Shown: piece after piece, positions 1 to 64,000 of the stretch
Layout: each line of letters starts with the position of its first letter
How positions within the stretch are numbered: the stretch's first letter is position 1
The notes under the pieces: model-generated
Seen by the model: the letters and a program-made list of their open reading frames with translations, nothing else
Told to the model about the DNA's origin: nothing
The model's database searches: none
Assembly (NCBI GenBank): GCA_016125285.1
Contig: WGMA01000004.1
Location: forward strand, 62,001-126,000
From: Phycisphaera sp.
GTDB lineage: Bacteria > Planctomycetota > Phycisphaerae > Phycisphaerales > Zrk34
Direction: 5' to 3'
Length of the DNA stretch: 64,000 nucleotides
Program-made: the position numbers and the translations under genes

Positions 1-45
1 CATGAAGGCGCAGTAGTCACCCGTGACGCGCGGCCGCCGACGCCT

Positions 46-51
46 TACCCT
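46..51 (+). promoter_or_regulatory. Possible -10 box for nadD
   Basis: TACCCT is followed by six bases and then the ATG of nadD. It is a weak match to TATAAT. It is listed because the same spacing recurs at many genes in this window. Confidence 0.3.
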
Positions 52-57
52 ACCGGC

Positions 58-699
58 ATGCTGGACCCCCGCCGCGCACACCGGCTGATCGTCTACGGAG
101 GCAGCTTCGATCCGCCGCACCGCGCGCACATCGAGCTGCCGCGCCAGGTCGCCGACGCGATCGGCGCCGACGGCGTGCTGTACGTGCCCGCGGGTCAGCC
201 GCCGCACAAGTCACGCTCGCTGACCGACGCCACGCACCGCCTCGCCATGCTGCGCGCCGCCCTGCGGGACGTCGACCGCGTGGCGATCGACACCGTCGAG
301 ATCGATCGCCACGACGTGACCTACACCGTCGAGACGCTGCAGCATCTGCGTGACACGCTGGGGGATGACATCGACCTGCGGCTGCTGATCGGCGCGGACA
401 TGGCCGCGTCTTTTTACGACTGGCGGGAGCCCCGCCGGATCCTGCGGCTCGCGGAGGTGGTCGTGGCGATGCGCCCGCCGTGGACGATGGCGAGCCTGCT
501 CGTCGAGTTGCCGGACGACCTGACGGACGACGAGCGGCGGGCGTGGTCCGAGCGGATCGTCGACACGCACGTCATCGACGTGTCGAGCACCGCCCTCCGC
601 ACGGCGCTGCGCGCGGGCGACTACGACGCGGCGACGATCCGAGACCACCTCGACCCCGCCGTGCTGGCCTACATCCGTGCGAACAATCTGTATAAGTGA
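58..699 (+). CDS. nadD: Nicotinate-nucleotide adenylyltransferase
   Basis: This cytoplasmic enzyme of NAD biosynthesis transfers AMP from ATP to nicotinate mononucleotide. The 213-residue protein has the nucleotidyltransferase motif GGSFDPPHRAHI near residues 15-26 and the C-terminal signature VSSTALR near residues 178-184. Its length is normal for NadD. The ATG at 58 has no Shine-Dalgarno sequence, but a TACCCT hexamer at 46-51 ends six bases upstream, which fits a leaderless mRNA. It stands alone here, and a hairpin-forming repeat begins at its stop codon. Confidence 0.95.
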   Translation: MLDPRRAHRLIVYGGSFDPPHRAHIELPRQVADAIGADGVLYVPAGQPPHKSRSLTDATHRLAMLRAALRDVDRVAIDTVEIDRHDVTYTVETLQHLRDTLGDDIDLRLLIGADMAASFYDWREPRRILRLAEVVVAMRPPWTMASLLVELPDDLTDDERRAWSERIVDTHVIDVSSTALRTALRAGDYDAATIRDHLDPAVLAYIRANNLYK

Positions 700-770
700 T
701 TTCGGATTACGGACCAGATTACGCCGTCAACAGCCTCAATCCGCAATCCGAAATCGCCAATCCGAAATCG
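698..770. repeat. AATCCGAAATC inverted-repeat element
   Basis: A 16-base arm at 698-713, starting on the nadD stop codon, is complementary to 740-755 with one mismatch. The core AATCCGAAATC occurs again at 759-769. The transcript could fold into a long hairpin between nadD and the converging tRNA gene. No T-run follows, so a terminator role is possible but not shown. The A+T-rich composition differs from the flanks. Confidence 0.7.
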
Positions 771-773
771 AAA

Positions 774-847
774 TACGCCCGGCAGGACTCGAACCTGCAA
801 CCTCCGGTTCCGAAGACCGGAGCTCTATCCAATTGAGCTACGGACGC
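774..847 (-). tRNA. tRNA-Arg (anticodon TCG)
   Basis: The reverse complement folds as a complete cloverleaf. The acceptor stem GCGTCCG pairs with CGGGCGT with G-T wobbles. The D-arm contains AGCTCAATTGGATAGAGC, the anticodon stem is CCGGT/ACCGG around the loop CTTCGGA, and the T-arm carries GGTTCGAGTCC. The anticodon TCG reads CGA and CGG arginine codons. CCA is not encoded. Confidence 0.95.
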
Positions 848-872
848 AGCTGCCCCGCATCGCGGGTGCGGC

Positions 873-878
873 ATTATA
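873..878 (-). promoter_or_regulatory. -10 box upstream of tRNA-Arg
   Basis: On the minus strand a perfect TATAAT lies 25 bases upstream of the tRNA 5' end, leaving a short leader for 5' processing. No good -35 is evident. The rest of 848-1132 shows nothing I can assign. Confidence 0.6.
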
Positions 879-1132
879 GCGATTGGTTCCACGCTCGCAT
901 CACCCCGCAGCCGGCAAGGTCAGAACCACCATTCTGCGTGTCAGAATGATTGGTCGCCGCACCTGAGCACTCAAATTGAGAGGCTCGGCGCTGTTTTCAC
1001 CGCGTCTATTGATGATTGCGTGCGTTGAACGCGGGTGTCGTCGCGTCGTGATCCATCTGGCACGGCCGTTGCGTTAAGTCCTCTCGAACCAAACGAAACA
1101 ACCGGCCAACGCCACCACCTTGGAGCAGCACG

Positions 1133-1531
1133 ATGATCCTTCTCGCAATCAATGATCCCGACACGCAAGCCATGCTGTACCGCGAGCTCGGCGACGCGGG
1201 CATCAACGTCTGGAACGTCAACGACGGCGAAGACCTGTGCAACGTGGCGCAGGACCTGAGCGGGCTCGTGGAGGTGGTCGTGGTCGACGCGCGGCTCTCG
1301 TCGCTCTGCGGCGCGGCGGTGGTCGCGAAGCTGCGCGCGGCGGGCCTGAACATGCCGGTGGTCGTGGTGATTCCCCAGAGCGAGTTGACGTTGCTCCGCG
1401 AGGCGCACCACGTGATCAGCGCCGGCGACCGACGCACGTTCTTTGTCGGCGAGCCCAACCGGCGCGGCGTCGGGCTGCAGTCGATCACGGCGATCATCCT
1501 CGGCGCCACGACCCTGCCCCGCAACAACTGA
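1133..1531 (+). CDS. Degenerate receiver-like protein
   Basis: This 132-residue protein has the alternating strand/helix layout of a response regulator receiver domain. There is an acidic pair N7-D8 after the first strand, a hydrophobic strand ending at D52 (VVVVDARLS), and another strand at VVVVIPQSE. The usual late Lys-Pro is absent, because the region reads FFVGEPNRRG. Phosphorylation at D52 is therefore uncertain and it may be a pseudo-receiver. A GGAG ribosome site lies just upstream of the ATG. It is monocistronic, with a hairpin downstream and no output domain. Confidence 0.6.
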   Translation: MILLAINDPDTQAMLYRELGDAGINVWNVNDGEDLCNVAQDLSGLVEVVVVDARLSSLCGAAVVAKLRAAGLNMPVVVVIPQSELTLLREAHHVISAGDRRTFFVGEPNRRGVGLQSITAIILGATTLPRNN

Positions 1532-1584
1532 CCGAACGACCAATTCCCGGGCGACTCATCCGCCCGTCATGCCTACCCTTATCG

Positions 1585-1622
1585 GCCACACGCCGCCCGC
1601 CACCCCTCGGGCGGCGTGTGGC
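1585..1622 (+). terminator. Strong hairpin after the receiver-like gene
   Basis: The 14-base arm at 1585-1598 (GCCACACGCCGCCC) pairs perfectly with 1609-1622 around a 10-base loop. No U-run follows, so this is a probable rather than classical intrinsic terminator. Confidence 0.55.
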
Positions 1623-1791
1623 TTGAGACGCTCAAAACACCGATGCAACAATCCCCCTTCCGCCGCGTTGACTACGGGACGTGGACGAAAAGAACAGGCC
1701 GCCTACAATAGATGCGTCGCGGCGGTGGGCACAACCGCGGCAGGCACGTGTTCAGGTTTGGAATCCATTCGGAGCGAGAGGTACCCCCGTG

Positions 1792-4700
1792 ATGAATACG
1801 CAGACGCGTTCGCCGCGTTGGCTTGTGTCGTTGTGTCCCTGCCTGATCGCCATCGCGGTGTGTCTGGCGCCGTCGCTGAACGCGACCGCCCGCGCCGCGA
1901 CCCCCGATGAAACCGCCAAGCAGATCCTCGCCGACACCGGCGTCAGGGGCGGCTTTGTGGTGCACGTCGGCTGCGGCGACGGCAAGCTGACCGCGGCGCT
2001 GCGCGTCAACGACAGCTACCAGGTGCAGGGCCTCGACCGCGACGCGAAGAACGTCGACGCGGCGCGGCGGTACGTCCACTCGCTCGGCGTGTACGGCGAC
2101 GTGTGCATCGACCGCATGACCACCGACACGCTGCCCTACGCCGACAACCTCGTGAACCTGCTCGTCGTCGAGGACGATTCGATCAAGCTCGCGGACATCG
2201 AGCGCGTGCTCACCCCGCTGGGCGCGGCTTACGTGAAGAAGAACGGCGCGTGGAAGAAGATCACGAAGGCCTGGCCGAAGGAAATCGACGAGTGGACGCA
2301 CTACCTGCACGACCCGTCGAACAACGCGGTGGCGCACGACACGAAGGTCGGTCCGCCGCGTCACCTGCAGTGGCAGGGCAACCCGAGCTGGTCGCGTCAC
2401 CACGACCGCATGGCGTCGATGAGCGCGCTGGTCACCGCGAAGGGCCGCATGTTCTACGTCATGGACGAGGGCTCGCGGGTGACGATCGAGACGCCGTCGC
2501 ACTGGGTGCTGACCGCGCGGGACGCGTTCAACGGCACGATCCTCTGGAAGCGTGACATCCCCGACTGGCACGAGCACATGTGGCCGTTGAAGAGCGGCCC
2601 GACGCAGCTGACGCGTCGCCTCGTCGCGGTGGGCGACCGCGTGTTCATCACGCTCGGCATCGACGCCCCGCTCACGTGCCTCGACGCCGCGACGGGCAAG
2701 ACCGTCCAGACCTACGACCGCACGACCGCCACGGAGGAGATCATCGTCGAGGGCGACACGGCGTTCGCGCTGGTGCGCGACGGCAAGTGGGAGCTCGAGG
2801 ACTACCTGCCGCAGCAGGCAACGGTGGGCGACCAGGGCATCGTCGGCAAGACCGAACACTGGAACGCCAAGCCGCGGCACATCGTCGCGCTCGACGTGGA
2901 GTCCGGCCTGATCCGCTGGCAGCACGACTCGAAGGTCGCGCCGCTGACGCTCGCCGCCGACGCCGACCGCGTGTACTTCCACGACGGTGAATCGAAGGTC
3001 GTGTGCCTCGACCGCAAGACCGGCGAGGTCGCGTGGAGCCAGGAGGGCAGCACAAAGGACGCGTACACGTTCAACTTCGGGCCGAAGGTCGTGCTGCACG
3101 GCGACGTCGTGCTGTTCGCCGGCGGCGACCGCAAGATGCACGGTTACGACGCGGCGACCGGCAAGGAGCTGTGGTCGGCGCCGCACGAGCGCGGCGGGTA
3201 TCAGTCGCCCGAGGACCTGCTGGTGATCGACGGCAAGGTGTGGTCCGCGGCGACGACGAGCGGCAAGGACAACGGCGAGTGGACCGGCCGCGACGTGAAG
3301 ACCGGCGAGGTGAAGGTGCAGTTCCCGCCGAACGTCGACACGTACTGGTTCCACCACCGCTGCTACATCGCCAAGGCGACGGACAACTACCTGATGCCGT
3401 CACGCACGGGCATCGAGTTCGTCGACTTCCGCAAGGAAGACTGGCAGATCCACCACTGGGTCCGCGGCGGGTGCCTTTACGGCGTGCTGCCGGCCAACGG
3501 TTTCACCTACGCCCCGCCGCACGACTGCGCGTGCTTCCCCGAAGCGAAGCTGTATGGCTTCAACGCCCTGCTGGCCGACAGCGAAGACAGCTGCCGCCAC
3601 TACGACCCCGACAAGGTTGACGGCAACCGCGTGGAGAAGGGCCCGGCGTTCGACTCGCTGGCCGACCAGCCTGAAGCCTCGCACGACGGTGACTGGCCGA
3701 CGTTCCGCGGCGACTTCGCACGCAGCGGCCACTCGCCCGACCCCGTGCCCGCGAATCTCAAGGCGTCGTGGCGTGCGCAGCTCGGCGGACGGCTCAGCGC
3801 GCCGGTGGTCGCCGGCGGACGCGTCTACATCTCGCAGATCGACGCGCACACCGTGCACGCGCTCGACGCCGACACCGGCAAGCCGATCTGGGCGTTCACC
3901 GCCGGCGGCCGCGTCGACTCGCCGCCGACCGTCTACAAGGGCACGCTGCTGTTCGGCTCGGCCGATGGCTGGGTGTACTGCGTGCGGGCGTCGGACGGCG
4001 TGCTGGCCTGGCGGTTCCGCGCCGCGCCGAAGGACCTGCGCATCATGGCCATGGAGCAGGTCGAGTCGATCTGGCCCGTCCACGGCAGCATCCTCATCAA
4101 GGACGACGCGGCGTACTTCGTCGCCGGCCGCTCCGTCTTCCTCGACGGCGGCATCACGATGTTCAAGCTCGACCCGACCGACGGCGAGATCCTCTCCAGG
4201 CAGCAGATGGACGACAAGGACCCGGCGACGGGCAAGAACCTCCAGACGCTGACGCAGACGCTGCAGGGCCCCGCGGGTCTGGCCGACGTGCTGTCCTGCG
4301 ACGGCAACTTCATCTACATGCGGTCGCAGAAGTTCGACTTCGAGGGCAAGCGCGAGGGCATCGGCCCGGTGTCGGGCGATCCGGCCAAGCAGGGCGCCGA
4401 CCAGCGCGGCGAGGGCGTGCACCTCTACGCCCCGATGGGCTACCTCGACGACAGCTACTTCCACCGCGCGTACTGGATCTACGGCAAGAACTTCGCCGGC
4501 GGACACAGCGGCTACTTCCAGGCGGGCAAGAACGCCCCCGCCGGGCGCATCCTCGTCAACGACGGGACCAACATCTACGGCTACGGCCGCAAGCCCGAGT
4601 ACCTCAAGTGGACCACGGTGCTCGAGCACCAGCTGTTCGCGGCGCCGAAGGATCAGCCCGAGATCGCGCCGATCACGCAGGCCGACCGGCGCGGCAGCGC

Positions 4701-5787
4701 GTACGGCAACCCCACCGATTCGCCGACGATCCAGTTCACCAACAACCCCGGCGTCGATCCCACGCGGAAGCCGCTGAGCGTCGAGGCGTGGATCAAGGCG
4801 GACAAGCAGGACGGCGTGGTCGTCTCGCGCGGCGGGCCGCGCAGCGGGTACGCGCTGGTGATCATCAAGGGCGTGCCGCGGTTCGTCGTCCGCATCGACG
4901 AGAACATCGTCGTCACCGCGGAAGCCAGGGAGAAGATCGGCAAGCAGTGGGCGCACCTCGCCGGCGTGCTCACCGCCGACCGCAAGCTGCAGATCTACGT
5001 CGACGGCCAACTCGCCGGCAGCGACGAGGTCCCCGAGCTGATCAACACCGAGCCCAAGCAGGCGATGGAGATCGGCTCGGACGACGGCGGCACGGTCGGG
5101 ACCGATTACCAGAGCCCGTTCACGTTCAACGGCCTGATCGACGAGGTGCGTGTCTACGAGGGCGCGCTGACGGCGGAGGACGTGACGCGTCACTACAGCG
5201 GCGGCCCGGCCGACGCGTCGACCGCGAAGCTGCTCGTCAACTGCACATTCGACGACGGCAAGGCGACCGACAGCTCGGGCAACAAGAACGACGGCAAGGT
5301 CTCCGGCGCAGAGCCCCAGCCGGGCAAGGTCGGCCAGGCGATGCGCTTCGGCGATGCGCCCCAGCCCGGCGCCAAGCCCGCCCCGAAGCCGAAGGCCAAA
5401 GCGGCAAACGCCAAGGCCAAGGGCAAGGCGCAACCCAAGTACAACGTGACCCACTCGTGGAACCAGGACGTGCCGCTCTACGCCACGGCGATGACCGTCG
5501 CGGCCGACACGCTGCTCGTCGCCGGGCCGGAGGACAGCGTCAACGAGTCCGAGGCGTTCGCCCGCTACCGCGAGCAGGAGATCAAGGACAAGCTCGCGCA
5601 GCTCGACGCGGCGTTGCGCGGCGAGCACGGCGCGAAGCTGCTGAGCGTCGACACCGCCACCGGCAAGACGCGCGGCGAGTTCAAGCTCGACACGCTGCCG
5701 GTCTGGGACGGCATGGCCGCGGCGCACGGCAAGGTCTACGTGGCGTTGAAGGACGGGTCGATCGTCTGCCTGACGGGCAACGAGTAA
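1792..5787 (+). CDS. Secreted methyltransferase-like / PQQ propeller / LamG protein
   Basis: This is a predicted exported giant of 1331 residues. The ATG at 1792 is preferred because it opens directly into a signal peptide (residues 1 to about 35, ending ATARA) and follows an AGAGG-like ribosome site. Longer in-frame starts upstream would bury the signal. Residues about 50-150 resemble a class I methyltransferase with the glycine motif HVGCGDG at 58-64. Residues about 190-950 contain PQQ/BamB-like propeller blades such as ALDADTGKPIW and CLDRKTGEVAW. Residues about 985-1140 form a LamG/concanavalin-like domain (LSVEAWIKADKQ, FNGLIDEVRVYEGAL). A Lys-Ala-Pro-rich linker and a last propeller-like blade follow. 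The substrate is unknown, and a secreted methyltransferase may have lost catalysis. Confidence 0.8.
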   Translation: MNTQTRSPRWLVSLCPCLIAIAVCLAPSLNATARAATPDETAKQILADTGVRGGFVVHVGCGDGKLTAALRVNDSYQVQGLDRDAKNVDAARRYVHSLGVYGDVCIDRMTTDTLPYADNLVNLLVVEDDSIKLADIERVLTPLGAAYVKKNGAWKKITKAWPKEIDEWTHYLHDPSNNAVAHDTKVGPPRHLQWQGNPSWSRHHDRMASMSALVTAKGRMFYVMDEGSRVTIETPSHWVLTARDAFNGTILWKRDIPDWHEHMWPLKSGPTQLTRRLVAVGDRVFITLGIDAPLTCLDAATGKTVQTYDRTTATEEIIVEGDTAFALVRDGKWELEDYLPQQATVGDQGIVGKTEHWNAKPRHIVALDVESGLIRWQHDSKVAPLTLAADADRVYFHDGESKVVCLDRKTGEVAWSQEGSTKDAYTFNFGPKVVLHGDVVLFAGGDRKMHGYDAATGKELWSAPHERGGYQSPEDLLVIDGKVWSAATTSGKDNGEWTGRDVKTGEVKVQFPPNVDTYWFHHRCYIAKATDNYLMPSRTGIEFVDFRKEDWQIHHWVRGGCLYGVLPANGFTYAPPHDCACFPEAKLYGFNALLADSEDSCRHYDPDKVDGNRVEKGPAFDSLADQPEASHDGDWPTFRGDFARSGHSPDPVPANLKASWRAQLGGRLSAPVVAGGRVYISQIDAHTVHALDADTGKPIWAFTAGGRVDSPPTVYKGTLLFGSADGWVYCVRASDGVLAWRFRAAPKDLRIMAMEQVESIWPVHGSILIKDDAAYFVAGRSVFLDGGITMFKLDPTDGEILSRQQMDDKDPATGKNLQTLTQTLQGPAGLADVLSCDGNFIYMRSQKFDFEGKREGIGPVSGDPAKQGADQRGEGVHLYAPMGYLDDSYFHRAYWIYGKNFAGGHSGYFQAGKNAPAGRILVNDGTNIYGYGRKPEYLKWTTVLEHQLFAAPKDQPEIAPITQADRRGSAYGNPTDSPTIQFTNNPGVDPTRKPLSVEAWIKADKQDGVVVSRGGPRSGYALVIIKGVPRFVVRIDENIVVTAEAREKIGKQWAHLAGVLTADRKLQIYVDGQLAGSDEVPELINTEPKQAMEIGSDDGGTVGTDYQSPFTFNGLIDEVRVYEGALTAEDVTRHYSGGPADASTAKLLVNCTFDDGKATDSSGNKNDGKVSGAEPQPGKVGQAMRFGDAPQPGAKPAPKPKAKAANAKAKGKAQPKYNVTHSWNQDVPLYATAMTVAADTLLVAGPEDSVNESEAFARYREQEIKDKLAQLDAALRGEHGAKLLSVDTATGKTRGEFKLDTLPVWDGMAAAHGKVYVALKDGSIVCLTGNE

Positions 5788-5814
5788 GCCGCATCGCCAA
5801 CCGCGAGTCACACG

Positions 5815-5852
5815 AACGCGTCGCCGACGTCCCCCGTCGGCGACGCGTTTTT
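5815..5852 (+). terminator. Intrinsic terminator
   Basis: A perfect 15-bp stem (5815-5829 with 5835-5849) encloses a five-base loop, and a T-run ends at 5852. It terminates the giant PQQ gene just before the end of the converging pseudopilin gene. Confidence 0.9.
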
Positions 5853-5856
5853 CATG

Positions 5857-6609
5857 TCACTTCCACGTGTGCTTCGGGTCGAGGTGCAGCGGGTTGGTGC
5901 GGATGTTGTAACGGGCCTCGGCGACCTGCGTCCGCTCGACGTGCTGGTCGGCGTAGAGGAAGTTCAGCGTGTCGGTGTGCCACCAGTCCGTGCGGATGTC
6001 CCACGGATTGACGTGCAGCAGGTCCTTCGGGTCGGTGCGCGCCCACGTCCAGCCGTTGAGCACGTGCCAGCCCTCGGACATCGTCGCCAGGGTCGACGGC
6101 ACCTTCACGTCGTCGTCGCTCAGCACGCGGTGCCGCCACCACGACACGCCGTACGCCACCTGCTCCGAGTGCATGTAGCTGCTGGCGTCGAAGTCGGGGT
6201 GGACGTTGTAGTCCCACCACGCGTAGTTCTCCGGCGTCTCGTCCGACGGGCAGACCCAGATCGTCTTGTCGCGCAGGTAGTGCAGGTTCCAATACTGCTG
6301 CTGCGGAGGCACGCCGTAACCCCGCGCGCCGCCCGGGCCCCAGCCGGTGTACTGCGGGTGATCCACGATCGACACGGGCTTCGGGATGCCGTACGGATAC
6401 ACGCCGCTGAAGTCGTTGAGGTACATCTGCTGCGACATGGAGATCGTCCGCATGTTCGTCCCGCAGACGATCGCCCGGCCGGTCTCGCGTGCGTTGCGCA
6501 GCGACGGCAGCAGGATCGCGATCAGCAACGCGATGATGGCGACGACGACCAGGAGTTCGATCAGCGTAAACGCGCGAACCCGACGGCGGGAAGGACGGAG
6601 TGAGATCAT
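5857..6609 (-). CDS. Type II secretion-like pseudopilin
   Basis: This 250-residue protein carries a class III prepilin signal: basic residues, then [20 protein letters not shown] and a long hydrophobic helix. The start at 6609 was chosen because it places this signal at residues 1-40. Alanine replaces the glycine usual before the cleavage-site phenylalanine, as is common in Phycisphaerae. Near the C-terminus HTDTLNFLYADQ resembles the H-X9-DG signature of planctomycete DUF1559-type proteins, with Q in place of G. TACTAT and TATAAG boxes near 6655-6663 may serve as its promoter. The role is likely in an envelope pseudopilus; the cargo is unknown. Confidence 0.8.
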   Translation of the reverse strand: MISLRPSRRRVRAFTLIELLVVVAIIALLIAILLPSLRNARETGRAIVCGTNMRTISMSQQMYLNDFSGVYPYGIPKPVSIVDHPQYTGWGPGGARGYGVPPQQQYWNLHYLRDKTIWVCPSDETPENYAWWDYNVHPDFDASSYMHSEQVAYGVSWWRHRVLSDDDVKVPSTLATMSEGWHVLNGWTWARTDPKDLLHVNPWDIRTDWWHTDTLNFLYADQHVERTQVAEARYNIRTNPLHLDPKHTWK

Positions 6610-6742
6610 GTTTGTGCCCAAACTGTGTAACTTTGAAACGTCTCGGCTGAAACGCTTATAGTAGGCTAATGGCACGGGCCACCCGGCACCAGAGCCCCGG
6701 GCAGATTCACGAAATGTCTTAGCGGCTCGATACGAACGCCCC

Positions 6743-7372
6743 ATGCACACACTGCTCCAACAACTCGGCATCGACACGCTGCTGCGGCACGGCGGGTGGG
6801 TGCTGGCGGTAATCTTCGCGCTGTCGATCCTCGGCTGGGCGCTGGTGGCGTGGAAGTGGTTGGCGCTGCGCGTCGAGCGGCGCGGCGGGCGGCACTGGCC
6901 GCAGCGCGTCGTCGACCTGCTCCGCGAGCGTCAGCTGGCCGACGCGATCGCGCTGTGCCGCGAGCACCCGACGATGGTCGGCCGCCTGCTGCTCGAAAGC
7001 CTCACGTGCCGCGAGCCGCAGCGGGCGTGGTTCGAGGAGCGGCTCGCGCCGGTGATCGACGCCGAGGCCGAGCAGGCGCACCGCGGCATCCGCCTCGTCG
7101 GCATGCTGGCCGTGATCGCCCCGCTGCTCGGCCTGCTCGGCACGGTGCTCGGCATGATGCAGAGCTTCGACGTCATCAACGTGCACGGCGCCAAGGACCC
7201 GGCCCTGCTCGCCGACGGCATCGGTCAGGCGCTGCTGACCACGCAGGCCGGCCTGCTCGTCGCCCTGCCGCTGCTGCTGCTCCACCGCGTGCTGCTCTCC
7301 AACGCCAGACAACTCGAAAACCACGCGCGGCTCTACGTCAAAAAGGTCGAGACGATCCTCTGCCATGACTGA
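6743..7372 (+). CDS. exbB: MotA/TolQ/ExbB proton channel protein
   Basis: This 209-residue inner-membrane protein has the ExbB/TolQ topology: one helix near residues 18-40, a long cytoplasmic region, then paired helices near 118-142 (GMLAVIAPLLGLLGTVLGMM) and 165-188. It would form the proton channel that powers TonB-like or TolA-like transducers together with the ExbD-like product encoded 35 bases downstream. No TonB or TolA gene is near, so its partner must lie elsewhere. It starts 133 bases from the divergent pseudopilin start. Confidence 0.9.
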   Translation: MHTLLQQLGIDTLLRHGGWVLAVIFALSILGWALVAWKWLALRVERRGGRHWPQRVVDLLRERQLADAIALCREHPTMVGRLLLESLTCREPQRAWFEERLAPVIDAEAEQAHRGIRLVGMLAVIAPLLGLLGTVLGMMQSFDVINVHGAKDPALLADGIGQALLTTQAGLLVALPLLLLHRVLLSNARQLENHARLYVKKVETILCHD

Positions 7373-7383
7373 TTGGTTCGCGT

Positions 7384-7400
7384 GCCAAGCCGCAAGCGGC
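7384..7400. repeat. GCCGCAAGCGGC hairpin repeat, copy 1
   Basis: The 17-mer GCCAAGCCGCAAGCGGC between exbB and exbD occurs again at 33835-33851. Its core GCCGC-AA-GCGGC can form a tight hairpin. Confidence 0.6.
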
Positions 7401-7407
7401 GTCTGCC

Positions 7408-7833
7408 ATGTTCAAGTCGATGCGTAAATCCCGCAAGAACGACAGCCGATCCGCGGCGACGGTGAACCTTGCGCCGCTGATCGACATGGTGTTCATCCTG
7501 CTGATCTTTTTTCTCGTGACGACGACGTTCATCAAGGACACGGGCGTGGAGGTGACGCGAGCGACCGCCGCGGCCGCGACGCCGCTGGCGCCCGACGCGT
7601 TGCGGATCAGCATCGCCCGGTCCGGCGCGATCTACACCGAGGGCGACCGCGTCGACCTCGACACGCTCGAGCAGTCTGTGCGTCGCTTTCTCAGCGACCG
7701 TCCGCACGGCGCGGTGATCGTGATCGCCGACAAGGACGCGCCGTCGGGCGGCGTGGTGGATGTGATGGACGCCGCCAAGCGCGCCGGCGCCGCGCACGTG
7801 AGCCTTGCCGCCGACCTGCCAACCAACCGCTGA
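7408..7833 (+). CDS. exbD: ExbD/TolR-like biopolymer transport protein
   Basis: This 141-residue protein has an N-terminal cytoplasmic tail, one membrane helix (IDMVFILLIFFLVTTTF, residues about 26-43) with the conserved Asp of ExbD/TolR (LAPLIDMVF), and a periplasmic domain. The Asp is the proton-coupling residue in this family. It follows exbB by 35 bases in an apparent two-gene operon. No ribosome site is obvious, and a short hairpin repeat lies in the spacer. Confidence 0.88.
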   Translation: MFKSMRKSRKNDSRSAATVNLAPLIDMVFILLIFFLVTTTFIKDTGVEVTRATAAAATPLAPDALRISIARSGAIYTEGDRVDLDTLEQSVRRFLSDRPHGAVIVIADKDAPSGGVVDVMDAAKRAGAAHVSLAADLPTNR

Positions 7834-7894
7834 CAGGTCGGCGGTGGCTGCCCCGACACGACGGCGGCGCGCCCGGCACGCCCATCCCATCGCG

Positions 7895-8134
7895 TCAGTC
7901 GCTCGGCGGGAAGATGTAGCCCCAGCCCGCGTCGATCTCGCTTTGCGGGACCTCTTCGCGCGAACGCGGCACCATCGGCATATCGACCGGACGCCGCGGC
8001 GGCTCGGACTGTACGTGGATGGTGTTCCCGCACGGCTGACACCGCACGACCTTGCCGATGAATGCCTCCGGCACGGCGTGCTTCTGACCGCAATGCGGAC
8101 ATCGGAACTTGAACACAGATGGAACGTTGATCAT
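7895..8134 (-). CDS. Small zinc-ribbon protein, paralogue 1
   Basis: This 79-residue protein has an N-terminal zinc ribbon of the MJ0042-like type: FRCPHCGQKHAVP followed by VVRCQPCGNTIHV, giving two CxxC pairs. A variable linker leads to the C-terminal tail GWGYIFPPSD. The ATG at 8134 is preferred over an upstream in-frame start because GAGGG precedes it at good spacing. A paralogue with the same ribbon and the tail GFGYIFPPID lies at 9862-10125, on the other side of the sulfatase gene. The function is unknown; it could bind nucleic acid or a protein partner. Confidence 0.8.
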   Translation of the reverse strand: MINVPSVFKFRCPHCGQKHAVPEAFIGKVVRCQPCGNTIHVQSEPPRRPVDMPMVPRSREEVPQSEIDAGWGYIFPPSD

Positions 8135-8306
8135 GGCACTACACCCTCGAACGAGGAACACAACAAGAAGTGCGGCCCCACATCATCGGGCCAACAAATA
8201 CTAGGCGGGTTTTCCGCATTCCTCTAAAAGCGCAGCGGAAAAACACCAACAATCGCGAAATCACAACCCGGCCTAACGGAATTGGCGACGCGCCGTCGCG
8301 CGACGT

Positions 8307-9821
8307 TCACGGGCCGAACATGTCGCGTTTCGACGGGCGCGGGCGCACGCGGTTGGGCAGCGGCCGGCCGGTCTCGCGGTCGAACTCGTCGGCGGTGCGG
8401 TGCGGCGGATCGACGTCATTCGTGTCGCGCTTCCACGCAGCCAGCGCGTCGCGCATCTCGCCCAGCACCTCCGCGTAGATCGGGTTGTTCGCCAGGTTGT
8501 ACAGCTCGTTCGGATCGGTCAGCGTGTCGTACAACTCGTGCTCGGGACGCGGCGTGAGGAACACGGCGCGCTGATGCGTGGGCAGCTTCCCGGCGTCGCG
8601 CAGCGCGCGCATCGCCTGAGCCGTGGGGCTGCGGTTCACGTCCGCCGGGGGCGTCTGGGGAAGGTCCGTGTACTCGTTGTGGATGTACTTGTACCGCCGC
8701 GAGCGCACGGCGCGGGCGCGGTCTTCGTAGTCGTGCCAGTTGTCCTCGGCGAACGCGAAGCGGCGCACCTGCCGCGTCGGATCGCTCAGCAGCGGCACGA
8801 GGCTCACGCCCTGGAACGTCGGCAGCGGTTCGAGCCGCGCCAGCTGCAGCACCGTCGGCGCGATGTCGACCGTGCTGATCACGCTGCGGCACACCGACCC
8901 CGCCGCGACGCGACCGGGGAACCGCACGATGAACGGCGTCTTGATGCCGCAGTCGTACGTCGTCGTCTTCTCGCGCGGGAACGGTCGGCCGTTGTCGCTG
9001 AAGAACAGCACGAACGTGTTGTCCGCCACGCCCTGCCTGTCGAGCTCCGCCAGCACGCGACCGACGTATCCGTCGAGGCGGTTGATCTCGTCGTAGTACT
9101 GCGTGAACTCGTGACGCACGGCGGGCACGTCGGGCAGGTACGGCGGCAGACGCACGTCGCCCGGCTGATGCGGCGGATCGATGATGCCCTCTTCGTAATC
9201 GCGGTGCGGGTCGAGCGACGCGAGCCACAGCAGGAACGGCTTGTCACGCGGGCGATCGGCCAGCAGCGGCAGCCAGTCCTTGCAGCCCGACGGATCGCCG
9301 CCGACCATCTTGCCGGGCTTGCCGTCGGCGTCGGTCGACAGCTGGAACCCGCGCGGGTCGGCCTCCTTGACGACGTCGAACCGCGACTTGAGCGCCTCGC
9401 CGAGGTGCCACTTACCCGCCGCGGCGGTGAAGTATCCCGCGGCCTTGAGCTGCTCGACGAACGTGACCTGCTCGGCGGGCACCGGCCAGTGCAGCTGCTC
9501 GGCGTCGGTGCTGTGCGGGTAGCGCCCGGTGATGATCGACGCACGCGACGGGCTGCACGAGCTGATCGTCACGAACGCGTTGTCGAACCGCATGCCCTGC
9601 TTCGCCAGCGCGTCGATGTGCGGCGTGCGGATGCGCGGGTGGCCGTACACACCGCTGTCGTCCCAGTTCATGTCGTCGGCGATGATGATTACGAAATTGG
9701 GCGGCGGGCCCACCGGCTTGGGCTTGACGAATACCTCGCGCACCGGCCGCGGCACGGAGTCGCAGGACGTCAATACGGTCATGATGATCAGGAAAGGAAC
9801 GGCGAGTCGTGGTTGTGCCAT
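8307..9821 (-). CDS. Lipoprotein sulfatase
   Basis: This sulfatase of the alkaline-phosphatase superfamily has 504 residues from the start used here. Residues 1-20 form a lipoprotein signal ending in the lipobox LTSC. Metal-binding Asp49-Asp50 (IIIADDMNWDD) and the Cys-type active site CSPSR at 89-93 are intact, so maturation by a formylglycine-generating enzyme is expected. GKWHLG near residues 135-140 is a second family signature. It probably desulfates algal or host polysaccharides at the cell surface. TATCAT lies six bases upstream of the ATG, which supports this start and a leaderless mRNA. Small zinc-ribbon genes flank it on the same strand. Confidence 0.93.
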   Translation of the reverse strand: MAQPRLAVPFLIIMTVLTSCDSVPRPVREVFVKPKPVGPPPNFVIIIADDMNWDDSGVYGHPRIRTPHIDALAKQGMRFDNAFVTISSCSPSRASIITGRYPHSTDAEQLHWPVPAEQVTFVEQLKAAGYFTAAAGKWHLGEALKSRFDVVKEADPRGFQLSTDADGKPGKMVGGDPSGCKDWLPLLADRPRDKPFLLWLASLDPHRDYEEGIIDPPHQPGDVRLPPYLPDVPAVRHEFTQYYDEINRLDGYVGRVLAELDRQGVADNTFVLFFSDNGRPFPREKTTTYDCGIKTPFIVRFPGRVAAGSVCRSVISTVDIAPTVLQLARLEPLPTFQGVSLVPLLSDPTRQVRRFAFAEDNWHDYEDRARAVRSRRYKYIHNEYTDLPQTPPADVNRSPTAQAMRALRDAGKLPTHQRAVFLTPRPEHELYDTLTDPNELYNLANNPIYAEVLGEMRDALAAWKRDTNDVDPPHRTADEFDRETGRPLPNRVRPRPSKRDMFGP

Positions 9822-9827
9822 GCGACC

Positions 9828-9833
9828 ATGATA
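9828..9833 (-). promoter_or_regulatory. -10 box for the sulfatase gene
   Basis: On the minus strand TATCAT ends six bases before the ATG at 9821, so transcription should begin at or within a base or two of the start codon. Confidence 0.5.
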
Positions 9834-9861
9834 GCGACGCGCGGCCAGGCGCAACGCGAGG

Positions 9862-10125
9862 TCAATCAATCGGCGGGAAGATGTAGCCGAAACCTTCGAG
9901 GCGTTGCTGCTCGGTCACCTCGCTCGCCAGCAGCGGCGTGGGCGGCATGCCCGTCACACGATCCGACGCGGACAGGCCCGGCACACGCTGGGAAGAATCG
10001 ACGACGTGAACGGTGTTGTTGCAGTGTTCGCACCGAACCACTCTGCCGACGACCGTGTGCGGCACGGCATGCTTCATGTGGCAGTGCGGGCAGCGAAACT
10101 TGAACCATGCGGGGGTATTGAGCAT
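9862..10125 (-). CDS. Small zinc-ribbon protein, paralogue 2
   Basis: This 87-residue paralogue of the protein at 7895-8134 shares FKFRCPHC, the spacing to KHAVP, VVRCEHCNNTVHV and the terminal GFGYIFPPID. The linker is longer and unrelated. A strong GGGGAGGA ribosome site precedes the ATG at 10125. It ends 40 bases upstream of the sulfatase start, yet that gene appears to have its own -10 box. The conserved tail suggests that the C-terminus, not only the ribbon, is functional. Confidence 0.82.
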   Translation of the reverse strand: MLNTPAWFKFRCPHCHMKHAVPHTVVGRVVRCEHCNNTVHVVDSSQRVPGLSASDRVTGMPPTPLLASEVTEQQRLEGFGYIFPPID

Positions 10126-10307
10126 CGTGCGTCCTCCCCGAACGCCTGAAAAAGATTCTCCTCGACTAATAGGTATACGTATTATACCGGTCCGCTATTG
10201 CAAGCGACAGAAAAATCGGCCGGGGTCCGGCGTCACGGCCGCATCACGCCGCGGTTAAAGATCGCGGCCGGCTCACGATACGCGACCCGGCCGCGGCGGT
10301 TGGTGCG

Positions 10308-10313
10308 TATGAT
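10308..10313 (+). promoter_or_regulatory. -10 box for the FAD oxidoreductase gene
   Basis: TATGAT is followed by exactly six bases and then the ATG at 10320. There is no Shine-Dalgarno sequence, which suggests a leaderless transcript. Confidence 0.5.
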
Positions 10314-10319
10314 GTGCTC

Positions 10320-12509
10320 ATGAGACATCTGCTGATGGTGATGTGTGTCGCGCTGCTTGCTGCGCCGGTCGCGCGGGCGGCGGACTGTGATGGCGAAGCG
10401 ATCGACGCGGACCTGCTGATCGTCGGGGCGACGGAGTCGGGCTGGGCGGCGGCGATCCAGGCGGCGCGCATGGGCGTGCGCGACATCGTGATCGTGCACG
10501 ACGGCGTGTGGTTCGGCGGGCAGTACACCGAGCAGGCGCTGGCGTGCGTCGACGAGAACAAGGGCATCGGCGACGTCGGCTGGGCCCCGGCGTGGCACCC
10601 GATGAAGCGGTCGTTCTACCGCAGCGGGCTGTTCAAGGACCTGATGGACCGCATCGAGGCGCACAACACGTTCAGGTACGGCGACCCGTACCCCGGCCGG
10701 CCGTATCACGGTCCCACGACGTTCCGCCCCGCCGAGATGCAGTCGGTCTTCTACGGGATGATGCAGGACTACATCGACCGCGGTCAGGTCCGCGTGTTCT
10801 GGCAGCGGTACCCGGTGCGCGCGACGGTCGACACGAGCGGCGCGCGGCGGCGGCTGCGCGACGTGTGTTTCGCGCCGGTCGACGGCGCGCCGAACAACAT
10901 CACGCCGCTGACGGTGCGTGCGAAGCTGACGATCGACGCGTCGGACTGGGGCGAGGCGATCCGCGCGGCGGGCGCCGGGTACGAGTGCGGGCCGAACTAC
11001 CGCGAGGACTACGGCGAGCCGAGCGCGCCGACGGACCACGCGGCGTTCCCGCACAACGAGATGAACCCGATCACGTGGTGCATGATCGTCGAGGACGCGC
11101 ACGGCGACACGCCGATCGACGAGCCGCTGCACTACGACGACCGCAAGTACTTTCGCGCCACGGGGCTGACACGCGACGACTTCAAGGCGTTGAAGTGGGA
11201 TCGGCCGATCCGCAACGGCGGCGGCATCCCGTGGTGGCCGGACAAGGGCAAGGTGAGCGGTCGGCAGTTGTCGGTGTACACGGTGCGTCGGATCGTCGAC
11301 GGGTACGCGCCTTACGCGACGGGCGAGCCGACGTCGATCCTGCTGTGCTACATGCTCGGGCAGGACTACCCGCTGGAGCGGTTGCCGAAGCACGTGGCCG
11401 ACGCGCTGGAGGCGACGGAGGCGGGCGCGTCGACGAAGAACATCGTGGAGATGACGCGGTCGCAGCGGCAGATCGTCTACGACGACTGCAAGCAGCACGC
11501 GCTGGGTGTGCTTCGGCACCTGCAGACGACCGTGCACGACCGCGCGCCGGACAAGACGTACAGCTTCCGCGCGTTCCGGCTCAGCGGGGAGTTCGGCACG
11601 AACGACAACCTGCCGTTCAAGCCGTATATCCGCGAATCGCTGCGGCTCAAGGCGATGTACATGATGCGTGAGCAGGACGGCCGCAACACCGACGGGCCGA
11701 GCAAGAAGGAGGCGAAGGAGTCTTACGCGACGGTGATGTACGACGACGGCGTGGGCTGCTGGCAGTTCCACTACGATTTCCACCGCACGGGGCGCGCTTA
11801 CCTCGAGGGCGACACCGCGCAGGCCGGGCCTTGGATCGACTACGAGAAGGCGGGCCGCAACACGCACATCGTGTCGGACCGCTCGCTGCTGCCGCTGCGT
11901 GCGTTGATCCCGGAGAAGACCGACGGGCTGCTCGGCGCGCAGAAGAACTTCGGGTGCACGAGCATGGTCAGCGCGGCGCTGCGGCTGCACGATCAGTGCG
12001 TGGCGATCGGGCAGGCGGCGGGCGCGGCGGCGGCGGTGAGCCTGCAGCGCGACGTGCAGCCGCGCGCGGTCGTTTACGACGCGGCGATGCTCGAGGCGGT
12101 GCGCGACGGGCTGTGCGGCGGCGCAGAGGGAAGCACGCCGCTGCTTCTGTGGCCGTTCCGCGACGTGCCGGCCGATCACGCGGGGTTCGTGGCGATCAAC
12201 CGGCTGGCGATGCGCGGGGCGTTGCCGATGGGCAGGCGTGACGTGGACTTCAGGCCGGACGACCCGGCGGACGACGCGTGGCGAGCCGAGGTGGTGCGGC
12301 GTTCACTGGCGCAGGTGTCGACGGACAAGACGCCCGTGCCGCCGACCGGCGCGATGACGCGCGCGGCGTTCGCCGAGGCCTGGTGGGACAAGATCGAGGC
12401 GCTGCCGATCGCGCCGCGCATGCGGCAGAGCGACACGGACGCCGACGGCGACGGGGTGGCCGATGGCGACGATCCGCTGCTGTTTACGAAGGGGACGACG
12501 AGCTGGTGA
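10320..12509 (+). CDS. Secreted FAD-dependent oxidoreductase
   Basis: This 729-residue exported protein has a signal peptide at residues 1 to about 20 (cleavage after VARA) and then a Rossmann-type FAD site, DLLIVGATESGWAAAIQAAR, with the following FGGQYTEQA. It fits the FAD_oxidored (PF12831-like) family common in planctomycetes, whose substrates are mostly unknown. The C-terminus carries DTDADGDGVADGDD, an Asp-rich calcium-binding motif like those of thrombospondin type 3 repeats. The ATG at 10320 is preferred over a GTG at 10314 because of the upstream TATGAT and the better signal peptide. It converges with the repeat-protein gene. Confidence 0.82.
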   Translation: MRHLLMVMCVALLAAPVARAADCDGEAIDADLLIVGATESGWAAAIQAARMGVRDIVIVHDGVWFGGQYTEQALACVDENKGIGDVGWAPAWHPMKRSFYRSGLFKDLMDRIEAHNTFRYGDPYPGRPYHGPTTFRPAEMQSVFYGMMQDYIDRGQVRVFWQRYPVRATVDTSGARRRLRDVCFAPVDGAPNNITPLTVRAKLTIDASDWGEAIRAAGAGYECGPNYREDYGEPSAPTDHAAFPHNEMNPITWCMIVEDAHGDTPIDEPLHYDDRKYFRATGLTRDDFKALKWDRPIRNGGGIPWWPDKGKVSGRQLSVYTVRRIVDGYAPYATGEPTSILLCYMLGQDYPLERLPKHVADALEATEAGASTKNIVEMTRSQRQIVYDDCKQHALGVLRHLQTTVHDRAPDKTYSFRAFRLSGEFGTNDNLPFKPYIRESLRLKAMYMMREQDGRNTDGPSKKEAKESYATVMYDDGVGCWQFHYDFHRTGRAYLEGDTAQAGPWIDYEKAGRNTHIVSDRSLLPLRALIPEKTDGLLGAQKNFGCTSMVSAALRLHDQCVAIGQAAGAAAAVSLQRDVQPRAVVYDAAMLEAVRDGLCGGAEGSTPLLLWPFRDVPADHAGFVAINRLAMRGALPMGRRDVDFRPDDPADDAWRAEVVRRSLAQVSTDKTPVPPTGAMTRAAFAEAWWDKIEALPIAPRMRQSDTDADGDGVADGDDPLLFTKGTTSW

Positions 12510-12519
12510 CGCCGCGTGA

Positions 12520-13317
12520 TTACCGGCAGCGTTCGCCGCTGAACAGCGAGGTGTCGATGCCCACGCTGGAGTTCGTGACGCCGGAGGTGAAGTCGACGCC
12601 TGCCATGTGATTCGTCTGAAAGCCGGGCTGCGGGCGGGCGCGGTTGCCGAGCAGCGTGTCGCGGCCGGCGACGCGCTGCTGGATCGACGACACCGGGTAG
12701 AGCCCGGCGCGGCTGGGCGTGATGTAGTTGTCGGGCCTGGCGTGCGAGAGCGACACGTCGACGCCGCCGGTCGATCGGATCGGCTTCAGATCGAGCGTCG
12801 TGGCGATGTTGCTGTCGAAGCGGTCTTGACGGGCGTGCTGGAGTCGGACGTCGACCCCGGCGTTGATGCGCGTCACGGTCGTGACGGTGTCCACCTGCGT
12901 CGGCAGGTTCGGCGCCTCCAGGCTGGGCTTGCCGTGCTGAAGGGGCGTGTCGGTGCCCGCGATGGAGCCGGTGTAGCGGTCGCGTCCGGCGACGCGCTGC
13001 TGGGTGGACGAGACGGTGTACATCCCGGCGCGGCTGGGGGTGATGTAATTGTCCGGCCGCGCGTGCTGGAGCTGGACGTCAACCCCCGCGGTGCGGATCG
13101 CGGTGCCGCCGAGGCCGACGCTCGAGCCGAACGACGTGTCGATCCCGGCGGATCGCCCGGTCATCAGTTGGGGGCAGGGGCGCTGGCCCTTCATCGCGCG
13201 GTACGCACGGGCGCGGCGGGCCTCATAGCTGTTGTACGTGTCCTGCGCCGCGGCGTGGTGTGCGGCTGAGGCGACGACGAGCATACCCAGAACAATACCG
13301 ATGCGACGTGTCAGCAT
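12520..13317 (-). CDS. Secreted repeat protein of unknown function
   Basis: This 265-residue protein has a signal peptide (residues 1 to about 25) and a body built from repeats. A short unit, [AG]G[VIT]D[VT]xLxHARPDN or a decayed form, occurs near residues 57, 77, 119, 153, 184, 239 and 252. Copies at 77 and 184 continue into near-identical extensions, YITPSRAGxYxVSSxQQRVAGRD. The matching DNA is also duplicated (about 12658-12766 and 12974-13087). I do not recognise the family. Gly-Val-Asp turns and regular spacing suggest a beta-solenoid or surface structural protein, but that is inference. A TAGAAT lies six bases upstream of its ATG. Confidence 0.75.
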   Translation of the reverse strand: MLTRRIGIVLGMLVVASAAHHAAAQDTYNSYEARRARAYRAMKGQRPCPQLMTGRSAGIDTSFGSSVGLGGTAIRTAGVDVQLQHARPDNYITPSRAGMYTVSSTQQRVAGRDRYTGSIAGTDTPLQHGKPSLEAPNLPTQVDTVTTVTRINAGVDVRLQHARQDRFDSNIATTLDLKPIRSTGGVDVSLSHARPDNYITPSRAGLYPVSSIQQRVAGRDTLLGNRARPQPGFQTNHMAGVDFTSGVTNSSVGIDTSLFSGERCR

Positions 13318-13323
13318 GCCCGC

Positions 13324-13329
13324 ATTCTA
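13324..13329 (-). promoter_or_regulatory. -10 box for the repeat protein
   Basis: Minus-strand TAGAAT ends six bases upstream of the ATG at 13317, and no ribosome site is present. Confidence 0.5.
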
Positions 13330-13393
13330 CCGGCCTAAGGCCGAACGGCACAACCCGAATGAGCCCCGAGGGGTAAAACAACTTACGAAATCG

Positions 13394-13422
13394 TTGACCC
13401 GGACTACGCTGGATGTTAGCCT
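13394..13422 (+). promoter_or_regulatory. Promoter of the phosphorelay operon
   Basis: TTGACC (13394-13399) and TAGCCT (13417-13422) are separated by exactly 17 bases, a canonical sigma-70 layout. The predicted start near 13429 leaves a leader of about 250 bases before the kinase start codon. The leader contains three TACCGGC copies (13600, 13637, 13647), the last two 10 bases apart. Nothing else in 13318-13678 could be assigned. Confidence 0.55.
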
Positions 13423-13678
13423 TGCATACGCAAGTGATTGCCGTGCCGTGTCGTCTCGGGACCGGTCGTGCAACCCGTTCGGGGGAATAGAGCGTCTCGC
13501 AGGGTACGTACGCAGATCAGAGCGAGCGTAGAAATGACAGCATGGATGTGCCGCGAACGAGCATTCTGTTTGGGCGCGTGGGACGGTCGGTGGTGAGGAT
13601 ACCGGCCAACAGGTGATGGCGTGGGCCGGTCAGGTGTACCGGCGCATACCGGCATCTCGCGCGTCCTGGGGGTGATAC

Positions 13679-16408
13679 GTGGCCGTGACCGATAAGCAGG
13701 TCGACGAACATCACGCATCAGCCAGTCCCGGTGGAGCGGAAGGTCGCGCTACCGATCCGTCGCTGTTGGTGCGCGTGCTGATGATCGACGACGACGAGCA
13801 GTCGTTCCGCCTCGTCGAGGCGCTGATGGACATCCCCGGCTGCCACCTCGACTGGATCAACACCTACGACGCGGGCCTCGCCGCCGTGCTCGAGCAGAAG
13901 CACGACGTGTACATCGTCGACCACCAGCTCGGCGCGAAGACGGGCCTGGACCTGATCCGCGAGGCGCGGCTGCGCGGCTGCCGGTCACCGATGATCATGC
14001 TCACGACGCTGGACGATCCGACGGTGGACGACGCGGCGATGCACGCCGGCGCCGACGACTACCTGGTCAAGGGCCAGATGCGGCAGCGCGACCTCGGGCG
14101 TGCGATCCGCTACGCGGTCAGCCGCCAGAAGCTCAGCGAGGCGCAGCGCGAGGCCGACGCCCTGTACGCCTCGCTCATCGAAAAGCTGCCCGCAGCGGTG
14201 TTCCGCAAGGACCGCGAGGGGAAGCTGGTCTACGTGTCGAGCCGCTACTGCGGCATCCACGGCGCGCGGCCCGAAGAGCTGCTCGGGCGCGACGCCTACG
14301 ACATGTTCGACAAGGACGCCGCGGACCGGTACACCGCCGAGGACCGCCGCATCCTCGACCAGGGCGAGATCGTCGAGAGCATCAACGAGCACGTCAGCGC
14401 GTCGGGCAAGCGCAGCTGGGTCCACCGCATGAAGACGCCGGTGCGCGACGCGCACGGCGACATCGTCGGCATCCACGGCATGTTCTTCGACATCACCGAC
14501 CGCATGCTCACCGAGCAGGAGCTGCGCGAGAGCCAGCTGCGGCTGCGGCTGCTGTCGAATCAGCTGCCGGCGATCGTCTGGGCCACCGACCGCAAGCTCC
14601 GCTTCACGTTCGTCGAGGGCGCGGGCATGCGGGGCCTGCACGTCGACGCCGATCAGATCGTCGGCAAGACGGTGCAGGCGTACTTCGGCGCGGAAAACCC
14701 CGAGTTCCTGCCGCTGGAGATGCACCGCCGGGCGCTGCGCGGCGACTCGGTGACGTACGAGCACGACTGGGGCGGCCGGACCGTCCACGCCCACCTCGAG
14801 CCGCTGCGCGGCGAGGACGGCCGCATCATCGGCGCCGTCGGCATCGCGCTGGACATCTCCCGCCGGCGCGGCGCCGAGGTCCAGCTCCGCCAGCGTGAGC
14901 AGCTGCTCCAGCAGATCATCAACATCATCCCGCACCCGATCTTCTGGAAAGATCGCCAGGGCCACTTCCTCGGCGCCAACCAGAGCCTCGCTCGCGACCT
15001 CGGCTTCGACAGCCCCGACGAGATGATCGGCAAGACCGACGTCGACGCCAGCGCGACCCCGGAGCAGATCGACGCCTACCGCGAATGCGACGAGCGCGTG
15101 ATGGAGACCGGGCAGCCTATCCTTAACCTCGAGGAAACCCAGACACGCCCCGACGGCAAGGTCGCGACGCTGCTGACCAGCAAGGTGCCCCTGACCGACG
15201 CGACGGGCAAGGTGATCGGCATGCTCGGCATCTACAACGACATCACCGACCGCATCCGCGCCGAGCGCCAGCTCGCCGAGTCGCAGCAGCAGGTCGCCCG
15301 CCTCATGTCCAACCTGCCCGGCATGGCCTACCGCTGCCTCGACGACGAGGACTGGACCATGCTGTTCGCCTCCGCGGGCTGTTTCGAGCTGACCGGCCAC
15401 AAGCCCGCGGCCCTGATCAGCGGCGAGGTGAAGTACAACGACCTCATCCACCCCGACGACCGCGACAAGGTCCGCGACATCATCCACGGGTCCATCGAGA
15501 TCCGCCTGCCCTACCAGCTCATCTACCGCATCGTCACGAAGGACGGCCGGCTCAAGTGGGTCTGGGAGAAGGGCTCGGGCGTGTACAACGACGCCGGCGA
15601 GGTCGAGGCGCTCGAGGGCTTCATCAACGACATCACCGAGCAGCGTCAGACCGACGACGCGATGCGCCGCGTCAACAACAACCTCGAGATGAAGAACCGC
15701 GAGCTCGAGCAGTTCGCCTACGTCGCCAGCCACGACCTGCAGGAGCCGCTGCGGATGGTCGTCACGTATCTCCAGCTGATCGAGAAACGCTACGCCGACG
15801 TGCTCGACGAGCAGGGCCGCGAGTTCATGACCTACGCCGTCGGCGGCGGCAAGCGGATGCAGTCGCTGATCCGCGACCTGCTGGCGTTCAGCCGCGTCGA
15901 CACCAACAAGCCGCGCCCGCACGAGGCTATCGACACCGAGGACGCGCTCGAGCAGGCCATGGCGAACCTCGACACGCTGCTCATCCGGCACACCGGCGAG
16001 GTCCGCCACGAGCCGCTGCCCCGCGTCGTGGGCGATCACACCATGCTCGTGCAGCTGTTCCAGAACCTCATCGGCAACGCGATCAAGTTCCACGGCGACG
16101 CGATCCCGCACATCCGCATCGCCGCGTCGAAGCCCAACCACGCCGGCCTCGCCACCTTCTCCGTGGCCGACAACGGCATGGGCATCGACCCGAGGCACAC
16201 CAAGCGCATCTTCGACGTCTTCCAGCGTGTGCACACACGCGACGAGCACGTCGGCACCGGCATCGGCCTGGCCATCTGCAAGAAGATCGTTGAGTACCAC
16301 GGCGGCCGCATCTGGGTCGAATCCGAACCCGGGCACGGCGCCACGTTCTTGTTCACGCTGCCCGTCGCATCGGACGGCGTCACTTCTGGGCAAGGGGACG
16401 AATCATGA
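13679..16408 (+). CDS. REC-PAS histidine kinase
   Basis: This 909-residue soluble sensor kinase has an N-terminal receiver domain (residues about 30-145) with phospho-acceptor D81 in YIVDHQLG. Four PAS/PAC modules follow between about 160 and 660. A HisKA domain has the phosphorylated His685 in SHDLQEP, and the HATPase domain has NLIGNAIKF, ADNGMGI and GTGIGLAI. No membrane segment is seen, so it probably senses a cytoplasmic signal, and the receiver may gate it. It starts with GTG at 13679. Its stop overlaps the next ATG as ATGA, so it is translationally coupled to two response regulators. Confidence 0.92.
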   Translation: MAVTDKQVDEHHASASPGGAEGRATDPSLLVRVLMIDDDEQSFRLVEALMDIPGCHLDWINTYDAGLAAVLEQKHDVYIVDHQLGAKTGLDLIREARLRGCRSPMIMLTTLDDPTVDDAAMHAGADDYLVKGQMRQRDLGRAIRYAVSRQKLSEAQREADALYASLIEKLPAAVFRKDREGKLVYVSSRYCGIHGARPEELLGRDAYDMFDKDAADRYTAEDRRILDQGEIVESINEHVSASGKRSWVHRMKTPVRDAHGDIVGIHGMFFDITDRMLTEQELRESQLRLRLLSNQLPAIVWATDRKLRFTFVEGAGMRGLHVDADQIVGKTVQAYFGAENPEFLPLEMHRRALRGDSVTYEHDWGGRTVHAHLEPLRGEDGRIIGAVGIALDISRRRGAEVQLRQREQLLQQIINIIPHPIFWKDRQGHFLGANQSLARDLGFDSPDEMIGKTDVDASATPEQIDAYRECDERVMETGQPILNLEETQTRPDGKVATLLTSKVPLTDATGKVIGMLGIYNDITDRIRAERQLAESQQQVARLMSNLPGMAYRCLDDEDWTMLFASAGCFELTGHKPAALISGEVKYNDLIHPDDRDKVRDIIHGSIEIRLPYQLIYRIVTKDGRLKWVWEKGSGVYNDAGEVEALEGFINDITEQRQTDDAMRRVNNNLEMKNRELEQFAYVASHDLQEPLRMVVTYLQLIEKRYADVLDEQGREFMTYAVGGGKRMQSLIRDLLAFSRVDTNKPRPHEAIDTEDALEQAMANLDTLLIRHTGEVRHEPLPRVVGDHTMLVQLFQNLIGNAIKFHGDAIPHIRIAASKPNHAGLATFSVADNGMGIDPRHTKRIFDVFQRVHTRDEHVGTGIGLAICKKIVEYHGGRIWVESEPGHGATFLFTLPVASDGVTSGQGDES

Positions 16409-16866
16409 GACCGCGCATCTTTCCGAAGATCGTCGACATCCTCCTCGTCGAAAACCACTCCGGCGACGTCCGGCTCGTCGAGGAGGCGCTGCGCGAGGGC
16501 AAGCTGCTCGACGGGCTCAACGTCGAACTCGCCGCCGACGGACAGGAAGCCCTCGACTTCCTCTACCGCAAGGGGCCGTTCGCCGACGCGCCGCGCCCGC
16601 GGCTGATCCTGCTCGACCTGAACCTGCCGAAGAAGGACGGCCGCGACATCCTCGACACCATCAAGAAGGACGTCGAGCTGCGCACCATCCCCGTGCTCGT
16701 GCTCACCACGTCCGACAGCCCCACCGACCTGGCCAAAGCGTACGAACTCGGCGCCAACGGATTCGTCACAAAACCCGACGATCTCGACCAGTTCTTCGAG
16801 GCTATCAAGGACTTGCAGCATTTCTGGTTTGACATCGCCACCCTTCCGAGCGAAAACATCGCGTGA
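16405..16866 (+). CDS. Rcp1-like single-domain response regulator
   Basis: This 153-residue stand-alone receiver has acidic residues E16/N17, phospho-acceptor D71 (LLDLNLPKKDG), switch residue T101 and conserved K123 (VTKPDD). The insert LYRKGPFADAPRP before the D71 strand is typical of the Rcp1 group paired with phytochrome-like kinases. It overlaps the kinase stop by four bases and the next gene by one base. It probably receives phosphate from the upstream kinase and signals by protein contact. Confidence 0.9.
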   Translation: MRPRIFPKIVDILLVENHSGDVRLVEEALREGKLLDGLNVELAADGQEALDFLYRKGPFADAPRPRLILLDLNLPKKDGRDILDTIKKDVELRTIPVLVLTTSDSPTDLAKAYELGANGFVTKPDDLDQFFEAIKDLQHFWFDIATLPSENIA

Positions 16867-17390
16867 TGATCGGTCGACACCGAAAACAGGTGCTCGTCGT
16901 CGACGCCAACCCCGGAGACATCCGTCTGATCCAGACGATCCTGGGAGCGCCGCCGAAGATTCCCTTCACGTTCAAGTCCGACGGGCGCCAGGTTTCGCAG
17001 GCGCTGGATCAGCTGGCGCGCTCCGCGTCGCTGCCGCCGATCGACGTCCACGCCGTCACCTCCGCCGAGGCCGCGCTCGAATACCTCCACCGCAAGGGCG
17101 ACTACGCCGAGGCCCCGCGCCCCGACATGATCATCATGGACCTGGCGTTGCCGAAGATGACCGGCCTCGAGCTCATCACATCCATCAAGGCCGACAAGAA
17201 ACTGCTCAACATCCCCGTCGTGGTGTTCAGCGGGTCCGACGCCCCCGAAGACATCCGCGAGGCGTACCACCGCAAGGCCAACTGCTACATCACCAAGCCC
17301 AACGACGTCGACGAGTTCGCCAAGGCCATCAAGGGACTCGAACGATTCTGGATGGCCGTCGCGACGCTGCCCGCGCCGTCGAAGGACTGA
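16866..17390 (+). CDS. Second Rcp1-like response regulator
   Basis: This 174-residue receiver protein has D92 (IIMDLALPKMTG) as phospho-acceptor, S122 as switch residue and K144 (YITKPND). Between the first helix and the D92 strand it has a longer insert than its neighbour, but it shares the YLHRKGDYAEAPRP loop. The ATG at 16866 overlaps the preceding TGA, and a GTG one codon earlier is the alternative start. Two similar receivers behind one kinase suggest a branched or competing phosphorelay. Confidence 0.88.
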   Translation: MIGRHRKQVLVVDANPGDIRLIQTILGAPPKIPFTFKSDGRQVSQALDQLARSASLPPIDVHAVTSAEAALEYLHRKGDYAEAPRPDMIIMDLALPKMTGLELITSIKADKKLLNIPVVVFSGSDAPEDIREAYHRKANCYITKPNDVDEFAKAIKGLERFWMAVATLPAPSKD

Positions 17391-17406
17391 TCCGCCGCGC
17401 CGCCGC

Positions 17407-18504
17407 CTACTCCCCGTTCAGCTTCGCCAGCGTCTCGACGACCGGCCCGTCGTCGATCCCCTCCACCCCCAGCGTGAACACGCAGTACCCCGTCACGCCG
17501 TGCGCCCGGCCGTACGCGATGTGATGCGCCAGCGCCGCCGCGTCGCGACGCCAGTCCGGCTGACCGTCCTCCGTCAGCCAGCCCAGCCCCATCCACACGC
17601 GGTCGGCGCGCTCGCCGAGCATCGCCCGCCACGCCAGCACCTCCGCCTCGAACCGCGGCCGGTTCGACGTGTACTGCATCACGAACACGCCGTCGACCAG
17701 GTCGTCGACGATCCACATCACCGGGTCCTGCTGCATGTGGAAGAACACCGGGCCGTAGAGGTGCACCGGGTCGTAGTCCTTGAACCGCCCGTCGTCGTGC
17801 CGCGCCTTGGGCTCGGTCACGTAGTGGTTGTGCGCGTCGCGTGCGTGCCACGCGCGGTACCACTGCGGCAGGTCGCCCTCCCACTTCGTCACGCCGCCCC
17901 ACGTCCCGCCGACGTAAGAAGGGTCCGCGGTGAACACCGCCGCGGTCAGCATCTTGCCGGGGTGTTCCTTCCGGATCGCCTCGCGGATCGCGCGGACCGT
18001 CGCGGTCACCGCGCCCATCTTCGCCGCGTCGGGGTTGCCCCATTCGCTGTAGCGGATGTAGTCGAGGTGCACGCCCGCGAGCTTCGGGTAACGCGTCAGC
18101 AGGTCGACCGCCCACTGCGCCTGCGCGGCACGCTCGTTGGCGTCGGTGAAGTCCACCTGCGTGTCGCCCGCGCGCATCTTGTTGGTGATCCACGCGTGCA
18201 CCGCCAGGCCGCGCGCCGTCGCCGCGTCGACGAACGCCGCGAACTGCTGCGCGTCGCTCTTGCCGTGGTTGTCGCCGTACCGATTATGGATCGTCGGCGC
18301 CCGCAGGAACACCGCGTTGCACTTCGCGTCGACGACGCTCCGCAGCGTCCCGGCCGCACGGTCCGGCGTGATCGCGTAGTAGTTGACCCACACGCCGCGC
18401 ACCTCCGGCGTCGACGTCGGCCCGGCCTCCGCGCACGCACGTTCCGCCGACAACGCCACCCCCATCACACACGCGACCGCCACGCACGCCAACGCTCTGA
18501 CCAT
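17407..18504 (-). CDS. GHL10-like glycosyl hydrolase family protein
   Basis: This 365-residue exported protein has a signal peptide ending near SAERACA (residues about 1-22). The mature part begins EVRGVWVNYYAITPD and contains GVHLDYIRYSEWGNPD, features of the glycosyl-hydrolase-like 10 (DUF187) TIM-barrel family. The ATG at 18504 has an excellent GAGGTGA ribosome site, so longer upstream starts are rejected. Family members are thought to act on cell-wall or extracellular glycans; the substrate cannot be told here. It converges with the phosphorelay operon. Confidence 0.8.
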   Translation of the reverse strand: MVRALACVAVACVMGVALSAERACAEAGPTSTPEVRGVWVNYYAITPDRAAGTLRSVVDAKCNAVFLRAPTIHNRYGDNHGKSDAQQFAAFVDAATARGLAVHAWITNKMRAGDTQVDFTDANERAAQAQWAVDLLTRYPKLAGVHLDYIRYSEWGNPDAAKMGAVTATVRAIREAIRKEHPGKMLTAAVFTADPSYVGGTWGGVTKWEGDLPQWYRAWHARDAHNHYVTEPKARHDDGRFKDYDPVHLYGPVFFHMQQDPVMWIVDDLVDGVFVMQYTSNRPRFEAEVLAWRAMLGERADRVWMGLGWLTEDGQPDWRRDAAALAHHIAYGRAHGVTGYCVFTLGVEGIDDGPVVETLAKLNGE

Positions 18505-18686
18505 GTCTTCACCTCGGTTTCCTGAGCTCACCACTACCATAGCCGCAACGGGCCCCGTGTGACGCACAAATCCCACCGCGTGTCCGTCCGCAGCGCAACA
18601 AGACGCCGCCCGCGTTGCCACGAGCGGCGTCCGCCTGCATACGCCCGGGTGTCGGCCCGGGCGCGTCACATCAGATTCACGTCACG

Positions 18687-20318
18687 CTACTTCTCCGTGG
18701 CGGTGTCCATGTGGTCCGCCGGTCCGTACCTCACCTTCAGCCTGTTGATCACGTGCGACGCGCCGCCCGCGTAGGCGTCGCGCGCCGCGTCGTGGCGCTC
18801 GTACCACGAGTTGACCGTCCCGGTCAGCGTCGCGACGCCGTGATCGACGGAGACGCGCACGTTCTCAGCGTTCACGAACGGCGACCAGTGCATCTGCCGC
18901 TCGATCCGCTCGTGGATCACCGGGTCCGACAGGTTCTTGTCGCGACCGAAGTCGAGGTCGAAGGTCAGCGGGTCCCAGTCGTAGATCTTGTACGCTTCGT
19001 ACGTCGGCACGTTGTCGGACACGTCGATCAGGTTGTCGATCTGCGACACGCCCGTGATGCGCGACGCGACCTCCTCGGCCTCCGACCGCTCGTAGAGCGA
19101 CTTGACCCGGCCGCGCAGCGTCACCGTGCCGTTGTCCACGTCGATGAACAGGTCGTAGTCGTGCAGCATCGGGTCACGCTCGAACGCCGAGCTGACGTCG
19201 TTCATGATCGCGGCGTTGCTCACCGCGATCAGCGGCTGCACCTTCAGGCGGTTGTCGACGTACCACACGCCGACGGTGTTCGACGCGTCCTGCGCCGCGG
19301 CGTTCTTCGCCTTGAGGTTGTCCACCGTACCGCGCAGCGTCACCATCCCGTCCATCACGTCGACCTTCGGCGTGAACGAGTAGACGCGCGGGTCATACAT
19401 CAACGCGTCCGTCGCGGCCTGGCGGATGTCGGCGTCGGTCACGTGCGTGAACCGGTCGTAACGACGCATGTCGTTCTTCAGCCAGTCCACCACCGCCAGC
19501 TTCGAGGCGTCGACGCTCGACACGCCGTTCGTCCACGCGAACTGCTGCGCGAGCGACTTCTCCAGCGCGCTGCCGACCTTGCCGCTCAGATACACCTTGC
19601 CGCCGGTCACCTCGACGTTCAGCAGCACGTCGTCGATACGGCTGTCCCATTTCAGGCGATCCCGGATCTCGGCGGCGATCTCCGCATCCGGACGCTGGCT
19701 CTCGTAGACGACGTCGAGCTGGTTGTCGATGCCGCGCACGCCCGCCACGCCCGTGGCGATCCGCTCCGCGAGCCAGCGCTGCTGCCACGAATCCACGCGG
19801 CCCTGCAGCTTCACCGTGCCGTTGTCGCTCTTGACCGTGATCGGCCACGCGTCGGTCGCCGGGTCGGTCGCCAGCGCCGCCACGACGTCCGAACGGATCT
19901 TGGCGTCAGACCGGCCGGTCTCGGCGATGTTCAACTCGTTGACCACGGCGCGCACGCCATTGATGCGCTCGGCGATGTGAGCCGCACGCGTCCTGGCCAG
20001 CAGGCTGTCCACCTCGCCCTGCAGCGTGACCACCCCGTCCTCCGAGTTGATCTCGATCAGCCGCGGCGACACGCCCCGGGCATTGAACAGCGCGTCGTCC
20101 ACGGCCGTGATGATCGCCCCGTCGTCGGGCTTCATCATCGACGCGGACTTCGTGGCGCCCATCGACGTCAACGCCACCACGGTCAGACTCACCGCGATCA
20201 CCCCCAGCACCCCAGCCGTGAGCAGCCAGCGCCCGTCTCGTCTGCGGCGCGGCCCCGGTACGCCGACGGCGTCGCCCCGCTTCTGATCCGGTTTCGATTG
20301 GTTCGTGGTGCGGTACAT
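18687..20318 (-). CDS. Membrane-anchored protein with six BON domains
   Basis: This 543-residue protein has one membrane helix at residues about 31-52 and then an entirely periplasmic array of BON domains. Six repeats can be counted, each with a helix starting D-x-x-I, a strand such as GTVTLRGRVKSL, and an ending like VDNRLKV. BON domains of the OsmY/Kin type bind membranes or phospholipids and stabilise envelopes under osmotic stress; most proteins carry one to three. The ATG at 20318 is supported by an AAGGAGAG ribosome site. Confidence 0.85.
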   Translation of the reverse strand: MYRTTNQSKPDQKRGDAVGVPGPRRRRDGRWLLTAGVLGVIAVSLTVVALTSMGATKSASMMKPDDGAIITAVDDALFNARGVSPRLIEINSEDGVVTLQGEVDSLLARTRAAHIAERINGVRAVVNELNIAETGRSDAKIRSDVVAALATDPATDAWPITVKSDNGTVKLQGRVDSWQQRWLAERIATGVAGVRGIDNQLDVVYESQRPDAEIAAEIRDRLKWDSRIDDVLLNVEVTGGKVYLSGKVGSALEKSLAQQFAWTNGVSSVDASKLAVVDWLKNDMRRYDRFTHVTDADIRQAATDALMYDPRVYSFTPKVDVMDGMVTLRGTVDNLKAKNAAAQDASNTVGVWYVDNRLKVQPLIAVSNAAIMNDVSSAFERDPMLHDYDLFIDVDNGTVTLRGRVKSLYERSEAEEVASRITGVSQIDNLIDVSDNVPTYEAYKIYDWDPLTFDLDFGRDKNLSDPVIHERIERQMHWSPFVNAENVRVSVDHGVATLTGTVNSWYERHDAARDAYAGGASHVINRLKVRYGPADHMDTATEK

Positions 20319-20493
20319 AACAAACTCTCCTTTCCAACAAGGTGAGAGACCTCGGCCCCGCCAACGCTCGCAAGGCCTTGGTTTTGATACGACCGCCAAC
20401 GCCGCTCCGCGTTCAGTACGTCGTTGAGTTCGCCGCGCAAAAGTCGCCGAAAGCGACATGGAGGGATGTCCTACACGCACACCAACCCGCGCG

Positions 20494-21420
20494 CTACGCG
20501 AACACGCCGAGCGGCAGGTGCGCCGAAACCACCCAGTTCGGCGCGTCGACAACCTCGCTGATGTGCAGGTCCGCCGCGACGCTGCACAGGCAGTACGCCA
20601 GCTCCGGCGTCAGCCCGTAGGTCGCGACGATGTGATCGATCATTTCGCGCACCGCGTCGCGCGCCGCGGTCATCAGGTCGTCGCCTATGCCGGTGGTGAT
20701 GTACGTCCCGGCGGCGGTCGTCTCCGGCCGCGCGTGGCGCGGCGCCCACACCTGCGGGAAGCGCGGCGCGGCGCTCTTCTCCACGCTCACGCGCAGCCGC
20801 ACGTTCATCGCCGTCTCCACCGCCGTGCCGCACACCTCGCCATCGCCCTGCGCCGCGTGCGTGTCGCCCACCGACAGCAACGCCCCGCTCACCTCCACCG
20901 GCAGACGCAGCACCGACCCGGCGACCAGGTCGCGCGTGTCCATGTTGCCGCCCACGCGCCGCGGCGGGATCACGCTGTGCCGACCCGACTCCGCCGGCGC
21001 CACGCCGATCGTCCCCGTGAACGGCCGCGTCGGCACGCGCACCCCCGGCGCGAACGCCACCGCCTCCGACGTGTAACGCGAATGATGCAGATACGCCGTG
21101 TCGAACTCGTCGGCCAGCAGACCGAATCCCGGGATCAACGCCGTCCAGCCCCAGCCGCTCGGCTCGAACGCAATCAGCTCGACCACCAGCGCGTCGCCCG
21201 GCTCGGCGCCGTCGACATACACCGGCCCGGTCAGCGGATTGATCTTCGCCGAGTCCATCCGCCCGACCGCCTCCGCCGTCGACTCCGGCGTGATCTGCCC
21301 GCCCGACGCGTCGACGACCTCGAACGCAATCGACTCGCCCGACCCCACCCGCACCCGCGGCTCGATGCCGTTGTCCCACCCGAGGTGCCCCTGCGCCTGA
21401 TGCAACGTCTTGTAGCTCAT
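20494..21420 (-). CDS. Acetamidase/formamidase family protein
   Basis: This 308-residue cytoplasmic amidohydrolase is related to FmdA/AmdA, which release ammonia from formamide or short amides. Family features are the conserved GPVYVDGAEPGDALVV stretch, the metal-site motifs GDTHAAQGDGEVCG and the late AYCLCSVAADLHISEVVD. An alternative ATG lies at 21429. The start at 21420 is preferred because TACAAT ends seven bases before it. Confidence 0.85.
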   Translation of the reverse strand: MSYKTLHQAQGHLGWDNGIEPRVRVGSGESIAFEVVDASGGQITPESTAEAVGRMDSAKINPLTGPVYVDGAEPGDALVVELIAFEPSGWGWTALIPGFGLLADEFDTAYLHHSRYTSEAVAFAPGVRVPTRPFTGTIGVAPAESGRHSVIPPRRVGGNMDTRDLVAGSVLRLPVEVSGALLSVGDTHAAQGDGEVCGTAVETAMNVRLRVSVEKSAAPRFPQVWAPRHARPETTAAGTYITTGIGDDLMTAARDAVREMIDHIVATYGLTPELAYCLCSVAADLHISEVVDAPNWVVSAHLPLGVFA

Positions 21421-21427
21421 GGTGTTC

Positions 21428-21433
21428 ATTGTA
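21428..21433 (-). promoter_or_regulatory. -10 box for the amidase gene
   Basis: Minus-strand TACAAT is followed by seven bases and then the ATG at 21420. The ATG at 21429 overlaps this hexamer and would lie upstream of the predicted transcript start. Confidence 0.5.
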
Positions 21434-21586
21434 AGGGTCACGCCGCGCGTCGCACGCACGCGCAGTCACCTCGACAACGCGCCACTCCATTGGCTTCGCG
21501 TCGTGTACCGCCCACGCGGTTGCTGATAGACTGACACCGACACGCACGTCGCTTGCATCGCAGTTGAAAACGCAAGAAGGTCACGC

Positions 21587-23131
21587 ATGTCCTCGCCGGC
21601 GCCACATTCCGACCACCGCGTGCTGATGTTCACCGATCTGGTGGACTCGGCGCGGATGAAGGTCCGCCTCGGCGATGTCGACTACGCGCTGAACGTCGCC
21701 CGACCCCACAACCAGATGTTCCACCGCATCATCGCCGACACGCCCGGCGCCGAAGAGGTCGCGTACACCGGCGACGGGTTCTTCGCGTGGTTCACGACCG
21801 TCGGCGACGCGATCAACGCCGCGCTGCGCTTCCAGCACCAGATGCGGACCTACCCGTGGCAGGCGATGCAGCCCCGCACGCGCATCGGCATCCACCTCGG
21901 CACCGTGCTGCTCATCGGCGACGGCGAGACCAGCGCGATCATCCAGACCAGCCACGCCGCGGACGTGTGCGCCCGGCTGATGAGCCTCGCCGCCGGCGGA
22001 CAGATCCTGCTGACCCAGGCCGCGTTCGAGGCCGGCCAGCGCGACGTGCCGACCCACCCGCCGATCGAGGACGGCCGATCGCCCGATCTCGAATGGCGGC
22101 GGCACGGTCGCTACTACTTCAAGGGACGCGACGAGCCGGTCGAGGTCTTCGAGGTCGGCGCGAAGGACCACACGAAGTTCGACGCGCCGGTCGACTCCGA
22201 GAAGGCGTGGCGCGACAACACGATGAACGGATCGATGTCTTCGCCGGCCAACCGCTACACCCCGACGCTCGGCCCCGGTCGACGCGTCGGCAAGTACGAG
22301 ATCGTCGGCTTCCTCGGCAAGGGCGGCATGGGCACGGTGTACACGGCGAACGACACGACGCTCGACCGCCCCGTGGCGCTGAAGGTGCTGCCGCGCGACG
22401 TCGCCGGCGACAGCATCGCCCTCCGCCGCTTCCAACGCGAGGGCCGACTCGCCGCACGCCTGCACCACCCCAACGCCGTGACCATCTTCGACATCGGCCA
22501 CGACCCCGAGCAGCAGGTCCACTACATCGCCATGGAGCTCGTCCGCGGCGCCGACGCCCATCATCTGCTCCAGGAGCGCGGCCCGTTCGACGTGACCACC
22601 GCCACCGCGAGCATCGCCGACGCCTGCCGCGTGCTCGCCGTCGCCCACAACGCCGGCCTCATCCACCGCGACATCAAGCCCGGCAACCTCATGCACGCCG
22701 ACGACGGCACGGTGAAGATCGCCGACTTCGGCCTGGCGCGCGGCGTAGCCGGTGAGGGCGGCCTGTCGCTCACGGGCAAGGACGAGATCATCGGCTCGCC
22801 GAACTACATGAGCCCCGAGCAGTGCCGCGGCGAAACCATCGATACGCGGGCCGACCTCTACGCGCTCGGCTGCACCTACTTCGCGCTGCTGACCGGCCAC
22901 CCGCCGTATGTGTACGACTCGCCGATGAAGACCATGCACGCGCACGTCAGCGAGCCCCCGCCGTCCGTGCGTCAGCTCCGCCCCGATGCGCCGGCGTCCT
23001 GCGGGCGGATCATCGAACGCGCCATGGCCAAGTCGCGCGACCAGCGCTACCAGACCGCCGACGAGATGCTCGAGGCGCTCAATGCGCTGCTGAGCGAACT
23101 CCGCGGCGCAGCGTCGCAGGCGCCGCGGTAA
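21587..23131 (+). CDS. Nucleotidyl cyclase-Ser/Thr kinase fusion
   Basis: This 514-residue protein joins a class III adenylate/guanylate cyclase domain (residues about 10-190) to a Hanks-type kinase (about 235-500). The cyclase metal-binding residues D17 (FTDLVDS) and D63 (YTGDGFF) are present. In the transition-state motif the Asn is replaced by D126 while R130 is kept (HAADVCAR). The kinase has GKGGMG, K266 (VALKVL), HRD at 360-362 and DFG at 380-382, so it should be active. No membrane helix is seen. The cyclase-like part may make a cyclic nucleotide or act as a ligand-sensing regulatory domain. Confidence 0.9.
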   Translation: MSSPAPHSDHRVLMFTDLVDSARMKVRLGDVDYALNVARPHNQMFHRIIADTPGAEEVAYTGDGFFAWFTTVGDAINAALRFQHQMRTYPWQAMQPRTRIGIHLGTVLLIGDGETSAIIQTSHAADVCARLMSLAAGGQILLTQAAFEAGQRDVPTHPPIEDGRSPDLEWRRHGRYYFKGRDEPVEVFEVGAKDHTKFDAPVDSEKAWRDNTMNGSMSSPANRYTPTLGPGRRVGKYEIVGFLGKGGMGTVYTANDTTLDRPVALKVLPRDVAGDSIALRRFQREGRLAARLHHPNAVTIFDIGHDPEQQVHYIAMELVRGADAHHLLQERGPFDVTTATASIADACRVLAVAHNAGLIHRDIKPGNLMHADDGTVKIADFGLARGVAGEGGLSLTGKDEIIGSPNYMSPEQCRGETIDTRADLYALGCTYFALLTGHPPYVYDSPMKTMHAHVSEPPPSVRQLRPDAPASCGRIIERAMAKSRDQRYQTADEMLEALNALLSELRGAASQAPR

Positions 23132-23194
23132 GGCTGCCGCCGACGCCCCTGATTTGATCTGTGATGAACAACCCCCGCCGCGCGACCGCCGGCG

Positions 23195-23608
23195 TTACGC
23201 CAGGCTCGGCCCACCTTCGGACTTCGACAGGATGCGCGGCAGCCAGTCGAACAGCATCTCCATCGCGGACATCAGCGTGATCGGCCGCACGGGCTTGGGC
23301 ACGTAGGCGTCGACGTCGGCCCGGCCGGGACGGTCGAGGTCGGGCATCTCCTGACGCTCGGAGAGCAGCACGATCGGGATGCCCGCGGTGCGCTGGTCCT
23401 CGCGGAGGCTCCGCATGACGCCGGAGTCCGACAGGCCGGGCGTACTGCTGTCGACGATGATCGCGTCAGGCCGACACGCCCGGGCGAGCACGAGGCCGTC
23501 GCGGCTGTCCGACGCCTCCAGCAGCCGCCAGCCGACCAGGGTCTGCCGCAGCTGCATCCGCACCTCGGGGTCGTTGTCGATCATCAGCAGTGTCTTGATA
23601 CGATTCAT
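23195..23608 (-). CDS. Single-domain response regulator
   Basis: This 137-residue receiver has acidic D11/D13, phospho-acceptor D53 (IIVDSSTPGLSD), S83 as switch residue and K105 (YVPKPV), so it should be phosphorylatable. There is no output domain. The ATG at 23608 follows a clear AGGAGAG ribosome site. It is not next to a histidine kinase, although the cyclase-kinase fusion converges on it. Confidence 0.85.
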   Translation of the reverse strand: MNRIKTLLMIDNDPEVRMQLRQTLVGWRLLEASDSRDGLVLARACRPDAIIVDSSTPGLSDSGVMRSLREDQRTAGIPIVLLSERQEMPDLDRPGRADVDAYVPKPVRPITLMSAMEMLFDWLPRILSKSEGGPSLA

Positions 23609-24109
23609 GGCTTTCTCTCCTGCCGCGATCATCGCGGGCGATACCCACACATCGGCACACCCGCCACGGAACTGATCGGGGTTCACACCCCATTTCACCC
23701 GCCGCGCAGCGCGGCACGCTGCGGATAAGCCCACAGGCATTTGTTCGGTATTTGAGTGGATATTTTGCTACGAATCGCCTATAATCAAACGACCGGATTC
23801 CGGGAGATTCCACACCGTCAGACGCCATCCGTCGACATCGTTATTCATTGCGCAAGAATTTAAATGACATGGACATACGCCGCATACCACAATACCGGGG
23901 TCACGTCGAAGGATCCCATGCCGCACCCCGCGTACCCCCTCCCCCCGTCCAAAATGGAAAATGGCGACTGGACAATGGAAAACGACCAATGACACCCCCC
24001 TCCCCCCCCCCCGCGAAATCGGCGGCGCAGCGAGGCTACCGGGTACACCGCCCGGTAGCAGGACGGTGCGCAAAGGGGGCGCGCGAGGCGTGTGACGGGG
24101 TGCGCCGAG
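23609..24109. other. Intergenic region with orphan promoter and low-complexity tracts
   Basis: No gene is seen here. On the plus strand TGGATA (23757-23762) and TATAAT (23780-23785) are spaced by 17 bases, a good promoter that points into sequence without a plus-strand gene. At 23947-23992 there is an A+T-rich stretch with three AATGGAAA-like units. It is flanked by C-runs, including a run of about 11 C's after 24002. Confidence 0.45.
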
Positions 24110-25441
24110 TCAGCGGAGGGTGCGAACGTAGGCCGTGAAGAGGGTCTGGATGTTCTCGATGGGGCCGAAGGCGTCCTCGAACTGCTTGCGGAGGGTCTCG
24201 GCGTCGAGCTCACCGGGCGGGGTCTGGGCGGTGGCGGTCAGGTACTTCCGCATGCCTTCCTGCTGGCGCGTGAACAGGTAGTTGAACAGGCCCCACGACT
24301 GCGCGTAGTACGCGCTGACGACGGCCTGATCGTCGGAGGAAGGCTGGACGGTCGCCACGAAGTCGTGCAGCGGGATGAGGCGGTCGTTCTGGAAGGCTTC
24401 GATGAGGGCGTTGAATCGCGAGGGGTTCTTGATGCCGGGGCCGAACGCCTTGCCGCCCTTCGTGGACTCGAAGGAGGTGGCGAGCCCCTCGGCGGCCCAG
24501 AAGGGGTAGGCGACATGGCGGGACATCAGGCCGCTGTTGAAGCAGAGCTGGTGGACGCACTCGTGGGTGGTCTTGCCGCGGTTGGTCATGTCGGCCACGG
24601 CGGCGAGGCGGTTGCGGTGCCAGTTGCGGTCGTGCACGATCTTGTTGCGTTCGGCGCCGAGGTCACGCAGTGTGCTCTGATCGCCGGCCCGCTTGGCGAC
24701 GTCGATCGCCGCGAGCAGTTGGTCGAGCTGCTGATCGAGCTCGGCGATGCGGTCGTTGATCGGCTTGAACTGCGGGTTGTCGCGGTCGTGGAAGAACGCG
24801 ATACGGTTGGTCCGGCTGGAGTAATAACCGCTGGCCCACGGCACGTTCATCTGGTCGACGCGGTCGGCGTAGCGGACGAAGTCCTCGTGGTCGTTGAACA
24901 GCACGCACACCAGGCGTTCCTCGAGCGGCATCGGGCGGAGCCCCGCGGCGCGGAACCGCCGATAAAACGTGTCGTGCGCCTCTTCGAGCATGCTGCCCCG
25001 CTCGCGGGCGAAGCTGTCTTCGGTGTCGTAGACGATCAGGAAGTGCTGCGAGACGTGCAGGCGGAACTTGGGGAACCCCGCCATGAGCACGCCCTGCTCA
25101 ACCTGGTTCTCCGGCAGCTTCACCTTCGTGGCCAACTCCCAGAGCTGCTCGTACGCCGAGTCGTGCGTCGGGTCGAGCTCGCACGCCTGCCGCACCAGCC
25201 GCAGCGCCTCGCGATCGTCGCCGACCTTATCGGCCTGAGCGAGCAGCTCTTTGGCGGTCAGCGGACGGACGGGCGTCGCAACGGCGTTGGTCGTCGCGAC
25301 GGGCGACGCCGTCACGGCGGTGTCGGTCTTGGGCGATGGGGGCGTAGGCGGGGCGAACGATGGTTTTTCCCCGAGCGCGTGGGCAACGGGGATGGCGATC
25401 GCGAGGAGGGCGAGCGAGATGCGGAAGAGTTTTGAACCCAT
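24110..25441 (-). CDS. DUF1570-type secreted metallopeptidase-like protein
   Basis: This 443-residue exported protein has a signal peptide at residues 1 to about 22, a Pro/Thr-rich linker, a short TPR-like helical stretch (ALRLVRQACELDPTHDSAY) and a DUF1570 domain. The motif HECVH (in TTHECVHQLCFNSG) fits the HExxH zinc site of gluzincin-type peptidases, with E in AAEGLATSFE as a possible third ligand. Catalysis is untested for the family as far as I know. The ATG at 25441 is preferred over 25453 because a perfect TATAAT at 25456-25461 would start transcription between the two. Confidence 0.8.
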   Translation of the reverse strand: MGSKLFRISLALLAIAIPVAHALGEKPSFAPPTPPSPKTDTAVTASPVATTNAVATPVRPLTAKELLAQADKVGDDREALRLVRQACELDPTHDSAYEQLWELATKVKLPENQVEQGVLMAGFPKFRLHVSQHFLIVYDTEDSFARERGSMLEEAHDTFYRRFRAAGLRPMPLEERLVCVLFNDHEDFVRYADRVDQMNVPWASGYYSSRTNRIAFFHDRDNPQFKPINDRIAELDQQLDQLLAAIDVAKRAGDQSTLRDLGAERNKIVHDRNWHRNRLAAVADMTNRGKTTHECVHQLCFNSGLMSRHVAYPFWAAEGLATSFESTKGGKAFGPGIKNPSRFNALIEAFQNDRLIPLHDFVATVQPSSDDQAVVSAYYAQSWGLFNYLFTRQQEGMRKYLTATAQTPPGELDAETLRKQFEDAFGPIENIQTLFTAYVRTLR

Positions 25442-25455
25442 CGGCAACCGCATGA

Positions 25456-25461
25456 ATTATA
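25456..25461 (-). promoter_or_regulatory. Consensus -10 box for the DUF1570 gene
   Basis: Minus-strand TATAAT lies two bases from the ATG at 25453 and 14 from the ATG at 25441. A normal start site 6-8 bases downstream excludes the first ATG and leaves a leader of only a few bases for the second. Confidence 0.6.
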
Positions 25462-25581
25462 CCCCTGGTTGGCGGCGAAACCCACCGATTCACACCGAAT
25501 CGGTCGCCCCGGCGGGCGGTGAGCGATATCATAACAGTCTCACAAGCCCGTGTACTGCGTCTGACGCGAAAGGGGTCACCG

Positions 25582-26028
25582 ATGTTCCCGCACGCCGAGA
25601 GAAAATACCGCCGCACACCCGCCACCCGTCGCGCCGCCCGCGCGTTGCTGCTCGGGGCGGGGCTGACGCTGGTCATGGCGATGAACTTCGGCTGCGAGGA
25701 GCGCGTGGTGAAGGTCGAGAACTCGTGGATCGGCTCACAGTACGGCCGCATCGAGGAGGAACGCCGCGAACGCGAGCGTCAGAACTGGAGTCTGGGCAAG
25801 GAGATCGACAAGTCGATCCAGGGCACCGAACGCGCGATCGGCAACACCGGCAACGCGCTGTTCGGGTGGACCGGCGGCGTGGGACGCGGCATCGGCAATC
25901 TGTTCGGCGACGACGGCAAGCCCGCGCAGACCACGCACCGCAGCGGCCCCGGCGCCCCGGCCAGCCCCATGCACGAACGCATGATGCAGCAGACCACCAC
26001 CAGCAGCGCGGGCAGCTCCAGCAACTGA
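25582..26028 (+). CDS. Putative small lipoprotein
   Basis: This 148-residue protein has a basic N-terminus, a hydrophobic segment and a possible lipobox MNFGC near residue 38. The mature part is charged and Gly-rich (GNALFGWTGGVGRGIGNLFG) and ends in a Ser/Thr/Pro-rich tail. AGGGG precedes the ATG at 25582, which is favoured over an in-frame start 63 bases upstream. I do not recognise the family. Confidence 0.65.
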   Translation: MFPHAERKYRRTPATRRAARALLLGAGLTLVMAMNFGCEERVVKVENSWIGSQYGRIEEERRERERQNWSLGKEIDKSIQGTERAIGNTGNALFGWTGGVGRGIGNLFGDDGKPAQTTHRSGPGAPASPMHERMMQQTTTSSAGSSSN

Positions 26029-26093
26029 CAAGGCGCGCGGCGAAATCGCCGCATCACCTTGACACCCTCGCGTGTCGATACGTTCCGATCGGG

Positions 26094-26399
26094 TCAACAG
26101 ATCTGGAAGGACCTGGTGCGTGTGCCGCCGGGCGCGATCCGCGCGTGAACCGTCTTGCTGCAACCCGGGCACGAGCCGCTGAAGTGCGATCGCTTGCGAT
26201 TGCGATACACGTGGCTGAACAACCCGCAGCATGTCCAGTACACCGCCAGCGCCGGCCGCTCGCGCATCGACGAGCCGATGCGGTCCACGACGGACTTCGA
26301 GCCCTTCCCGGCGTCCGTGTCGGCCCCGGCTGCGCCCTCCAGCTCGTCAACGTCCACGAGATAATCCAGGGAATCGCGCATGCCCAACGTATCGGCCAC
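26094..26399 (-). CDS. Small CxxC protein of unknown function
   Basis: This is a plausible 101-residue protein starting with GTG at 26399, or 95 residues from the ATG at 26381. The C-terminus has CPGCSKTVHARIAPGGTRTR, a CxxC knuckle followed by a Gly-Gly-Thr turn. An earlier Cys pair (YWTCCGLF) may complete a metal site. G+C-rich third codon positions support coding. The ribosome site is weak. It diverges from murD with only 41 bases between start codons. It differs from the two zinc-ribbon paralogues near 8 and 10 kb. Confidence 0.55.
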   Translation of the reverse strand: MADTLGMRDSLDYLVDVDELEGAAGADTDAGKGSKSVVDRIGSSMRERPALAVYWTCCGLFSHVYRNRKRSHFSGSCPGCSKTVHARIAPGGTRTRSFQIC

Positions 26400-26428
26400 G
26401 CGTCCCGCGACGCTGCAGAAAAAATTGA

Positions 26429-26434
26429 TAGGAT
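26429..26434 (+). promoter_or_regulatory. -10 box for murD
   Basis: TAGGAT is followed by exactly six bases and then the ATG of murD. There is no ribosome site. Confidence 0.5.
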
Positions 26435-26440
26435 GCGCTG

Positions 26441-27757
26441 ATGCACGATCTCAACGGTAAACGCGTCGTCGTCATGGGGCTCGGTCGGTTCGGCGGCGGC
26501 GTCGGCGTCACACGCTTCGCCCACGCCCGCGGCGCCAGCGTCCTGGTGACCGACCTGCTCAACGCGTCGCAGCTGACCGACTCGCTGGCCCGGCTCGCCG
26601 ACCTGCCCGACGTCGAGTACTACCTCGGCGGCCATCGCCTCGCCGACTTCACCGCCGCCGACGTCGTGGTGATCAACCCCGCCGTCGACCTGCGCGACAA
26701 CACCTACCTGATCGAAGCCGAGGCCCACGGCGCCGAGCTGACCACCGAGATCCAGCTGCTCATCGAGCGGGTCAACCGCATGCGCGTGATCGGCGTGACC
26801 GGCACCGCCGGCAAGTCCACCACCGTCGCGATGATCGGCCACGCGCTGGCCGCGACGTGCGGCCCCGACCGCGTGCACGTCGGCGGCAACATCGGCGGGT
26901 CCCTGCTCGGCGCGCTCGACGCCATCGCCGACGACCACTGGATCGTGCTCGAGCTGTCGAGCTTCATGCTCGACCTGATCAACGACTGGTCGCCGCACAT
27001 CGCGATCGTGACCAACATCGCCGACAACCACCTCGACCGTCACGGCACGATGGCCGACTACGCCGCGGCCAAGCAGCAGCTGCTGCGCGACCAGGTCGCC
27101 GGCGATCACGCGGTGCTCGGCGAGTCGGTCGCGTCGTGGGCCGCGCTGACGCCGGCGCGCGTCACGGTCATCGATCGGCTCTACAAGGGCGCGATGGCGA
27201 TCCCCGGGGCGCACAACCGCCTCAACGCGCTGTTCGCACAGGCCGCGTGGGAGATCGCCACGGGCGTCGACATGTCGGCGTTCCACGACGCGATCGCCAC
27301 GTTCGCCGGGCTGCCGCACCGCCTGCAACTCGTCGCCGAGCACAACGGCGTGACGTTCTTCAACGACTCGAAGTCGACGACGCCGGAGTCCGCGAAGCTG
27401 GCGATCGACGCGTTCGAGCCCGGCGTGGTGCACGCGATCCTCGGCGGGTACGACAAGCACGCGGACCTGCAGCCGCTGGCCGAGCACGCCGCGAAGCGGT
27501 GCGCGGCGGTGTACGCGATCGGGCAGACCGGCCCGACGATCGCGGGCCTCGCGCGGCAGGTCGCCGACCACTGCCCCGTGCACGGGTGCGCCGACGTCGA
27601 CGCCGCGGTGAAACAGGCCGTCGCCGCGTCGCGCAACCACGCCGGGCAGGTCGTGCTGCTGAGCCCCGGCTGCGCGAGCTGGGACCAGTTCACCAACTAC
27701 GAAGCGCGCGGCCGGGCCTTCGCCGAGGCGGTCCTGCGGTTTACCGATGAGGAGTAG
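26441..27757 (+). CDS. murD: UDP-N-acetylmuramoylalanine-D-glutamate ligase
   Basis: This cytoplasmic ligase adds D-glutamate to UDP-MurNAc-L-Ala in peptidoglycan synthesis. The 438-residue protein has a Rossmann N-terminus (VVVMGLGRFGGGVG), the ATP P-loop GVTGTAGKSTT, the central DNHLDRHGTM, and the C-terminal FFNDSKSTTPES and LLSPGCASWDQF. All Mur-ligase signatures are present and the length is normal. It sits alone rather than in a division/cell-wall cluster, which is common in planctomycetes. A full murD supports peptidoglycan in this organism. Confidence 0.93.
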   Translation: MHDLNGKRVVVMGLGRFGGGVGVTRFAHARGASVLVTDLLNASQLTDSLARLADLPDVEYYLGGHRLADFTAADVVVINPAVDLRDNTYLIEAEAHGAELTTEIQLLIERVNRMRVIGVTGTAGKSTTVAMIGHALAATCGPDRVHVGGNIGGSLLGALDAIADDHWIVLELSSFMLDLINDWSPHIAIVTNIADNHLDRHGTMADYAAAKQQLLRDQVAGDHAVLGESVASWAALTPARVTVIDRLYKGAMAIPGAHNRLNALFAQAAWEIATGVDMSAFHDAIATFAGLPHRLQLVAEHNGVTFFNDSKSTTPESAKLAIDAFEPGVVHAILGGYDKHADLQPLAEHAAKRCAAVYAIGQTGPTIAGLARQVADHCPVHGCADVDAAVKQAVAASRNHAGQVVLLSPGCASWDQFTNYEARGRAFAEAVLRFTDEE

Positions 27758-27804
27758 CGCGACGCGGTGCGGTGCAGCTCGCCCCGTCGCGGCGCGACGA
27801 ACGC

Positions 27805-28611
27805 TCACCCGCGGTTGAGATGGTCCGCCAGCCGCTGGCGGTTGAAGATGAACGACAGCGCGCGGGCGAGGCGGGAGAGGAACACGAGCAGCCCGATCGC
27901 GGCGAGCGACAGCACGATCACGGTCACCGCCGAGACGCGCGGCACGTCGCCGCTCACCAGCAGCACCGCGTCGGCCGGGACGCTGATGCCGTGCGGCTCG
28001 AACTGGTCGACCAGGTCGATGCGGCTGCCGCGGTGGTTCCAGTCGCCGAGCCGACCGCGTCTGACGATGCGGCCGGAGTACGAGCCGGCGTCGGCGTCCT
28101 CGACCACGATCTGACTGTCTCTCGACGTCTGCTTCGTGCGCATGCGACCGACGATCAGGCGGTCGTCGTAGCCCTCGACGGGGTTGAGCGTGAAGCCGGC
28201 CCCGCCGCGCGTCTTGACCACGAGGTAGTCGTGCTCGAGCGGGTGGGTGATGGTGGCGAAGTCGTTGTCGCGGAGGCCGGCGAGGTCGTCGGGGCTGGTG
28301 ATCTCGATCGGCTTGTCCTTGAGGTCGTAGATCATCTCGCAGGTGTTGACCCACGCGTAGATGAGGCAGATCGCGACGGTGGCGAGGCCCGCCGTGGACC
28401 ACCAGACGCCCATCGCGTATCGCAGGATGTCCGTGGCCGACATGAGCCCGGTCTGCTCGGCGGTGTAGGGCTCGGCGGGCAGCCCCAGCGCCACGTCGTC
28501 GAAGCCGACGTCTTCGCCGGCGTCGGTGGTGACGTCGGTGTCGCCGGTGTCGTCGGTGTCGTCGGGCGTGTCGTCGCCGGCGAGCGGCTCGTCGTTGGCG
28601 TCGTCGGGCAT
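27805..28611 (-). CDS. Two-helix membrane protein of unknown function
   Basis: This 268-residue protein has an acidic Asp/Thr repeat region at residues about 2-35 (DDTPDDTDDTGDTD), a membrane helix near 70-90 (TAGLATVAICLIYAWVN), a soluble domain of about 140 residues, and a second helix near 235-258. Both ends are probably cytoplasmic. The ATG at 28611 is preferred over 28620 because TATCAT ends seven bases upstream of it. The family is not recognised. It converges with murD and diverges from the paralogue array. Confidence 0.7.
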   Translation of the reverse strand: MPDDANDEPLAGDDTPDDTDDTGDTDVTTDAGEDVGFDDVALGLPAEPYTAEQTGLMSATDILRYAMGVWWSTAGLATVAICLIYAWVNTCEMIYDLKDKPIEITSPDDLAGLRDNDFATITHPLEHDYLVVKTRGGAGFTLNPVEGYDDRLIVGRMRTKQTSRDSQIVVEDADAGSYSGRIVRRGRLGDWNHRGSRIDLVDQFEPHGISVPADAVLLVSGDVPRVSAVTVIVLSLAAIGLLVFLSRLARALSFIFNRQRLADHLNRG

Positions 28612-28618
28612 GCACGCC

Positions 28619-28624
28619 ATGATA
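28619..28624 (-). promoter_or_regulatory. -10 box for the two-helix membrane protein
   Basis: Minus-strand TATCAT is followed by seven bases and then the ATG at 28611. The other ATG (28620) overlaps the hexamer. Confidence 0.45.
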
Positions 28625-28721
28625 GCGTCAAAGCCCCGCCGATAACGCCCGCACACGCGGAAACGGGCGATGACCGGCGACGAACGGGCCGCCGCGGCAC
28701 ACGCTGCGCGGCTTAAAATAC

Positions 28722-28750
28722 TTGGCCTCGGGCGAAATGACGGGTATGCT
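28722..28750 (+). promoter_or_regulatory. Promoter of array gene A
   Basis: TTGGCC (28722-28727) and TATGCT (28745-28750) are spaced by 17 bases. The expected start near 28757 leaves about 46 bases of leader. Gene C of the array has a closely similar promoter. Confidence 0.6.
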
Positions 28751-28802
28751 TTATGGACTGGCGCACGCCCTCCAGACCGATCAATCCTGAGCGGACAATC
28801 CA

Positions 28803-29489
28803 ATGAGTAGCAGTGAGGAACAGATGCATAACCTGCTCAAACCTGACGCGATCGATGCGGCCACCGACAATCCCAACGAGCTCGAGAAGATCGCCGAGGT
28901 GCAGATGGATGCTCAGGACCTCTGGCGCGACGACGATCTCAAGACGATCCTCGACGAGCAGCTGAAGATGCCGCTGGCCGACATGGAGCGGATCCTGCCC
29001 AACAGCGGCAAGAAGGCCGAGCGCTACGCCGAATCGACGCTGCCCCCGCTCGACACGATCGGCTCGGCGCTGCTGCACCAGCAGACGCCCGTCGAGCTGC
29101 TGAAGGTGATCAAGTCGTACGCGAAGGTCGCCGACCGCGACCCGTCGGAGCCGATCCCGCAGAAGGTCGCACGCGTGTTGTACTACGCGTCGATCGCTTC
29201 GGCGCTGGTGAATCAGGGAGCGCTGATCAGCTCGCTGGCGACCGACCGACTGACCGAATCGCTGGGCGCGCGGCGCCGCTCGGCATGGATCACGCCCAAG
29301 CTCTGCGAGCTGTTCGACCTCGCCACCAAGACGCTGATGAACAGCGGCAACAACCTGCTGGCCGCGCCGGCGTCCGATCAGGGCGGGTTCCAGATCGCCG
29401 AGAGCAACCCGTCGATCAGCGCCGAAGAGCTCTTCGCCGAGGTCGCCAACGACGACAAAGACGACAGCGACGCGATCCCGATGGCGTAA
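28803..29489 (+). CDS. Array paralogue A, unknown family
   Basis: This is the first of four tandem paralogues. It has 228 residues from the ATG at 28803, or 221 from the ATG at 28824, which has the better ribosome site (GAGGAAC). The conserved core spans residues about 96-180: PVELLKVIKSYAK, then ARVLYYASIASALVNQG, ISSL, a basic stretch, and WITPKLCELF. It is soluble and mainly helical by appearance, with an acidic tail NDDKDDSDAIPMA. It has its own promoter. I do not recognise the family; it is closest to copy B. Confidence 0.85.
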   Translation: MSSSEEQMHNLLKPDAIDAATDNPNELEKIAEVQMDAQDLWRDDDLKTILDEQLKMPLADMERILPNSGKKAERYAESTLPPLDTIGSALLHQQTPVELLKVIKSYAKVADRDPSEPIPQKVARVLYYASIASALVNQGALISSLATDRLTESLGARRRSAWITPKLCELFDLATKTLMNSGNNLLAAPASDQGGFQIAESNPSISAEELFAEVANDDKDDSDAIPMA

Positions 29490-29515
29490 AACGCCACCGA
29501 TTTCCCTCCGCATCG

Positions 29516-29544
29516 TTGATTCATCGCAGCCCCGCGCCATAGTA
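29516..29544 (+). promoter_or_regulatory. Promoter of array gene B
   Basis: TTGATT (29516-29521) and CATAGT (29539-29544) are spaced by 17 bases. The leader to the ATG at 29749 would be about 200 bases, with nothing else recognised in it. Confidence 0.45.
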
Positions 29545-29748
29545 TTGAACGTAACACGTCTGTCGGGGCACGAACGACACGGAACGCGACAAAACGGACT
29601 GACCAGCGGCCGCGATCGGAGTTTCGCGGCGGACATCGCGTCTGAAAACGCGTGTGGGTTGTGGTGTTGCCGGGGTGTGAGTCGGACACGTCAAATCTGT
29701 AGTGGTGCAGTGCGAACGATCATCGAGGTGGAACCGAGGAGATCCGCG

Positions 29749-30309
29749 ATGAACTTGCAAACAAGCGAGGCGGAAGCTTTGGCGATCCTATTCGGCATGC
29801 AGACCGACCGGTCGGCCGGCCAGGGCGTCGAGGAGCTCGCCGGGGCGTTGAGCGGCCAGCTGTCGATGCCGCTGTCGGACCTGACGCGCATGATGCCGTG
29901 GGTGACGCGCGACCTGCGTCGCGCGCGTCGCACGCTCAAGGCGGAGGTCGAGACGGTCGCCGACATGCTGTCGCTCGACTCACCGCCCGTCGAGCTGCTC
30001 CGCATGCTCAAGAGCTACGCGAAGCTGTGCTACCACGATCCGGCCGGGGTGATGGACAAGGAGGTCGCGCTGATGCTGTACTACGCGGCGATCACGGTCG
30101 CGCTGATCAAGCACGACGAGGTGATCACGTCGCTCAAGCGGCCGCGGCTGATCCGTTCGCTGAACAGCCGGCTGAACAAGGCGTGGATCGACCCGCGCCT
30201 CGAAGAGTTGTTCCACGACGCGTTGGCGGCGATGGGCGCCGAGGCGCAGGACGAGCCGCTCGGCAAGATCGCCGAGATCAAGTCCGGCACCGGCTCAACG
30301 GCCGCGTGA
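29749..30309 (+). CDS. Array paralogue B, unknown family
   Basis: This second tandem paralogue has 186 residues. The ATG at 29749 has a strong GAGGAG ribosome site, so longer upstream starts are rejected. The core reads PPVELLRMLKSYAK, MLYYAAITVALIKHDEVITSL, then RSLNSRLNKAWIDPRLEELF. It aligns best with copy A, including the phrase SMPLSDLTRMMP against KMPLADMERILP upstream of the core. It lacks the acidic tail of A and C. The function is unknown. Confidence 0.85.
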   Translation: MNLQTSEAEALAILFGMQTDRSAGQGVEELAGALSGQLSMPLSDLTRMMPWVTRDLRRARRTLKAEVETVADMLSLDSPPVELLRMLKSYAKLCYHDPAGVMDKEVALMLYYAAITVALIKHDEVITSLKRPRLIRSLNSRLNKAWIDPRLEELFHDALAAMGAEAQDEPLGKIAEIKSGTGSTAA

Positions 30310-30535
30310 CGGGGCAGCGGCGGGCCTCGCGTTCGTCTCGGCGCGTGGCCTGGCCTTTTGTTGAGATGTCGTTTTTGGAAGGTCGTTCGTTGGGTTGTCG
30401 TTCGCGGGTGAAGTTCCGCCATGAAACGCCGCCGTCGCCACGTCGACAGGCGTCGCCGCGCCCCCGCCATCCGCACACAGATAATACGTTCACCCAACGG
30501 TTCGCCGCGCGGGGCGTCGATCCGATGAACTGTCC

Positions 30536-30564
30536 TTGGAACCGCCTGCTCAACCGGGTATGCT
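30536..30564 (+). promoter_or_regulatory. Promoter of array gene C
   Basis: TTGGAA (30536-30541) and TATGCT (30559-30564) are spaced by exactly 17 bases. The -10 is identical to that of gene A. The leader is about 31 bases. The rest of 30310-30535 shows nothing assignable. Confidence 0.6.
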
Positions 30565-30601
30565 AAGGATAACCGGGACACAAATTGAGGGCTTCACGCA
30601 G

Positions 30602-31198
30602 ATGACTCAAGACTCCGCCACGCCTTCGCAGAATCCCAATCAAGCCTTCGACTGGAACCAGCACTCCGAGGACAACTCCTCGCGTGTGATGGGTGAGGGT
30701 CAGGACCCGGCCGAAGTCGTCTGGACGTACGGCCAGCTGCGCGACGCGTATCGGCAGATGCTGATGGCGCCGATCCAGCACATCTCGCGACGCCTGCGCG
30801 GCACCGAGCAACACGTGGCGATACTCGCGAACCAGGCCTCGCCGCCGATCAAGACGTTCGCCGACCTCGTGCGTCACTCCAAGCCGCCGCTTCACCTGCT
30901 CGACCTGGCGAAGAACTTCGCGAAGGCCGCGTTCCACACGAGCACGAGCATCCCCGCCGCGTCGTCGCTGATGCTCTACTACCTGGTGATCTGCGTGGCG
31001 TTCCTGCGTTACGACAAGAAGATCACGTCGCTGGCCGAGGAGCAGCTGCGCGAGAACATCGTCGACCGGCTGAGCGAGCCGTGGATCGACGCCGGCACGC
31101 AGCAGATCCTCACGCAGGCGCTGACGAAATGGCAATCCGTCGACGACCTGCTCGAAGCCAACAGCAGCGACGACAGCGACGTCTTTCCCGCGATGTGA
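30602..31198 (+). CDS. Array paralogue C, unknown family
   Basis: This third tandem paralogue has 198 residues. The N-terminus FDWNQHSEDN matches FNWDQHAKAH of copy D. The core reads PPLHLLDLAKNFAK, LMLYYLVICVAFLRYDKKITSL, then RLSEPWIDAGTQQIL. The Ser/Asp-rich tail SSDDSDVFPAM resembles that of copy A. C and D form one pair and A and B the other, which suggests two rounds of duplication. No enzymatic motif, metal site or membrane helix is certain, although the LYYLVICVAFL helix is hydrophobic. Confidence 0.85.
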   Translation: MTQDSATPSQNPNQAFDWNQHSEDNSSRVMGEGQDPAEVVWTYGQLRDAYRQMLMAPIQHISRRLRGTEQHVAILANQASPPIKTFADLVRHSKPPLHLLDLAKNFAKAAFHTSTSIPAASSLMLYYLVICVAFLRYDKKITSLAEEQLRENIVDRLSEPWIDAGTQQILTQALTKWQSVDDLLEANSSDDSDVFPAM

Positions 31199-31324
31199 CA
31201 CCCCGCGCCACCCGCACGCCTACGATTCCGCTACGCCCCGCACCGCACCGCCCGCCGCCCCGAACACCGCGACCCCGCGACACGCCCGCAGCCGCGACGC
31301 TCCATTGCCTGTGGAGAATTCAAA

Positions 31325-31870
31325 ATGAGTAATGAGTTCAACTGGGATCAGCACGCCAAAGCCCACCCGTCGAGCGCGATGGCCGGGAGCACGCCCGCGC
31401 CGTCGTCGTGGTCCGAGGAACAGCTCGCCGCCGAGCTCGCCGCGCTGCTCGAATCGCCGATCGGCGTGATCGCCGGGGGCGACCCGCGCGCCGAGTCACA
31501 CGTCACCGACCTCGCCGAGCGGCACGACCCGCTGCTGCGTTACGTCGTCGACATGATCCGCAACCCGCACCCGCCGGTGCAACTGCTGGAGATGGCCAAG
31601 GGCTTCGCCAAGTACAGCTACCGCAACCGCAACGAGACGCCCAAGCCCGTCTGGCTCGTCTTTTATTACCTGGTGATCGTCGTGGCGCTGCTGCGGCGGG
31701 ACAAGCGGATCACGTCGCTGAAGCATCACGCGCTGCGGCGCGGCGTGGCGTTCAGCGCCAGCGAGCCGTGGATCGATCCCGAAACGAGCGTCGTCCTGCA
31801 GGAGGGGCTGACGCTGCTCGACCACCGCATCGAGGCGACCGAGGCCAACGTCACGCCGCCGCTGCTGTGA
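31325..31870 (+). CDS. Array paralogue D, unknown family
   Basis: This last tandem paralogue has 181 residues, and GGAGA precedes the ATG at 31325. The core reads PPVQLLEMAKGFAK, LVFYYLVIVVALLRRDKRITSL, then SASEPWIDPETSVVL. The invariant pattern over all four copies is P-P/V-x-x-LL-x-x-x-K-x-[YF]-AK, [LF]YYxxIxxA[LF], I-[TS]-S-L and W-I. No clear promoter of its own was found, so it may be read with C. It converges with serS 30 bases away. Confidence 0.83.
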   Translation: MSNEFNWDQHAKAHPSSAMAGSTPAPSSWSEEQLAAELAALLESPIGVIAGGDPRAESHVTDLAERHDPLLRYVVDMIRNPHPPVQLLEMAKGFAKYSYRNRNETPKPVWLVFYYLVIVVALLRRDKRITSLKHHALRRGVAFSASEPWIDPETSVVLQEGLTLLDHRIEATEANVTPPLL

Positions 31871-31900
31871 CGTGAGGTTTCGGGTTCCGCGGACGCGCGA

Positions 31901-33298
31901 TCAGCCGATCTTTTCCACGCCGTTCATGTACGGACGCAGCGCGTTCGGCACGGTGATGCTGCCGTCGGCGTTCTGATACATCTCCACGATCGGGATGAGG
32001 ATCCGCGGCGACGCGGCGACCGTGTTGTTCAGGCTGTGGCAGTACACCGTCGACTTCGTCTCGGGGTCCTTGTAACGCAGGTTCAACCGGCGGCACTGGT
32101 AGTCGTACAGCCGACTCGCCGAGTGCGTCTCGCCGTACGCGCCGCTCGGCACGCCGTCGTCGCCGATCTCGCCGCGGCTCGGCATCCAGCACTCGATGTC
32201 CACCATGTCCGCGTTCTTCGGCCCGAGGTCCGCCGTGCAGCACTGCAGCAACCGGTACGGCAGCTCCAACGCCTGCAGCAGCAGCTCGACGAAGCCGAGC
32301 ATCCGCTTGTGCCACGCGCGTGACTCGGCCTCGTCCGCCTTGCAGATCACGACCTGCTCGACCTTGTCGAACTGGTGGATGCGGTACAGGCCCGCGGTGT
32401 CCTTGCCCGCCGAGCCCGCCTCGCGGCGGAAGCACGTCGACACCGTCGTGTAACGCAGCGGCAGCGACTCGACGTCGACGATCTCGTCCATGTGCAGCGC
32501 CATCAGCCCCGCCTCGCCGGTGCCCGTGAGGTACAGGCCATCGTCCGACGTCGGGTTGGCGATGTGGTACACGTCGTCCTTGCCGTGCGGGAAGAACGCC
32601 GTGCCGACGAGCACGCGCTCGCGCACCAGCGGCGGCGCGCTGACCGGCACGAACCCGTGGTCGTTGATCATCGTGTCGAACGCGAAACGCAGGATCGCGT
32701 TGTGCAGACGCATGCCGTCACGCTTGAGCACGTAGCTCCGAGCGCCCGACAGCTTCGTGCCGCGGTCGAAGTCCACCAGGTCCAGCGCCTGCATCAGGTC
32801 GACATGCGACTTCGGATCAAAGCCCTTGTTCTCGGCGAACGACTTGCCGGCGTCGAACCACGACGGGTTCCACGTGCGCAGCTCGACGTTGTCCGCCGCG
32901 CTGCGGCCGCGCGGCACGTCGGGGTCCGGCGGCTGAGCGACCAGCACCCAGACCTCGTCGCGCTTCGGCGTCAGCTCCGCGACCTTGTCCGCCAGCTCCT
33001 GCTCGCGTGCCTTGATCGCCTCCGGCCGCGCCTTCAGCTCCGCGATCTGCGTCTGCAGCCGCGCCTTCTCGTCGTCGCCGGCGGCCTTGAGCTGCTTCGA
33101 CAGCTGGCCGATCTGCTGACCGACCTCCTTCGACAGCTTGTTCTTCTCGGCGGTGAGCTGCTCGCGCTCGTGGATCACGGCGCGCAGCGCCTTGTCGGCG
33201 TCGAGCAGCTCGTCGACGAGGTCGGCGTTGTAGTTCTTCGCCGCCATCCCGTCGCGGTATTTGTCGGGGTTTTCACGCAGGTCTTTGAGGTCGATCAT
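31901..33298 (-). CDS. serS: Seryl-tRNA synthetase
   Basis: This cytoplasmic enzyme charges tRNA-Ser and tRNA-Sec. The 465-residue protein begins MIDLKDLRENPDKYRDG, followed by the long antiparallel coiled-coil arm (residues about 25-105) and the class II catalytic core. Motif 2 is seen as CFRREAGSAGKDT and motif 3 as LNNTVAASPRILIPIVE, where SPR replaces the more usual GR. The ATG overlaps the stop of the upstream GNAT gene as ATGA, so the two are translationally coupled. Confidence 0.95.
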   Translation of the reverse strand: MIDLKDLRENPDKYRDGMAAKNYNADLVDELLDADKALRAVIHEREQLTAEKNKLSKEVGQQIGQLSKQLKAAGDDEKARLQTQIAELKARPEAIKAREQELADKVAELTPKRDEVWVLVAQPPDPDVPRGRSAADNVELRTWNPSWFDAGKSFAENKGFDPKSHVDLMQALDLVDFDRGTKLSGARSYVLKRDGMRLHNAILRFAFDTMINDHGFVPVSAPPLVRERVLVGTAFFPHGKDDVYHIANPTSDDGLYLTGTGEAGLMALHMDEIVDVESLPLRYTTVSTCFRREAGSAGKDTAGLYRIHQFDKVEQVVICKADEAESRAWHKRMLGFVELLLQALELPYRLLQCCTADLGPKNADMVDIECWMPSRGEIGDDGVPSGAYGETHSASRLYDYQCRRLNLRYKDPETKSTVYCHSLNNTVAASPRILIPIVEMYQNADGSITVPNALRPYMNGVEKIG

Positions 33299-33783
33299 GG
33301 CTGGGCAACGGTCTGCGGACCCGACGCGGCGCACAGCGCCTCGTCCGCGGTCGCGGGGTTGAATCGAAAGTAGTGATGCGTGTCGATCTCGTGGGTGAGC
33401 TCGAAACCGAGCCGCTCGTAGAGCCGACGGGCGTCGGGGTTGGACTTCAGCACGCGGAGCGTCACGGGGCGCGGCGCCGCGTCGTCGATCAGCCCGCGGA
33501 TCATCGCGGCGCCGATGCCGCGGCCCTGGTGCGCGGGCAGCAGATTGATGTTCGCCAGGTACACGTGGTCGTCGCGCTCGTGCACCTCGAGACGCCCGGC
33601 GGGTTCGCCGCACACCTCGACGATGCGGGTGTGCTCCGGCGACCAGTGCTGGGCGAAGAACGCACGCTGCCAGTCGTCGTCCCACGCGTCGAACGCCGCC
33701 TCGACGTACGCGCGCATGGTCCGCTCCTGCAGTTCGTAGACGAACGCGTAGTCGTCGTCGCGTGCTGGTCGAAGCGTGTGCAT
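33295..33783 (-). CDS. GNAT-family N-acetyltransferase
   Basis: This 162-residue acetyltransferase has the acetyl-CoA-binding motif QGRGIGAAMIRGLIDD and the C-terminal ARRLYERLGFEL typical of GNAT enzymes. It overlaps serS by four bases. Some GNAT proteins modify tRNA, aminoacyl compounds or proteins, so a link to serine charging is possible but unproven. The start at 33783 has no ribosome site; TACCAT lies eight bases upstream (33792-33797). Confidence 0.85.
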   Translation of the reverse strand: MHTLRPARDDDYAFVYELQERTMRAYVEAAFDAWDDDWQRAFFAQHWSPEHTRIVEVCGEPAGRLEVHERDDHVYLANINLLPAHQGRGIGAAMIRGLIDDAAPRPVTLRVLKSNPDARRLYERLGFELTHEIDTHHYFRFNPATADEALCAASGPQTVAQP

Positions 33784-33834
33784 GGTCGCGTATGGTATGC
33801 GATGGGCCGCGCGGTGCAAAAGATGTGTCGGGGC

Positions 33835-33851
33835 GCCAAGCCGCAAGCGGC
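33835..33851. repeat. GCCGCAAGCGGC hairpin repeat, copy 2
   Basis: This is identical over 17 bases to 7384-7400. It lies between the GNAT gene and the end of the pseudopilin gene upstream of it. Confidence 0.6.
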
Positions 33852-33857
33852 ACAAGG

Positions 33858-34649
33858 CTAGCGCGACGGGCGGAGGTCGGACTTGCGGATCGCGTCGGGG
33901 GTGGTGGTCGCGGCGTGGGCGTCGGCGAAGAGGATGTTGGCGGCCCGGTCGCCCCACTGCCGCCAGCGGATCGTGCCCGCCGCGGCGTGCGTGTCGACGT
34001 TGGGGCCGGGCGCGATGGGATCGGCGCCGTCGGCGTCGGCGCTGCCGTAGTACCGCGGCGGGCCGGTCGCCGGGTTCACCCACAGGCCGTAGTCATCCAC
34101 GCTGAACAGCGTCGCGTGGCTGTTGAACTGGGCCTCGGGGTCCTGCGCGCCGTCGGCGATCAGCACGAGGCGATCGCTCCGCGTCAGCGCCGTCGCGGGG
34201 TAGGTCCGGCGGATGGGCCGGGTCGGCGACAGGTCGGGCATGAGGATCGGGTTCGACGAGTAGTGCGTGCGACCGCCGTCGAGCGTCGCGTTGGGGCCGG
34301 TGTAGGTCTTGCCGAGTTGGCGGCCGGTGTCGAAGCCGAACGTCGCGGTCGTCTGGCCGGTGTCGGTGAGCATGCCTTCGAGGATGATCGCCCAGTCGGT
34401 GTTCTTCGGCGAGCCGGGCTCGTAGTAGAAGCCCGGCGGGAGCATATCGTTCCAGCTGGGCGCGTAGAGGAAGACCGCGTGCCCGATCTCGCGGAGGTGC
34501 GCGAGGCCCATGGTGGTGCGCGCCGATCCCCGCGCGGCGCTCATCGCCGGGAGCATGACGGCCAGCAGCACGACGATGATCGTCACGACGACGAGCAGCT
34601 CGATGAGCGTGAAGGCGCGGCGTGCGGTTGTGCGCGGGTCCCCTGGCAT
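33858..34649 (-). CDS. Type II secretion-like pseudopilin
   Basis: This 263-residue protein starts with the class III prepilin signal [20 protein letters not shown], with Ala before the cleavage-site Phe. A globular domain follows, ending [11 protein letters not shown], a reduced form of the planctomycete H-X9-DG C-terminus. It resembles the pseudopilin at 5857-6609 in layout but not closely in sequence. A perfect TATAAT lies seven bases upstream of its ATG. Confidence 0.8.
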
Positions 34650-34656
34650 CAGATCG

Positions 34657-34662
34657 ATTATA
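34657..34662 (-). promoter_or_regulatory. Consensus -10 box for the second pseudopilin
   Basis: Minus-strand TATAAT is followed by seven bases and the ATG at 34649, the clearest case in the window for a leaderless mRNA. Confidence 0.6.
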
Positions 34663-34715
34663 CGGCGCGGGGCTGCGAAATCCGCCCCCGCGTGTGCTAA
34701 GCGGCGCGGGGCTGA

Positions 34716-34721
34716 TACAAT
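34716..34721 (+). promoter_or_regulatory. -10 box for the OppF-like gene
   Basis: TACAAT is followed by eight bases and the ATG at 34730. No ribosome site is seen. Confidence 0.5.
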
Positions 34722-34729
34722 GCCCGTCG

Positions 34730-35842
34730 ATGACGACCGCTACGCAAAACGATACGACGTCGGCCTCCGCCGCGGGCGACAAGAGCGCGCCGCTGCTGGA
34801 GGTCGAGCACCTCAAGACGTACTTCCCGGTCAAGCGCGGGCTGATGAAGCGCACGGTCGGCTACGTCAAGGCGGTGGACGACGTGAGCTTCACGGTCGGC
34901 CACGGCGAGACGCTCGGGCTGGTCGGCGAGTCGGGCTGCGGCAAGACGACGGTCGGGCGGACGCTGCTGCGGCTGATCCCCGCGACGGGTGGCAGTGTGC
35001 GGTTCGACGGCACCGACGTGTTCGACGCCGATCGGCAGACGATGCAGCGCCTGCGCCGCGGCATGCAGATCATCTTCCAGGACCCCGTCGGCTCGCTGAA
35101 CCCGCGCATGACGGTCGGCCGGATCGTCGGCGAGCCGATCCAGGTGCACGGTCTGGCGAGCGGCAGCGCGCTGACCGACCGCGTGGCCGACCTGCTCAAC
35201 CGCGTGGGCCTGAGCCCGGACTACGCCACGCGTTACCCGCACGAGTTTTCCGGCGGTCAGCGTCAGCGCATCGGCATCGCGCGGGCGCTGGGCCTCAAGC
35301 CCAAGTTCATCGTGTGCGACGAGCCGGTCAGCGCGCTCGACGTGTCGATCCAGTCGCAGGTGCTGAACCTGCTGAACGATCTGCAGGACGAGTTCGGCCT
35401 GGCGTACCTGTTCGTCGCGCACAACCTGGCGGTGGTCGAGCACTTCAGCGACCGCGTGGCGGTGATGTACCTCGGCCGCATCGTCGAGGTCGCCGACCGC
35501 GACACGCTGTACGCCGACCCGCGTCACCCGTACACGCACGCGCTGCTCAGCGCGGTGCCGCTGCCGAAGCCGATCGTCGAGAAGAAGCGCATCGTGCTGC
35601 AGGGCGAGGTGCCGAGCCCGTCGAACCCGCCGAGCGGCTGCCACTTCCACCCGCGGTGCCCGCTGGCGCGTACGCTCGCGGAGAACGCCGGGGGCTCGGA
35701 CACGGTGCAGATCCGGATCAACGGGGAGTCGCACACGCTGATGGCCAAGTGCGTCAACGAATCGCCGACGCTCGACAGGATCGGCGGCGAGGACGCGTCG
35801 CACTGCGCCGCGTGCCATTTCTCTGAAGAAGCCAAGCGCTGA
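34730..35842 (+). CDS. Oligopeptide ABC transporter ATP-binding protein (OppF/DppF-like)
   Basis: This 370-residue ATPase has Walker [10 protein letters not shown], the Q-loop in [11 protein letters not shown], signature [15 protein letters not shown], Walker [13 protein letters not shown] and the H-loop VAHNLAV. The C-terminal extension with [12 protein letters not shown] and a late Cys cluster is typical of the OppF/DppF group, where it can bind a metal centre. No permease or substrate-binding gene lies nearby, so it must pair with components elsewhere. Its stop codon abuts that of the converging kinase gene inside an 18-base palindrome. Confidence 0.9.
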
Positions 35843-35851
35843 TCAGCGCTT
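35834..35851. repeat. 18-base palindrome across two abutting stop codons
   Basis: AAGCGCTGATCAGCGCTT is a perfect palindrome. On each strand it encodes Lys-Arg-stop, so the convergent genes on either side end with the same two residues and with no base between their stop codons. Confidence 0.85.
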
Positions 35852-37693
35852 CCAGATGCGGCGGATGCACACGAGCATCGCCGGTTCCTCGCGCCACTCG
35901 ATCATGATGGTGTGCAGCTCGGCCTCGATCTCCTTGCCGTTGGGCAGCTGGATGCCCACACGCGAGATCTGCCCGGTGTCGGTCTCGATCTTCTGGCCGC
36001 GCGCCTGAAACTTGAGGTTCTGCCCGGCGAAGAGCATCTGCGCGGCCTCGTTGGCGAACATCAGCTCGCCCTTCTGGTTCACGATCACCAGGCCGTCGGG
36101 CATGCTCTGCACGATGTTCTTGTAGCGGAGGCGGCTGGCCTGAAGGTCCTTCATCTTGCGGCGGCGGCGCTCGCCCTGCTCGGCGCGTTCGGCGGCCAGC
36201 TCGATGAGGCGCATCTGGATCCGGTGACGCTGGATCGCGTGCAGGATCGTCCGCGAGAGCATCAGCGGGTTCATCTCGTCCTTGTTGACGAACTCCTGGG
36301 CGCCCTTCTTGAGCGCGTCGAGCATCGCGTACTGGTTCTCGATGCCGCTGAGGACGATGATCGGCGTGGTGCGGGCGTGCGTGTGCATGTCGATCAGCGT
36401 GTCGACGCCGCGCGAGTCCGGCAGCGACAGGTCGAGCAGGATCGCGTTGTACTGCCCGTTCTTCACCGCCTCGATCGCCGCGCCGAGCGACCGGACGTTG
36501 TGCACGACGAACGGGCTGTGCAGGTCGTGGTCTTCCTCGTCGAGCGACGAGTCGACCAGCGACGCGAAGCTCTCGTCGTCTTCGACCAGCAGCACGTGGA
36601 CCTCGTCGGTGCCGGACACCCGACCGGGCGCCAGCGAGCCGAGGCTCAGCTCCTCCGGCGCCTCGTCGAGGGCGACGCCCAGCGCCGCGTCGGTGTCTTC
36701 GAAGTTGTCCGACGCCCCGGCCCCGAACGCGTCGGAAGACTCGGCGGCCACCTCGTCGGCGCGAAGCTCCAGCTGGTCGATCGGCGGCGCCTCGCCGTCG
36801 AGCACGGCGCCGTTCTTGATCTCGGCCTCGATGTTGTCGATGCGGAAGATCACCTGGCGCATCGACTGCGGACGGTTCTTCGGGTCGAACGCCACGCAGT
36901 CGAGCACGAGCTGCGACAGCGACTCGGGCACGTCGGCGTTGATCTCGTTGGGCGGCTTGGGCCTGGTGGCGATCCGCATCGCGCCGCTGCCCTGGCCTTC
37001 CTTCGGGAACACCGTGGGGATGTGTTCGCCGGTCAGCGCCCAGTACAGCGTGGCGCCGAAGTTGAAGATGTCGGTCTGCGGGGTGATCGCGGCGCGGCTC
37101 ATCTGCTCGGGCGCCATGAAGTCCGGCGTGCCCTGAACGGATTCCTTGATGGTGCCGATCTCGCAAGCCTGGCCGAAGTCGATCACCTTCACGCGGTTGT
37201 CGCGCGTGATGAGGATGTTGTTGGGCTTGATGTCGGCGTGGACGCGCCCGGCCTCGTGCATCGTCTCGAGCCCGCGCGCCACGTGCCGCATGATCTCCAG
37301 CGTCTTGGCCACGTCGTCGGTGCGCAGCAGCTCGAGCGTCTCGCCGTTGACCAGCTCGAGGACGACCACGACCTCCTTGAGCCGCATCAGGTTCCGCTCG
37401 CGGATCAGCTTGTGGGCGCGGCGGAGGATCGGGTGGTCGAAGCGCGACGCCTCCTCGTATTCGGTGATGGCCTGTCGCACGAAGCGGTCGTCGGCCGAGC
37501 CCCGTCGCTCGACGTGCTTCAGCGCGAAGATGTGTCCCTTGGCGTCCTCGACGGCGTAGATGGTGGAACCGGCGCCGTGACCGAGCGCGCCCAGGACGGT
37601 GAAGCCACTGATGACGTGGCCCTTGTCCTTGGTGATCCGATGTTCGATCCCGCCATCGGACTCGTCGCCCTGAATGTCTTCGGATGTGTCCAC
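35843..37693 (-). CDS. Ser/Thr kinase-receiver-PAS protein
   Basis: This 616-residue soluble protein has a Hanks-type kinase domain (residues about 28-290) with K59, a catalytic loop HADIKPNN at 152-159 in which Ala replaces the Arg of HRD, and DFG at 172-174. An acidic linker leads to a receiver domain (about 365-490) with D421 (LLDLSLPDSRG), then a coiled coil and a PAS domain (about 522-612). Losing the RD arginine usually means no activation-loop phosphorylation control. It starts with GTG at 37693 after AGGGA. It could couple two-component and Ser/Thr signalling. The FHA/PP2C gene lies just upstream on the same strand. Confidence 0.88.
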   Translation of the reverse strand: MDTSEDIQGDESDGGIEHRITKDKGHVISGFTVLGALGHGAGSTIYAVEDAKGHIFALKHVERRGSADDRFVRQAITEYEEASRFDHPILRRAHKLIRERNLMRLKEVVVVLELVNGETLELLRTDDVAKTLEIMRHVARGLETMHEAGRVHADIKPNNILITRDNRVKVIDFGQACEIGTIKESVQGTPDFMAPEQMSRAAITPQTDIFNFGATLYWALTGEHIPTVFPKEGQGSGAMRIATRPKPPNEINADVPESLSQLVLDCVAFDPKNRPQSMRQVIFRIDNIEAEIKNGAVLDGEAPPIDQLELRADEVAAESSDAFGAGASDNFEDTDAALGVALDEAPEELSLGSLAPGRVSGTDEVHVLLVEDDESFASLVDSSLDEEDHDLHSPFVVHNVRSLGAAIEAVKNGQYNAILLDLSLPDSRGVDTLIDMHTHARTTPIIVLSGIENQYAMLDALKKGAQEFVNKDEMNPLMLSRTILHAIQRHRIQMRLIELAAERAEQGERRRRKMKDLQASRLRYKNIVQSMPDGLVIVNQKGELMFANEAAQMLFAGQNLKFQARGQKIETDTGQISRVGIQLPNGKEIEAELHTIMIEWREEPAMLVCIRRIWKR

Positions 37694-37835
37694 GAGTTTG
37701 TGTATTCCCTGCCGTGAACCGCCGCATCGAACGTGCGGACGGCGAATGCCCTGACCCCAGACCGGATTGTACTACGAATCGATCGGAATTGGGAAATCTA
37801 TTGCTGTGTCGGAATTATGTCGGCCCGCGCCGCGG

Positions 37836-39554
37836 TCAGGACTGACGGCGGGCGATCAGGAAGGTGCGGTCGTCGAGGGGCACGCGGTCGTTGAGGATGC
37901 GGTCGAGCTGACGCTTGATCGCGCCGCGGATCACGTCGGTAGGCCGATCGGCCAGCGGTGTGTAGACGGCCTGGATGTTCTGCGTGAGGCGTTCGAGGCC
38001 GAGCATCTCACCCTGCGCGTCGTTCATCTCGGTCAGGCCGTCGGTGAACATCGCCAGCAGGTGGCCGGGGTCGAGCTCGTCGGTGTCGCAGCTGAACGGC
38101 AGCTTCTCGACGCCGAGGGGCAGGTTCTTGTTGTGCTGCAGGTACCGCGTGTACCCGTCCGGGCGGATGATGACCGGCGGCGGGTGTCCGGCGTTGATGC
38201 ACTCGAGCTTGCCGGTCTTGGGGTCGAGCGAGATGGCGACCATGGTGACGAACGAGCAGTCGTCGAGGTATTCGCACAGGTGCTCGTTGAGGCTGGTGAC
38301 CATGGTCGGCAGGTCCATGTTGGCGCGCTGCGACATGTGGACCATGGTGTGCAGCGAGCTGGTGACCAGCGCCGCGGGCAGGCCCTTGCCGGACACGTCG
38401 GCGACGACGAGCACGACCTTGCCGTCCGGCGCGAGCAGCGCGTCGGCGTAGTCGCCTCCGACCCAGCGGCACGGCTCGAAGCCGATCGACACGTCCACGC
38501 CCTTGATCACCGGGTCGTCCGGCACGAGCGTCGCCTGGATGTGCGACGCTCGGGCCAGGTCCTGCTCGATCGCCGCGTGCTCCTGCGCCTGGCGGCGGTT
38601 GACGAGCAACGCCTCGGCCTGCTGGTACTGCTGCGCGGCCAGCGACACCAGCGCCAGCCACTCGGGCGTGCCGTAGCGGTCGGGGAACGTGACGTAGAGC
38701 AGGTCGATGTGCTTCGCGTCGTTGGAGATCGGGCAGGCCATCGCCGCGAGGCTGTCGCCGGACAGGTCGCCCTCGCCGTTCATGTTGAACGTGCCGGTGT
38801 CGTCCATGCCGGTCGACGCCAGCACGGGCGCCTCGCTGCGCATCACCGCGGTGAGCAGGCGGCGCGAGACGTACGGCAGGCCGTCGCCCTCGCCCGGCAC
38901 CGACTGCGGCTGGCAGCGGACGAGCGGCGGGTGGTTCGGCTGATCCTTGAGCACGCGGAGGACCACCGCGGCCCGGCCGTGGAAGTCGTTGCGCACCATC
39001 AGCCGGCACAGCAGCCGCAGCCGCTCGCGCTGCTCTTCGGTCTGAGACAGCCGCCCGCCGAACTCGGTCAGCGTCGACAGGTGCATGATGTCGATCTTCG
39101 CCGCCTCTTCGGCCGGCAGCGTCGAGATCTGCGTGTGCTCGTCGTGCTCGGTGATCGGCACGTCGCTCTCGTCGGCGGACGGCGCGGCGTCTTCGGCGAC
39201 CTCCGGCTCGGTCTCGGCGATGTGGACACGCAGCGAGAAGCGGCCCATCTCGAACACGTCGCCCGAGCGGAGCACCGACTCCTGGATCGGCCGGCCGTTG
39301 ATCAGCGTGCCGTTGCGGCTGCCCAGGTCGCGGACCCACCAGCGGTCGAACGGGTCGCGGAACATCTCGGCGTGGTACCGCGAGACCGAGTGGCTGTTGA
39401 GGCGGATGGGCAGCTCGGGCGATCGCCCGATCACCACGTGCTTGCCGCTCAGCGGGACCGTCCAGACCGACCCGTCGTCGTCACGCACCTCGAGCCACGC
39501 CCGCGACTGCGGGGCCGTGGTCTCGATCGCACGCGGCTGTTGATGAGTGGACAT
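37836..39554 (-). CDS. FHA-GAF-SpoIIE/PP2C-type phosphatase
   Basis: This 572-residue cytoplasmic protein has an FHA domain at about 20-112 with the phosphothreonine-binding GR at 43-44, SRYH at 58-61 and SRNG at 79-82. A GAF-like region lies at about 170-330, and a SpoIIE/RsbU-type PPM phosphatase domain at about 360-570. The phosphatase metal-binding motifs GGDYAD, VVADVSGKG and FTDGLTE are present. It would bind phosphorylated Thr and dephosphorylate Ser/Thr, as in partner-switching control of sigma factors. It is followed 142 bases later by the kinase-REC-PAS gene, which suggests an opposing pair. Confidence 0.88.
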   Translation of the reverse strand: MSTHQQPRAIETTAPQSRAWLEVRDDDGSVWTVPLSGKHVVIGRSPELPIRLNSHSVSRYHAEMFRDPFDRWWVRDLGSRNGTLINGRPIQESVLRSGDVFEMGRFSLRVHIAETEPEVAEDAAPSADESDVPITEHDEHTQISTLPAEEAAKIDIMHLSTLTEFGGRLSQTEEQRERLRLLCRLMVRNDFHGRAAVVLRVLKDQPNHPPLVRCQPQSVPGEGDGLPYVSRRLLTAVMRSEAPVLASTGMDDTGTFNMNGEGDLSGDSLAAMACPISNDAKHIDLLYVTFPDRYGTPEWLALVSLAAQQYQQAEALLVNRRQAQEHAAIEQDLARASHIQATLVPDDPVIKGVDVSIGFEPCRWVGGDYADALLAPDGKVVLVVADVSGKGLPAALVTSSLHTMVHMSQRANMDLPTMVTSLNEHLCEYLDDCSFVTMVAISLDPKTGKLECINAGHPPPVIIRPDGYTRYLQHNKNLPLGVEKLPFSCDTDELDPGHLLAMFTDGLTEMNDAQGEMLGLERLTQNIQAVYTPLADRPTDVIRGAIKRQLDRILNDRVPLDDRTFLIARRQS

Positions 39555-39810
39555 AACGACGATCCGGTTCGGTCACCCAATACCAAAGCGGCCCGAGCCT
39601 ACAAGCCCGACACGCTTATGCGACAAGCCATTATACACTTCGGCTCGGGTGTGCGGACGCTTTGACTACCACCGCGAAAACCGAGTGAATTGATCGGAGA
39701 ATGACCCGAAACAGCGCGCCCAACGGCGATTCTCCCTGCTGCTCATTTTGCATCTTCCCAGATTCGATCCGACCGCACAAGATTTTTTTGACCGGCCTGC
39801 GCCCCCGCGA

Positions 39811-40479
39811 TCAGCCGTACAACCACACCTCGCCCGGCTCCAGCACCTTCGCCTCGATGCCCTTCGGCGCGAAGCCCGACATGTCGCCGCTCAGCAGCGG
39901 CCAGGTGCCCCAGTGGATCGGCACCGCGACCTTCGGGCCGATCATTTCCGCGGCGCGCGTCGCCAGCTCCGGCCCCATCGTGAAGCGGTCTCCGGCGCAG
40001 ATCAACGCGATCTCCGGCCTGTAGATCTCGCCCAGCAGTTTCATGTCGCCGAAGATGCCCGTGTCGCCGGTGTGATAGATGGTGATATCGTCGATGTTGA
40101 TCATCAGGCCGCACGGCATGCCGGTGTAACGCCCGTTGTAGCTCGAAGAGTGAAACGCCTGCGTGAACGCGACCCAGCCGAAGTCCGTCTCGATCCTGCC
40201 GCCGGGGTTGCCGGGGTCGGTCTGCACGTTGTGCTCCGAGAGGTACTCGTGCAGCTCGTAGCAGCAGATCACCTTCGCCTCGTTGTTGTGGGCGATCTCG
40301 ATGGTGTCGCCGAAGTGATCGGCGTGCCCGTGGGTCAACGCGATGTAGTCACACTTGATGTCCGCGGCCTTGTGCCTGGCCACCGGGTTGTCGGTCAGGA
40401 ACGGATCGACCGCGATCGTCAGCTCGCCGTCGTCCAGCAGGAAGCCCGAGTGCCCGAGGTACGTGATCGTCAGCGACAT
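39811..40479 (-). CDS. UPF0173-type metal-dependent hydrolase
   Basis: This 222-residue metallo-beta-lactamase-fold protein has TYLGHSGF, the metal motif THGHADHFGD, HTGDTGIFGDM and PIHWGTWP, all typical of the UPF0173 family. Its natural substrate is not established. GGGAG precedes the ATG at 40479, and a TATCAT further upstream (near 40520) may be its promoter. The 256 bases on its 3' side hold nothing I can assign. Confidence 0.9.
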   Translation of the reverse strand: MSLTITYLGHSGFLLDDGELTIAVDPFLTDNPVARHKAADIKCDYIALTHGHADHFGDTIEIAHNNEAKVICCYELHEYLSEHNVQTDPGNPGGRIETDFGWVAFTQAFHSSSYNGRYTGMPCGLMINIDDITIYHTGDTGIFGDMKLLGEIYRPEIALICAGDRFTMGPELATRAAEMIGPKVAVPIHWGTWPLLSGDMSGFAPKGIEAKVLEPGEVWLYG

Positions 40480-40697
40480 GGGTCATGCTCCCGAGTGATG
40501 CGTCGTGGGCCCGTGCGGGCCATGATACACGTGCGTCGGGCCGCGCCCAAGGGCCGCCGGCAACGTTGACGTCATCGGCCGGCGAACCGCGCCCGGGTGC
40601 ATCTTGACGGGTGGATCGAGTGTAGGAGCACGGGTAGACAAGGACGCGGATGCACCCCATCACCGCGACGGAGTAAGCGCCGTCGCGGATATTGCCG

Positions 40698-40703
40698 TAG
40701 AAT
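40698..40703 (+). promoter_or_regulatory. -10 box for the LolD-like gene
   Basis: TAGAAT is followed by seven bases and the ATG at 40711. This argues against the in-frame ATG at 40702, which overlaps the hexamer. Confidence 0.5.
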
Positions 40704-40710
40704 GCCCGTC

Positions 40711-41529
40711 ATGAGCAAGCCGTTGGTTGTGGACAATGTGGTCAAGCGGTTCGGCCGAGGCGATGGCCAGGTTGTGGCGCTGGACCGTATCTGTTTCGAG
40801 GTGGATCACGGCGACTTCGTGGCGGTGATGGGCGCCAGCGGGTCGGGCAAGAGCACGCTGCTGCACCTCATGGCCGGGCTCACGCAGGCCGACGGCGGGC
40901 ACGTGTTGGTCAACGGCCAGGACCTGACGGCGATGAACGACAAGAGGCTGACGCTGTTCCGCCGCGAGCACATCGGCCTGGTGTTCCAGCAGTTCAACCT
41001 GATCCCCACGCTCAGCGCCGCGGAGAACGTCGCCCTGCCGCTGCGGTTCGCGGGCGTCGCCGAGAAGACCATCCAGGAACGCGTCGCCACGATGCTCGGC
41101 AAGCTCGGCCTCGGTAGCCGCGCCAAGCACCGCCCCGACGCCCTGTCCGGCGGCGAGCAGCAGCGCGTGGCGATCGGCCGGGCGCTGATCACGAACCCCG
41201 CGGTGGTCCTCGCCGACGAGCCGACCGGCAACCTCGACTCGGCCAACAGCGACGCGATCTGCCGCGTGCTCCGCGAACTCAACGAGACCGACAACGTCAC
41301 GATCGTGATGGTGACGCACGAGCCGTCGGTCGGCATGTACGCCCGCCGCGCCGTGTTCATCCGCGACGGCCAGCTCTGCCGCACCGTCGACACCACCGAC
41401 GTCGCCGACGCCGCCGCATTGGGCGTGATGTATCAGGAAGTGCTCAGCGGCGGCGGCTCCGCGGCGCCGACCCACGACGCGAGAGACGACGAGGTCGATC
41501 GTCCCGTCTCCGAAACCGCCGACGTATAG
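40711..41529 (+). CDS. ABC transporter ATP-binding protein (LolD/MacB type)
   Basis: This 272-residue ATPase has Walker A GASGSGKST, the Q-loop VFQQFNLIP, signature LSGGEQQRVAIGRAL, Walker B VVLADEPTGNLDS and the H-loop VTHEPS. The layout matches ATPases of the LolD/MacB/FtsE group, which drive lipoprotein release or export of macromolecules through an FtsX-like permease. That permease is encoded two bases downstream, so the two form an operon. Confidence 0.9.
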   Translation: MSKPLVVDNVVKRFGRGDGQVVALDRICFEVDHGDFVAVMGASGSGKSTLLHLMAGLTQADGGHVLVNGQDLTAMNDKRLTLFRREHIGLVFQQFNLIPTLSAAENVALPLRFAGVAEKTIQERVATMLGKLGLGSRAKHRPDALSGGEQQRVAIGRALITNPAVVLADEPTGNLDSANSDAICRVLRELNETDNVTIVMVTHEPSVGMYARRAVFIRDGQLCRTVDTTDVADAAALGVMYQEVLSGGGSAAPTHDARDDEVDRPVSETADV

Positions 41530-41531
41530 AC

Positions 41532-44177
41532 ATGGTTATTCTCAGACTGGCCATCGCGAACCTCAAACGCACGAAGATGCGTGCCGCGCTGACGATCGGC
41601 GCGGTTGCGGCGGCGGTGTCGCTGGTCGTGGTGATCACCAGCGCCTTCGCGTCGCTGCAGCAGGTGGCCTACAGCCTCCTCGACGAGTACTACAGCGCCG
41701 TCGACGTGGCGGTCGCCCCCACGAACAACGCCGACGTGATCCACATGGACCTCGTCCGCGCCATGGAGAAGGACGATCGCGTCAACGAGGTGCGCGTGTC
41801 GCTCGAGGTCTCGTCGCTGATGGTCGACAACAAGGGCAACCGCCTGGCGCCGTGGCCGGTGAAGCTGCGCGGCCTGCGCGACCCGGCGCAGCACGACGCC
41901 GGGCGCCGCGCCCTGGCCAGCGGGCACTGGTTCGAGATGCCCGCCGACGCCAATTCCGTCGTCATCGGCGAGGGCGTCGCCGCGGGCATGAAGCTCAAGG
42001 TCGGCGACATGGTCGGCCTGCCGCGCCTCGAGGGCGGCCCCGTGATGTTCAAGGTGATCGGCATCGTCGGCAAGCCCGACGTGCTGTGGATCGAGCTGCC
42101 GTCGGTCTACATGCCGCTCAAGGAGCTGCAGGACTGGTCCGGCTACGGCGACACCGCCAGCCTGCTGGAGATCGACCTCAAGCCCGAGGTCGACTTCGAG
42201 GCGTTCGTGAAGGACTGGGAAACGCGGACCGACCTGGCGGGCGTGCCGCTGAAGTTCAAGACCGAACTGCGACACAAGGGCGCGTTCGACCAGGCGATCG
42301 TCGGCGTGCGGATCCTCAGCTACCTCGGCGGCGCGATCGCGATGCTCGCCGCGGCGTTCATCATCTTCTCGACGCTGGCGATGGGCGTCGCCGAGCGCAG
42401 CCGGCTGCTGGGCATGCTGCGGGCGATCGGCGCGGTGAAGGTGCAGGTCGGCCAGCTCGTCGTCATCGAGGGCATGACGCTGTCGATGGTCGGCGCGGGC
42501 CTGGGCGTGGCGCTGGGCTGGTACTGGACGTGGCTGCTCGCCCACCACTACCCCGACCTGTTCATCGCCGGCGCGGTGCTGAGCTGGGGCGGCGTGATCT
42601 TCTCCGTCAGCGGCTCGCTCGTCGCCGCGCTCGCCGCGAGCCTGATCCCCGCCGTCAGCGCGACCGGCGTGTCGGCGCTCGAGGCGATGACCGTCGTCGC
42701 CCGACCGAGCCGCGCCAAGACCATCGCCGTCTGCGCGATCTCCGGCCTGCTGCTGATGTCGATCGATCACATCATCGTCTTCCTGCCGCACATGGAGCAG
42801 GAGGTCCGCCTCTGGACGCACTTGTGTCTCGGCCTGCCCACGCTGATGTTCGGCATGTTCCTGCTGACCCCCGCGATCGTGCTTGCCGTCGAGCCGCTGC
42901 TCGCGCCGATCATCGCGCGCTTGCTGTTCATCCAGCCCGCCCTGCTGCGCCAGCAGCTCAGCGGCGGACTCTGGCGCACCGCCGGGACCGTCTCGGCGTT
43001 GACCGTCGGCCTCGCGGCGCTCGTCGTGATCCAGGTCCACGGCCGCTCGCTGCTCGGCGGGTGGAAGCTGCCGACCGAGTTCCCCGACCTCGTGCTGTTC
43101 AGCCCGCTCGGCGTCGACCCCAAGGCGATGGACGCCGTCGAGTCCGTCCCCGGCGTCAAGCGCGACTCCGTGCTGCCCATCGCGCTGGTCTCCCCGCAGC
43201 TCGGCACCAACGTCATCACCCTCTTCGGCATGATGCAGCGGCCCAACGCCACGAGCATGTTCGGCGTCGACGTCGACAAGGCCCTCGGCGCCGACGACCC
43301 GCCGCGCGACCCGATGGTCGGCCTCGAGTTCAAGCAGGGCGACCTGGTCACCGCACGCCGCAGGCTTAAAGAAGAACGCTCGGTGATCATCACCGAGGAG
43401 TTCTACAAGCTCAAAGGCATCGGCGTCGGCGACAAGATCAAGATCAACACGACGCTCAACGGCGAGGTCGAGTACACCGTCGTTGGCGTCATCCGCTCCA
43501 TCGGCGCCGACATGATCGCACGCACGTTCAATCTCGAAGCCGAGATGGAGAACTGGACCATCGGCTCGATGCTCACGTCGCTGGAGAACGTCCGCCGCGA
43601 CTTCGGCATCACCAAGCTTCACCTGTTCATGGTCAACCTCGACACCGCCGACGACAAGGGCGCGATCACCAAACGCGTCCGCGAGGCGGTGGGCGAGAAG
43701 TTCGGCCTGCTCGCCGCCGACGCACGCAGGCTCAAGCACGGCATCGACGAGGGACTCACACGCCTGATCCACATGCTGTCGACCGTCGCGCTCGCCGCGA
43801 TCGCCGTCGCGTCGCTCGGCGTGATCAACACCATCATGGCGTCGGTCCGCAGCCGCCAGTGGCAGCTCGGCGTGCTCCGCAGCATCGGTCTCACCCGCGG
43901 GTCCATGCTCCGCATCGTCCTCAGCGAGGCGATCCTCATCGGCCTGATCGCCTCCGCGAAGGGCATCGCCGTCGGCATGATCCTCTCAAACATCGGCAAC
44001 CGCATGTCCGAGGTCGTCGCCGGCTACGACCCGCCGTGGGTCATCCCCGTGACGCCGCTCATCGTCGGCGTGTCGATCACGCTCGCCGTGACGCTGTTCG
44101 CAAGCATCATCCCCGCCGTCCAGGTCAGCCGCGCCGACACGCTGAACCTGCTCAAGGCCGGTCGTTCATCGGCGTGA
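41532..44177 (+). CDS. ABC transporter permease with two FtsX-like domains
   Basis: This 881-residue inner-membrane protein has a helix at residues about 18-38, a large periplasmic domain, three helices near 265-385, a second cluster of helices (about 395-470), another periplasmic domain and three C-terminal helices. The doubled FtsX/MacB arrangement (MLRAIGAVKVQVGQL and VLRSIGLTRGSMLRI at equivalent places) is typical of large MacB-like exporters. It follows its ATPase by two bases. The substrate is unknown; lipoproteins or exported peptides are likely for this group. Confidence 0.88.
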   Translation: MVILRLAIANLKRTKMRAALTIGAVAAAVSLVVVITSAFASLQQVAYSLLDEYYSAVDVAVAPTNNADVIHMDLVRAMEKDDRVNEVRVSLEVSSLMVDNKGNRLAPWPVKLRGLRDPAQHDAGRRALASGHWFEMPADANSVVIGEGVAAGMKLKVGDMVGLPRLEGGPVMFKVIGIVGKPDVLWIELPSVYMPLKELQDWSGYGDTASLLEIDLKPEVDFEAFVKDWETRTDLAGVPLKFKTELRHKGAFDQAIVGVRILSYLGGAIAMLAAAFIIFSTLAMGVAERSRLLGMLRAIGAVKVQVGQLVVIEGMTLSMVGAGLGVALGWYWTWLLAHHYPDLFIAGAVLSWGGVIFSVSGSLVAALAASLIPAVSATGVSALEAMTVVARPSRAKTIAVCAISGLLLMSIDHIIVFLPHMEQEVRLWTHLCLGLPTLMFGMFLLTPAIVLAVEPLLAPIIARLLFIQPALLRQQLSGGLWRTAGTVSALTVGLAALVVIQVHGRSLLGGWKLPTEFPDLVLFSPLGVDPKAMDAVESVPGVKRDSVLPIALVSPQLGTNVITLFGMMQRPNATSMFGVDVDKALGADDPPRDPMVGLEFKQGDLVTARRRLKEERSVIITEEFYKLKGIGVGDKIKINTTLNGEVEYTVVGVIRSIGADMIARTFNLEAEMENWTIGSMLTSLENVRRDFGITKLHLFMVNLDTADDKGAITKRVREAVGEKFGLLAADARRLKHGIDEGLTRLIHMLSTVALAAIAVASLGVINTIMASVRSRQWQLGVLRSIGLTRGSMLRIVLSEAILIGLIASAKGIAVGMILSNIGNRMSEVVAGYDPPWVIPVTPLIVGVSITLAVTLFASIIPAVQVSRADTLNLLKAGRSSA

Positions 44178-44215
44178 CGCCATCGCCCCGCCGCGCGTCG
44201 CGCATCACGCGTCGC

Positions 44216-44641
44216 TCACAGCGGCCAGTCGCGCAGGATGCGCTCGGTTTCCTCCGCGTGCCCCGACTCGTCACGCACCATGTCCTCGAGCTGCACCGCC
44301 AGCCCCTTGTCGCCGAACTCGTCGGCCTGCCTGGCGCGCTCCGTGTAGCCCTTCACCGCGCGACGCTCCGCGGCCTGAATCGCCTCGAGCATCTCCTTGT
44401 TCGTCTTCGCCACGGGCACCGGCGCCGGCTTCGTCACCGGCTCGCCGCCCAACGCCACGATCTTGTTCGACAGGAACGTCGCGTGCCCCTGTTCGTCGGG
44501 CACCTCCGCCATGAAGAAGCTCACCAGCTGCGGGCGGTACGGCCCGGTCGCCTTCGCCGCGTACGTCAGGTACTGAATGATCGCGCTGAACTCGTTGGCC
44601 AAATCCTCGTTGAGCAGGTCGATCAGCTTCTGCTTGTCCAT
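44216..44641 (-). CDS. Ferritin-like (bacterioferritin-type) protein
   Basis: This 141-residue four-helix protein has di-iron ligand motifs: E13 and E17 in LNEDLANEFSAIIQY, DEQGHATF on the second helix, ERRAVKGY on the third and DESGHAEE on the fourth. It resembles small bacterioferritin/DUF892-type ferritin-like proteins and probably stores iron or handles peroxide. The ATG at 44641 has AGGAGA upstream; a GTG one codon earlier is unlikely. A Pro/Val-rich loop (KPAPVPVAK) separates the helix pairs. Confidence 0.85.
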   Translation of the reverse strand: MDKQKLIDLLNEDLANEFSAIIQYLTYAAKATGPYRPQLVSFFMAEVPDEQGHATFLSNKIVALGGEPVTKPAPVPVAKTNKEMLEAIQAAERRAVKGYTERARQADEFGDKGLAVQLEDMVRDESGHAEETERILRDWPL

Positions 44642-44750
44642 CACTTGTCTCCTCTCGATTCAAACAGACGTCCGCCACGCACACGCGCGGCAACCGGTCA
44701 ATTTGATGCAAATGCCGAGGGATTCGTTACAAGACTGCGACGCGAGCGGC

Positions 44751-45851
44751 CTACTCGAGCACGTTCGTGGCGCGGGGGAAGCTGCCAAGGATGGTCAGCT
44801 GGAGGCAGTGCTTGCGGGCGGCCTTCATCGCGGCGGCGACGTTCTCGTTCTCCGCGTGCCCCTCGCAGTCGATGAAGAAGTAGTACTCCCAGTTCACCCG
44901 CTGGCTCGGCCGCTTGTCGATGTGCGTGAGGTTCACGCCGTGCGCGCTGAACACGTCGATGACCGACGCGAGCGCGCCGGGCTTGTGCTCGGTGGTGAAC
45001 AGGATGGCGGTCTTGTCGTCGCCGGTCGGCGCGGAGGACTGGTGCCCGATCACGAAGAACCGCGTGATGTTGTTGGGGTTGTCCTCGATGTTGGCGAAGC
45101 GCGTGGGCAGGCCGTAGATCTCGCCCGCCATCTTCGACCCGATCGCCGCCGCGCCCGGCTCCTGCGCGGCGCGTTCCGCGGCCTTCGCGCTCGACCCCAT
45201 CATCATCCGCTCGGCGTGACGCAGGTGGTCCGCCAGCCACCGCCGGCACTGCGCGAACACCTCCGGCCGCGAGTAGATCACCTTGATGTCGTCCGGCTCG
45301 CAGTGGCTCAGCACGTTGTGGTGGATCGGCACCAGCACCTCGGCGCACGCCTGCGCGGTCGTCTGCAAAAACGAATCGAGCGACTCGTGGATGCCGCCGC
45401 CGATCGAGTTTTCGATCGGCACCAAACCCAGGTCGATCCGACGCGACTCCACCGCGTTGAACACCGCGGGGATCGTCTCGACCGGCACGTAATCCACGCA
45501 CGCGCCGAACTGACGATTCGCCGCCATGTGGCTGAACGAACCCGCCGGCCCGAGGTAGCCGATCCGCAGCGGACGCTCCAGCGCGAACGACCCGCTCATC
45601 AGCTCACGCCAGATCGCCTCGAGGCACGCATTCGGCAACGGACCCTTGTTCGCCTTGCGGATGCGCTCCAGCACACGCTGCTCACGGTCGGGCGCGTAGA
45701 TCGGCGTCTTGCCGTCCGACTGCTTGAGCTTGCCGATCTCCACCACGACGTTCGCGCGCTCGTTGAGCATCTGCACGATCTTCTCGTCCAGCGCATCGAT
45801 GCGCTGGCGGAGGTCGGCGAGCTGGTCGGCGGTCTGCGGCGTGTCGGTCAT
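44751..45851 (-). CDS. pheA: Bifunctional chorismate mutase/prephenate dehydratase
   Basis: This 366-residue P-protein converts chorismate to prephenate and then to phenylpyruvate for phenylalanine synthesis. It has an AroQ-type mutase domain at about 10-90 (LRQRIDALDEKIVQMLNER), a dehydratase domain at about 95-275 (GYLGPAGSFS, PIENSIGG, TRFFVIG) and a C-terminal ACT domain (KPGALASVIDVFSAHGVNL) expected to bind phenylalanine for feedback inhibition. All parts are present at normal length. Confidence 0.95.
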   Translation of the reverse strand: MTDTPQTADQLADLRQRIDALDEKIVQMLNERANVVVEIGKLKQSDGKTPIYAPDREQRVLERIRKANKGPLPNACLEAIWRELMSGSFALERPLRIGYLGPAGSFSHMAANRQFGACVDYVPVETIPAVFNAVESRRIDLGLVPIENSIGGGIHESLDSFLQTTAQACAEVLVPIHHNVLSHCEPDDIKVIYSRPEVFAQCRRWLADHLRHAERMMMGSSAKAAERAAQEPGAAAIGSKMAGEIYGLPTRFANIEDNPNNITRFFVIGHQSSAPTGDDKTAILFTTEHKPGALASVIDVFSAHGVNLTHIDKRPSQRVNWEYYFFIDCEGHAENENVAAAMKAARKHCLQLTILGSFPRATNVLE

Positions 45852-45984
45852 ATCGGTTTGGCGGAGCCCTGTCGTCGAGCGTCGCAGCGGCTACAATCAC
45901 CGCAGCTAGCTGGCATAAGCTTGCCATTGTAAGGGTGGGCCCACTTCGGTCAATCACACGCACGCGCGCCTCGGGAGCCGCTGT

Positions 45985-46944
45985 ATGGACACGTATCAGA
46001 TTCAGATCGGCGAACGCCTCGTCGGCGTGCCGTGGTGGTGGTTCGACGTGCTGCTCGGCTGGGTGGGCCTGATGGGCGTGATCCTCTGGCTGTTCGGCAA
46101 GCCGCTGATCAAGCCCACCGCCGCGATCACCGCGATGGTCGGCGGCGCCGTCCTCACCGGCCTGATCGTCGACGCGACCCTGCCCAGCGTGCCCGTCATG
46201 CCGTGCGTCGTCGCCGCGGGTGTGATCCTCGCCGTCCTCGGCTGGCTCATGTGGCGACTCTGGCTCGGGTTCGGCCTGGCCAAGATCTTCGTCATCGCAG
46301 CCGCCGCGGTCATCGTCGCAACGTCCGGCCTGTCCTTCGAGCCGCTGCCCGACGCCGTGGCCCGCGCCGCCGACGAGGTCCGCGCGACCTACGGCGTCGA
46401 CGTCACCATCACCAACGACGCCACCAATTCACCCGAAACCCCCGCCGCGCCCGACGCCACACCCGACGCCAATACCACCGCAACCGAGCCCGCCCCGCCC
46501 ACCACCGGGTCGAACGGCCCCGAAGGCGACGCCGGAACCTCCGGCGCCGAAGCCCCGCCCAAGTGGGAAGAGCTGCGCGACCGCGCCAGCGCCCCGCTCA
46601 AGTCGGGCTTCGACCAGTGGTGGCAGAACACCACCGCCGGTCAGGTCGCCCTGCTGCTGTCCGTCTGCTCCGCCGTCGCGATGCTCGGCCTCGTCCTCGG
46701 CATCATGTTCCCCAACTTCTCCGGCCCCCTCGTCATCGCCGGCGTCGGCGTCTCCTTCATGACCGGCGGCGTCTTGCGACTCACCGCCTGGCTCGCGCCG
46801 TCGCTCTACGAGACCGCCATCGCCTCCGGCGTCTACTGCGTCGCTGGCGTCCTCGGCGTCACGCTCCTCGGCGCCACGATCCAGTGGACCGTCTATCGCA
46901 AGAGGTCGACGGACAAGAGTGAGAAGAAGAAAGAGAAATCCTAA
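45985..46944 (+). CDS. Polytopic membrane protein of unknown function
   Basis: This 319-residue protein has about seven hydrophobic helices: four in residues 18-115 and three in 218-298. They are split by a Pro/Thr/Ala/Glu-rich hydrophilic stretch (about 145-195). It ends in a Lys/Glu-rich tail KKKEKS. GGGAG precedes the ATG. The family is not recognised. The last codons form part of an inverted repeat shared with the converging sigma-factor gene. Confidence 0.75.
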   Translation: MDTYQIQIGERLVGVPWWWFDVLLGWVGLMGVILWLFGKPLIKPTAAITAMVGGAVLTGLIVDATLPSVPVMPCVVAAGVILAVLGWLMWRLWLGFGLAKIFVIAAAAVIVATSGLSFEPLPDAVARAADEVRATYGVDVTITNDATNSPETPAAPDATPDANTTATEPAPPTTGSNGPEGDAGTSGAEAPPKWEELRDRASAPLKSGFDQWWQNTTAGQVALLLSVCSAVAMLGLVLGIMFPNFSGPLVIAGVGVSFMTGGVLRLTAWLAPSLYETAIASGVYCVAGVLGVTLLGATIQWTVYRKRSTDKSEKKKEKS

Positions 46945-47077
46945 GCCCTAAATCCTAAACAAGTCCAAAGCACCAATCTCAAAGCACAAAACCCCGCAGC
47001 ATCCGCGCGAGGTTCTGAACATTGGGCATTTGGATTTTGAATTGGTTTAGGATCGAGAGCTTGGAATTCAGGATTTC
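46935..47077. repeat. Nested inverted repeats between convergent genes
   Basis: Three nested arms pair: 46935-46942 with 47070-47077 (GAAATCCT/AGGATTTC), 46952-46960 with 47045-47053 (ATCCTAAAC/GTTTAGGAT) and, imperfectly, 46965-46977 with 47021-47033. The outer arms lie in the last codons of both flanking genes. The sequence is A+T-rich and resembles the element after nadD. It may act as a bidirectional terminator. Confidence 0.7.
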
Positions 47078-48114
47078 CGACTCTTCCGCTTCTTCTTGCT
47101 CGCCTCTTCCGCCTTGCCGTCGAGGTAGCCCTGCTCGAGCGTCTTGCGGATCTTCTCCAGCGCCTTGTTCTGGATCTGGCGGACGCGCTCCTTCGTGAGG
47201 CCGACGATCTGGCCGACCTGCTCGAGGGTGAGCGGCACGGTGGTGCCCTCGTCGTCGCGGTTCAGCGCGAAGCGGTGATTGATCACCGCCTGCTCCACGT
47301 CGCTCAGCGCGGCGCGGTTGTCAGCCACGATGCGACGCACCTCGGAGGCGCAGTCGTCTTCGTGCTCGTCGTACTTGTTCCGCTGGAAGTCGCTCTTCTC
47401 CAGAGCCGGGTCGAAGTCCGTGGGGAACAGCTGGCGGTACTGGCTGTGCTTCATGCCGCTGCGGCTGAAGGCCTTGAGGATCGCGCGACACGCGTACGTC
47501 GAGAACTTGAAGCCCTTCGAGACGTTGAACTTGTCGATCGCCCGCAGCAGCGCCATGTTGCCTTCGCTGATCAGGTCCGCGAAGTCCATCTCGCTGTGCC
47601 GCACCCGCTTGGCCATCGCCAGCACCAGCGCCAGGTTCGACTGGGCGATCTGGTCACGCAGCCGCGACGACAGGTCCGCCCAGTGCAGGATCTCGCGGGC
47701 GTCGGTGTCTTCGACCGCCTGCTCGCCGACCTTCTTCTGCAGCTTCGCCACGCGGAAACGCGCGTAGTTGAACTGCAGGAACAACGCCCGCTCCTGCTTG
47801 GCGTTGAGCACCACGTTGACCACCGACTTGAGGTTCCGGTCGCCCAGGTCCTCCATCACCGGGTGGTACCACGACGTGTTGGGCTGGGGGATCGGCGGGG
47901 CCTCGTCGAAGATCTTCTTCTCGGCGTTGGCCTTGGCGAACAGCTCGTCGTCGACGTAGTCCATCGGCTCGGCGAGGATCGCCTCGAGCTCTTCCTGCTC
48001 GCGCGGAGACATACCCGACGCCGCTGAAGGCTTCAGCGGCACCGTGCTGCGTCGGCGAACCCGGTCAAACGGGCTGCCTTGCTTGATCAGGGTCGTTCGC
48101 AACTTCCTGGTCAC
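47068..48114 (-). CDS. Sigma-70 family RNA polymerase sigma factor
   Basis: This 348-residue sigma factor has region 2 at about 155-220 (DFADLISEGNMALLRAIDKF, then FKFSTYACRAILKAFSR) and region 4 at about 270-325 with the helix-turn-helix LTLEQVGQIVGLTKERVRQIQ. Region 2.4 has CRAILKAF where housekeeping factors have WWIRQAI, so the -10 melting residues differ. There is a long N-terminal part without region 1.1 similarity and a basic Lys-rich C-terminal tail. It starts with GTG at 48114 after AGGTGA. A -10 box at 48282-48287 implies a leader of about 160 bases. Confidence 0.88.
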   Translation of the reverse strand: MTRKLRTTLIKQGSPFDRVRRRSTVPLKPSAASGMSPREQEELEAILAEPMDYVDDELFAKANAEKKIFDEAPPIPQPNTSWYHPVMEDLGDRNLKSVVNVVLNAKQERALFLQFNYARFRVAKLQKKVGEQAVEDTDAREILHWADLSSRLRDQIAQSNLALVLAMAKRVRHSEMDFADLISEGNMALLRAIDKFNVSKGFKFSTYACRAILKAFSRSGMKHSQYRQLFPTDFDPALEKSDFQRNKYDEHEDDCASEVRRIVADNRAALSDVEQAVINHRFALNRDDEGTTVPLTLEQVGQIVGLTKERVRQIQNKALEKIRKTLEQGYLDGKAEEASKKKRKSRKS

Positions 48115-48281
48115 CTAATCACCTGCCCATACACGGATACCATCTTCCTCGATCATGGTCCGGCTGGCTACCTTCACTACGCTCGCCACCGACCAATGTT
48201 TGGAGGACGACCCATTTCTTTAGTTGTTCTCATCGGGCGCGGAGTTACGCCGGGACGCCATTCACTTACCTACGTATGCAT

Positions 48282-48287
48282 ACTATA
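48282..48287 (-). promoter_or_regulatory. -10 box for the sigma-factor gene
   Basis: Minus-strand TATAGT lies about 168 bases upstream of the GTG start. The -35 is weak (TTTTCC at 17-base spacing). The long leader (about 48115-48275) has no recognised riboswitch. Confidence 0.45.
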
Positions 48288-48446
48288 ACCAATTGTCACG
48301 GGGCGGAAAAGCGTGCATGGCCGGGCCTTGGAACACCTCGGAGACCGTCCGACCGGGCCGGGGAGTTTTCCCCGATTTACGAATATTTATATTCACGGGG
48401 CCTTCTGCATCGAACATTCGCACACCTCAAGCGTAGAATATAACAA

Positions 48447-48597
48447 TGGCGGGGCGCACGTCCTTCCCCAAAAAGTCCCGCCCAGTGCAAGGAGGGTGAG
48501 TCGACCCCGCTCACCTGCCAAGAGCAAGCACACGATGCATGCTCCCGAACCTTGGGCGCCTGGTTTCCCCTGCCGGGCGCCAATTTTTTTGCGCCCG
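48447..48597 (+). ncRNA. Candidate structured small RNA
   Basis: TAGAAT (48434-48439) could start a transcript near 48447. The next 150 bases hold successive hairpins: GGCGGG with CCCGCC, GGTGAG with CTCACC, GAGCA with TGCTC, and finally a GC-rich stem (about 48552-48582) followed by seven T's at 48584-48590, a good intrinsic terminator. No open reading frame with a ribosome site is seen on this strand. It lacks the GGAAG/GCAGCC core of SRP RNA and is too short for RNase P or tmRNA. It lies between the divergent sigma gene and the end of the esterase gene. Identity unknown. Confidence 0.45.
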
Positions 48598-48628
48598 ACA
48601 CGCCGTATCATCCTAACCATCGGCCGAA

Positions 48629-50656
48629 TCACTGCTTGAGCTTCCAACTCTCGTCGAAGAATCCCGCCTCGACCACCTTACCGGGCGCTTCGCCGTCCGG
48701 GTCCTGCGTGATGTCGATGATCGCCCAGTCGCCCAGCTTCGGGTTCTGCAGCGAATTCGTCCGGTCGTGGTTCTCACGATGCGTCGGCCCGGAGTTCAGC
48801 ACGACGTACTTCTGCGCGTTCAGCGGGTTCGGATAGATCGTCAGCGGCACGTGCGTCGCCGCGTCGTACTTCTGCCCGCCGCGCACCACCGAGCCGTCCT
48901 TCCAGCCCACCGGCAGATCACCGATCACGCGATTCATTAGCCTGTTCGACTCCGGCGTGCCCCACACGATCAGGTTGTACATCTTGATGTCGTCGTCGGT
49001 CACATCGACGTCCTTCTTTACCCGCGCCTCGCCGCGATAAAGCCCCGCCCAACGCTCGAGAAAATGTTTCAGCTCGAAATCCACCCACCGCTGCACGCGA
49101 GCATCCTTCGCCGTGCCTGTCGGTATCACGACGAGAAAAGGATCCATGAACGCGTCGTCGATCGGACCCTGGAGGCCGGGACGCTTGACGACATTCGCAG
49201 GAAGTAGGTCTCCGGCCAACGCATCAACCAACGTGCCGTCAGTCCATTTGCCGCCGACGAGCCTTGCGGCAAATCCCTTGTTCGCCAATGTCGCCGTTGT
49301 GGTCTCGAACGCTTGGCCGTTCACGCTGATCGACACGGGGTGCGAATCCTTGACCACCGTCGCTGCGATCAGTGACATCGACGTCTTGCCCCAAGGATTC
49401 TCCAATCCAAATGCCGTAACTCCGTGTGTCACCACGTCGACTCGTCTGTCAGATACCTTCGTGATGTCGAGTCGCGCCTCACTCCACTCAGACTCCATAC
49501 CCAGCAACCAGACATACTTCATCCGGTTGTACCGCAACGTGCGCGTCTGCAGGTGCACTTCCTTCGCGTTCCAGTCGCGACCCTTCGCCGCGATATCGCC
49601 CAGCATCTTCGTCACCGTCTTCAGCGACTCCGGGTCATACTTGTGCCCCATCTTCGGCCCGATCAGGCGCGTCAGCGTGTGGCCCTCCTTCTTGAATTCC
49701 TCCTCCATGATGTCCGCCGACGCCTTCTGCTTGTCGATCTCGCCGCTGTAGGCGATGAACGGGCTGTTGAACAGGTTCCGCACGTAGTCCGGCACGTCGT
49801 ACAGGCCCCACAGCTTCACCTCGTAGTCCGGCACCGTGGCCGGGTCGACGCCCTGATACCGCCGCACGTCGACGAACCCCGCGCCCGCGTGCACGGCGCA
49901 GAAGTGGTCGTTGTAGTGCGCGCCCATGTGCCACGCCCCCGCGCCGCCCATCGAGAATCCCGCCAGCACGATACGGTCGGGGTCAACCTTGTAGCGCTTG
50001 CTCACGTCGGCGATCGCGTCGAGCACGTCGATCTCCCCGGCCGACTTGTACCCGATGCACTGGCGACCGAGCGGCTGGAGCGTCAGCGCGTTGTCGGGGT
50101 GGATCTGCCCCGAGCGGTGCGCCCACGAGTTGAGCATGTGCAGGTCCGTCGCCGAGTCGCCGCGGCCGTGCAGCCAGATGTACAGCGGCACGGGCTTGGA
50201 CAGGTCGAGCTTCTCGGGGACCTCCAGGCCGTACGGCTGCAGCGAGCCGTCGATGTCGGAGCGGTAGCCCAGCACGAGCAGGCCGCGGTCTTTCGTCCAC
50301 GGCGCTTCGCCCTTCGCCAGCGCGTCGAGCCGCTCGTTGGCCAGCTGCAGCGCCCACTCGGCCTTCTTGTCGTCGCCCTTCTTGTAGAACTCGTCGAACC
50401 GCAGCGCCCACCGCACCGCCTTCGCGAGCACCGCCGCATCGACCAGGTGCGCATCGTCCTTCGCCTTGGCGATCCGCGCATCGACCTTCGCCAGCTCGGC
50501 CTCGAGCGCCTGCCGCGTCTTGTCATCCAGCGCCTTGCCCTCGGGCGGCAGCTTCCGCGCAATCGGCTTGATCGGCGGCAACGGATCGGCGGCGTGTGTG
50601 AATGTGGCGGCGGATGCGACGAGCGCGACGAGCAGACAAACGGACGGGCGAGTCAT
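48629..50656 (-). CDS. Secreted alpha/beta-hydrolase (esterase/peptidase S9-like)
   Basis: This 675-residue exported protein has a signal peptide at 1 to about 20 (ending TFTHA), an N-terminal helical part, and an alpha/beta-hydrolase domain with nucleophile elbow GFSMGGAGAW. The downstream segment LIGPKMGHKYDPESL probably supplies the catalytic His. A C-terminal domain of about 300 residues is not recognised. Family relatives include prolyl-oligopeptidase-like esterases that act on polymers outside the cell. GGAG precedes the ATG at 50656. The terminal part uses less G+C-rich codons near 49000-49600 than its neighbours. Confidence 0.8.
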   Translation of the reverse strand: MTRPSVCLLVALVASAATFTHAADPLPPIKPIARKLPPEGKALDDKTRQALEAELAKVDARIAKAKDDAHLVDAAVLAKAVRWALRFDEFYKKGDDKKAEWALQLANERLDALAKGEAPWTKDRGLLVLGYRSDIDGSLQPYGLEVPEKLDLSKPVPLYIWLHGRGDSATDLHMLNSWAHRSGQIHPDNALTLQPLGRQCIGYKSAGEIDVLDAIADVSKRYKVDPDRIVLAGFSMGGAGAWHMGAHYNDHFCAVHAGAGFVDVRRYQGVDPATVPDYEVKLWGLYDVPDYVRNLFNSPFIAYSGEIDKQKASADIMEEEFKKEGHTLTRLIGPKMGHKYDPESLKTVTKMLGDIAAKGRDWNAKEVHLQTRTLRYNRMKYVWLLGMESEWSEARLDITKVSDRRVDVVTHGVTAFGLENPWGKTSMSLIAATVVKDSHPVSISVNGQAFETTTATLANKGFAARLVGGKWTDGTLVDALAGDLLPANVVKRPGLQGPIDDAFMDPFLVVIPTGTAKDARVQRWVDFELKHFLERWAGLYRGEARVKKDVDVTDDDIKMYNLIVWGTPESNRLMNRVIGDLPVGWKDGSVVRGGQKYDAATHVPLTIYPNPLNAQKYVVLNSGPTHRENHDRTNSLQNPKLGDWAIIDITQDPDGEAPGKVVEAGFFDESWKLKQ

Positions 50657-50811
50657 GCGTGTCTCCGTGGTGAACAACCCAATCGATGCCGCAACATAAT
50701 AGCCGGGACGCAACGCGCCCCGGGCCCGCGCGCCGAACAATTTTGTCGATCGTTGAACGTGCGGTTCGACGGCCCGGGATGCGTCGCATCCCGGCTATCG
50801 CCCGCCGCACT

Positions 50812-51936
50812 TCAAAGCTGCTCCGCACGCGTGATCCAACCCCCGCCCAGCACGCGTTCGCCGTCGTAGCACACCACCGCCTGCCCCGGCGCGACCGCGA
50901 ACTGAGGCTCGTCGAACGTCACACGCAGCGCGCCTTCGCCCGTCGCCCGCACGTGCGCCGGCACCGGCTCGGCGTTGTAGCGGATCTTCGCGGTGCACCG
51001 CAGCGGTGCGTCGACCGGCGGATCGATCAGCCAGTTCGTCTGATCCGCCTCGCACGCCGACGCCGCGAGCCGCTCGCGCGGGCCGACCGTCACCGTGTTC
51101 GTCTCCGCGTCCTTGTCGACCACGTAGATCGGGTAACCGAGCGCGACGCCCACGCCGCGCCGCTGGCCGATCGTGAAATGCTGATGACCCTCGTGCTCGC
51201 CGACCTCGTTGCCGTCGACGTCCACGACCTTGCCCGCGTGCACGTCGCCCGGCGTCGTCCGCTTGATCAACCCCGCGTAATCCATGTCCGGCACGAAGCA
51301 GATCTCCTGGCTGTCCGGCTTGTTGAACACCGGCAGACTCATCTCCTGCGCGATCTTGCGGATCTCGTCCTTCGTGTATCGACCCACCGGCAGCATCATG
51401 TGCGTCAGCTCGTCGAGCGGCGAGCCGAACAGCACGTAAGACTGGTCCTTCGTGTGATCGACGCCGCGCAGCAGCGCACGCGTGCCGTCGACCGTATCCG
51501 TGCGCGCGTAGTGCCCCGTCGCGACCCACTCCGCGTCGATGCTCCGCGCGTAGTCCGCCAGCTTGCCGAACTTCAGCCAGTCGTTGCAGCGCACGCACGG
51601 ATTGGGCGTCCGCCCGGCGTTGTACTCGCCGACGAAGTAGTCGATGATCCGCCCGAAGTCCTTCTTGAAATTCAGCACGTAGAACGGGATGTCGAGCTTC
51701 GCGGCGACCAGCTCGGCGTCCTTCGCGTCGTTGATCGAGCAGCAGCCCTGGTGGCCGATCTTCATCTTCGACGTGTCGCACGACTGCGCGGCGGGGTCGT
51801 TGAGCGACTCACCCGGGCTGCCGAGGCGCATGAAACAGCCGACGACCTCGTAGCCGTCGTCCTTCAGCAGCGCCGCGGCGACGGAGGAATCCACGCCGCC
51901 GGACATTGCGACAAGCACCTTGCGAGACGCGCTCAT
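50812..51936 (-). CDS. mnmA: tRNA-specific 2-thiouridylase MnmA
   Basis: This cytoplasmic enzyme adds sulfur to the wobble uridine of Lys, Glu and Gln tRNAs. The 374-residue protein has the PP-loop AMSGGVDSS, the catalytic Cys pair in NPCVRCN and in QEICFVPD, and the C-terminal barrels with TIGQRRGVG. TATCAT ends six bases upstream of the ATG at 51936, so the mRNA should be leaderless. The start codon of the divergent RNase HII-like gene is only 18 bases away. Confidence 0.95.
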   Translation of the reverse strand: MSASRKVLVAMSGGVDSSVAAALLKDDGYEVVGCFMRLGSPGESLNDPAAQSCDTSKMKIGHQGCCSINDAKDAELVAAKLDIPFYVLNFKKDFGRIIDYFVGEYNAGRTPNPCVRCNDWLKFGKLADYARSIDAEWVATGHYARTDTVDGTRALLRGVDHTKDQSYVLFGSPLDELTHMMLPVGRYTKDEIRKIAQEMSLPVFNKPDSQEICFVPDMDYAGLIKRTTPGDVHAGKVVDVDGNEVGEHEGHQHFTIGQRRGVGVALGYPIYVVDKDAETNTVTVGPRERLAASACEADQTNWLIDPPVDAPLRCTAKIRYNAEPVPAHVRATGEGALRVTFDEPQFAVAPGQAVVCYDGERVLGGGWITRAEQL

Positions 51937-51941
51937 GGGGT

Positions 51942-51948
51942 CATGATA
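51942..51948. promoter_or_regulatory. Overlapping divergent -10 boxes
   Basis: On the minus strand 51948-51943 reads TATCAT, six bases before the mnmA ATG. On the plus strand 51942-51947 reads CATGAT, seven bases before the ATG at 51955. Only 18 bases separate the two start codons, so the two promoters must overlap if both are used. Confidence 0.45.
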
Positions 51949-51954
51949 GCTGCA

Positions 51955-52998
51955 ATGCGCGTATATGCGGGAATCGACGAGGCGGGCTACGGGCCGATGT
52001 TCGGGCCGTTCGTCGTCGCGCGCAGCGTGTTCGCCATCGAAGACGGCTTCGCCGACGACGCCGCGGACCCGCCTTCGCTGTGGACGCTGCTGAAGAACGG
52101 CGTGTGCAAGTCCGCCCGCGACAAACGCAAGCGCGTCGCCGTGCAGGACTCCAAAAAACTCTACACCCCCGCCGCGGGACTCACCAACCTCGAGCGCGGC
52201 GTGCTCACCTTCGCGTCGCTGCTCGGCCACGACCCGGCCACCATCGAGGACCTGCTCGACGCCCTCGGCCACGACGACCACTCCCGCGTGCCCGACACGC
52301 TGTGGTACCAGCGAGCCAACGGCCACGGCGACGGCGCGACGCAGTCCGCCCACGACGGCGCAACCGATGGCCACGCCACGCCGTGCGCCGAACTGCCCGC
52401 CGCGCACGACGCCGCCCAGCTCCGCATCGCCGCCGCCATGCTGCGACGCGCCGTCGACAAGACCGGCGTGTCCCTCGCCGACCTCCGCGCCGCCGTCGTC
52501 TACGAAGACCGCTACAACCACCTCGTCGCCACCATGCGCTCCAAGGCCCGCTGCGCATGGAAGTTCGTGTCGCAGCACCTGTGGTACATCTGGCAGCACC
52601 ACGGACAGCATCATCCTTACGTCGTGGTCGACCGGCAGGGCGGCCGCAAGGTTTACCACGACCTGCTCCAACTCATCTGGCCCGACGCGGCGCTCCGCCT
52701 GCTCGACGAGTCCGACAACATCTCCTGCTACCGCCTAACCCAAGGCCCACGCAGCATCACCATCAGCTTCGAGACCGACAGCGAGACCAACCACCTGCCC
52801 GTCGCCCTCGCGTCGATGACCGCGAAGTACACACGCGAACTGCTCATGCAGCGCTTCAACGACTTCTGGCTCCAGCATCACCCCGACACGCAGCGCACCG
52901 CCGGGTACGTGCAGGACGGCCGACGCTTCCTCGCGGAGATCGACCAGACCATCGACCGCCTCGGCATCGACCGCAGCGTGCTCATCCGCAGCAGGTGA
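51955..52998 (+). CDS. Enlarged RNase HII-like protein
   Basis: This 347-residue protein has RNase HII landmarks: GIDEAGYGPMFGPFVV at residues 6-21 with acidic D8-E9, VQDSKKL, VVVDRQGGRKVY for the next catalytic Asp, and ASMTAKYTRELLM near the C-terminus. RNase HII proteins are usually about 200 residues. The excess here is an insert of roughly 130 residues between DSKKL and the VVVDRQ strand. The Arg of the junction-sensing GRG motif is Tyr. It may cut RNA/DNA hybrids with altered specificity. An ATG at 51943 is an alternative start. Confidence 0.75.
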   Translation: MRVYAGIDEAGYGPMFGPFVVARSVFAIEDGFADDAADPPSLWTLLKNGVCKSARDKRKRVAVQDSKKLYTPAAGLTNLERGVLTFASLLGHDPATIEDLLDALGHDDHSRVPDTLWYQRANGHGDGATQSAHDGATDGHATPCAELPAAHDAAQLRIAAAMLRRAVDKTGVSLADLRAAVVYEDRYNHLVATMRSKARCAWKFVSQHLWYIWQHHGQHHPYVVVDRQGGRKVYHDLLQLIWPDAALRLLDESDNISCYRLTQGPRSITISFETDSETNHLPVALASMTAKYTRELLMQRFNDFWLQHHPDTQRTAGYVQDGRRFLAEIDQTIDRLGIDRSVLIRSR

Positions 52999-53361
52999 CT
53001 GGTCACGCTGTGCGCGCCGCAGCGGGGTCGACGTGTTCGGGTCCGTCGCGGATCGATGCGAAATCAACGGAGATGCGTGGTGACAACGTGTTACGACGTC
53101 TCGCGGGATATGCGCCCGATGTAAGTCGTTATTTCACCGTCGGCGGACCCGAAAAACATGGTGCGCCAACGGGGCGCGCATGGGACAAAAGGGGGCGCGA
53201 CACGGGCAAAATCGAGCGCGAATCGGCCCAAAAGGACCCCGTCGCGAGCGCGAAACGTGTCAAAAACGGCACGCCATGCGCGGTCACACCGTGCGCACCG
53301 GCGCGTCGCGGCATGTGGTACAATTCGGAATTCCGCCAGCCACCCACTCGGGAGTCACACG
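52999..53361. other. Intergenic region with phased A-tracts and an extended -10
   Basis: No gene is seen. A-tracts begin at 53187, 53208, 53230 and 53253 (about 21-23 bases apart), with others at 53152 and 53262. An extended -10, TGG-TACAAT, lies at 53316-53324, about 38 bases before the next ATG. The tracts could bend the DNA upstream of that promoter. Confidence 0.45.
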
Positions 53362-53667
53362 ATGCGTATGCTCATGAAGGTCACGATGCCGCACGGCAGG
53401 TTCAACGCCGCGATCCGCGACGGGTCGGTCGACGCGAAGATTCAGGCGATCCTCGGCGAGCTCAAGCCCGAGGCCGTGTACTTCACGGAGTTCGACGGCA
53501 AGCGCACTGGCATCGTCATCGTCGACATCACCGACGCGTCGCAGATCCCGTCGATCGCCGAGCCGTGGTTCCTGACGTTCGACGCCGACGTGGAGATCTG
53601 CCCGGCGATGGTCCCGGAGGACCTGGCGAACGCCGGCCTCGACAAGATCGCCGAGAAGTGGGCGTGA
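53362..53667 (+). CDS. Small DUF3303-like protein
   Basis: This 101-residue protein begins MRMLMKVTMPHGRFN and contains AVYFTEFDGKRTGIVIVDI and AEPWFLTFDADVEI, which suggests a ferredoxin-like alpha/beta-barrel fold. The sequence resembles a widespread uncharacterised family close to DUF3303. GGGAG lies eight bases before the ATG, and an extended -10 lies further upstream. The function is unknown. It is followed by a paired inverted repeat. Confidence 0.75.
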   Translation: MRMLMKVTMPHGRFNAAIRDGSVDAKIQAILGELKPEAVYFTEFDGKRTGIVIVDITDASQIPSIAEPWFLTFDADVEICPAMVPEDLANAGLDKIAEKWA

Positions 53668-53690
53668 ACCATCCCATCGCCCGGGCCGGT

Positions 53691-53791
53691 CGTTTAGCGA
53701 CGCCCCGCAGGGGCGTGCTGTTCACCGAATCGCGGGACACGACACGCACAGACGCCAGCATGCGCACGCCCCTGCGGGGCGTCGCTAAACG
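53691..53791. repeat. REPIN-like doublet of 28-base inverted repeats
   Basis: The arms 53691-53718 and 53764-53791 are perfect reverse complements over 28 bases and are separated by 45 bases. Each arm contains the smaller palindrome CGCCCCGCAGGGGCG. Two inverted palindromic units around a short spacer is the layout of REPINs in other bacteria. No transposase is nearby. Confidence 0.85.
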
Positions 53792-53958
53792 GGTCATGGC
53801 ATCCGCTGCGCGCGTCGCGATCGGTTCGTGACATCCGCCCCATCCGTGGTTAAAACAGAACCTCCACCCCGGAGGCACGGTACAGAAACACAATCCAGCA
53901 CACGCACGCCTCTGTGCCCGCTGCGCCTCTGTGGTTCAAAACTGATCAGGAGACCGCT

Positions 53959-54771
53959 ATGCGAATCGCCGTCATCGTCACCGTCCTGCTCGCTCTCGTC
54001 GCCCCCGTCCGCGCCGCGGACAAGCCGAACTACGGGCCCGACGCCGAGTTTCCCGCGGGCAAGTGGGTCGACCTGTTCAACGGCAAGGACCTCGATGGCT
54101 GGATCGTCAAGATCCGCTACCACGACCTCAACGACAACTACAAGGACACCTTCCGCGTGGTCGACGGGCTGATGACCGTCAGCTACGACGGCTACGACGG
54201 GTTCAACGAGACGTACGGCCACATCTTCTACAAGCGCCCCTTCAGCCACTACCGCCTGCGCGTCGAGTACCGGTTCATCGGCGAGCAGTGCAAGGGCGGG
54301 GCCGGCTGGGCGTGGCGCAACAACGGCGCGATGCTCCACTGCCAGGACCCCGCGTCGATGCCGAAGGACCAGTCGTACCCCGTGTCCATCGAGGGCCAAC
54401 TCCTCGGCGGCCGCGGCAACGGCCAGCAACGCCCCACCGCCAACCTCTGCACCCCCGGCACCAACGTCGTCCGCGACGGCAAGCTCTGGACCCCCCACTG
54501 CGTCAACTCCACCTCCAAAACCTACGACGGCGACCAGTGGGTCACCTGCGAGTTCGAGGTCAATGGCTCGAAGTCCATCAAGCACATCATCGACGGCCAG
54601 ACCGTCCTCGAATACACCAACCCCCAGTACGACCCCAACGACGCGACGGCCAAGCCGCTGATCAAAGACCCCAACAACCTGCTCATCGAGGGCGGCTACA
54701 TCAGCTTCCAGAGCGAGAGCCACCCGACGCAGTTCCGGAAGATTCAGGTGATGGTGTTGGAGGAGAAGTGA
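53959..54771 (+). CDS. Secreted DUF1080 domain protein
   Basis: This 270-residue exported protein has a signal peptide at residues 1-20 (VAPVRAA) and one DUF1080 (3-keto-disaccharide hydrolase-type) domain: WVDLFNGKDLDGWIVK, FSHYRLRVEYRF, GGYISFQSESHPTQFRKI. The family has a concanavalin-like fold, is greatly expanded in planctomycetes, and is linked to carbohydrate processing. GGAG precedes the ATG at 53959. A related fold is seen in the truncated gene at the right end. Confidence 0.88.
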   Translation: MRIAVIVTVLLALVAPVRAADKPNYGPDAEFPAGKWVDLFNGKDLDGWIVKIRYHDLNDNYKDTFRVVDGLMTVSYDGYDGFNETYGHIFYKRPFSHYRLRVEYRFIGEQCKGGAGWAWRNNGAMLHCQDPASMPKDQSYPVSIEGQLLGGRGNGQQRPTANLCTPGTNVVRDGKLWTPHCVNSTSKTYDGDQWVTCEFEVNGSKSIKHIIDGQTVLEYTNPQYDPNDATAKPLIKDPNNLLIEGGYISFQSESHPTQFRKIQVMVLEEK

Positions 54772-54798
54772 GGGGGTATATTCGCGATTGAATCAGAC

Positions 54799-55464
54799 AT
54801 GTTTGAGACAACCGTGACTCAATTCAGCCGTGTCCTTGCAACGTTACTTCTCTCCGCGATGGTGCTCTCGCCAAGTCTCGCGGCCGAGGAGGAGAGCAAC
54901 ACGCCGTGGGAAGTAATCAAGGTCGGTAATGGAGCCATCGCAGTCCCGCGTGGCTGGCGTAGCTTCGACGGCCTGAAGCCGACGATGCCGATCATGAGGC
55001 AAGGCGATGGGATTGGCGTACCACTGGTCGACGAAACAAGCTCGCCGTTGCAGATCGGCCTGACGGTGGAACTGTTCCCTGAGTCCTCCGACTCCGTTCG
55101 ACAGACGGTGGACAAACTCATCGATGGCGCCAAACGTGCACCGGGCTTGGAACAGCAAGGCAAAGAGTCCGTCAAATCGCTCAAGCTTTCCGACGGCACC
55201 GAGGCGTTACTTCTGGAAATCGCGTTCATCAAGCAAAAGTCCAGACGCAGTTTTCAGATGAAACTCGTTGCTAAGGGGCCTGACTCGACCACATGGATCG
55301 CATCGGGTTATCTGGTTGGAGGCAAGGACAGCACTTGGCCGATCAACAGCGGTCGCCTTGTTGAATGGCTCAAGGCGCACGTCGTCTCGATGACTCTCAA
55401 CAAAGAGCGCATCGATACGAAAGCTGTCGAAGCGGCGTACAAGAAGCGAGACGGTAATGAGTGA
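54799..55464 (+). CDS. Exported protein of unknown function, atypical composition
   Basis: This 221-residue protein has a signal peptide (residues 1 to about 28, LSPSLAA) and no recognised domain. The stretch PWEVIKVGNGAIAVPRGWRS resembles the start of PsbP/DUF1795-like stress proteins, but this is weak. Base and codon use is clearly less G+C-rich than in neighbouring genes, which suggests recent acquisition. It begins 27 bases after the DUF1080 gene. TATATT lies at about 54778-54783. Confidence 0.7.
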   Translation: MFETTVTQFSRVLATLLLSAMVLSPSLAAEEESNTPWEVIKVGNGAIAVPRGWRSFDGLKPTMPIMRQGDGIGVPLVDETSSPLQIGLTVELFPESSDSVRQTVDKLIDGAKRAPGLEQQGKESVKSLKLSDGTEALLLEIAFIKQKSRRSFQMKLVAKGPDSTTWIASGYLVGGKDSTWPINSGRLVEWLKAHVVSMTLNKERIDTKAVEAAYKKRDGNE

Positions 55465-55515
55465 CTTTGGCTCGTGCCGGGTGCCCGCATCACACTCCTT
55501 CCATGGCATCGCAAC

Positions 55516-55596
55516 GCCGGGTGCGCGGGGCAGACTCCAACACATAACCGCTGTCGGGGGTGCCACTGCCCTTAGGCAGTGTTCTTCGGACGCGTC
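55516..55596. repeat. 80-base hairpin repeat, copy 1
   Basis: It shares with copies at 55953 and 56311 a GACTCCAA block, a gap, and then GTGCCACTGCCC...GTGTTCTTCGGACGC. Its hairpin CACTGCC/GGCAGTG is fully paired. Its end overlaps the stop of the following minus-strand gene. Confidence 0.75.
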
Positions 55597-55870
55597 AACC
55601 GCCCCACTGCCTCAGCGCCCCCTCAATCACTATTCGCCCCTGCAGCGGCGTGACTTCGTCAAGCTCAAAGAACTCTTGAATCAGGTTCGCCATTCTGCGC
55701 CAATCGTCTTCCGAATGATTCTTGAATCGCGTGCCGTCTACATCGTCCCCAAACGCACCGATCAGCAGTTCATAGCCGTCTTGTCCCGAGCAACATGTCC
55801 CAGAAAACAGCTCCATCACACCGTTTGCAATTCCATCTGGCACCGATTCATCGAAGTAGTCATGAGGCAT
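55595..55870 (-). CDS. Small protein of unknown function
   Basis: This 91-residue protein starts at 55870 with a strong GGAGG ribosome site. It is acidic and has one Cys-Cys pair (SGTCCSGQDG). It has the look of a small SMI1/immunity-like or barstar-like protein (DWRRMANLIQEFFELDEVTP), but no family can be assigned. Codon use is less G+C-rich than average for the window, and it is flanked by repeats. Confidence 0.55.
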   Translation of the reverse strand: MPHDYFDESVPDGIANGVMELFSGTCCSGQDGYELLIGAFGDDVDGTRFKNHSEDDWRRMANLIQEFFELDEVTPLQGRIVIEGALRQWGG

Positions 55871-55952
55871 CGCGTCTAATCCTCCGATGCAGATCTGAAC
55901 CCGCCACGGTCAATCTACCATCGCCCCGTCCGCGAGTCGCGTCGGGCCGAGT

Positions 55953-56032
55953 GCCGGGTGCCCGGGGCGGACTCCAACACGTTGCCGCAAACGGGTGTGC
56001 CGCTGCCCTCAGGCGGTGTTCTTCGGACGCGG
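55953..56032. repeat. 80-base hairpin repeat, copy 2
   Basis: This is homologous to 55516-55596. The hairpin reads CGCTGCC/GGCGGTG, kept by G-T wobble pairs despite base changes. Confidence 0.75.
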
Positions 56033-56090
56033 GCGATTTGCCTGACGCGTCGACTGTTCGAGCCGCGGAGTGGCGGCAGTTCATAGCGAA

Positions 56091-56242
56091 GGGCGTAAGC
56101 CCTGGAACGCCTACGAACCCACCACGCGCCATCGCGCTTCGATCGTCGAGCCCTGTAAGGGCGGCAGTGGTGCGGCCGATTCTTTCGCCCTTTCAGGGCT
56201 CCATCGCAACAACAATCGCACACCCGGGGCTTGCGCCCCGGG
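56091..56242. repeat. Cluster of three short hairpin repeats
   Basis: AGGGC-GTAA-GCCCT lies at about 56091-56104. Arms 56150-56164 and 56186-56200 (AGCCCTGTAAGGGCG type) pair with one mismatch. CCCGGGGC-TTGC-GCCCCGGG lies at 56223-56242. Strings of these types recur between genes in many planctomycete and related genomes. Confidence 0.65.
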
Positions 56243-56310
56243 CTATGAACCGGCGCCCGCGATGCGGGCTGGGGCGCGTGGATCGCTAGTTCTTGCCTGC
56301 TTTCTTCTCG

Positions 56311-56392
56311 GCCGTGCGCCCGGTGCGGACTCCAATTCATGACCGCAGCCGGGTGTGCCACTGCCCTCAGGCGGTGTTCTTCGGACGCGTCC
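56311..56392. repeat. 80-base hairpin repeat, copy 3
   Basis: This is the third copy of the element at 55516. The hairpin reads CACTGCC/GGCGGTG with one G-T wobble. Confidence 0.75.
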
Positions 56393-56445
56393 ATCGAACT
56401 GGAATGTGGGTGATCGGGTGGCGCGTGGGTTGTCGTTATGCGCGG

Positions 56446-56641
56446 GGTTTGGGGCGGGTTGGGTCGGTTGGTGTGCGCGGGGGGGTGTGGGGGTGTCCCG
56501 GGGCAGGCCTGCCCCGGGCTTTAGGGGGTGTGGGGGGCGCGGGTGTGGGTGTGGGGGGCGGGGTTCGGGGCGGGGTGGGTCGGTTGGTGTGCGCGGGGGT
56601 GTGGGGGTGTCCCGGGGCAGGCCTGCCCCGGGCTTTGGGGG
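56446..56641. repeat. G-rich tandem repeat with a 22-base palindrome
   Basis: Two copies of a unit of about 80 bases start near 56446 and 56560, with a period of 114 bases. The plus strand is G/T-rich (GGTGTGCGCGGGGG). Each unit contains a perfect 22-base palindrome, CCCGGGGCAGG followed by its complement, at 56497-56518 and 56611-56632. Long G-runs could form quadruplexes. No gene is seen in 55871-56758 besides these repeats. Confidence 0.8.
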
Positions 56642-56758
56642 CGCGCGGGGCTTTTCGGATGTGGGGCGCATGGTGGTGGATTTGTCGCCATCGGGACACG
56701 GGTCGCATCTATTTTGGTCGTGCAGCGTTTCAACACACTCAATTGAAAGGAGAGAGAC

Positions 56759-57160
56759 ATGACACGCCGCACAAGTATCGCATTGATGGTCGCCCTGTTC
56801 GGTTTCGGAGGTCTGGCGGGGGTCGCGCACGGCGCGAGCGACGCGCAGAACAAGAAGCTGGTGGTGGGCAAGTGGGGGTTCAGCTTCGGGCCGATCTCGA
56901 ATACGGTCGAGTACAAGGCCGACGGCAAGTACGTCTGCACGGGCACGGCGCCGTCGCCGGACGGCGGGACGATGAAGTATGAGCACTCGGGCACGTGGAC
57001 GCTGAAGGACGGCAAGCTCGACATGGAGGTGAAGAAGAGCTCGAAGCCGGACATGATCCCGGTGGGGATGAAGACGTCGGGCAAGATCGTGAAGGTTGAC
57101 GACCAGTCGCTGCAGATCAACGACAACGGCAACGAGATCGAGTACCGGCGGATGAAGTAG
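56759..57160 (+). CDS. Small secreted lipocalin-like protein
   Basis: This 133-residue protein has a signal peptide at 1-25 (GVAHGA) and a small beta-rich domain: LVVGKWGFSFG, VEYKADGKYVC and GTWTLKDGKLDMEV. The KW...GTW...L pattern is that of small lipocalin-like planctomycete proteins of unknown function. An excellent AAGGAGAGAG ribosome site precedes the ATG, and an intrinsic terminator follows. Confidence 0.75.
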   Translation: MTRRTSIALMVALFGFGGLAGVAHGASDAQNKKLVVGKWGFSFGPISNTVEYKADGKYVCTGTAPSPDGGTMKYEHSGTWTLKDGKLDMEVKKSSKPDMIPVGMKTSGKIVKVDDQSLQINDNGNEIEYRRMK

Positions 57161-57187
57161 CCCGGCGGGAATCGCGACAAACCATCG

Positions 57188-57227
57188 AACGCCACGGGTG
57201 GACAGGCCGCCCGTGGCGTTTGTTTTT
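57188..57227 (+). terminator. Intrinsic terminator
   Basis: The 11-base arm 57188-57198 (AACGCCACGGG) pairs perfectly with 57210-57220 and is followed by TGTTTTT. It ends the small secreted-protein transcript. Confidence 0.88.
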
Positions 57228-57437
57228 GCGACGGCGTTGGGGCCGGGGTCCGCGGTGGATAATTCTGATCATTCCAACGCGTGTTCGAATGCGTGATATG
57301 ATGGTGTTGCACGGTGCGGTGAATCGCACCGATCGCACGCGGCCCCTGACGAAGCGCGGGCCGTGCCAATCCAGTCCAAGGCGTCCGACTTAGAACGGTC
57401 TCGGTCAACAGGCCTGTTACCTAGTTGGGATCGCTGC

Positions 57438-57698
57438 ATGACGAATCCACAATACGAGTTCTCGACGCAGGCGGTGAAGGTCACGCCGCTGGTGGAATTC
57501 CTGCACAAGCGCCGGCAGAGCGTGTGCGGGCCGCGGACGCTGAGCCAGGCGTACGCGGAGTTCTGGATGAAGGTGATGTCGACGTCGCTGACGCTGAGCG
57601 ACCGAGAGCACAAGGTCATTCAGAAGATGGCCCCGCTGCGTGTCGACTGGACGGTGGCCTACGCGTGGTGGAAAGACCACGACAGTTCGGCGGCGTGA
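57438..57698 (+). CDS. Small protein of unknown function
   Basis: This 86-residue protein starts at the ATG at 57438, or is 111 residues long from a GTG at 57363. It is basic and probably helical (TLSQAYAEFWMKVMSTSLTLSDREHKVIQKM), with no recognised domain. TATGAT near 57297-57302 may be its promoter, which makes the GTG start possible. It converges with a membrane-protein gene. Confidence 0.6.
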   Translation: MTNPQYEFSTQAVKVTPLVEFLHKRRQSVCGPRTLSQAYAEFWMKVMSTSLTLSDREHKVIQKMAPLRVDWTVAYAWWKDHDSSAA

Positions 57699-57778
57699 TC
57701 TCGGCGGCGTGATTGCGGTCGCGCGATCGCCGCGCGGGTTCACTTTTCGGCGGGCGTGGTCACCTCGAGGGGGATCGT

Positions 57779-58294
57779 CTACGAGCGCGAGCTGCTGCCC
57801 TTGGTCGCGCCGAGGTACTTGGACATGTGGATGTTCAGGGAGAAGCGGAGGTGGGCGTCGGTGGCTTCGGGGGCGATGGGGTCGGTCTCGATCTTCACGA
57901 CGAAGGTGTCGGGTACGGATTTTGTCGGCGGGGGCGTGACGACGCGGGCGGTGAGGGCGGGGTTGTTCCCCGCGATGACGGCGACCTGGTCGATGGCGAC
58001 CGAGTCCCAGTTCCAGTCGTCGGTCTTGGCGATCTCGGCTTCGACGACGTACCCGCCGGCGGCGTTGCGGGTGATGGACACCGGCGTGACGGTGTAGTCG
58101 ACGCCGCCGGGCGTCGGCGAGACGGCGGACGACGCGGTGGTCGTCGGGGCGGTCGGGGTGGGGGTCGCGGACATCGACGAGGACGATCGCATCCCGGTGA
58201 ACAGCAGGACGGCGAGGACGAGCATGAAGACGAAGCCGCCGCCCACCAGGACGACGATGGTGGTGACAACTCCGGACGATTCGCGGTCATTCAT
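57779..58294 (-). CDS. Single-pass membrane protein of unknown function
   Basis: This 171-residue protein has a membrane helix at about 10-34 (VVTTIVVLVGGGFVFMLVLAVLLF), a Ser/Thr/Pro-rich linker and a beta-rich external domain (VDYTVTPVSITRNAAGGYVVEAEI). AGGAG precedes the ATG at 58294; a longer upstream start is unlikely. The family is not recognised. Confidence 0.7.
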   Translation of the reverse strand: MNDRESSGVVTTIVVLVGGGFVFMLVLAVLLFTGMRSSSSMSATPTPTAPTTTASSAVSPTPGGVDYTVTPVSITRNAAGGYVVEAEIAKTDDWNWDSVAIDQVAVIAGNNPALTARVVTPPPTKSVPDTFVVKIETDPIAPEATDAHLRFSLNIHMSKYLGATKGSSSRS

Positions 58295-58542
58295 GGCGTG
58301 TCTCCTGTGGAAGCGAGTCGGGCGGGCCGCTCGGTGGTGGTCGTGGGTGCAGTATAGAGGCGGGCGTGATGTCGCAATCGGCAAAACCGGGCGTGGGAGA
58401 AGCGTATGTGGAATGACCGGCGGAGGCCTTCGCGGCGGAGGCTTGACGGGGTCGTGTCACCCTATAATCGTCCACTCGTTCGCCCGCGGTGGGCGCGGGC
58501 ATGTGGGCACACTCCTCCAGACAACCTGAGACAGGGATCGAT

Positions 58543-59670
58543 ATGGCATCAAGACTCGTGACCGTGATGACGCTCGTTATGTGCACCCTTGCGGCCGGCG
58601 CGGTGGACGCCGCGGGTCGCCCGACGCCGCCGACACGCGCGTACGACGCCCCGGGCGCCCCGCCGTTCACGGTGATCGACAAGCCTGGCGTGAACCCCCC
58701 GGCGGACGCGGACGGGAACTTCGTGATCGGCCCGAACTACGTGCCGGCGCCGGAGCGCAACGCCGTGGCGGGCGTGCCTCAGGGCAAGGTCGAGCAGTTC
58801 GAGATCAACTCGAAGGAGACCAAGACGTTCAACCCGGGCATCGCGCGCGAGGTGTTCGGCACGGTGGACCCCAACAACCCCAAGACGCTGATCGTCGAGA
58901 CGCACAAGATCGACTACACGCGGACGATCACGGTGTACATCCCGGCGGGTTACAAGGAAGGCACGGCGGCGCCGTTCATCGTGATCCACGACGGGCCGAG
59001 GAAGATCGGCGGTTGGGACAAGTCGTTCACCAACATGCTGGACAACATGATCGCGCAGAAGCGGATCCCGCCGATCGTGGCGATCTGGATCGCCAACGGC
59101 GGCGGCGACGCGCAGGGCCACGAGCGCGGCAAGGAGTACGACACGATGTCGGGCGCGTACGCGGAGTACATCCAGGACGAGGTGCTGACGCGTGTGGAGA
59201 AGAACTACGGGATCACGCTGACGAAGGACCCCGAGGGCCGCGCGGCGATGGGCAGCAGCTCGGGCGGTTCGTGCGCGCTGGCGATGGCGTGGTATCACCC
59301 CGAGTGGTACCACCGCGTGCTGACCACGTCGGGCACGTTCGTGAACCAGCAGTGGCCGTTCAATCCCGAGACGCCGGACGGCGCGTGGGACTTCCACGAG
59401 AAGCTGATCCCCAACAGCGACCCCAAGCCGCTGCGGATCTTCATCTCCGTGGGCGACCACGATCTGCTGAACCCCAACGTGATGCGTGACGACATGCACG
59501 ACTGGGTCGAGGCGAACAACCGCATGGCGAAGGTGCTCAAGGCGAAGGGGTATCACTACCAGTACATCTACTGCCTCGGCGTCGGGCACGGGCTGGGCGC
59601 GGCGAAGGCGCAGATGCTGCCCGAGGCGATGGAGTGGCTGTGGCAGGGGTATCCGATCGCGGGCAAGTGA
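58543..59670 (+). CDS. Secreted enterochelin-esterase-like hydrolase
   Basis: This 375-residue exported alpha/beta hydrolase of the esterase D/Fes group has a signal peptide (1 to about 24), the nucleophile elbow MGSSSGGSCAL, Asp in SVGDHDLL and His in GVGHGLG. A Pro-rich N-terminal stretch precedes the domain. The likely role is cleavage of ester bonds in sugars or xenobiotics outside the cytoplasm. AGGGA precedes the ATG at 58543. Confidence 0.85.
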   Translation: MASRLVTVMTLVMCTLAAGAVDAAGRPTPPTRAYDAPGAPPFTVIDKPGVNPPADADGNFVIGPNYVPAPERNAVAGVPQGKVEQFEINSKETKTFNPGIAREVFGTVDPNNPKTLIVETHKIDYTRTITVYIPAGYKEGTAAPFIVIHDGPRKIGGWDKSFTNMLDNMIAQKRIPPIVAIWIANGGGDAQGHERGKEYDTMSGAYAEYIQDEVLTRVEKNYGITLTKDPEGRAAMGSSSGGSCALAMAWYHPEWYHRVLTTSGTFVNQQWPFNPETPDGAWDFHEKLIPNSDPKPLRIFISVGDHDLLNPNVMRDDMHDWVEANNRMAKVLKAKGYHYQYIYCLGVGHGLGAAKAQMLPEAMEWLWQGYPIAGK

Positions 59671-59713
59671 GCGGGCGACAAGGGCGATACGGGCGGCGCG
59701 GCTGACGCGTGCG

Positions 59714-61837
59714 CTACTTCGTGCCGGCGTCGCGCCGCACGCGCCGCGACATCCAGATGTCGGACTTGCCCTTGCCGCCGTCGCGATCCGAGTGGAAGTA
59801 CAGCGTCGCGCCATCGCGGGACAGCGACGGCTCGGTGTCCCACTGGTCGCTGCTGAGCGCGTCGATCCTGACGGGTTCGGACCACGGCGCGGTGAGCGCG
59901 GGGCGCGAGCTCATCCACAGGTCCGGCGCCATCCTGCCGGCCTTCTCGCGGTGTGAACTGAACAGCAGCACGAGCCCGTCCGAAGACAGCTCCGGTGAGA
60001 TCTCGGCGTACGCGGTGTTGACCGGGTCGCCGAGGTTGGTGGGCGTCGACCACGGCGCGTCGCGCGACGCTCGGGTGGACATCCACAGGTCGCGCGTCGC
60101 GCTGCCCTCGCGGTCCGAGCAGAGCACCAGCGCCAGACCGTCGCCCGAAATGCTCGGCTGCAGGTCGTTCTTGTCCGAATTGATCGACATCGCCTCGGGC
60201 TCGCCCCAGGGCTCATCGGGCGACACGCGTGTCGACACCCACAGATCAACGCTCCCGGCGCCGCCCGGCCGAGACGACTCGAACACCATCACCAGGCCGT
60301 CGGCGGTGACGCTGGGACCGAGGTCAGGGAAACGCGTGTTGACCGTCGGACCGAGGTTGACCGGTTCGCCCCAGGGCTCGTTGATCGACGCGCGCCTGGA
60401 CTCCCACAGGTCGTTCGAGCCAAGCCCGCCCGGCCGGTGCGACCCGAACACGAAGGTGCGTTGATCGTCGCACACATCGCCCCAGCCGTCCTGGTCCGGC
60501 GTGTTGAGCGCCGCGACGTTGACCGGCTCGGTCCACACGTACTCGTCCGAGGTCAGCACCTCGATCGGAGTGGGGCTGGCCGCCGCGTCAGGTCGGTCGG
60601 GGATGGCGGGCGGCTCGGTGACGGGCACGCCGCTGTTCACCGACGCGGATGGATCGATGTTCTTCGGCGCGTGGTCGGCGTTGAGCAGGATATAGGTCGG
60701 CACGGCGACGATCGCGACAGCCGCCGCGATCGCGACCCACCGCATCACGCCGGGCTTGACGGGCGGCGCGGCCGCTTGACTCGCACGTTTGGCGACGGGG
60801 ATGTCCCGCACGTCCGGCACGCTCGGCTTGCCGCGGTTCAGCACCGCCTCGAGCGCGGCGATCACCTCCGCGCACGAGGCGTAGCGATCGTCGGGCTGCT
60901 TGGCCATCATGCGATCGAGCACGTCCTGCAGGCCCGCGGGCATCCCGTCGGGCAGGCGCGGGATCGGTTCCTGCACGTGCGCCATCATCGTGCCCAGCGG
61001 CGTGTCGCGGTAATACGGGTACTGGTTCGTCAGCAGCCGGTACAGCGTGCAGCCGAGCGAGTAGATGTCGCCGCGCTGATCGACGGACTTGGCGTCCATG
61101 CCCTGCTCGGGCGGCATGTACGCGGCGGTGCCCATCGACGCGTCGGTCTGCGTGAGCGTCTGGAAGTCGCCGCCGGCGATCTCGTGCTCGATCCGCGCCA
61201 GGCCCATGTCGAGGATCTTGATCACGCCGTCGTTATCGAGCAGCAGGTTGCCGGGCTTGATGTCGCGATGGATCACCCCGCGCGAGTGCGCGTACGCGAG
61301 CCCCGTCGCGGCCTGAATCGCGTAGTAGATCGCGTCGTCGACCGGCAGCGGCGCCTCGCGCTCGGTGAGGATCGCGCCGACGTCCTTGCCCTCGACGCAC
61401 TCCATCACGAGGTAGAGCGCGTCGTCGTTGTGACCGGCGTCGTGCGCCGTGACGATGTTCGGGTGCGACAGCGCCCCCGCCGCACGCACCTCGCGCAGGA
61501 ACCGCTGGACGGTCTGGTCGTCATCCCCGGCCGACGGCGGCAGCACCTTCAACGCCACCTCGCGGTGCATCACGCGGTGCCGCGCCCGATACACCGCGCC
61601 CATGCCGCCCTGCCCGAGCTTTTCGAGAATCACGTAATCCCCGATCACCAGCCCCGCGGGATTGCCGCTCGAGACGATCTTCGCCTGGTGCTCGGTCAGC
61701 ACACCCTTCGATGTCATTGCTTTGGTCAGTTCGAGGACAGACACATCGGGCGGGCACTCGGCCGTCAGCTCCGCCGCGGCCCTGTCGTCGACAATGCCCA
61801 GACGCGTCAGTTCCGAGATGACGTCGGCGGGATCCAT
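59714..61837 (-). CDS. Transmembrane Ser/Thr kinase with PD40 propeller
   Basis: This 707-residue protein has a short N-terminal helical region, a Hanks-type kinase at about 67-340 (GQGGMG, K97, HRDIKPGN at 190-197, and DMG instead of DFG at 210-212), one membrane helix near 365-385, and an extracytoplasmic part with about five PD40/WD40-like repeats of the form DGLxLxFxSxR...DLWxSxR...PWxxPxxLG. The propeller probably binds an envelope ligand. GGAG precedes the ATG at 61837. No partner substrate gene is evident. Confidence 0.9.
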   Translation of the reverse strand: MDPADVISELTRLGIVDDRAAAELTAECPPDVSVLELTKAMTSKGVLTEHQAKIVSSGNPAGLVIGDYVILEKLGQGGMGAVYRARHRVMHREVALKVLPPSAGDDDQTVQRFLREVRAAGALSHPNIVTAHDAGHNDDALYLVMECVEGKDVGAILTEREAPLPVDDAIYYAIQAATGLAYAHSRGVIHRDIKPGNLLLDNDGVIKILDMGLARIEHEIAGGDFQTLTQTDASMGTAAYMPPEQGMDAKSVDQRGDIYSLGCTLYRLLTNQYPYYRDTPLGTMMAHVQEPIPRLPDGMPAGLQDVLDRMMAKQPDDRYASCAEVIAALEAVLNRGKPSVPDVRDIPVAKRASQAAAPPVKPGVMRWVAIAAAVAIVAVPTYILLNADHAPKNIDPSASVNSGVPVTEPPAIPDRPDAAASPTPIEVLTSDEYVWTEPVNVAALNTPDQDGWGDVCDDQRTFVFGSHRPGGLGSNDLWESRRASINEPWGEPVNLGPTVNTRFPDLGPSVTADGLVMVFESSRPGGAGSVDLWVSTRVSPDEPWGEPEAMSINSDKNDLQPSISGDGLALVLCSDREGSATRDLWMSTRASRDAPWSTPTNLGDPVNTAYAEISPELSSDGLVLLFSSHREKAGRMAPDLWMSSRPALTAPWSEPVRIDALSSDQWDTEPSLSRDGATLYFHSDRDGGKGKSDIWMSRRVRRDAGTK

Positions 61838-61991
61838 ACGTGTGGCGGCTCCGGCGCGGGCACGACAGTCCCCGCGGGGTCACATGATCCGGCAGACCAT
61901 TTCGCGTGTAGCCTGAGAACGCAGCCCAATGATACCAGCATCCGGTCGAGACCGAGCGGAAGACTTTCAGCCGCCGGCGCGATCCGTGCGA

Positions 61992-62342
61992 TCACGCGTG
62001 CGCCATGACGTTGACGATCACGCCGTTGGGGTCCTTGACGAAGAACCGGCGCACGCCCCAGGGTTCGGTCGTGATCGGGTAGACGATGTCGAGGCCCTGC
62101 GCGACCGCCTTGGCGTGCGCGGCGTTGACGTCGTCGACCTCGACGGACATGTTCGGCAGCGGCGTCTCGGTCGGCGGCTTCTGCAGCACCGTCACCTGCG
62201 CGGTGGGGTTCGCCGACGACACGAACGTCATGATCCAGCCCATGTCCATCGCCAGCTCGAGGCCGAGGAACTCGGTGTAGAAAGCGCGGCTCTCGTCCAT
62301 GCGGTCCGAGGTGATGTCGGGCACGACGCGTTTGATGCTCAT
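61992..62342 (-). CDS. VOC-family (glyoxalase-like) protein
   Basis: This 116-residue vicinal-oxygen-chelate protein has the fold pattern SRAFYTEFLGLEL, VEVDDVNAAHAKAVAQG and RRFFVKDPNGVIVNVMAH. The last includes the usual DPxGxxxxV motif of glyoxalase/bleomycin-resistance relatives. A single VOC unit normally dimerises. The substrate is unknown. AGGAAA precedes the ATG. Confidence 0.88.
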   Translation of the reverse strand: MSIKRVVPDITSDRMDESRAFYTEFLGLELAMDMGWIMTFVSSANPTAQVTVLQKPPTETPLPNMSVEVDDVNAAHAKAVAQGLDIVYPITTEPWGVRRFFVKDPNGVIVNVMAHA

Positions 62343-62447
62343 GGCGAGTTTCCTGTAGAGGGTCCCGGCGGATCGGCCCGACGCGCGAACGCGCGAAGGC
62401 GATGTGCGGACAATTGTCCGTCGACGGCCGTGGGTGTCAACCGACGC

Positions 62448-62795
62448 TCAGCCCGGCATCGCTTCGATGCGCACGCCGAGCGGGAATCGGACGGTGACCG
62501 CCGCGTAGAAGTCCGGGCCGAAGTTGCGGATCTGGTCGCGCTTGAGCTCGGCGACCTCCAGCGCGCCGGACCACACCAGCGCCTCACCCTCGGTGTCGAC
62601 GGTGCGGGCGAGCAGGTACGCTTTTTCCTGGCTGTGGCCGCACACCTTCTGCAGCAGCTCGATCACGTACGCGTAGGTGTGCTCGTCGTCGTCCTCGATG
62701 ATCACGGCGTACGGCGGCTGCGTCTTCGGCTTCTCGTCGGCGCGCGGATCGGTCCGCGTGTCGGTGTCCGTGGCTGGAGCGGTCTTGGTCGTCAT
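62448..62795 (-). CDS. clpS: ATP-dependent Clp protease adaptor ClpS
   Basis: This 115-residue protein has a charged, disordered N-terminus of about 30 residues and then a ClpS core: PYAVIIEDDDEHTYAYVIEL, the second helix HSQEKAYLLARTVDTEG, and AELKRDQIRNFGPD. ClpS binds N-degron substrates and hands them to ClpA/ClpC. The canonical substrate-pocket Asp residues and the H-T-Y motif are present. It starts 20 bases after the upstream secreted-protein gene and lacks a ribosome site, so it may be cotranscribed. Confidence 0.88.
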   Translation of the reverse strand: MTTKTAPATDTDTRTDPRADEKPKTQPPYAVIIEDDDEHTYAYVIELLQKVCGHSQEKAYLLARTVDTEGEALVWSGALEVAELKRDQIRNFGPDFYAAVTVRFPLGVRIEAMPG

Positions 62796-62814
62796 GTTGA
62801 GTGCGCGGCGAGCG

Positions 62815-64000
62815 TCACGGCGCGGCTTTGGCCGGGGTGTAGCGGAAGTTCCTGAAGTACGTGTCCCAGCCCCAGATGCCGATCTTGCCGGACTTGCGGT
62901 TGCTGAGGATCTTGTCGACGACGAGCACGGGCTCCTTGCCGTCATTGACGTACGCCTTGACGGTCTCGCCGCGGATGACGACGCGGAGGTGGAACCACGC
63001 GTCGACCTTCACGTCGGCGCCGGACTCGTACTTGCCCGGGAAGCGCCTGCGCAGGGCGTCCCACGTGCAGCCGGGCGTGCCGGGGCTGTGGTACTGGACG
63101 GTGTTGTTGTGCTTCGGCGTGCCGGAGTTGAACGGCCGAAGGTAGACGCTGTCGTAGTTGTCGACGTCTTCGGCGCGGAACGCGAGTCCGCTGAATGTCT
63201 TCGAGGCGATGTCGCACTCGATGACGCCGTCGGTCATCGTCACGCCGGGCAGCAGCGCCAGTCCCTCTTCGGACTTGAGCCACATGACCTGCTCGCCCTT
63301 GAAGTCCGCGGTCTTCAGCGCGCCGTTGAGTTCCTTCCACGGCAGCGTCTTGAGGTCGAGCCTGACCGGATCGAGCAGCGCCATCGGCGCCTCGGGCGCG
63401 GCGGGCTGGCCGGACTGGTCGGGCGCGGCGGGATCGATCGACGCGCCCGGCGGCGGCTTGACCGCGAGGATCGGCTTCGCGTCGGCGGTCTTGCCTGCGC
63501 CCGACACGAGCGTCAGCGTGTGGTAGACGACCGGCGAGTCGCCGACGGCCAGCGCCAGTCGCTTGTTGGAGTCGGTGCGGATGAACAGGTTCGGGTCGAC
63601 CTGCGTGATCTTGCCGGACCAGTCGATCAGCGGCTCGCCGTCGAGCGTCGCGGCGAGTGTCACGTCGCTGCCGTCGCGCTTCACCGCGACGGTCGCCACG
63701 TACCGATGATTGTTCTGCAGCGTACCGGGCCGGAAGCTCGCGGGGTTGTCGCTCGATCGCGTCGGGGCGCGATTGACGCGTGCGAACCCGTGCGCCGCGC
63801 CGCCCCAGGCGGACAGCTCGAGCAGACACTGCTTGTCGCCGAGCGGCACGATCAGGCCGACGGTCTGGTCGCCCGACGCACGCGTAAACTCGAAACGGAC
63901 CTCGTAGCCGCCGGTCAGGTCGACGGGGACCTCGAGGATCGCGAAGCGGTTGACGTTCTGCGCGGCCACGCCGTCGTCGGTGCGCGACCACTGCCCCACC
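62815..64000 (-). CDS. DUF1080-like secreted protein, 5' end outside the window
   Basis: The visible 395 residues run off the right edge, so the N-terminus is missing. There are two concanavalin-like regions joined by a Pro/Ala-rich linker. The C-terminal one (YDSVYLRPFNSG, WFHLRVVIRGETVKAYVN, GKIGIWGWDTYFRNFRY) matches DUF1080/3-keto-disaccharide hydrolase-like domains. It probably acts on or binds carbohydrate in the envelope. Confidence 0.75.
   Translation of the reverse strand, partial: VGQWSRTDDGVAAQNVNRFAILEVPVDLTGGYEVRFEFTRASGDQTVGLIVPLGDKQCLLELSAWGGAAHGFARVNRAPTRSSDNPASFRPGTLQNNHRYVATVAVKRDGSDVTLAATLDGEPLIDWSGKITQVDPNLFIRTDSNKRLALAVGDSPVVYHTLTLVSGAGKTADAKPILAVKPPPGASIDPAAPDQSGQPAAPEAPMALLDPVRLDLKTLPWKELNGALKTADFKGEQVMWLKSEEGLALLPGVTMTDGVIECDIASKTFSGLAFRAEDVDNYDSVYLRPFNSGTPKHNNTVQYHSPGTPGCTWDALRRRFPGKYESGADVKVDAWFHLRVVIRGETVKAYVNDGKEPVLVVDKILSNRKSGKIGIWGWDTYFRNFRYTPAKAAP

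Follow-up and report, generated by a model that had tools for sequence, protein, structure and literature searches.

What do four related genes of no recognised family, set in tandem in a planctomycete genome, encode? They lie on the plus strand of a 64,000-nt stretch of Phycisphaera sp. DNA (the window), and a first-pass annotation, knowing of no function for them, had proposed specialised subunits of a system not yet described. The helical family of the four proteins was labelled F. After refinement of the start codons of gene B (to 29749) and gene C (to 30602), the features of the array were as follows.

28722..28750, plus strand: promoter-like element TTGGCC-N17-TATGCT, upstream of gene A
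28803..29489, plus strand: gene A, F-family paralogue of 228 aa, core match at 29046-29336, C-terminal tail acidic
29749..30309, plus strand: gene B, F-family paralogue of 186 aa, sister of A, core match at 29944-30234
30536..30564, plus strand: promoter-like element TTGGAA-N17-TATGCT, upstream of gene C
30602..31198, plus strand: gene C, F-family paralogue of 198 aa, nearest to the copy on contig C14, core match at 30842-31135
31325..31870, plus strand: gene D, F-family paralogue of 181 aa, of the lineage of C and the copies on contigs C14 and C45, core match at 31535-31816

The four consecutive genes and the motifs described for them were present, with intact frames and a normal codon signal. 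Third-position G+C was 0.89-0.93 in A-D versus ~0.95 in clear neighbour genes, and this signal is that of real genes. A divergent minus-strand gene flanked the array on one side and a convergent gene, read as seryl-tRNA synthetase, on the other. The intergenic gaps A-B, B-C and C-D were 260, 293 and 127 nt, so A-D do not form a tight operon. Taking the core positions as 29170, 30068, 30966 and 31653, the A-B and B-C spacings were both exactly 898 nt and the C-D spacing was 687 nt; the proteins themselves are only ~30% identical. Three exact matches to the promoter-like pattern, which was chosen after both sites had been seen, were found in the assembly, two of them at the array. The upstream regions of A and C had CGGGTATGCT in common. 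Among the upstream regions of the F genes of this genome, no 11-mer was common to any two and no 9-mer to three, and a scan for E. coli-type promoters and terminators gave no match.

A single-protein search of the 6.09-Mb assembly with D retrieved C (6e-30), B (7e-14) and A (2e-6), and also two more paralogues outside the array, on contigs C14 and C45, bringing the F genes of this genome to six. A-D each retrieved one another in single-sequence or four-row searches and matched the core profile with E values of 3e-30 to 2e-34 (A-D themselves being rows of this profile). As judged by these searches, the homology of A-D is far above chance. The core was a helical region of ~95 residues with the elements LL-x3-K-x2-AK, YY-x2-I-x2-A, I-[TS] and a late Trp. 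Residues invariant in A-D (A numbering) included P96, L99, L100, K104, A107, K108, Y127 and Y128, and further I131, A134, I142, S144, L145, W162 and I163. The residue after the conserved Ile was S or T in 97% of 63 F cores, which may be merely a helix cap. In the aligned proteins the N- and C-termini diverged, as the first-pass annotation had noted.

Its view of the family as unrecognised also held: searches of A-D against Pfam, NCBIfam, PHROGs, PADLOC and PDB sequence libraries gave no accepted match. When 13 F members were compared with the PADLOC models of anti-phage defence, the one match was to Cas6 (E 0.011, 1 of 13). B was predicted to be all-helical with ten helices (pLDDT 83.9, pTM 0.74, 13 sequences). 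A fold search of this model found no confident relative, with no Foldseek match at E ≤0.001; the best fold match was Sil1 (Z 6.0, rmsd 4.5, 102 residues). The kinship of A, C and D rests on their sequences.

The array had been explained by two rounds of duplication, giving an A/B pair and a C/D pair. In a tree whose bootstrap was not fully settled, so that the support values are rough, A and B did form a clade (98/91), but the nearest relative of C was the C14 paralogue (99/83), with D outside that pair. D, C and C14 formed a clade (100/99), to which the sigma-linked C45 copy was sister (96/81). Since C paired with C14 rather than with D, the simple two-step duplication within the array fails. 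The array copies lay on long branches.

A profile built from the array detected F in 17 of 392 Planctomycetota genomes. With a core profile built from these finds, F was detected in 69 of 397 genomes of the class, in 24 of 392 phylum-wide and in 6 of 9 genomes of the window's taxonomic family; some of the weakest of these matches may be due to chance, and copies per genome are a lower bound because the number of candidates scored in each was capped. A search for related loci with a narrower alignment gave nine named loci, and one named F match lay in a Verrucomicrobia subdivision 3 genome. By these matches, F appears widespread in Planctomycetota and present in one Verrucomicrobia genome. Four adjacent F copies were found in no other searched genome; two tandem F genes stood behind a single sigma gene in G457. 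In five loci (L037, L039, L040, L041 and L043), a subfamily carried the F core behind a different conserved N-terminal region (EYNWCALERI) and lacked a neighbouring sigma gene, and in three of them (L037, L040 and L041) the F-core gene was adjoined by a gene resembling, by eye, one for a shikimate-pathway enzyme.

In the majority of loci F was immediately preceded, on its own strand, by a sigma gene, and a kinase gene often came downstream. For 49 of 61 mapped F domains, a gene for an ECF-type sigma factor ended ≤600 nt upstream of F or was fused to it. A Ser/Thr kinase domain lay ≤700 nt downstream of F in 20 of the 57 with enough sequence, and all 20 also had the sigma gene; the chance expectation was 0.019 per F, or ~1 in total versus the 20 observed. 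Sigma and F were fused in a single reading frame in L044 and L112, and several F loci had 4-nt stop/start overlaps. The sigma-F-kinase order also occurred within the same taxonomic family, in genomes G198, G749, G751 and G752 (operons L033, L135, L136 and L138). The reading that nothing hints at a function therefore does not stand, the relatives being normally found behind an ECF-type sigma gene, often with a kinase gene next. Two variants were seen. The order was reversed in L090, with F directly ahead of sigma, and on contig C201 of G751 (L134, L138) a sigma-F-kinase operon was followed, past its kinase gene, by a second, stand-alone F gene of opposite orientation, a further orphan.

The upstream protein matched TIGR02937 in four of five cases, with E values of 3e-10 to 3e-5 but under its cut-off, and Sigma70_r2 in one, also under its cut-off. 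With PDB profiles the best match, and the sole one below 0.01, was RpoE/ECF SigE (E 0.005). The predicted structure of a relative, of moderate confidence, matched region 2 of E. coli sigmaE (Z 10.1, rmsd 2.4, 92 residues) and region 4 of sigL (Z 7.5, rmsd 2.4, 80 residues), and its fold-match list consisted almost exclusively of sigma factors. Profile matches and predicted fold together are taken to establish the gene upstream of F as one for an ECF-type sigma factor. The F-linked sigmas had a conserved acidic DAED-like region 2.2 (consensus eeAkDLtQ).

Tree distances of sigma and F were correlated (r 0.71 over 48 pairs), a value reached by 0 of 2000 shuffles. Eight genomes had two or more sigma-F pairs; there, each of the non-identical within-genome swaps among 5000 draws scored below the true pairing. 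This co-variation fits an interaction, but can also follow from copying of whole operons. F was next door to 60 of 99 sigma relatives scoring ≥150 bits, versus 0 of 28 at 140-150 bits, indicating that F belongs to one sigma subfamily.

In operons of this sigma subfamily that had no F gene, a kinase gene often came directly after sigma, and its product had an N-terminal motif, e.g. IFGLxPxQLxRLLxxG. The form FGLxPxxLxxLLxxG was common to these kinases and to many F proteins. A motif matrix was made from 17 kinases of F-less operons only, aligned by eye (20 of 29 fetched F-less loci had a readable kinase). At a 1% shuffle threshold this matrix detected the motif in 23 of 61 F proteins, with many low scores among members of the window's clade; of the kinases, 0 of 23 behind F and 0 of 30 others from the window's genome had it. 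It thus appears that the protein encoded beside sigma tends to carry the motif, and the simplest reading is that it would serve as a short sigma dock. A-D had no match above chance to the motif in its place, so they may have lost sigma binding. Four kinases behind F (L093, L097, L105 and L110) had an N-terminal H-x3-C-x2-C, like the zinc anti-sigma motif.

Gene order, sigma/F co-variation and motif distribution suggested that F is most likely a sigma-docking regulator between sigma and kinase. F, which is small, soluble and helical and as a rule encoded immediately after an ECF-type sigma gene, would bind that sigma and set its activity, most likely by holding it off RNA polymerase. On a signal, the Ser/Thr kinase encoded next would alter the effect of F on sigma, perhaps by phosphorylation. 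F would probably contact sigma through its N-terminal motif, a dock that the kinase itself would bear in operons with no F.

Control could also run in the other direction. F might be an adaptor or co-activator that docks on sigma and recruits the kinase, sigma being phosphorylated and switched on with no inhibition involved, and the array copies would then adapt other partners. The dock-like motif passes from F to the kinase in operons lacking F, which fits such a kinase-sigma bridge, and phosphorylation by a kinase is what switches on ECF43 sigma factors (PMC8999054). However, the F-linked sigmas keep the acidic region 2.2 that is missing in ECF43, so activation by phosphorylation there would not be expected; with six F proteins for one F-linked sigma in this genome, titration fits at least as well. 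We consider an adaptor role unlikely, though the strongest competitor to regulation by docking and inhibition.

The window's own genome had a single sigma gene with an adjacent F gene, on contig C45, and no kinase gene adjacent to it; its next sigma relative, on C50, had a kinase and no F. Where relatives have the kinase, the C45 sigma-F pair was followed by an integrase-like gene (L047 10006-11271). A-D had neither sigma nor kinase adjacent, and no such sigma was found anywhere on contig C67. With >40 kinase matches in the genome, a nearby kinase is no guide, and the one at 35843-37693 was rejected as the array's cognate, being on the opposite strand with unrelated genes between. This minus-strand gene combined a Ser/Thr kinase domain, a response-regulator receiver and a PAS domain, and the next gene (37836-39554) had an FHA-like sequence at its start.

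Several observations speak against the proposed mechanism: A-D have no adjacent sigma or kinase, the only F-linked sigma being on another contig, they show no motif match above chance, and other loci (L037, L039-L041 and L043) have the F core but no sigma close by. The array copies, freed from sigma, could have been exapted as helical scaffolds or signalling proteins that act with unrelated partners or with each other, outside sigma control. The existence of such sigma-less cores, the lack of a significant dock motif, the long branches, the array's own promoter-like elements and the differing termini are all compatible with this; but A-D keep all the core residues that define the sigma-linked members, and in the tree the sigma-linked C45 copy falls with C, D and C14, which makes exaptation rather improbable. 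Decay of the array into functionless leftover paralogues, for which the strong divergence and the loss of neighbouring sigma and kinase might be quoted, is hardly credible against four intact frames, a normal codon signal and conserved core residues.

From the sigma/kinase context of their relatives, A-D are probably stand-alone regulators copied out of a gene-control module: sigma-partner paralogues that multiplied as orphans and would probably act in trans. The ancestral unit would survive in this genome as sigma plus F on C45, without the adjacent kinase, and F would have been copied out to C14 and to the array. Having no recognisable dock, the array copies would probably serve in trans as additional regulators or as decoys. 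Our confidence that the A-D core belongs to the F family is much higher than that in the full mechanism, with the copies regulating sigma in trans or serving as decoys, towards which the balance tips slightly. The first-pass annotation was thus right about real paralogues with divergent termini in a family with no accepted match, and incomplete in its undescribed system of specialised subunits. It is a tentative suggestion that F represents a new class of sigma-docking regulator wiring Hanks-type kinases to planctomycete ECF sigmas, with a dock interchangeable between F and kinase, and that the array is a trans-acting, dock-free set competing for, or feeding several signals into, one sigma or kinases.

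The nearest known kind is the ECF sigma factors paired with Ser/Thr kinases, namely ECF43, 59, 61, 62, 217 and 283, with EcfP of Vibrio and EcfK of Xanthomonas (PMC8999054). These groups, several of them planctomycete, resemble the F operons in having an ECF-type sigma beside a Hanks-type kinase; the F operons differ in adding a third protein between the two or fused to sigma, and the array in having neither sigma nor kinase. A literature search found no description of this middle protein, which may have been mentioned earlier, e.g. in ECF classification work. ECF43 works through kinase phosphorylation of a non-acidic region 2.2, while how the kinase controls sigma in the other groups is an open question (PMC8999054). 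Unlike ECF43, which has no acidic DAED-like motif there, the F-linked sigmas have an acidic region 2.2, so the ECF43 phosphorylation mechanism is not expected for them. Planctomycete genomes hold dozens of Ser/Thr kinases, and several ECF sigma groups are encoded next to such kinases. A conserved third protein, a switching motif, naturally fused sigma-F proteins and the presence of several pairs in one genome would make the question of kinase-sigma control directly testable.

Soluble anti-sigma factors (ZAS/ASD class I, e.g. ChrR and RseA; NepR) are, like F, small and encoded directly behind sigma, sometimes fused to it, and the same job is proposed for F. A-D had no sequence match to them and the model of B no confident fold match, inhibition by F being putative, and the ZAS zinc motif H-x3-C-x2-C was absent from A-D on reading the sequences. 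The F members of the sigma-F-kinase operons (L033, L135, L136 and L138) have a core homologous to that of the array copies, whose C45 paralogue has an adjacent sigma. Unlike these members, the array copies stand alone, four in tandem, with no significant N-terminal motif, and the array would thus represent a regulator family multiplied without its sigma.
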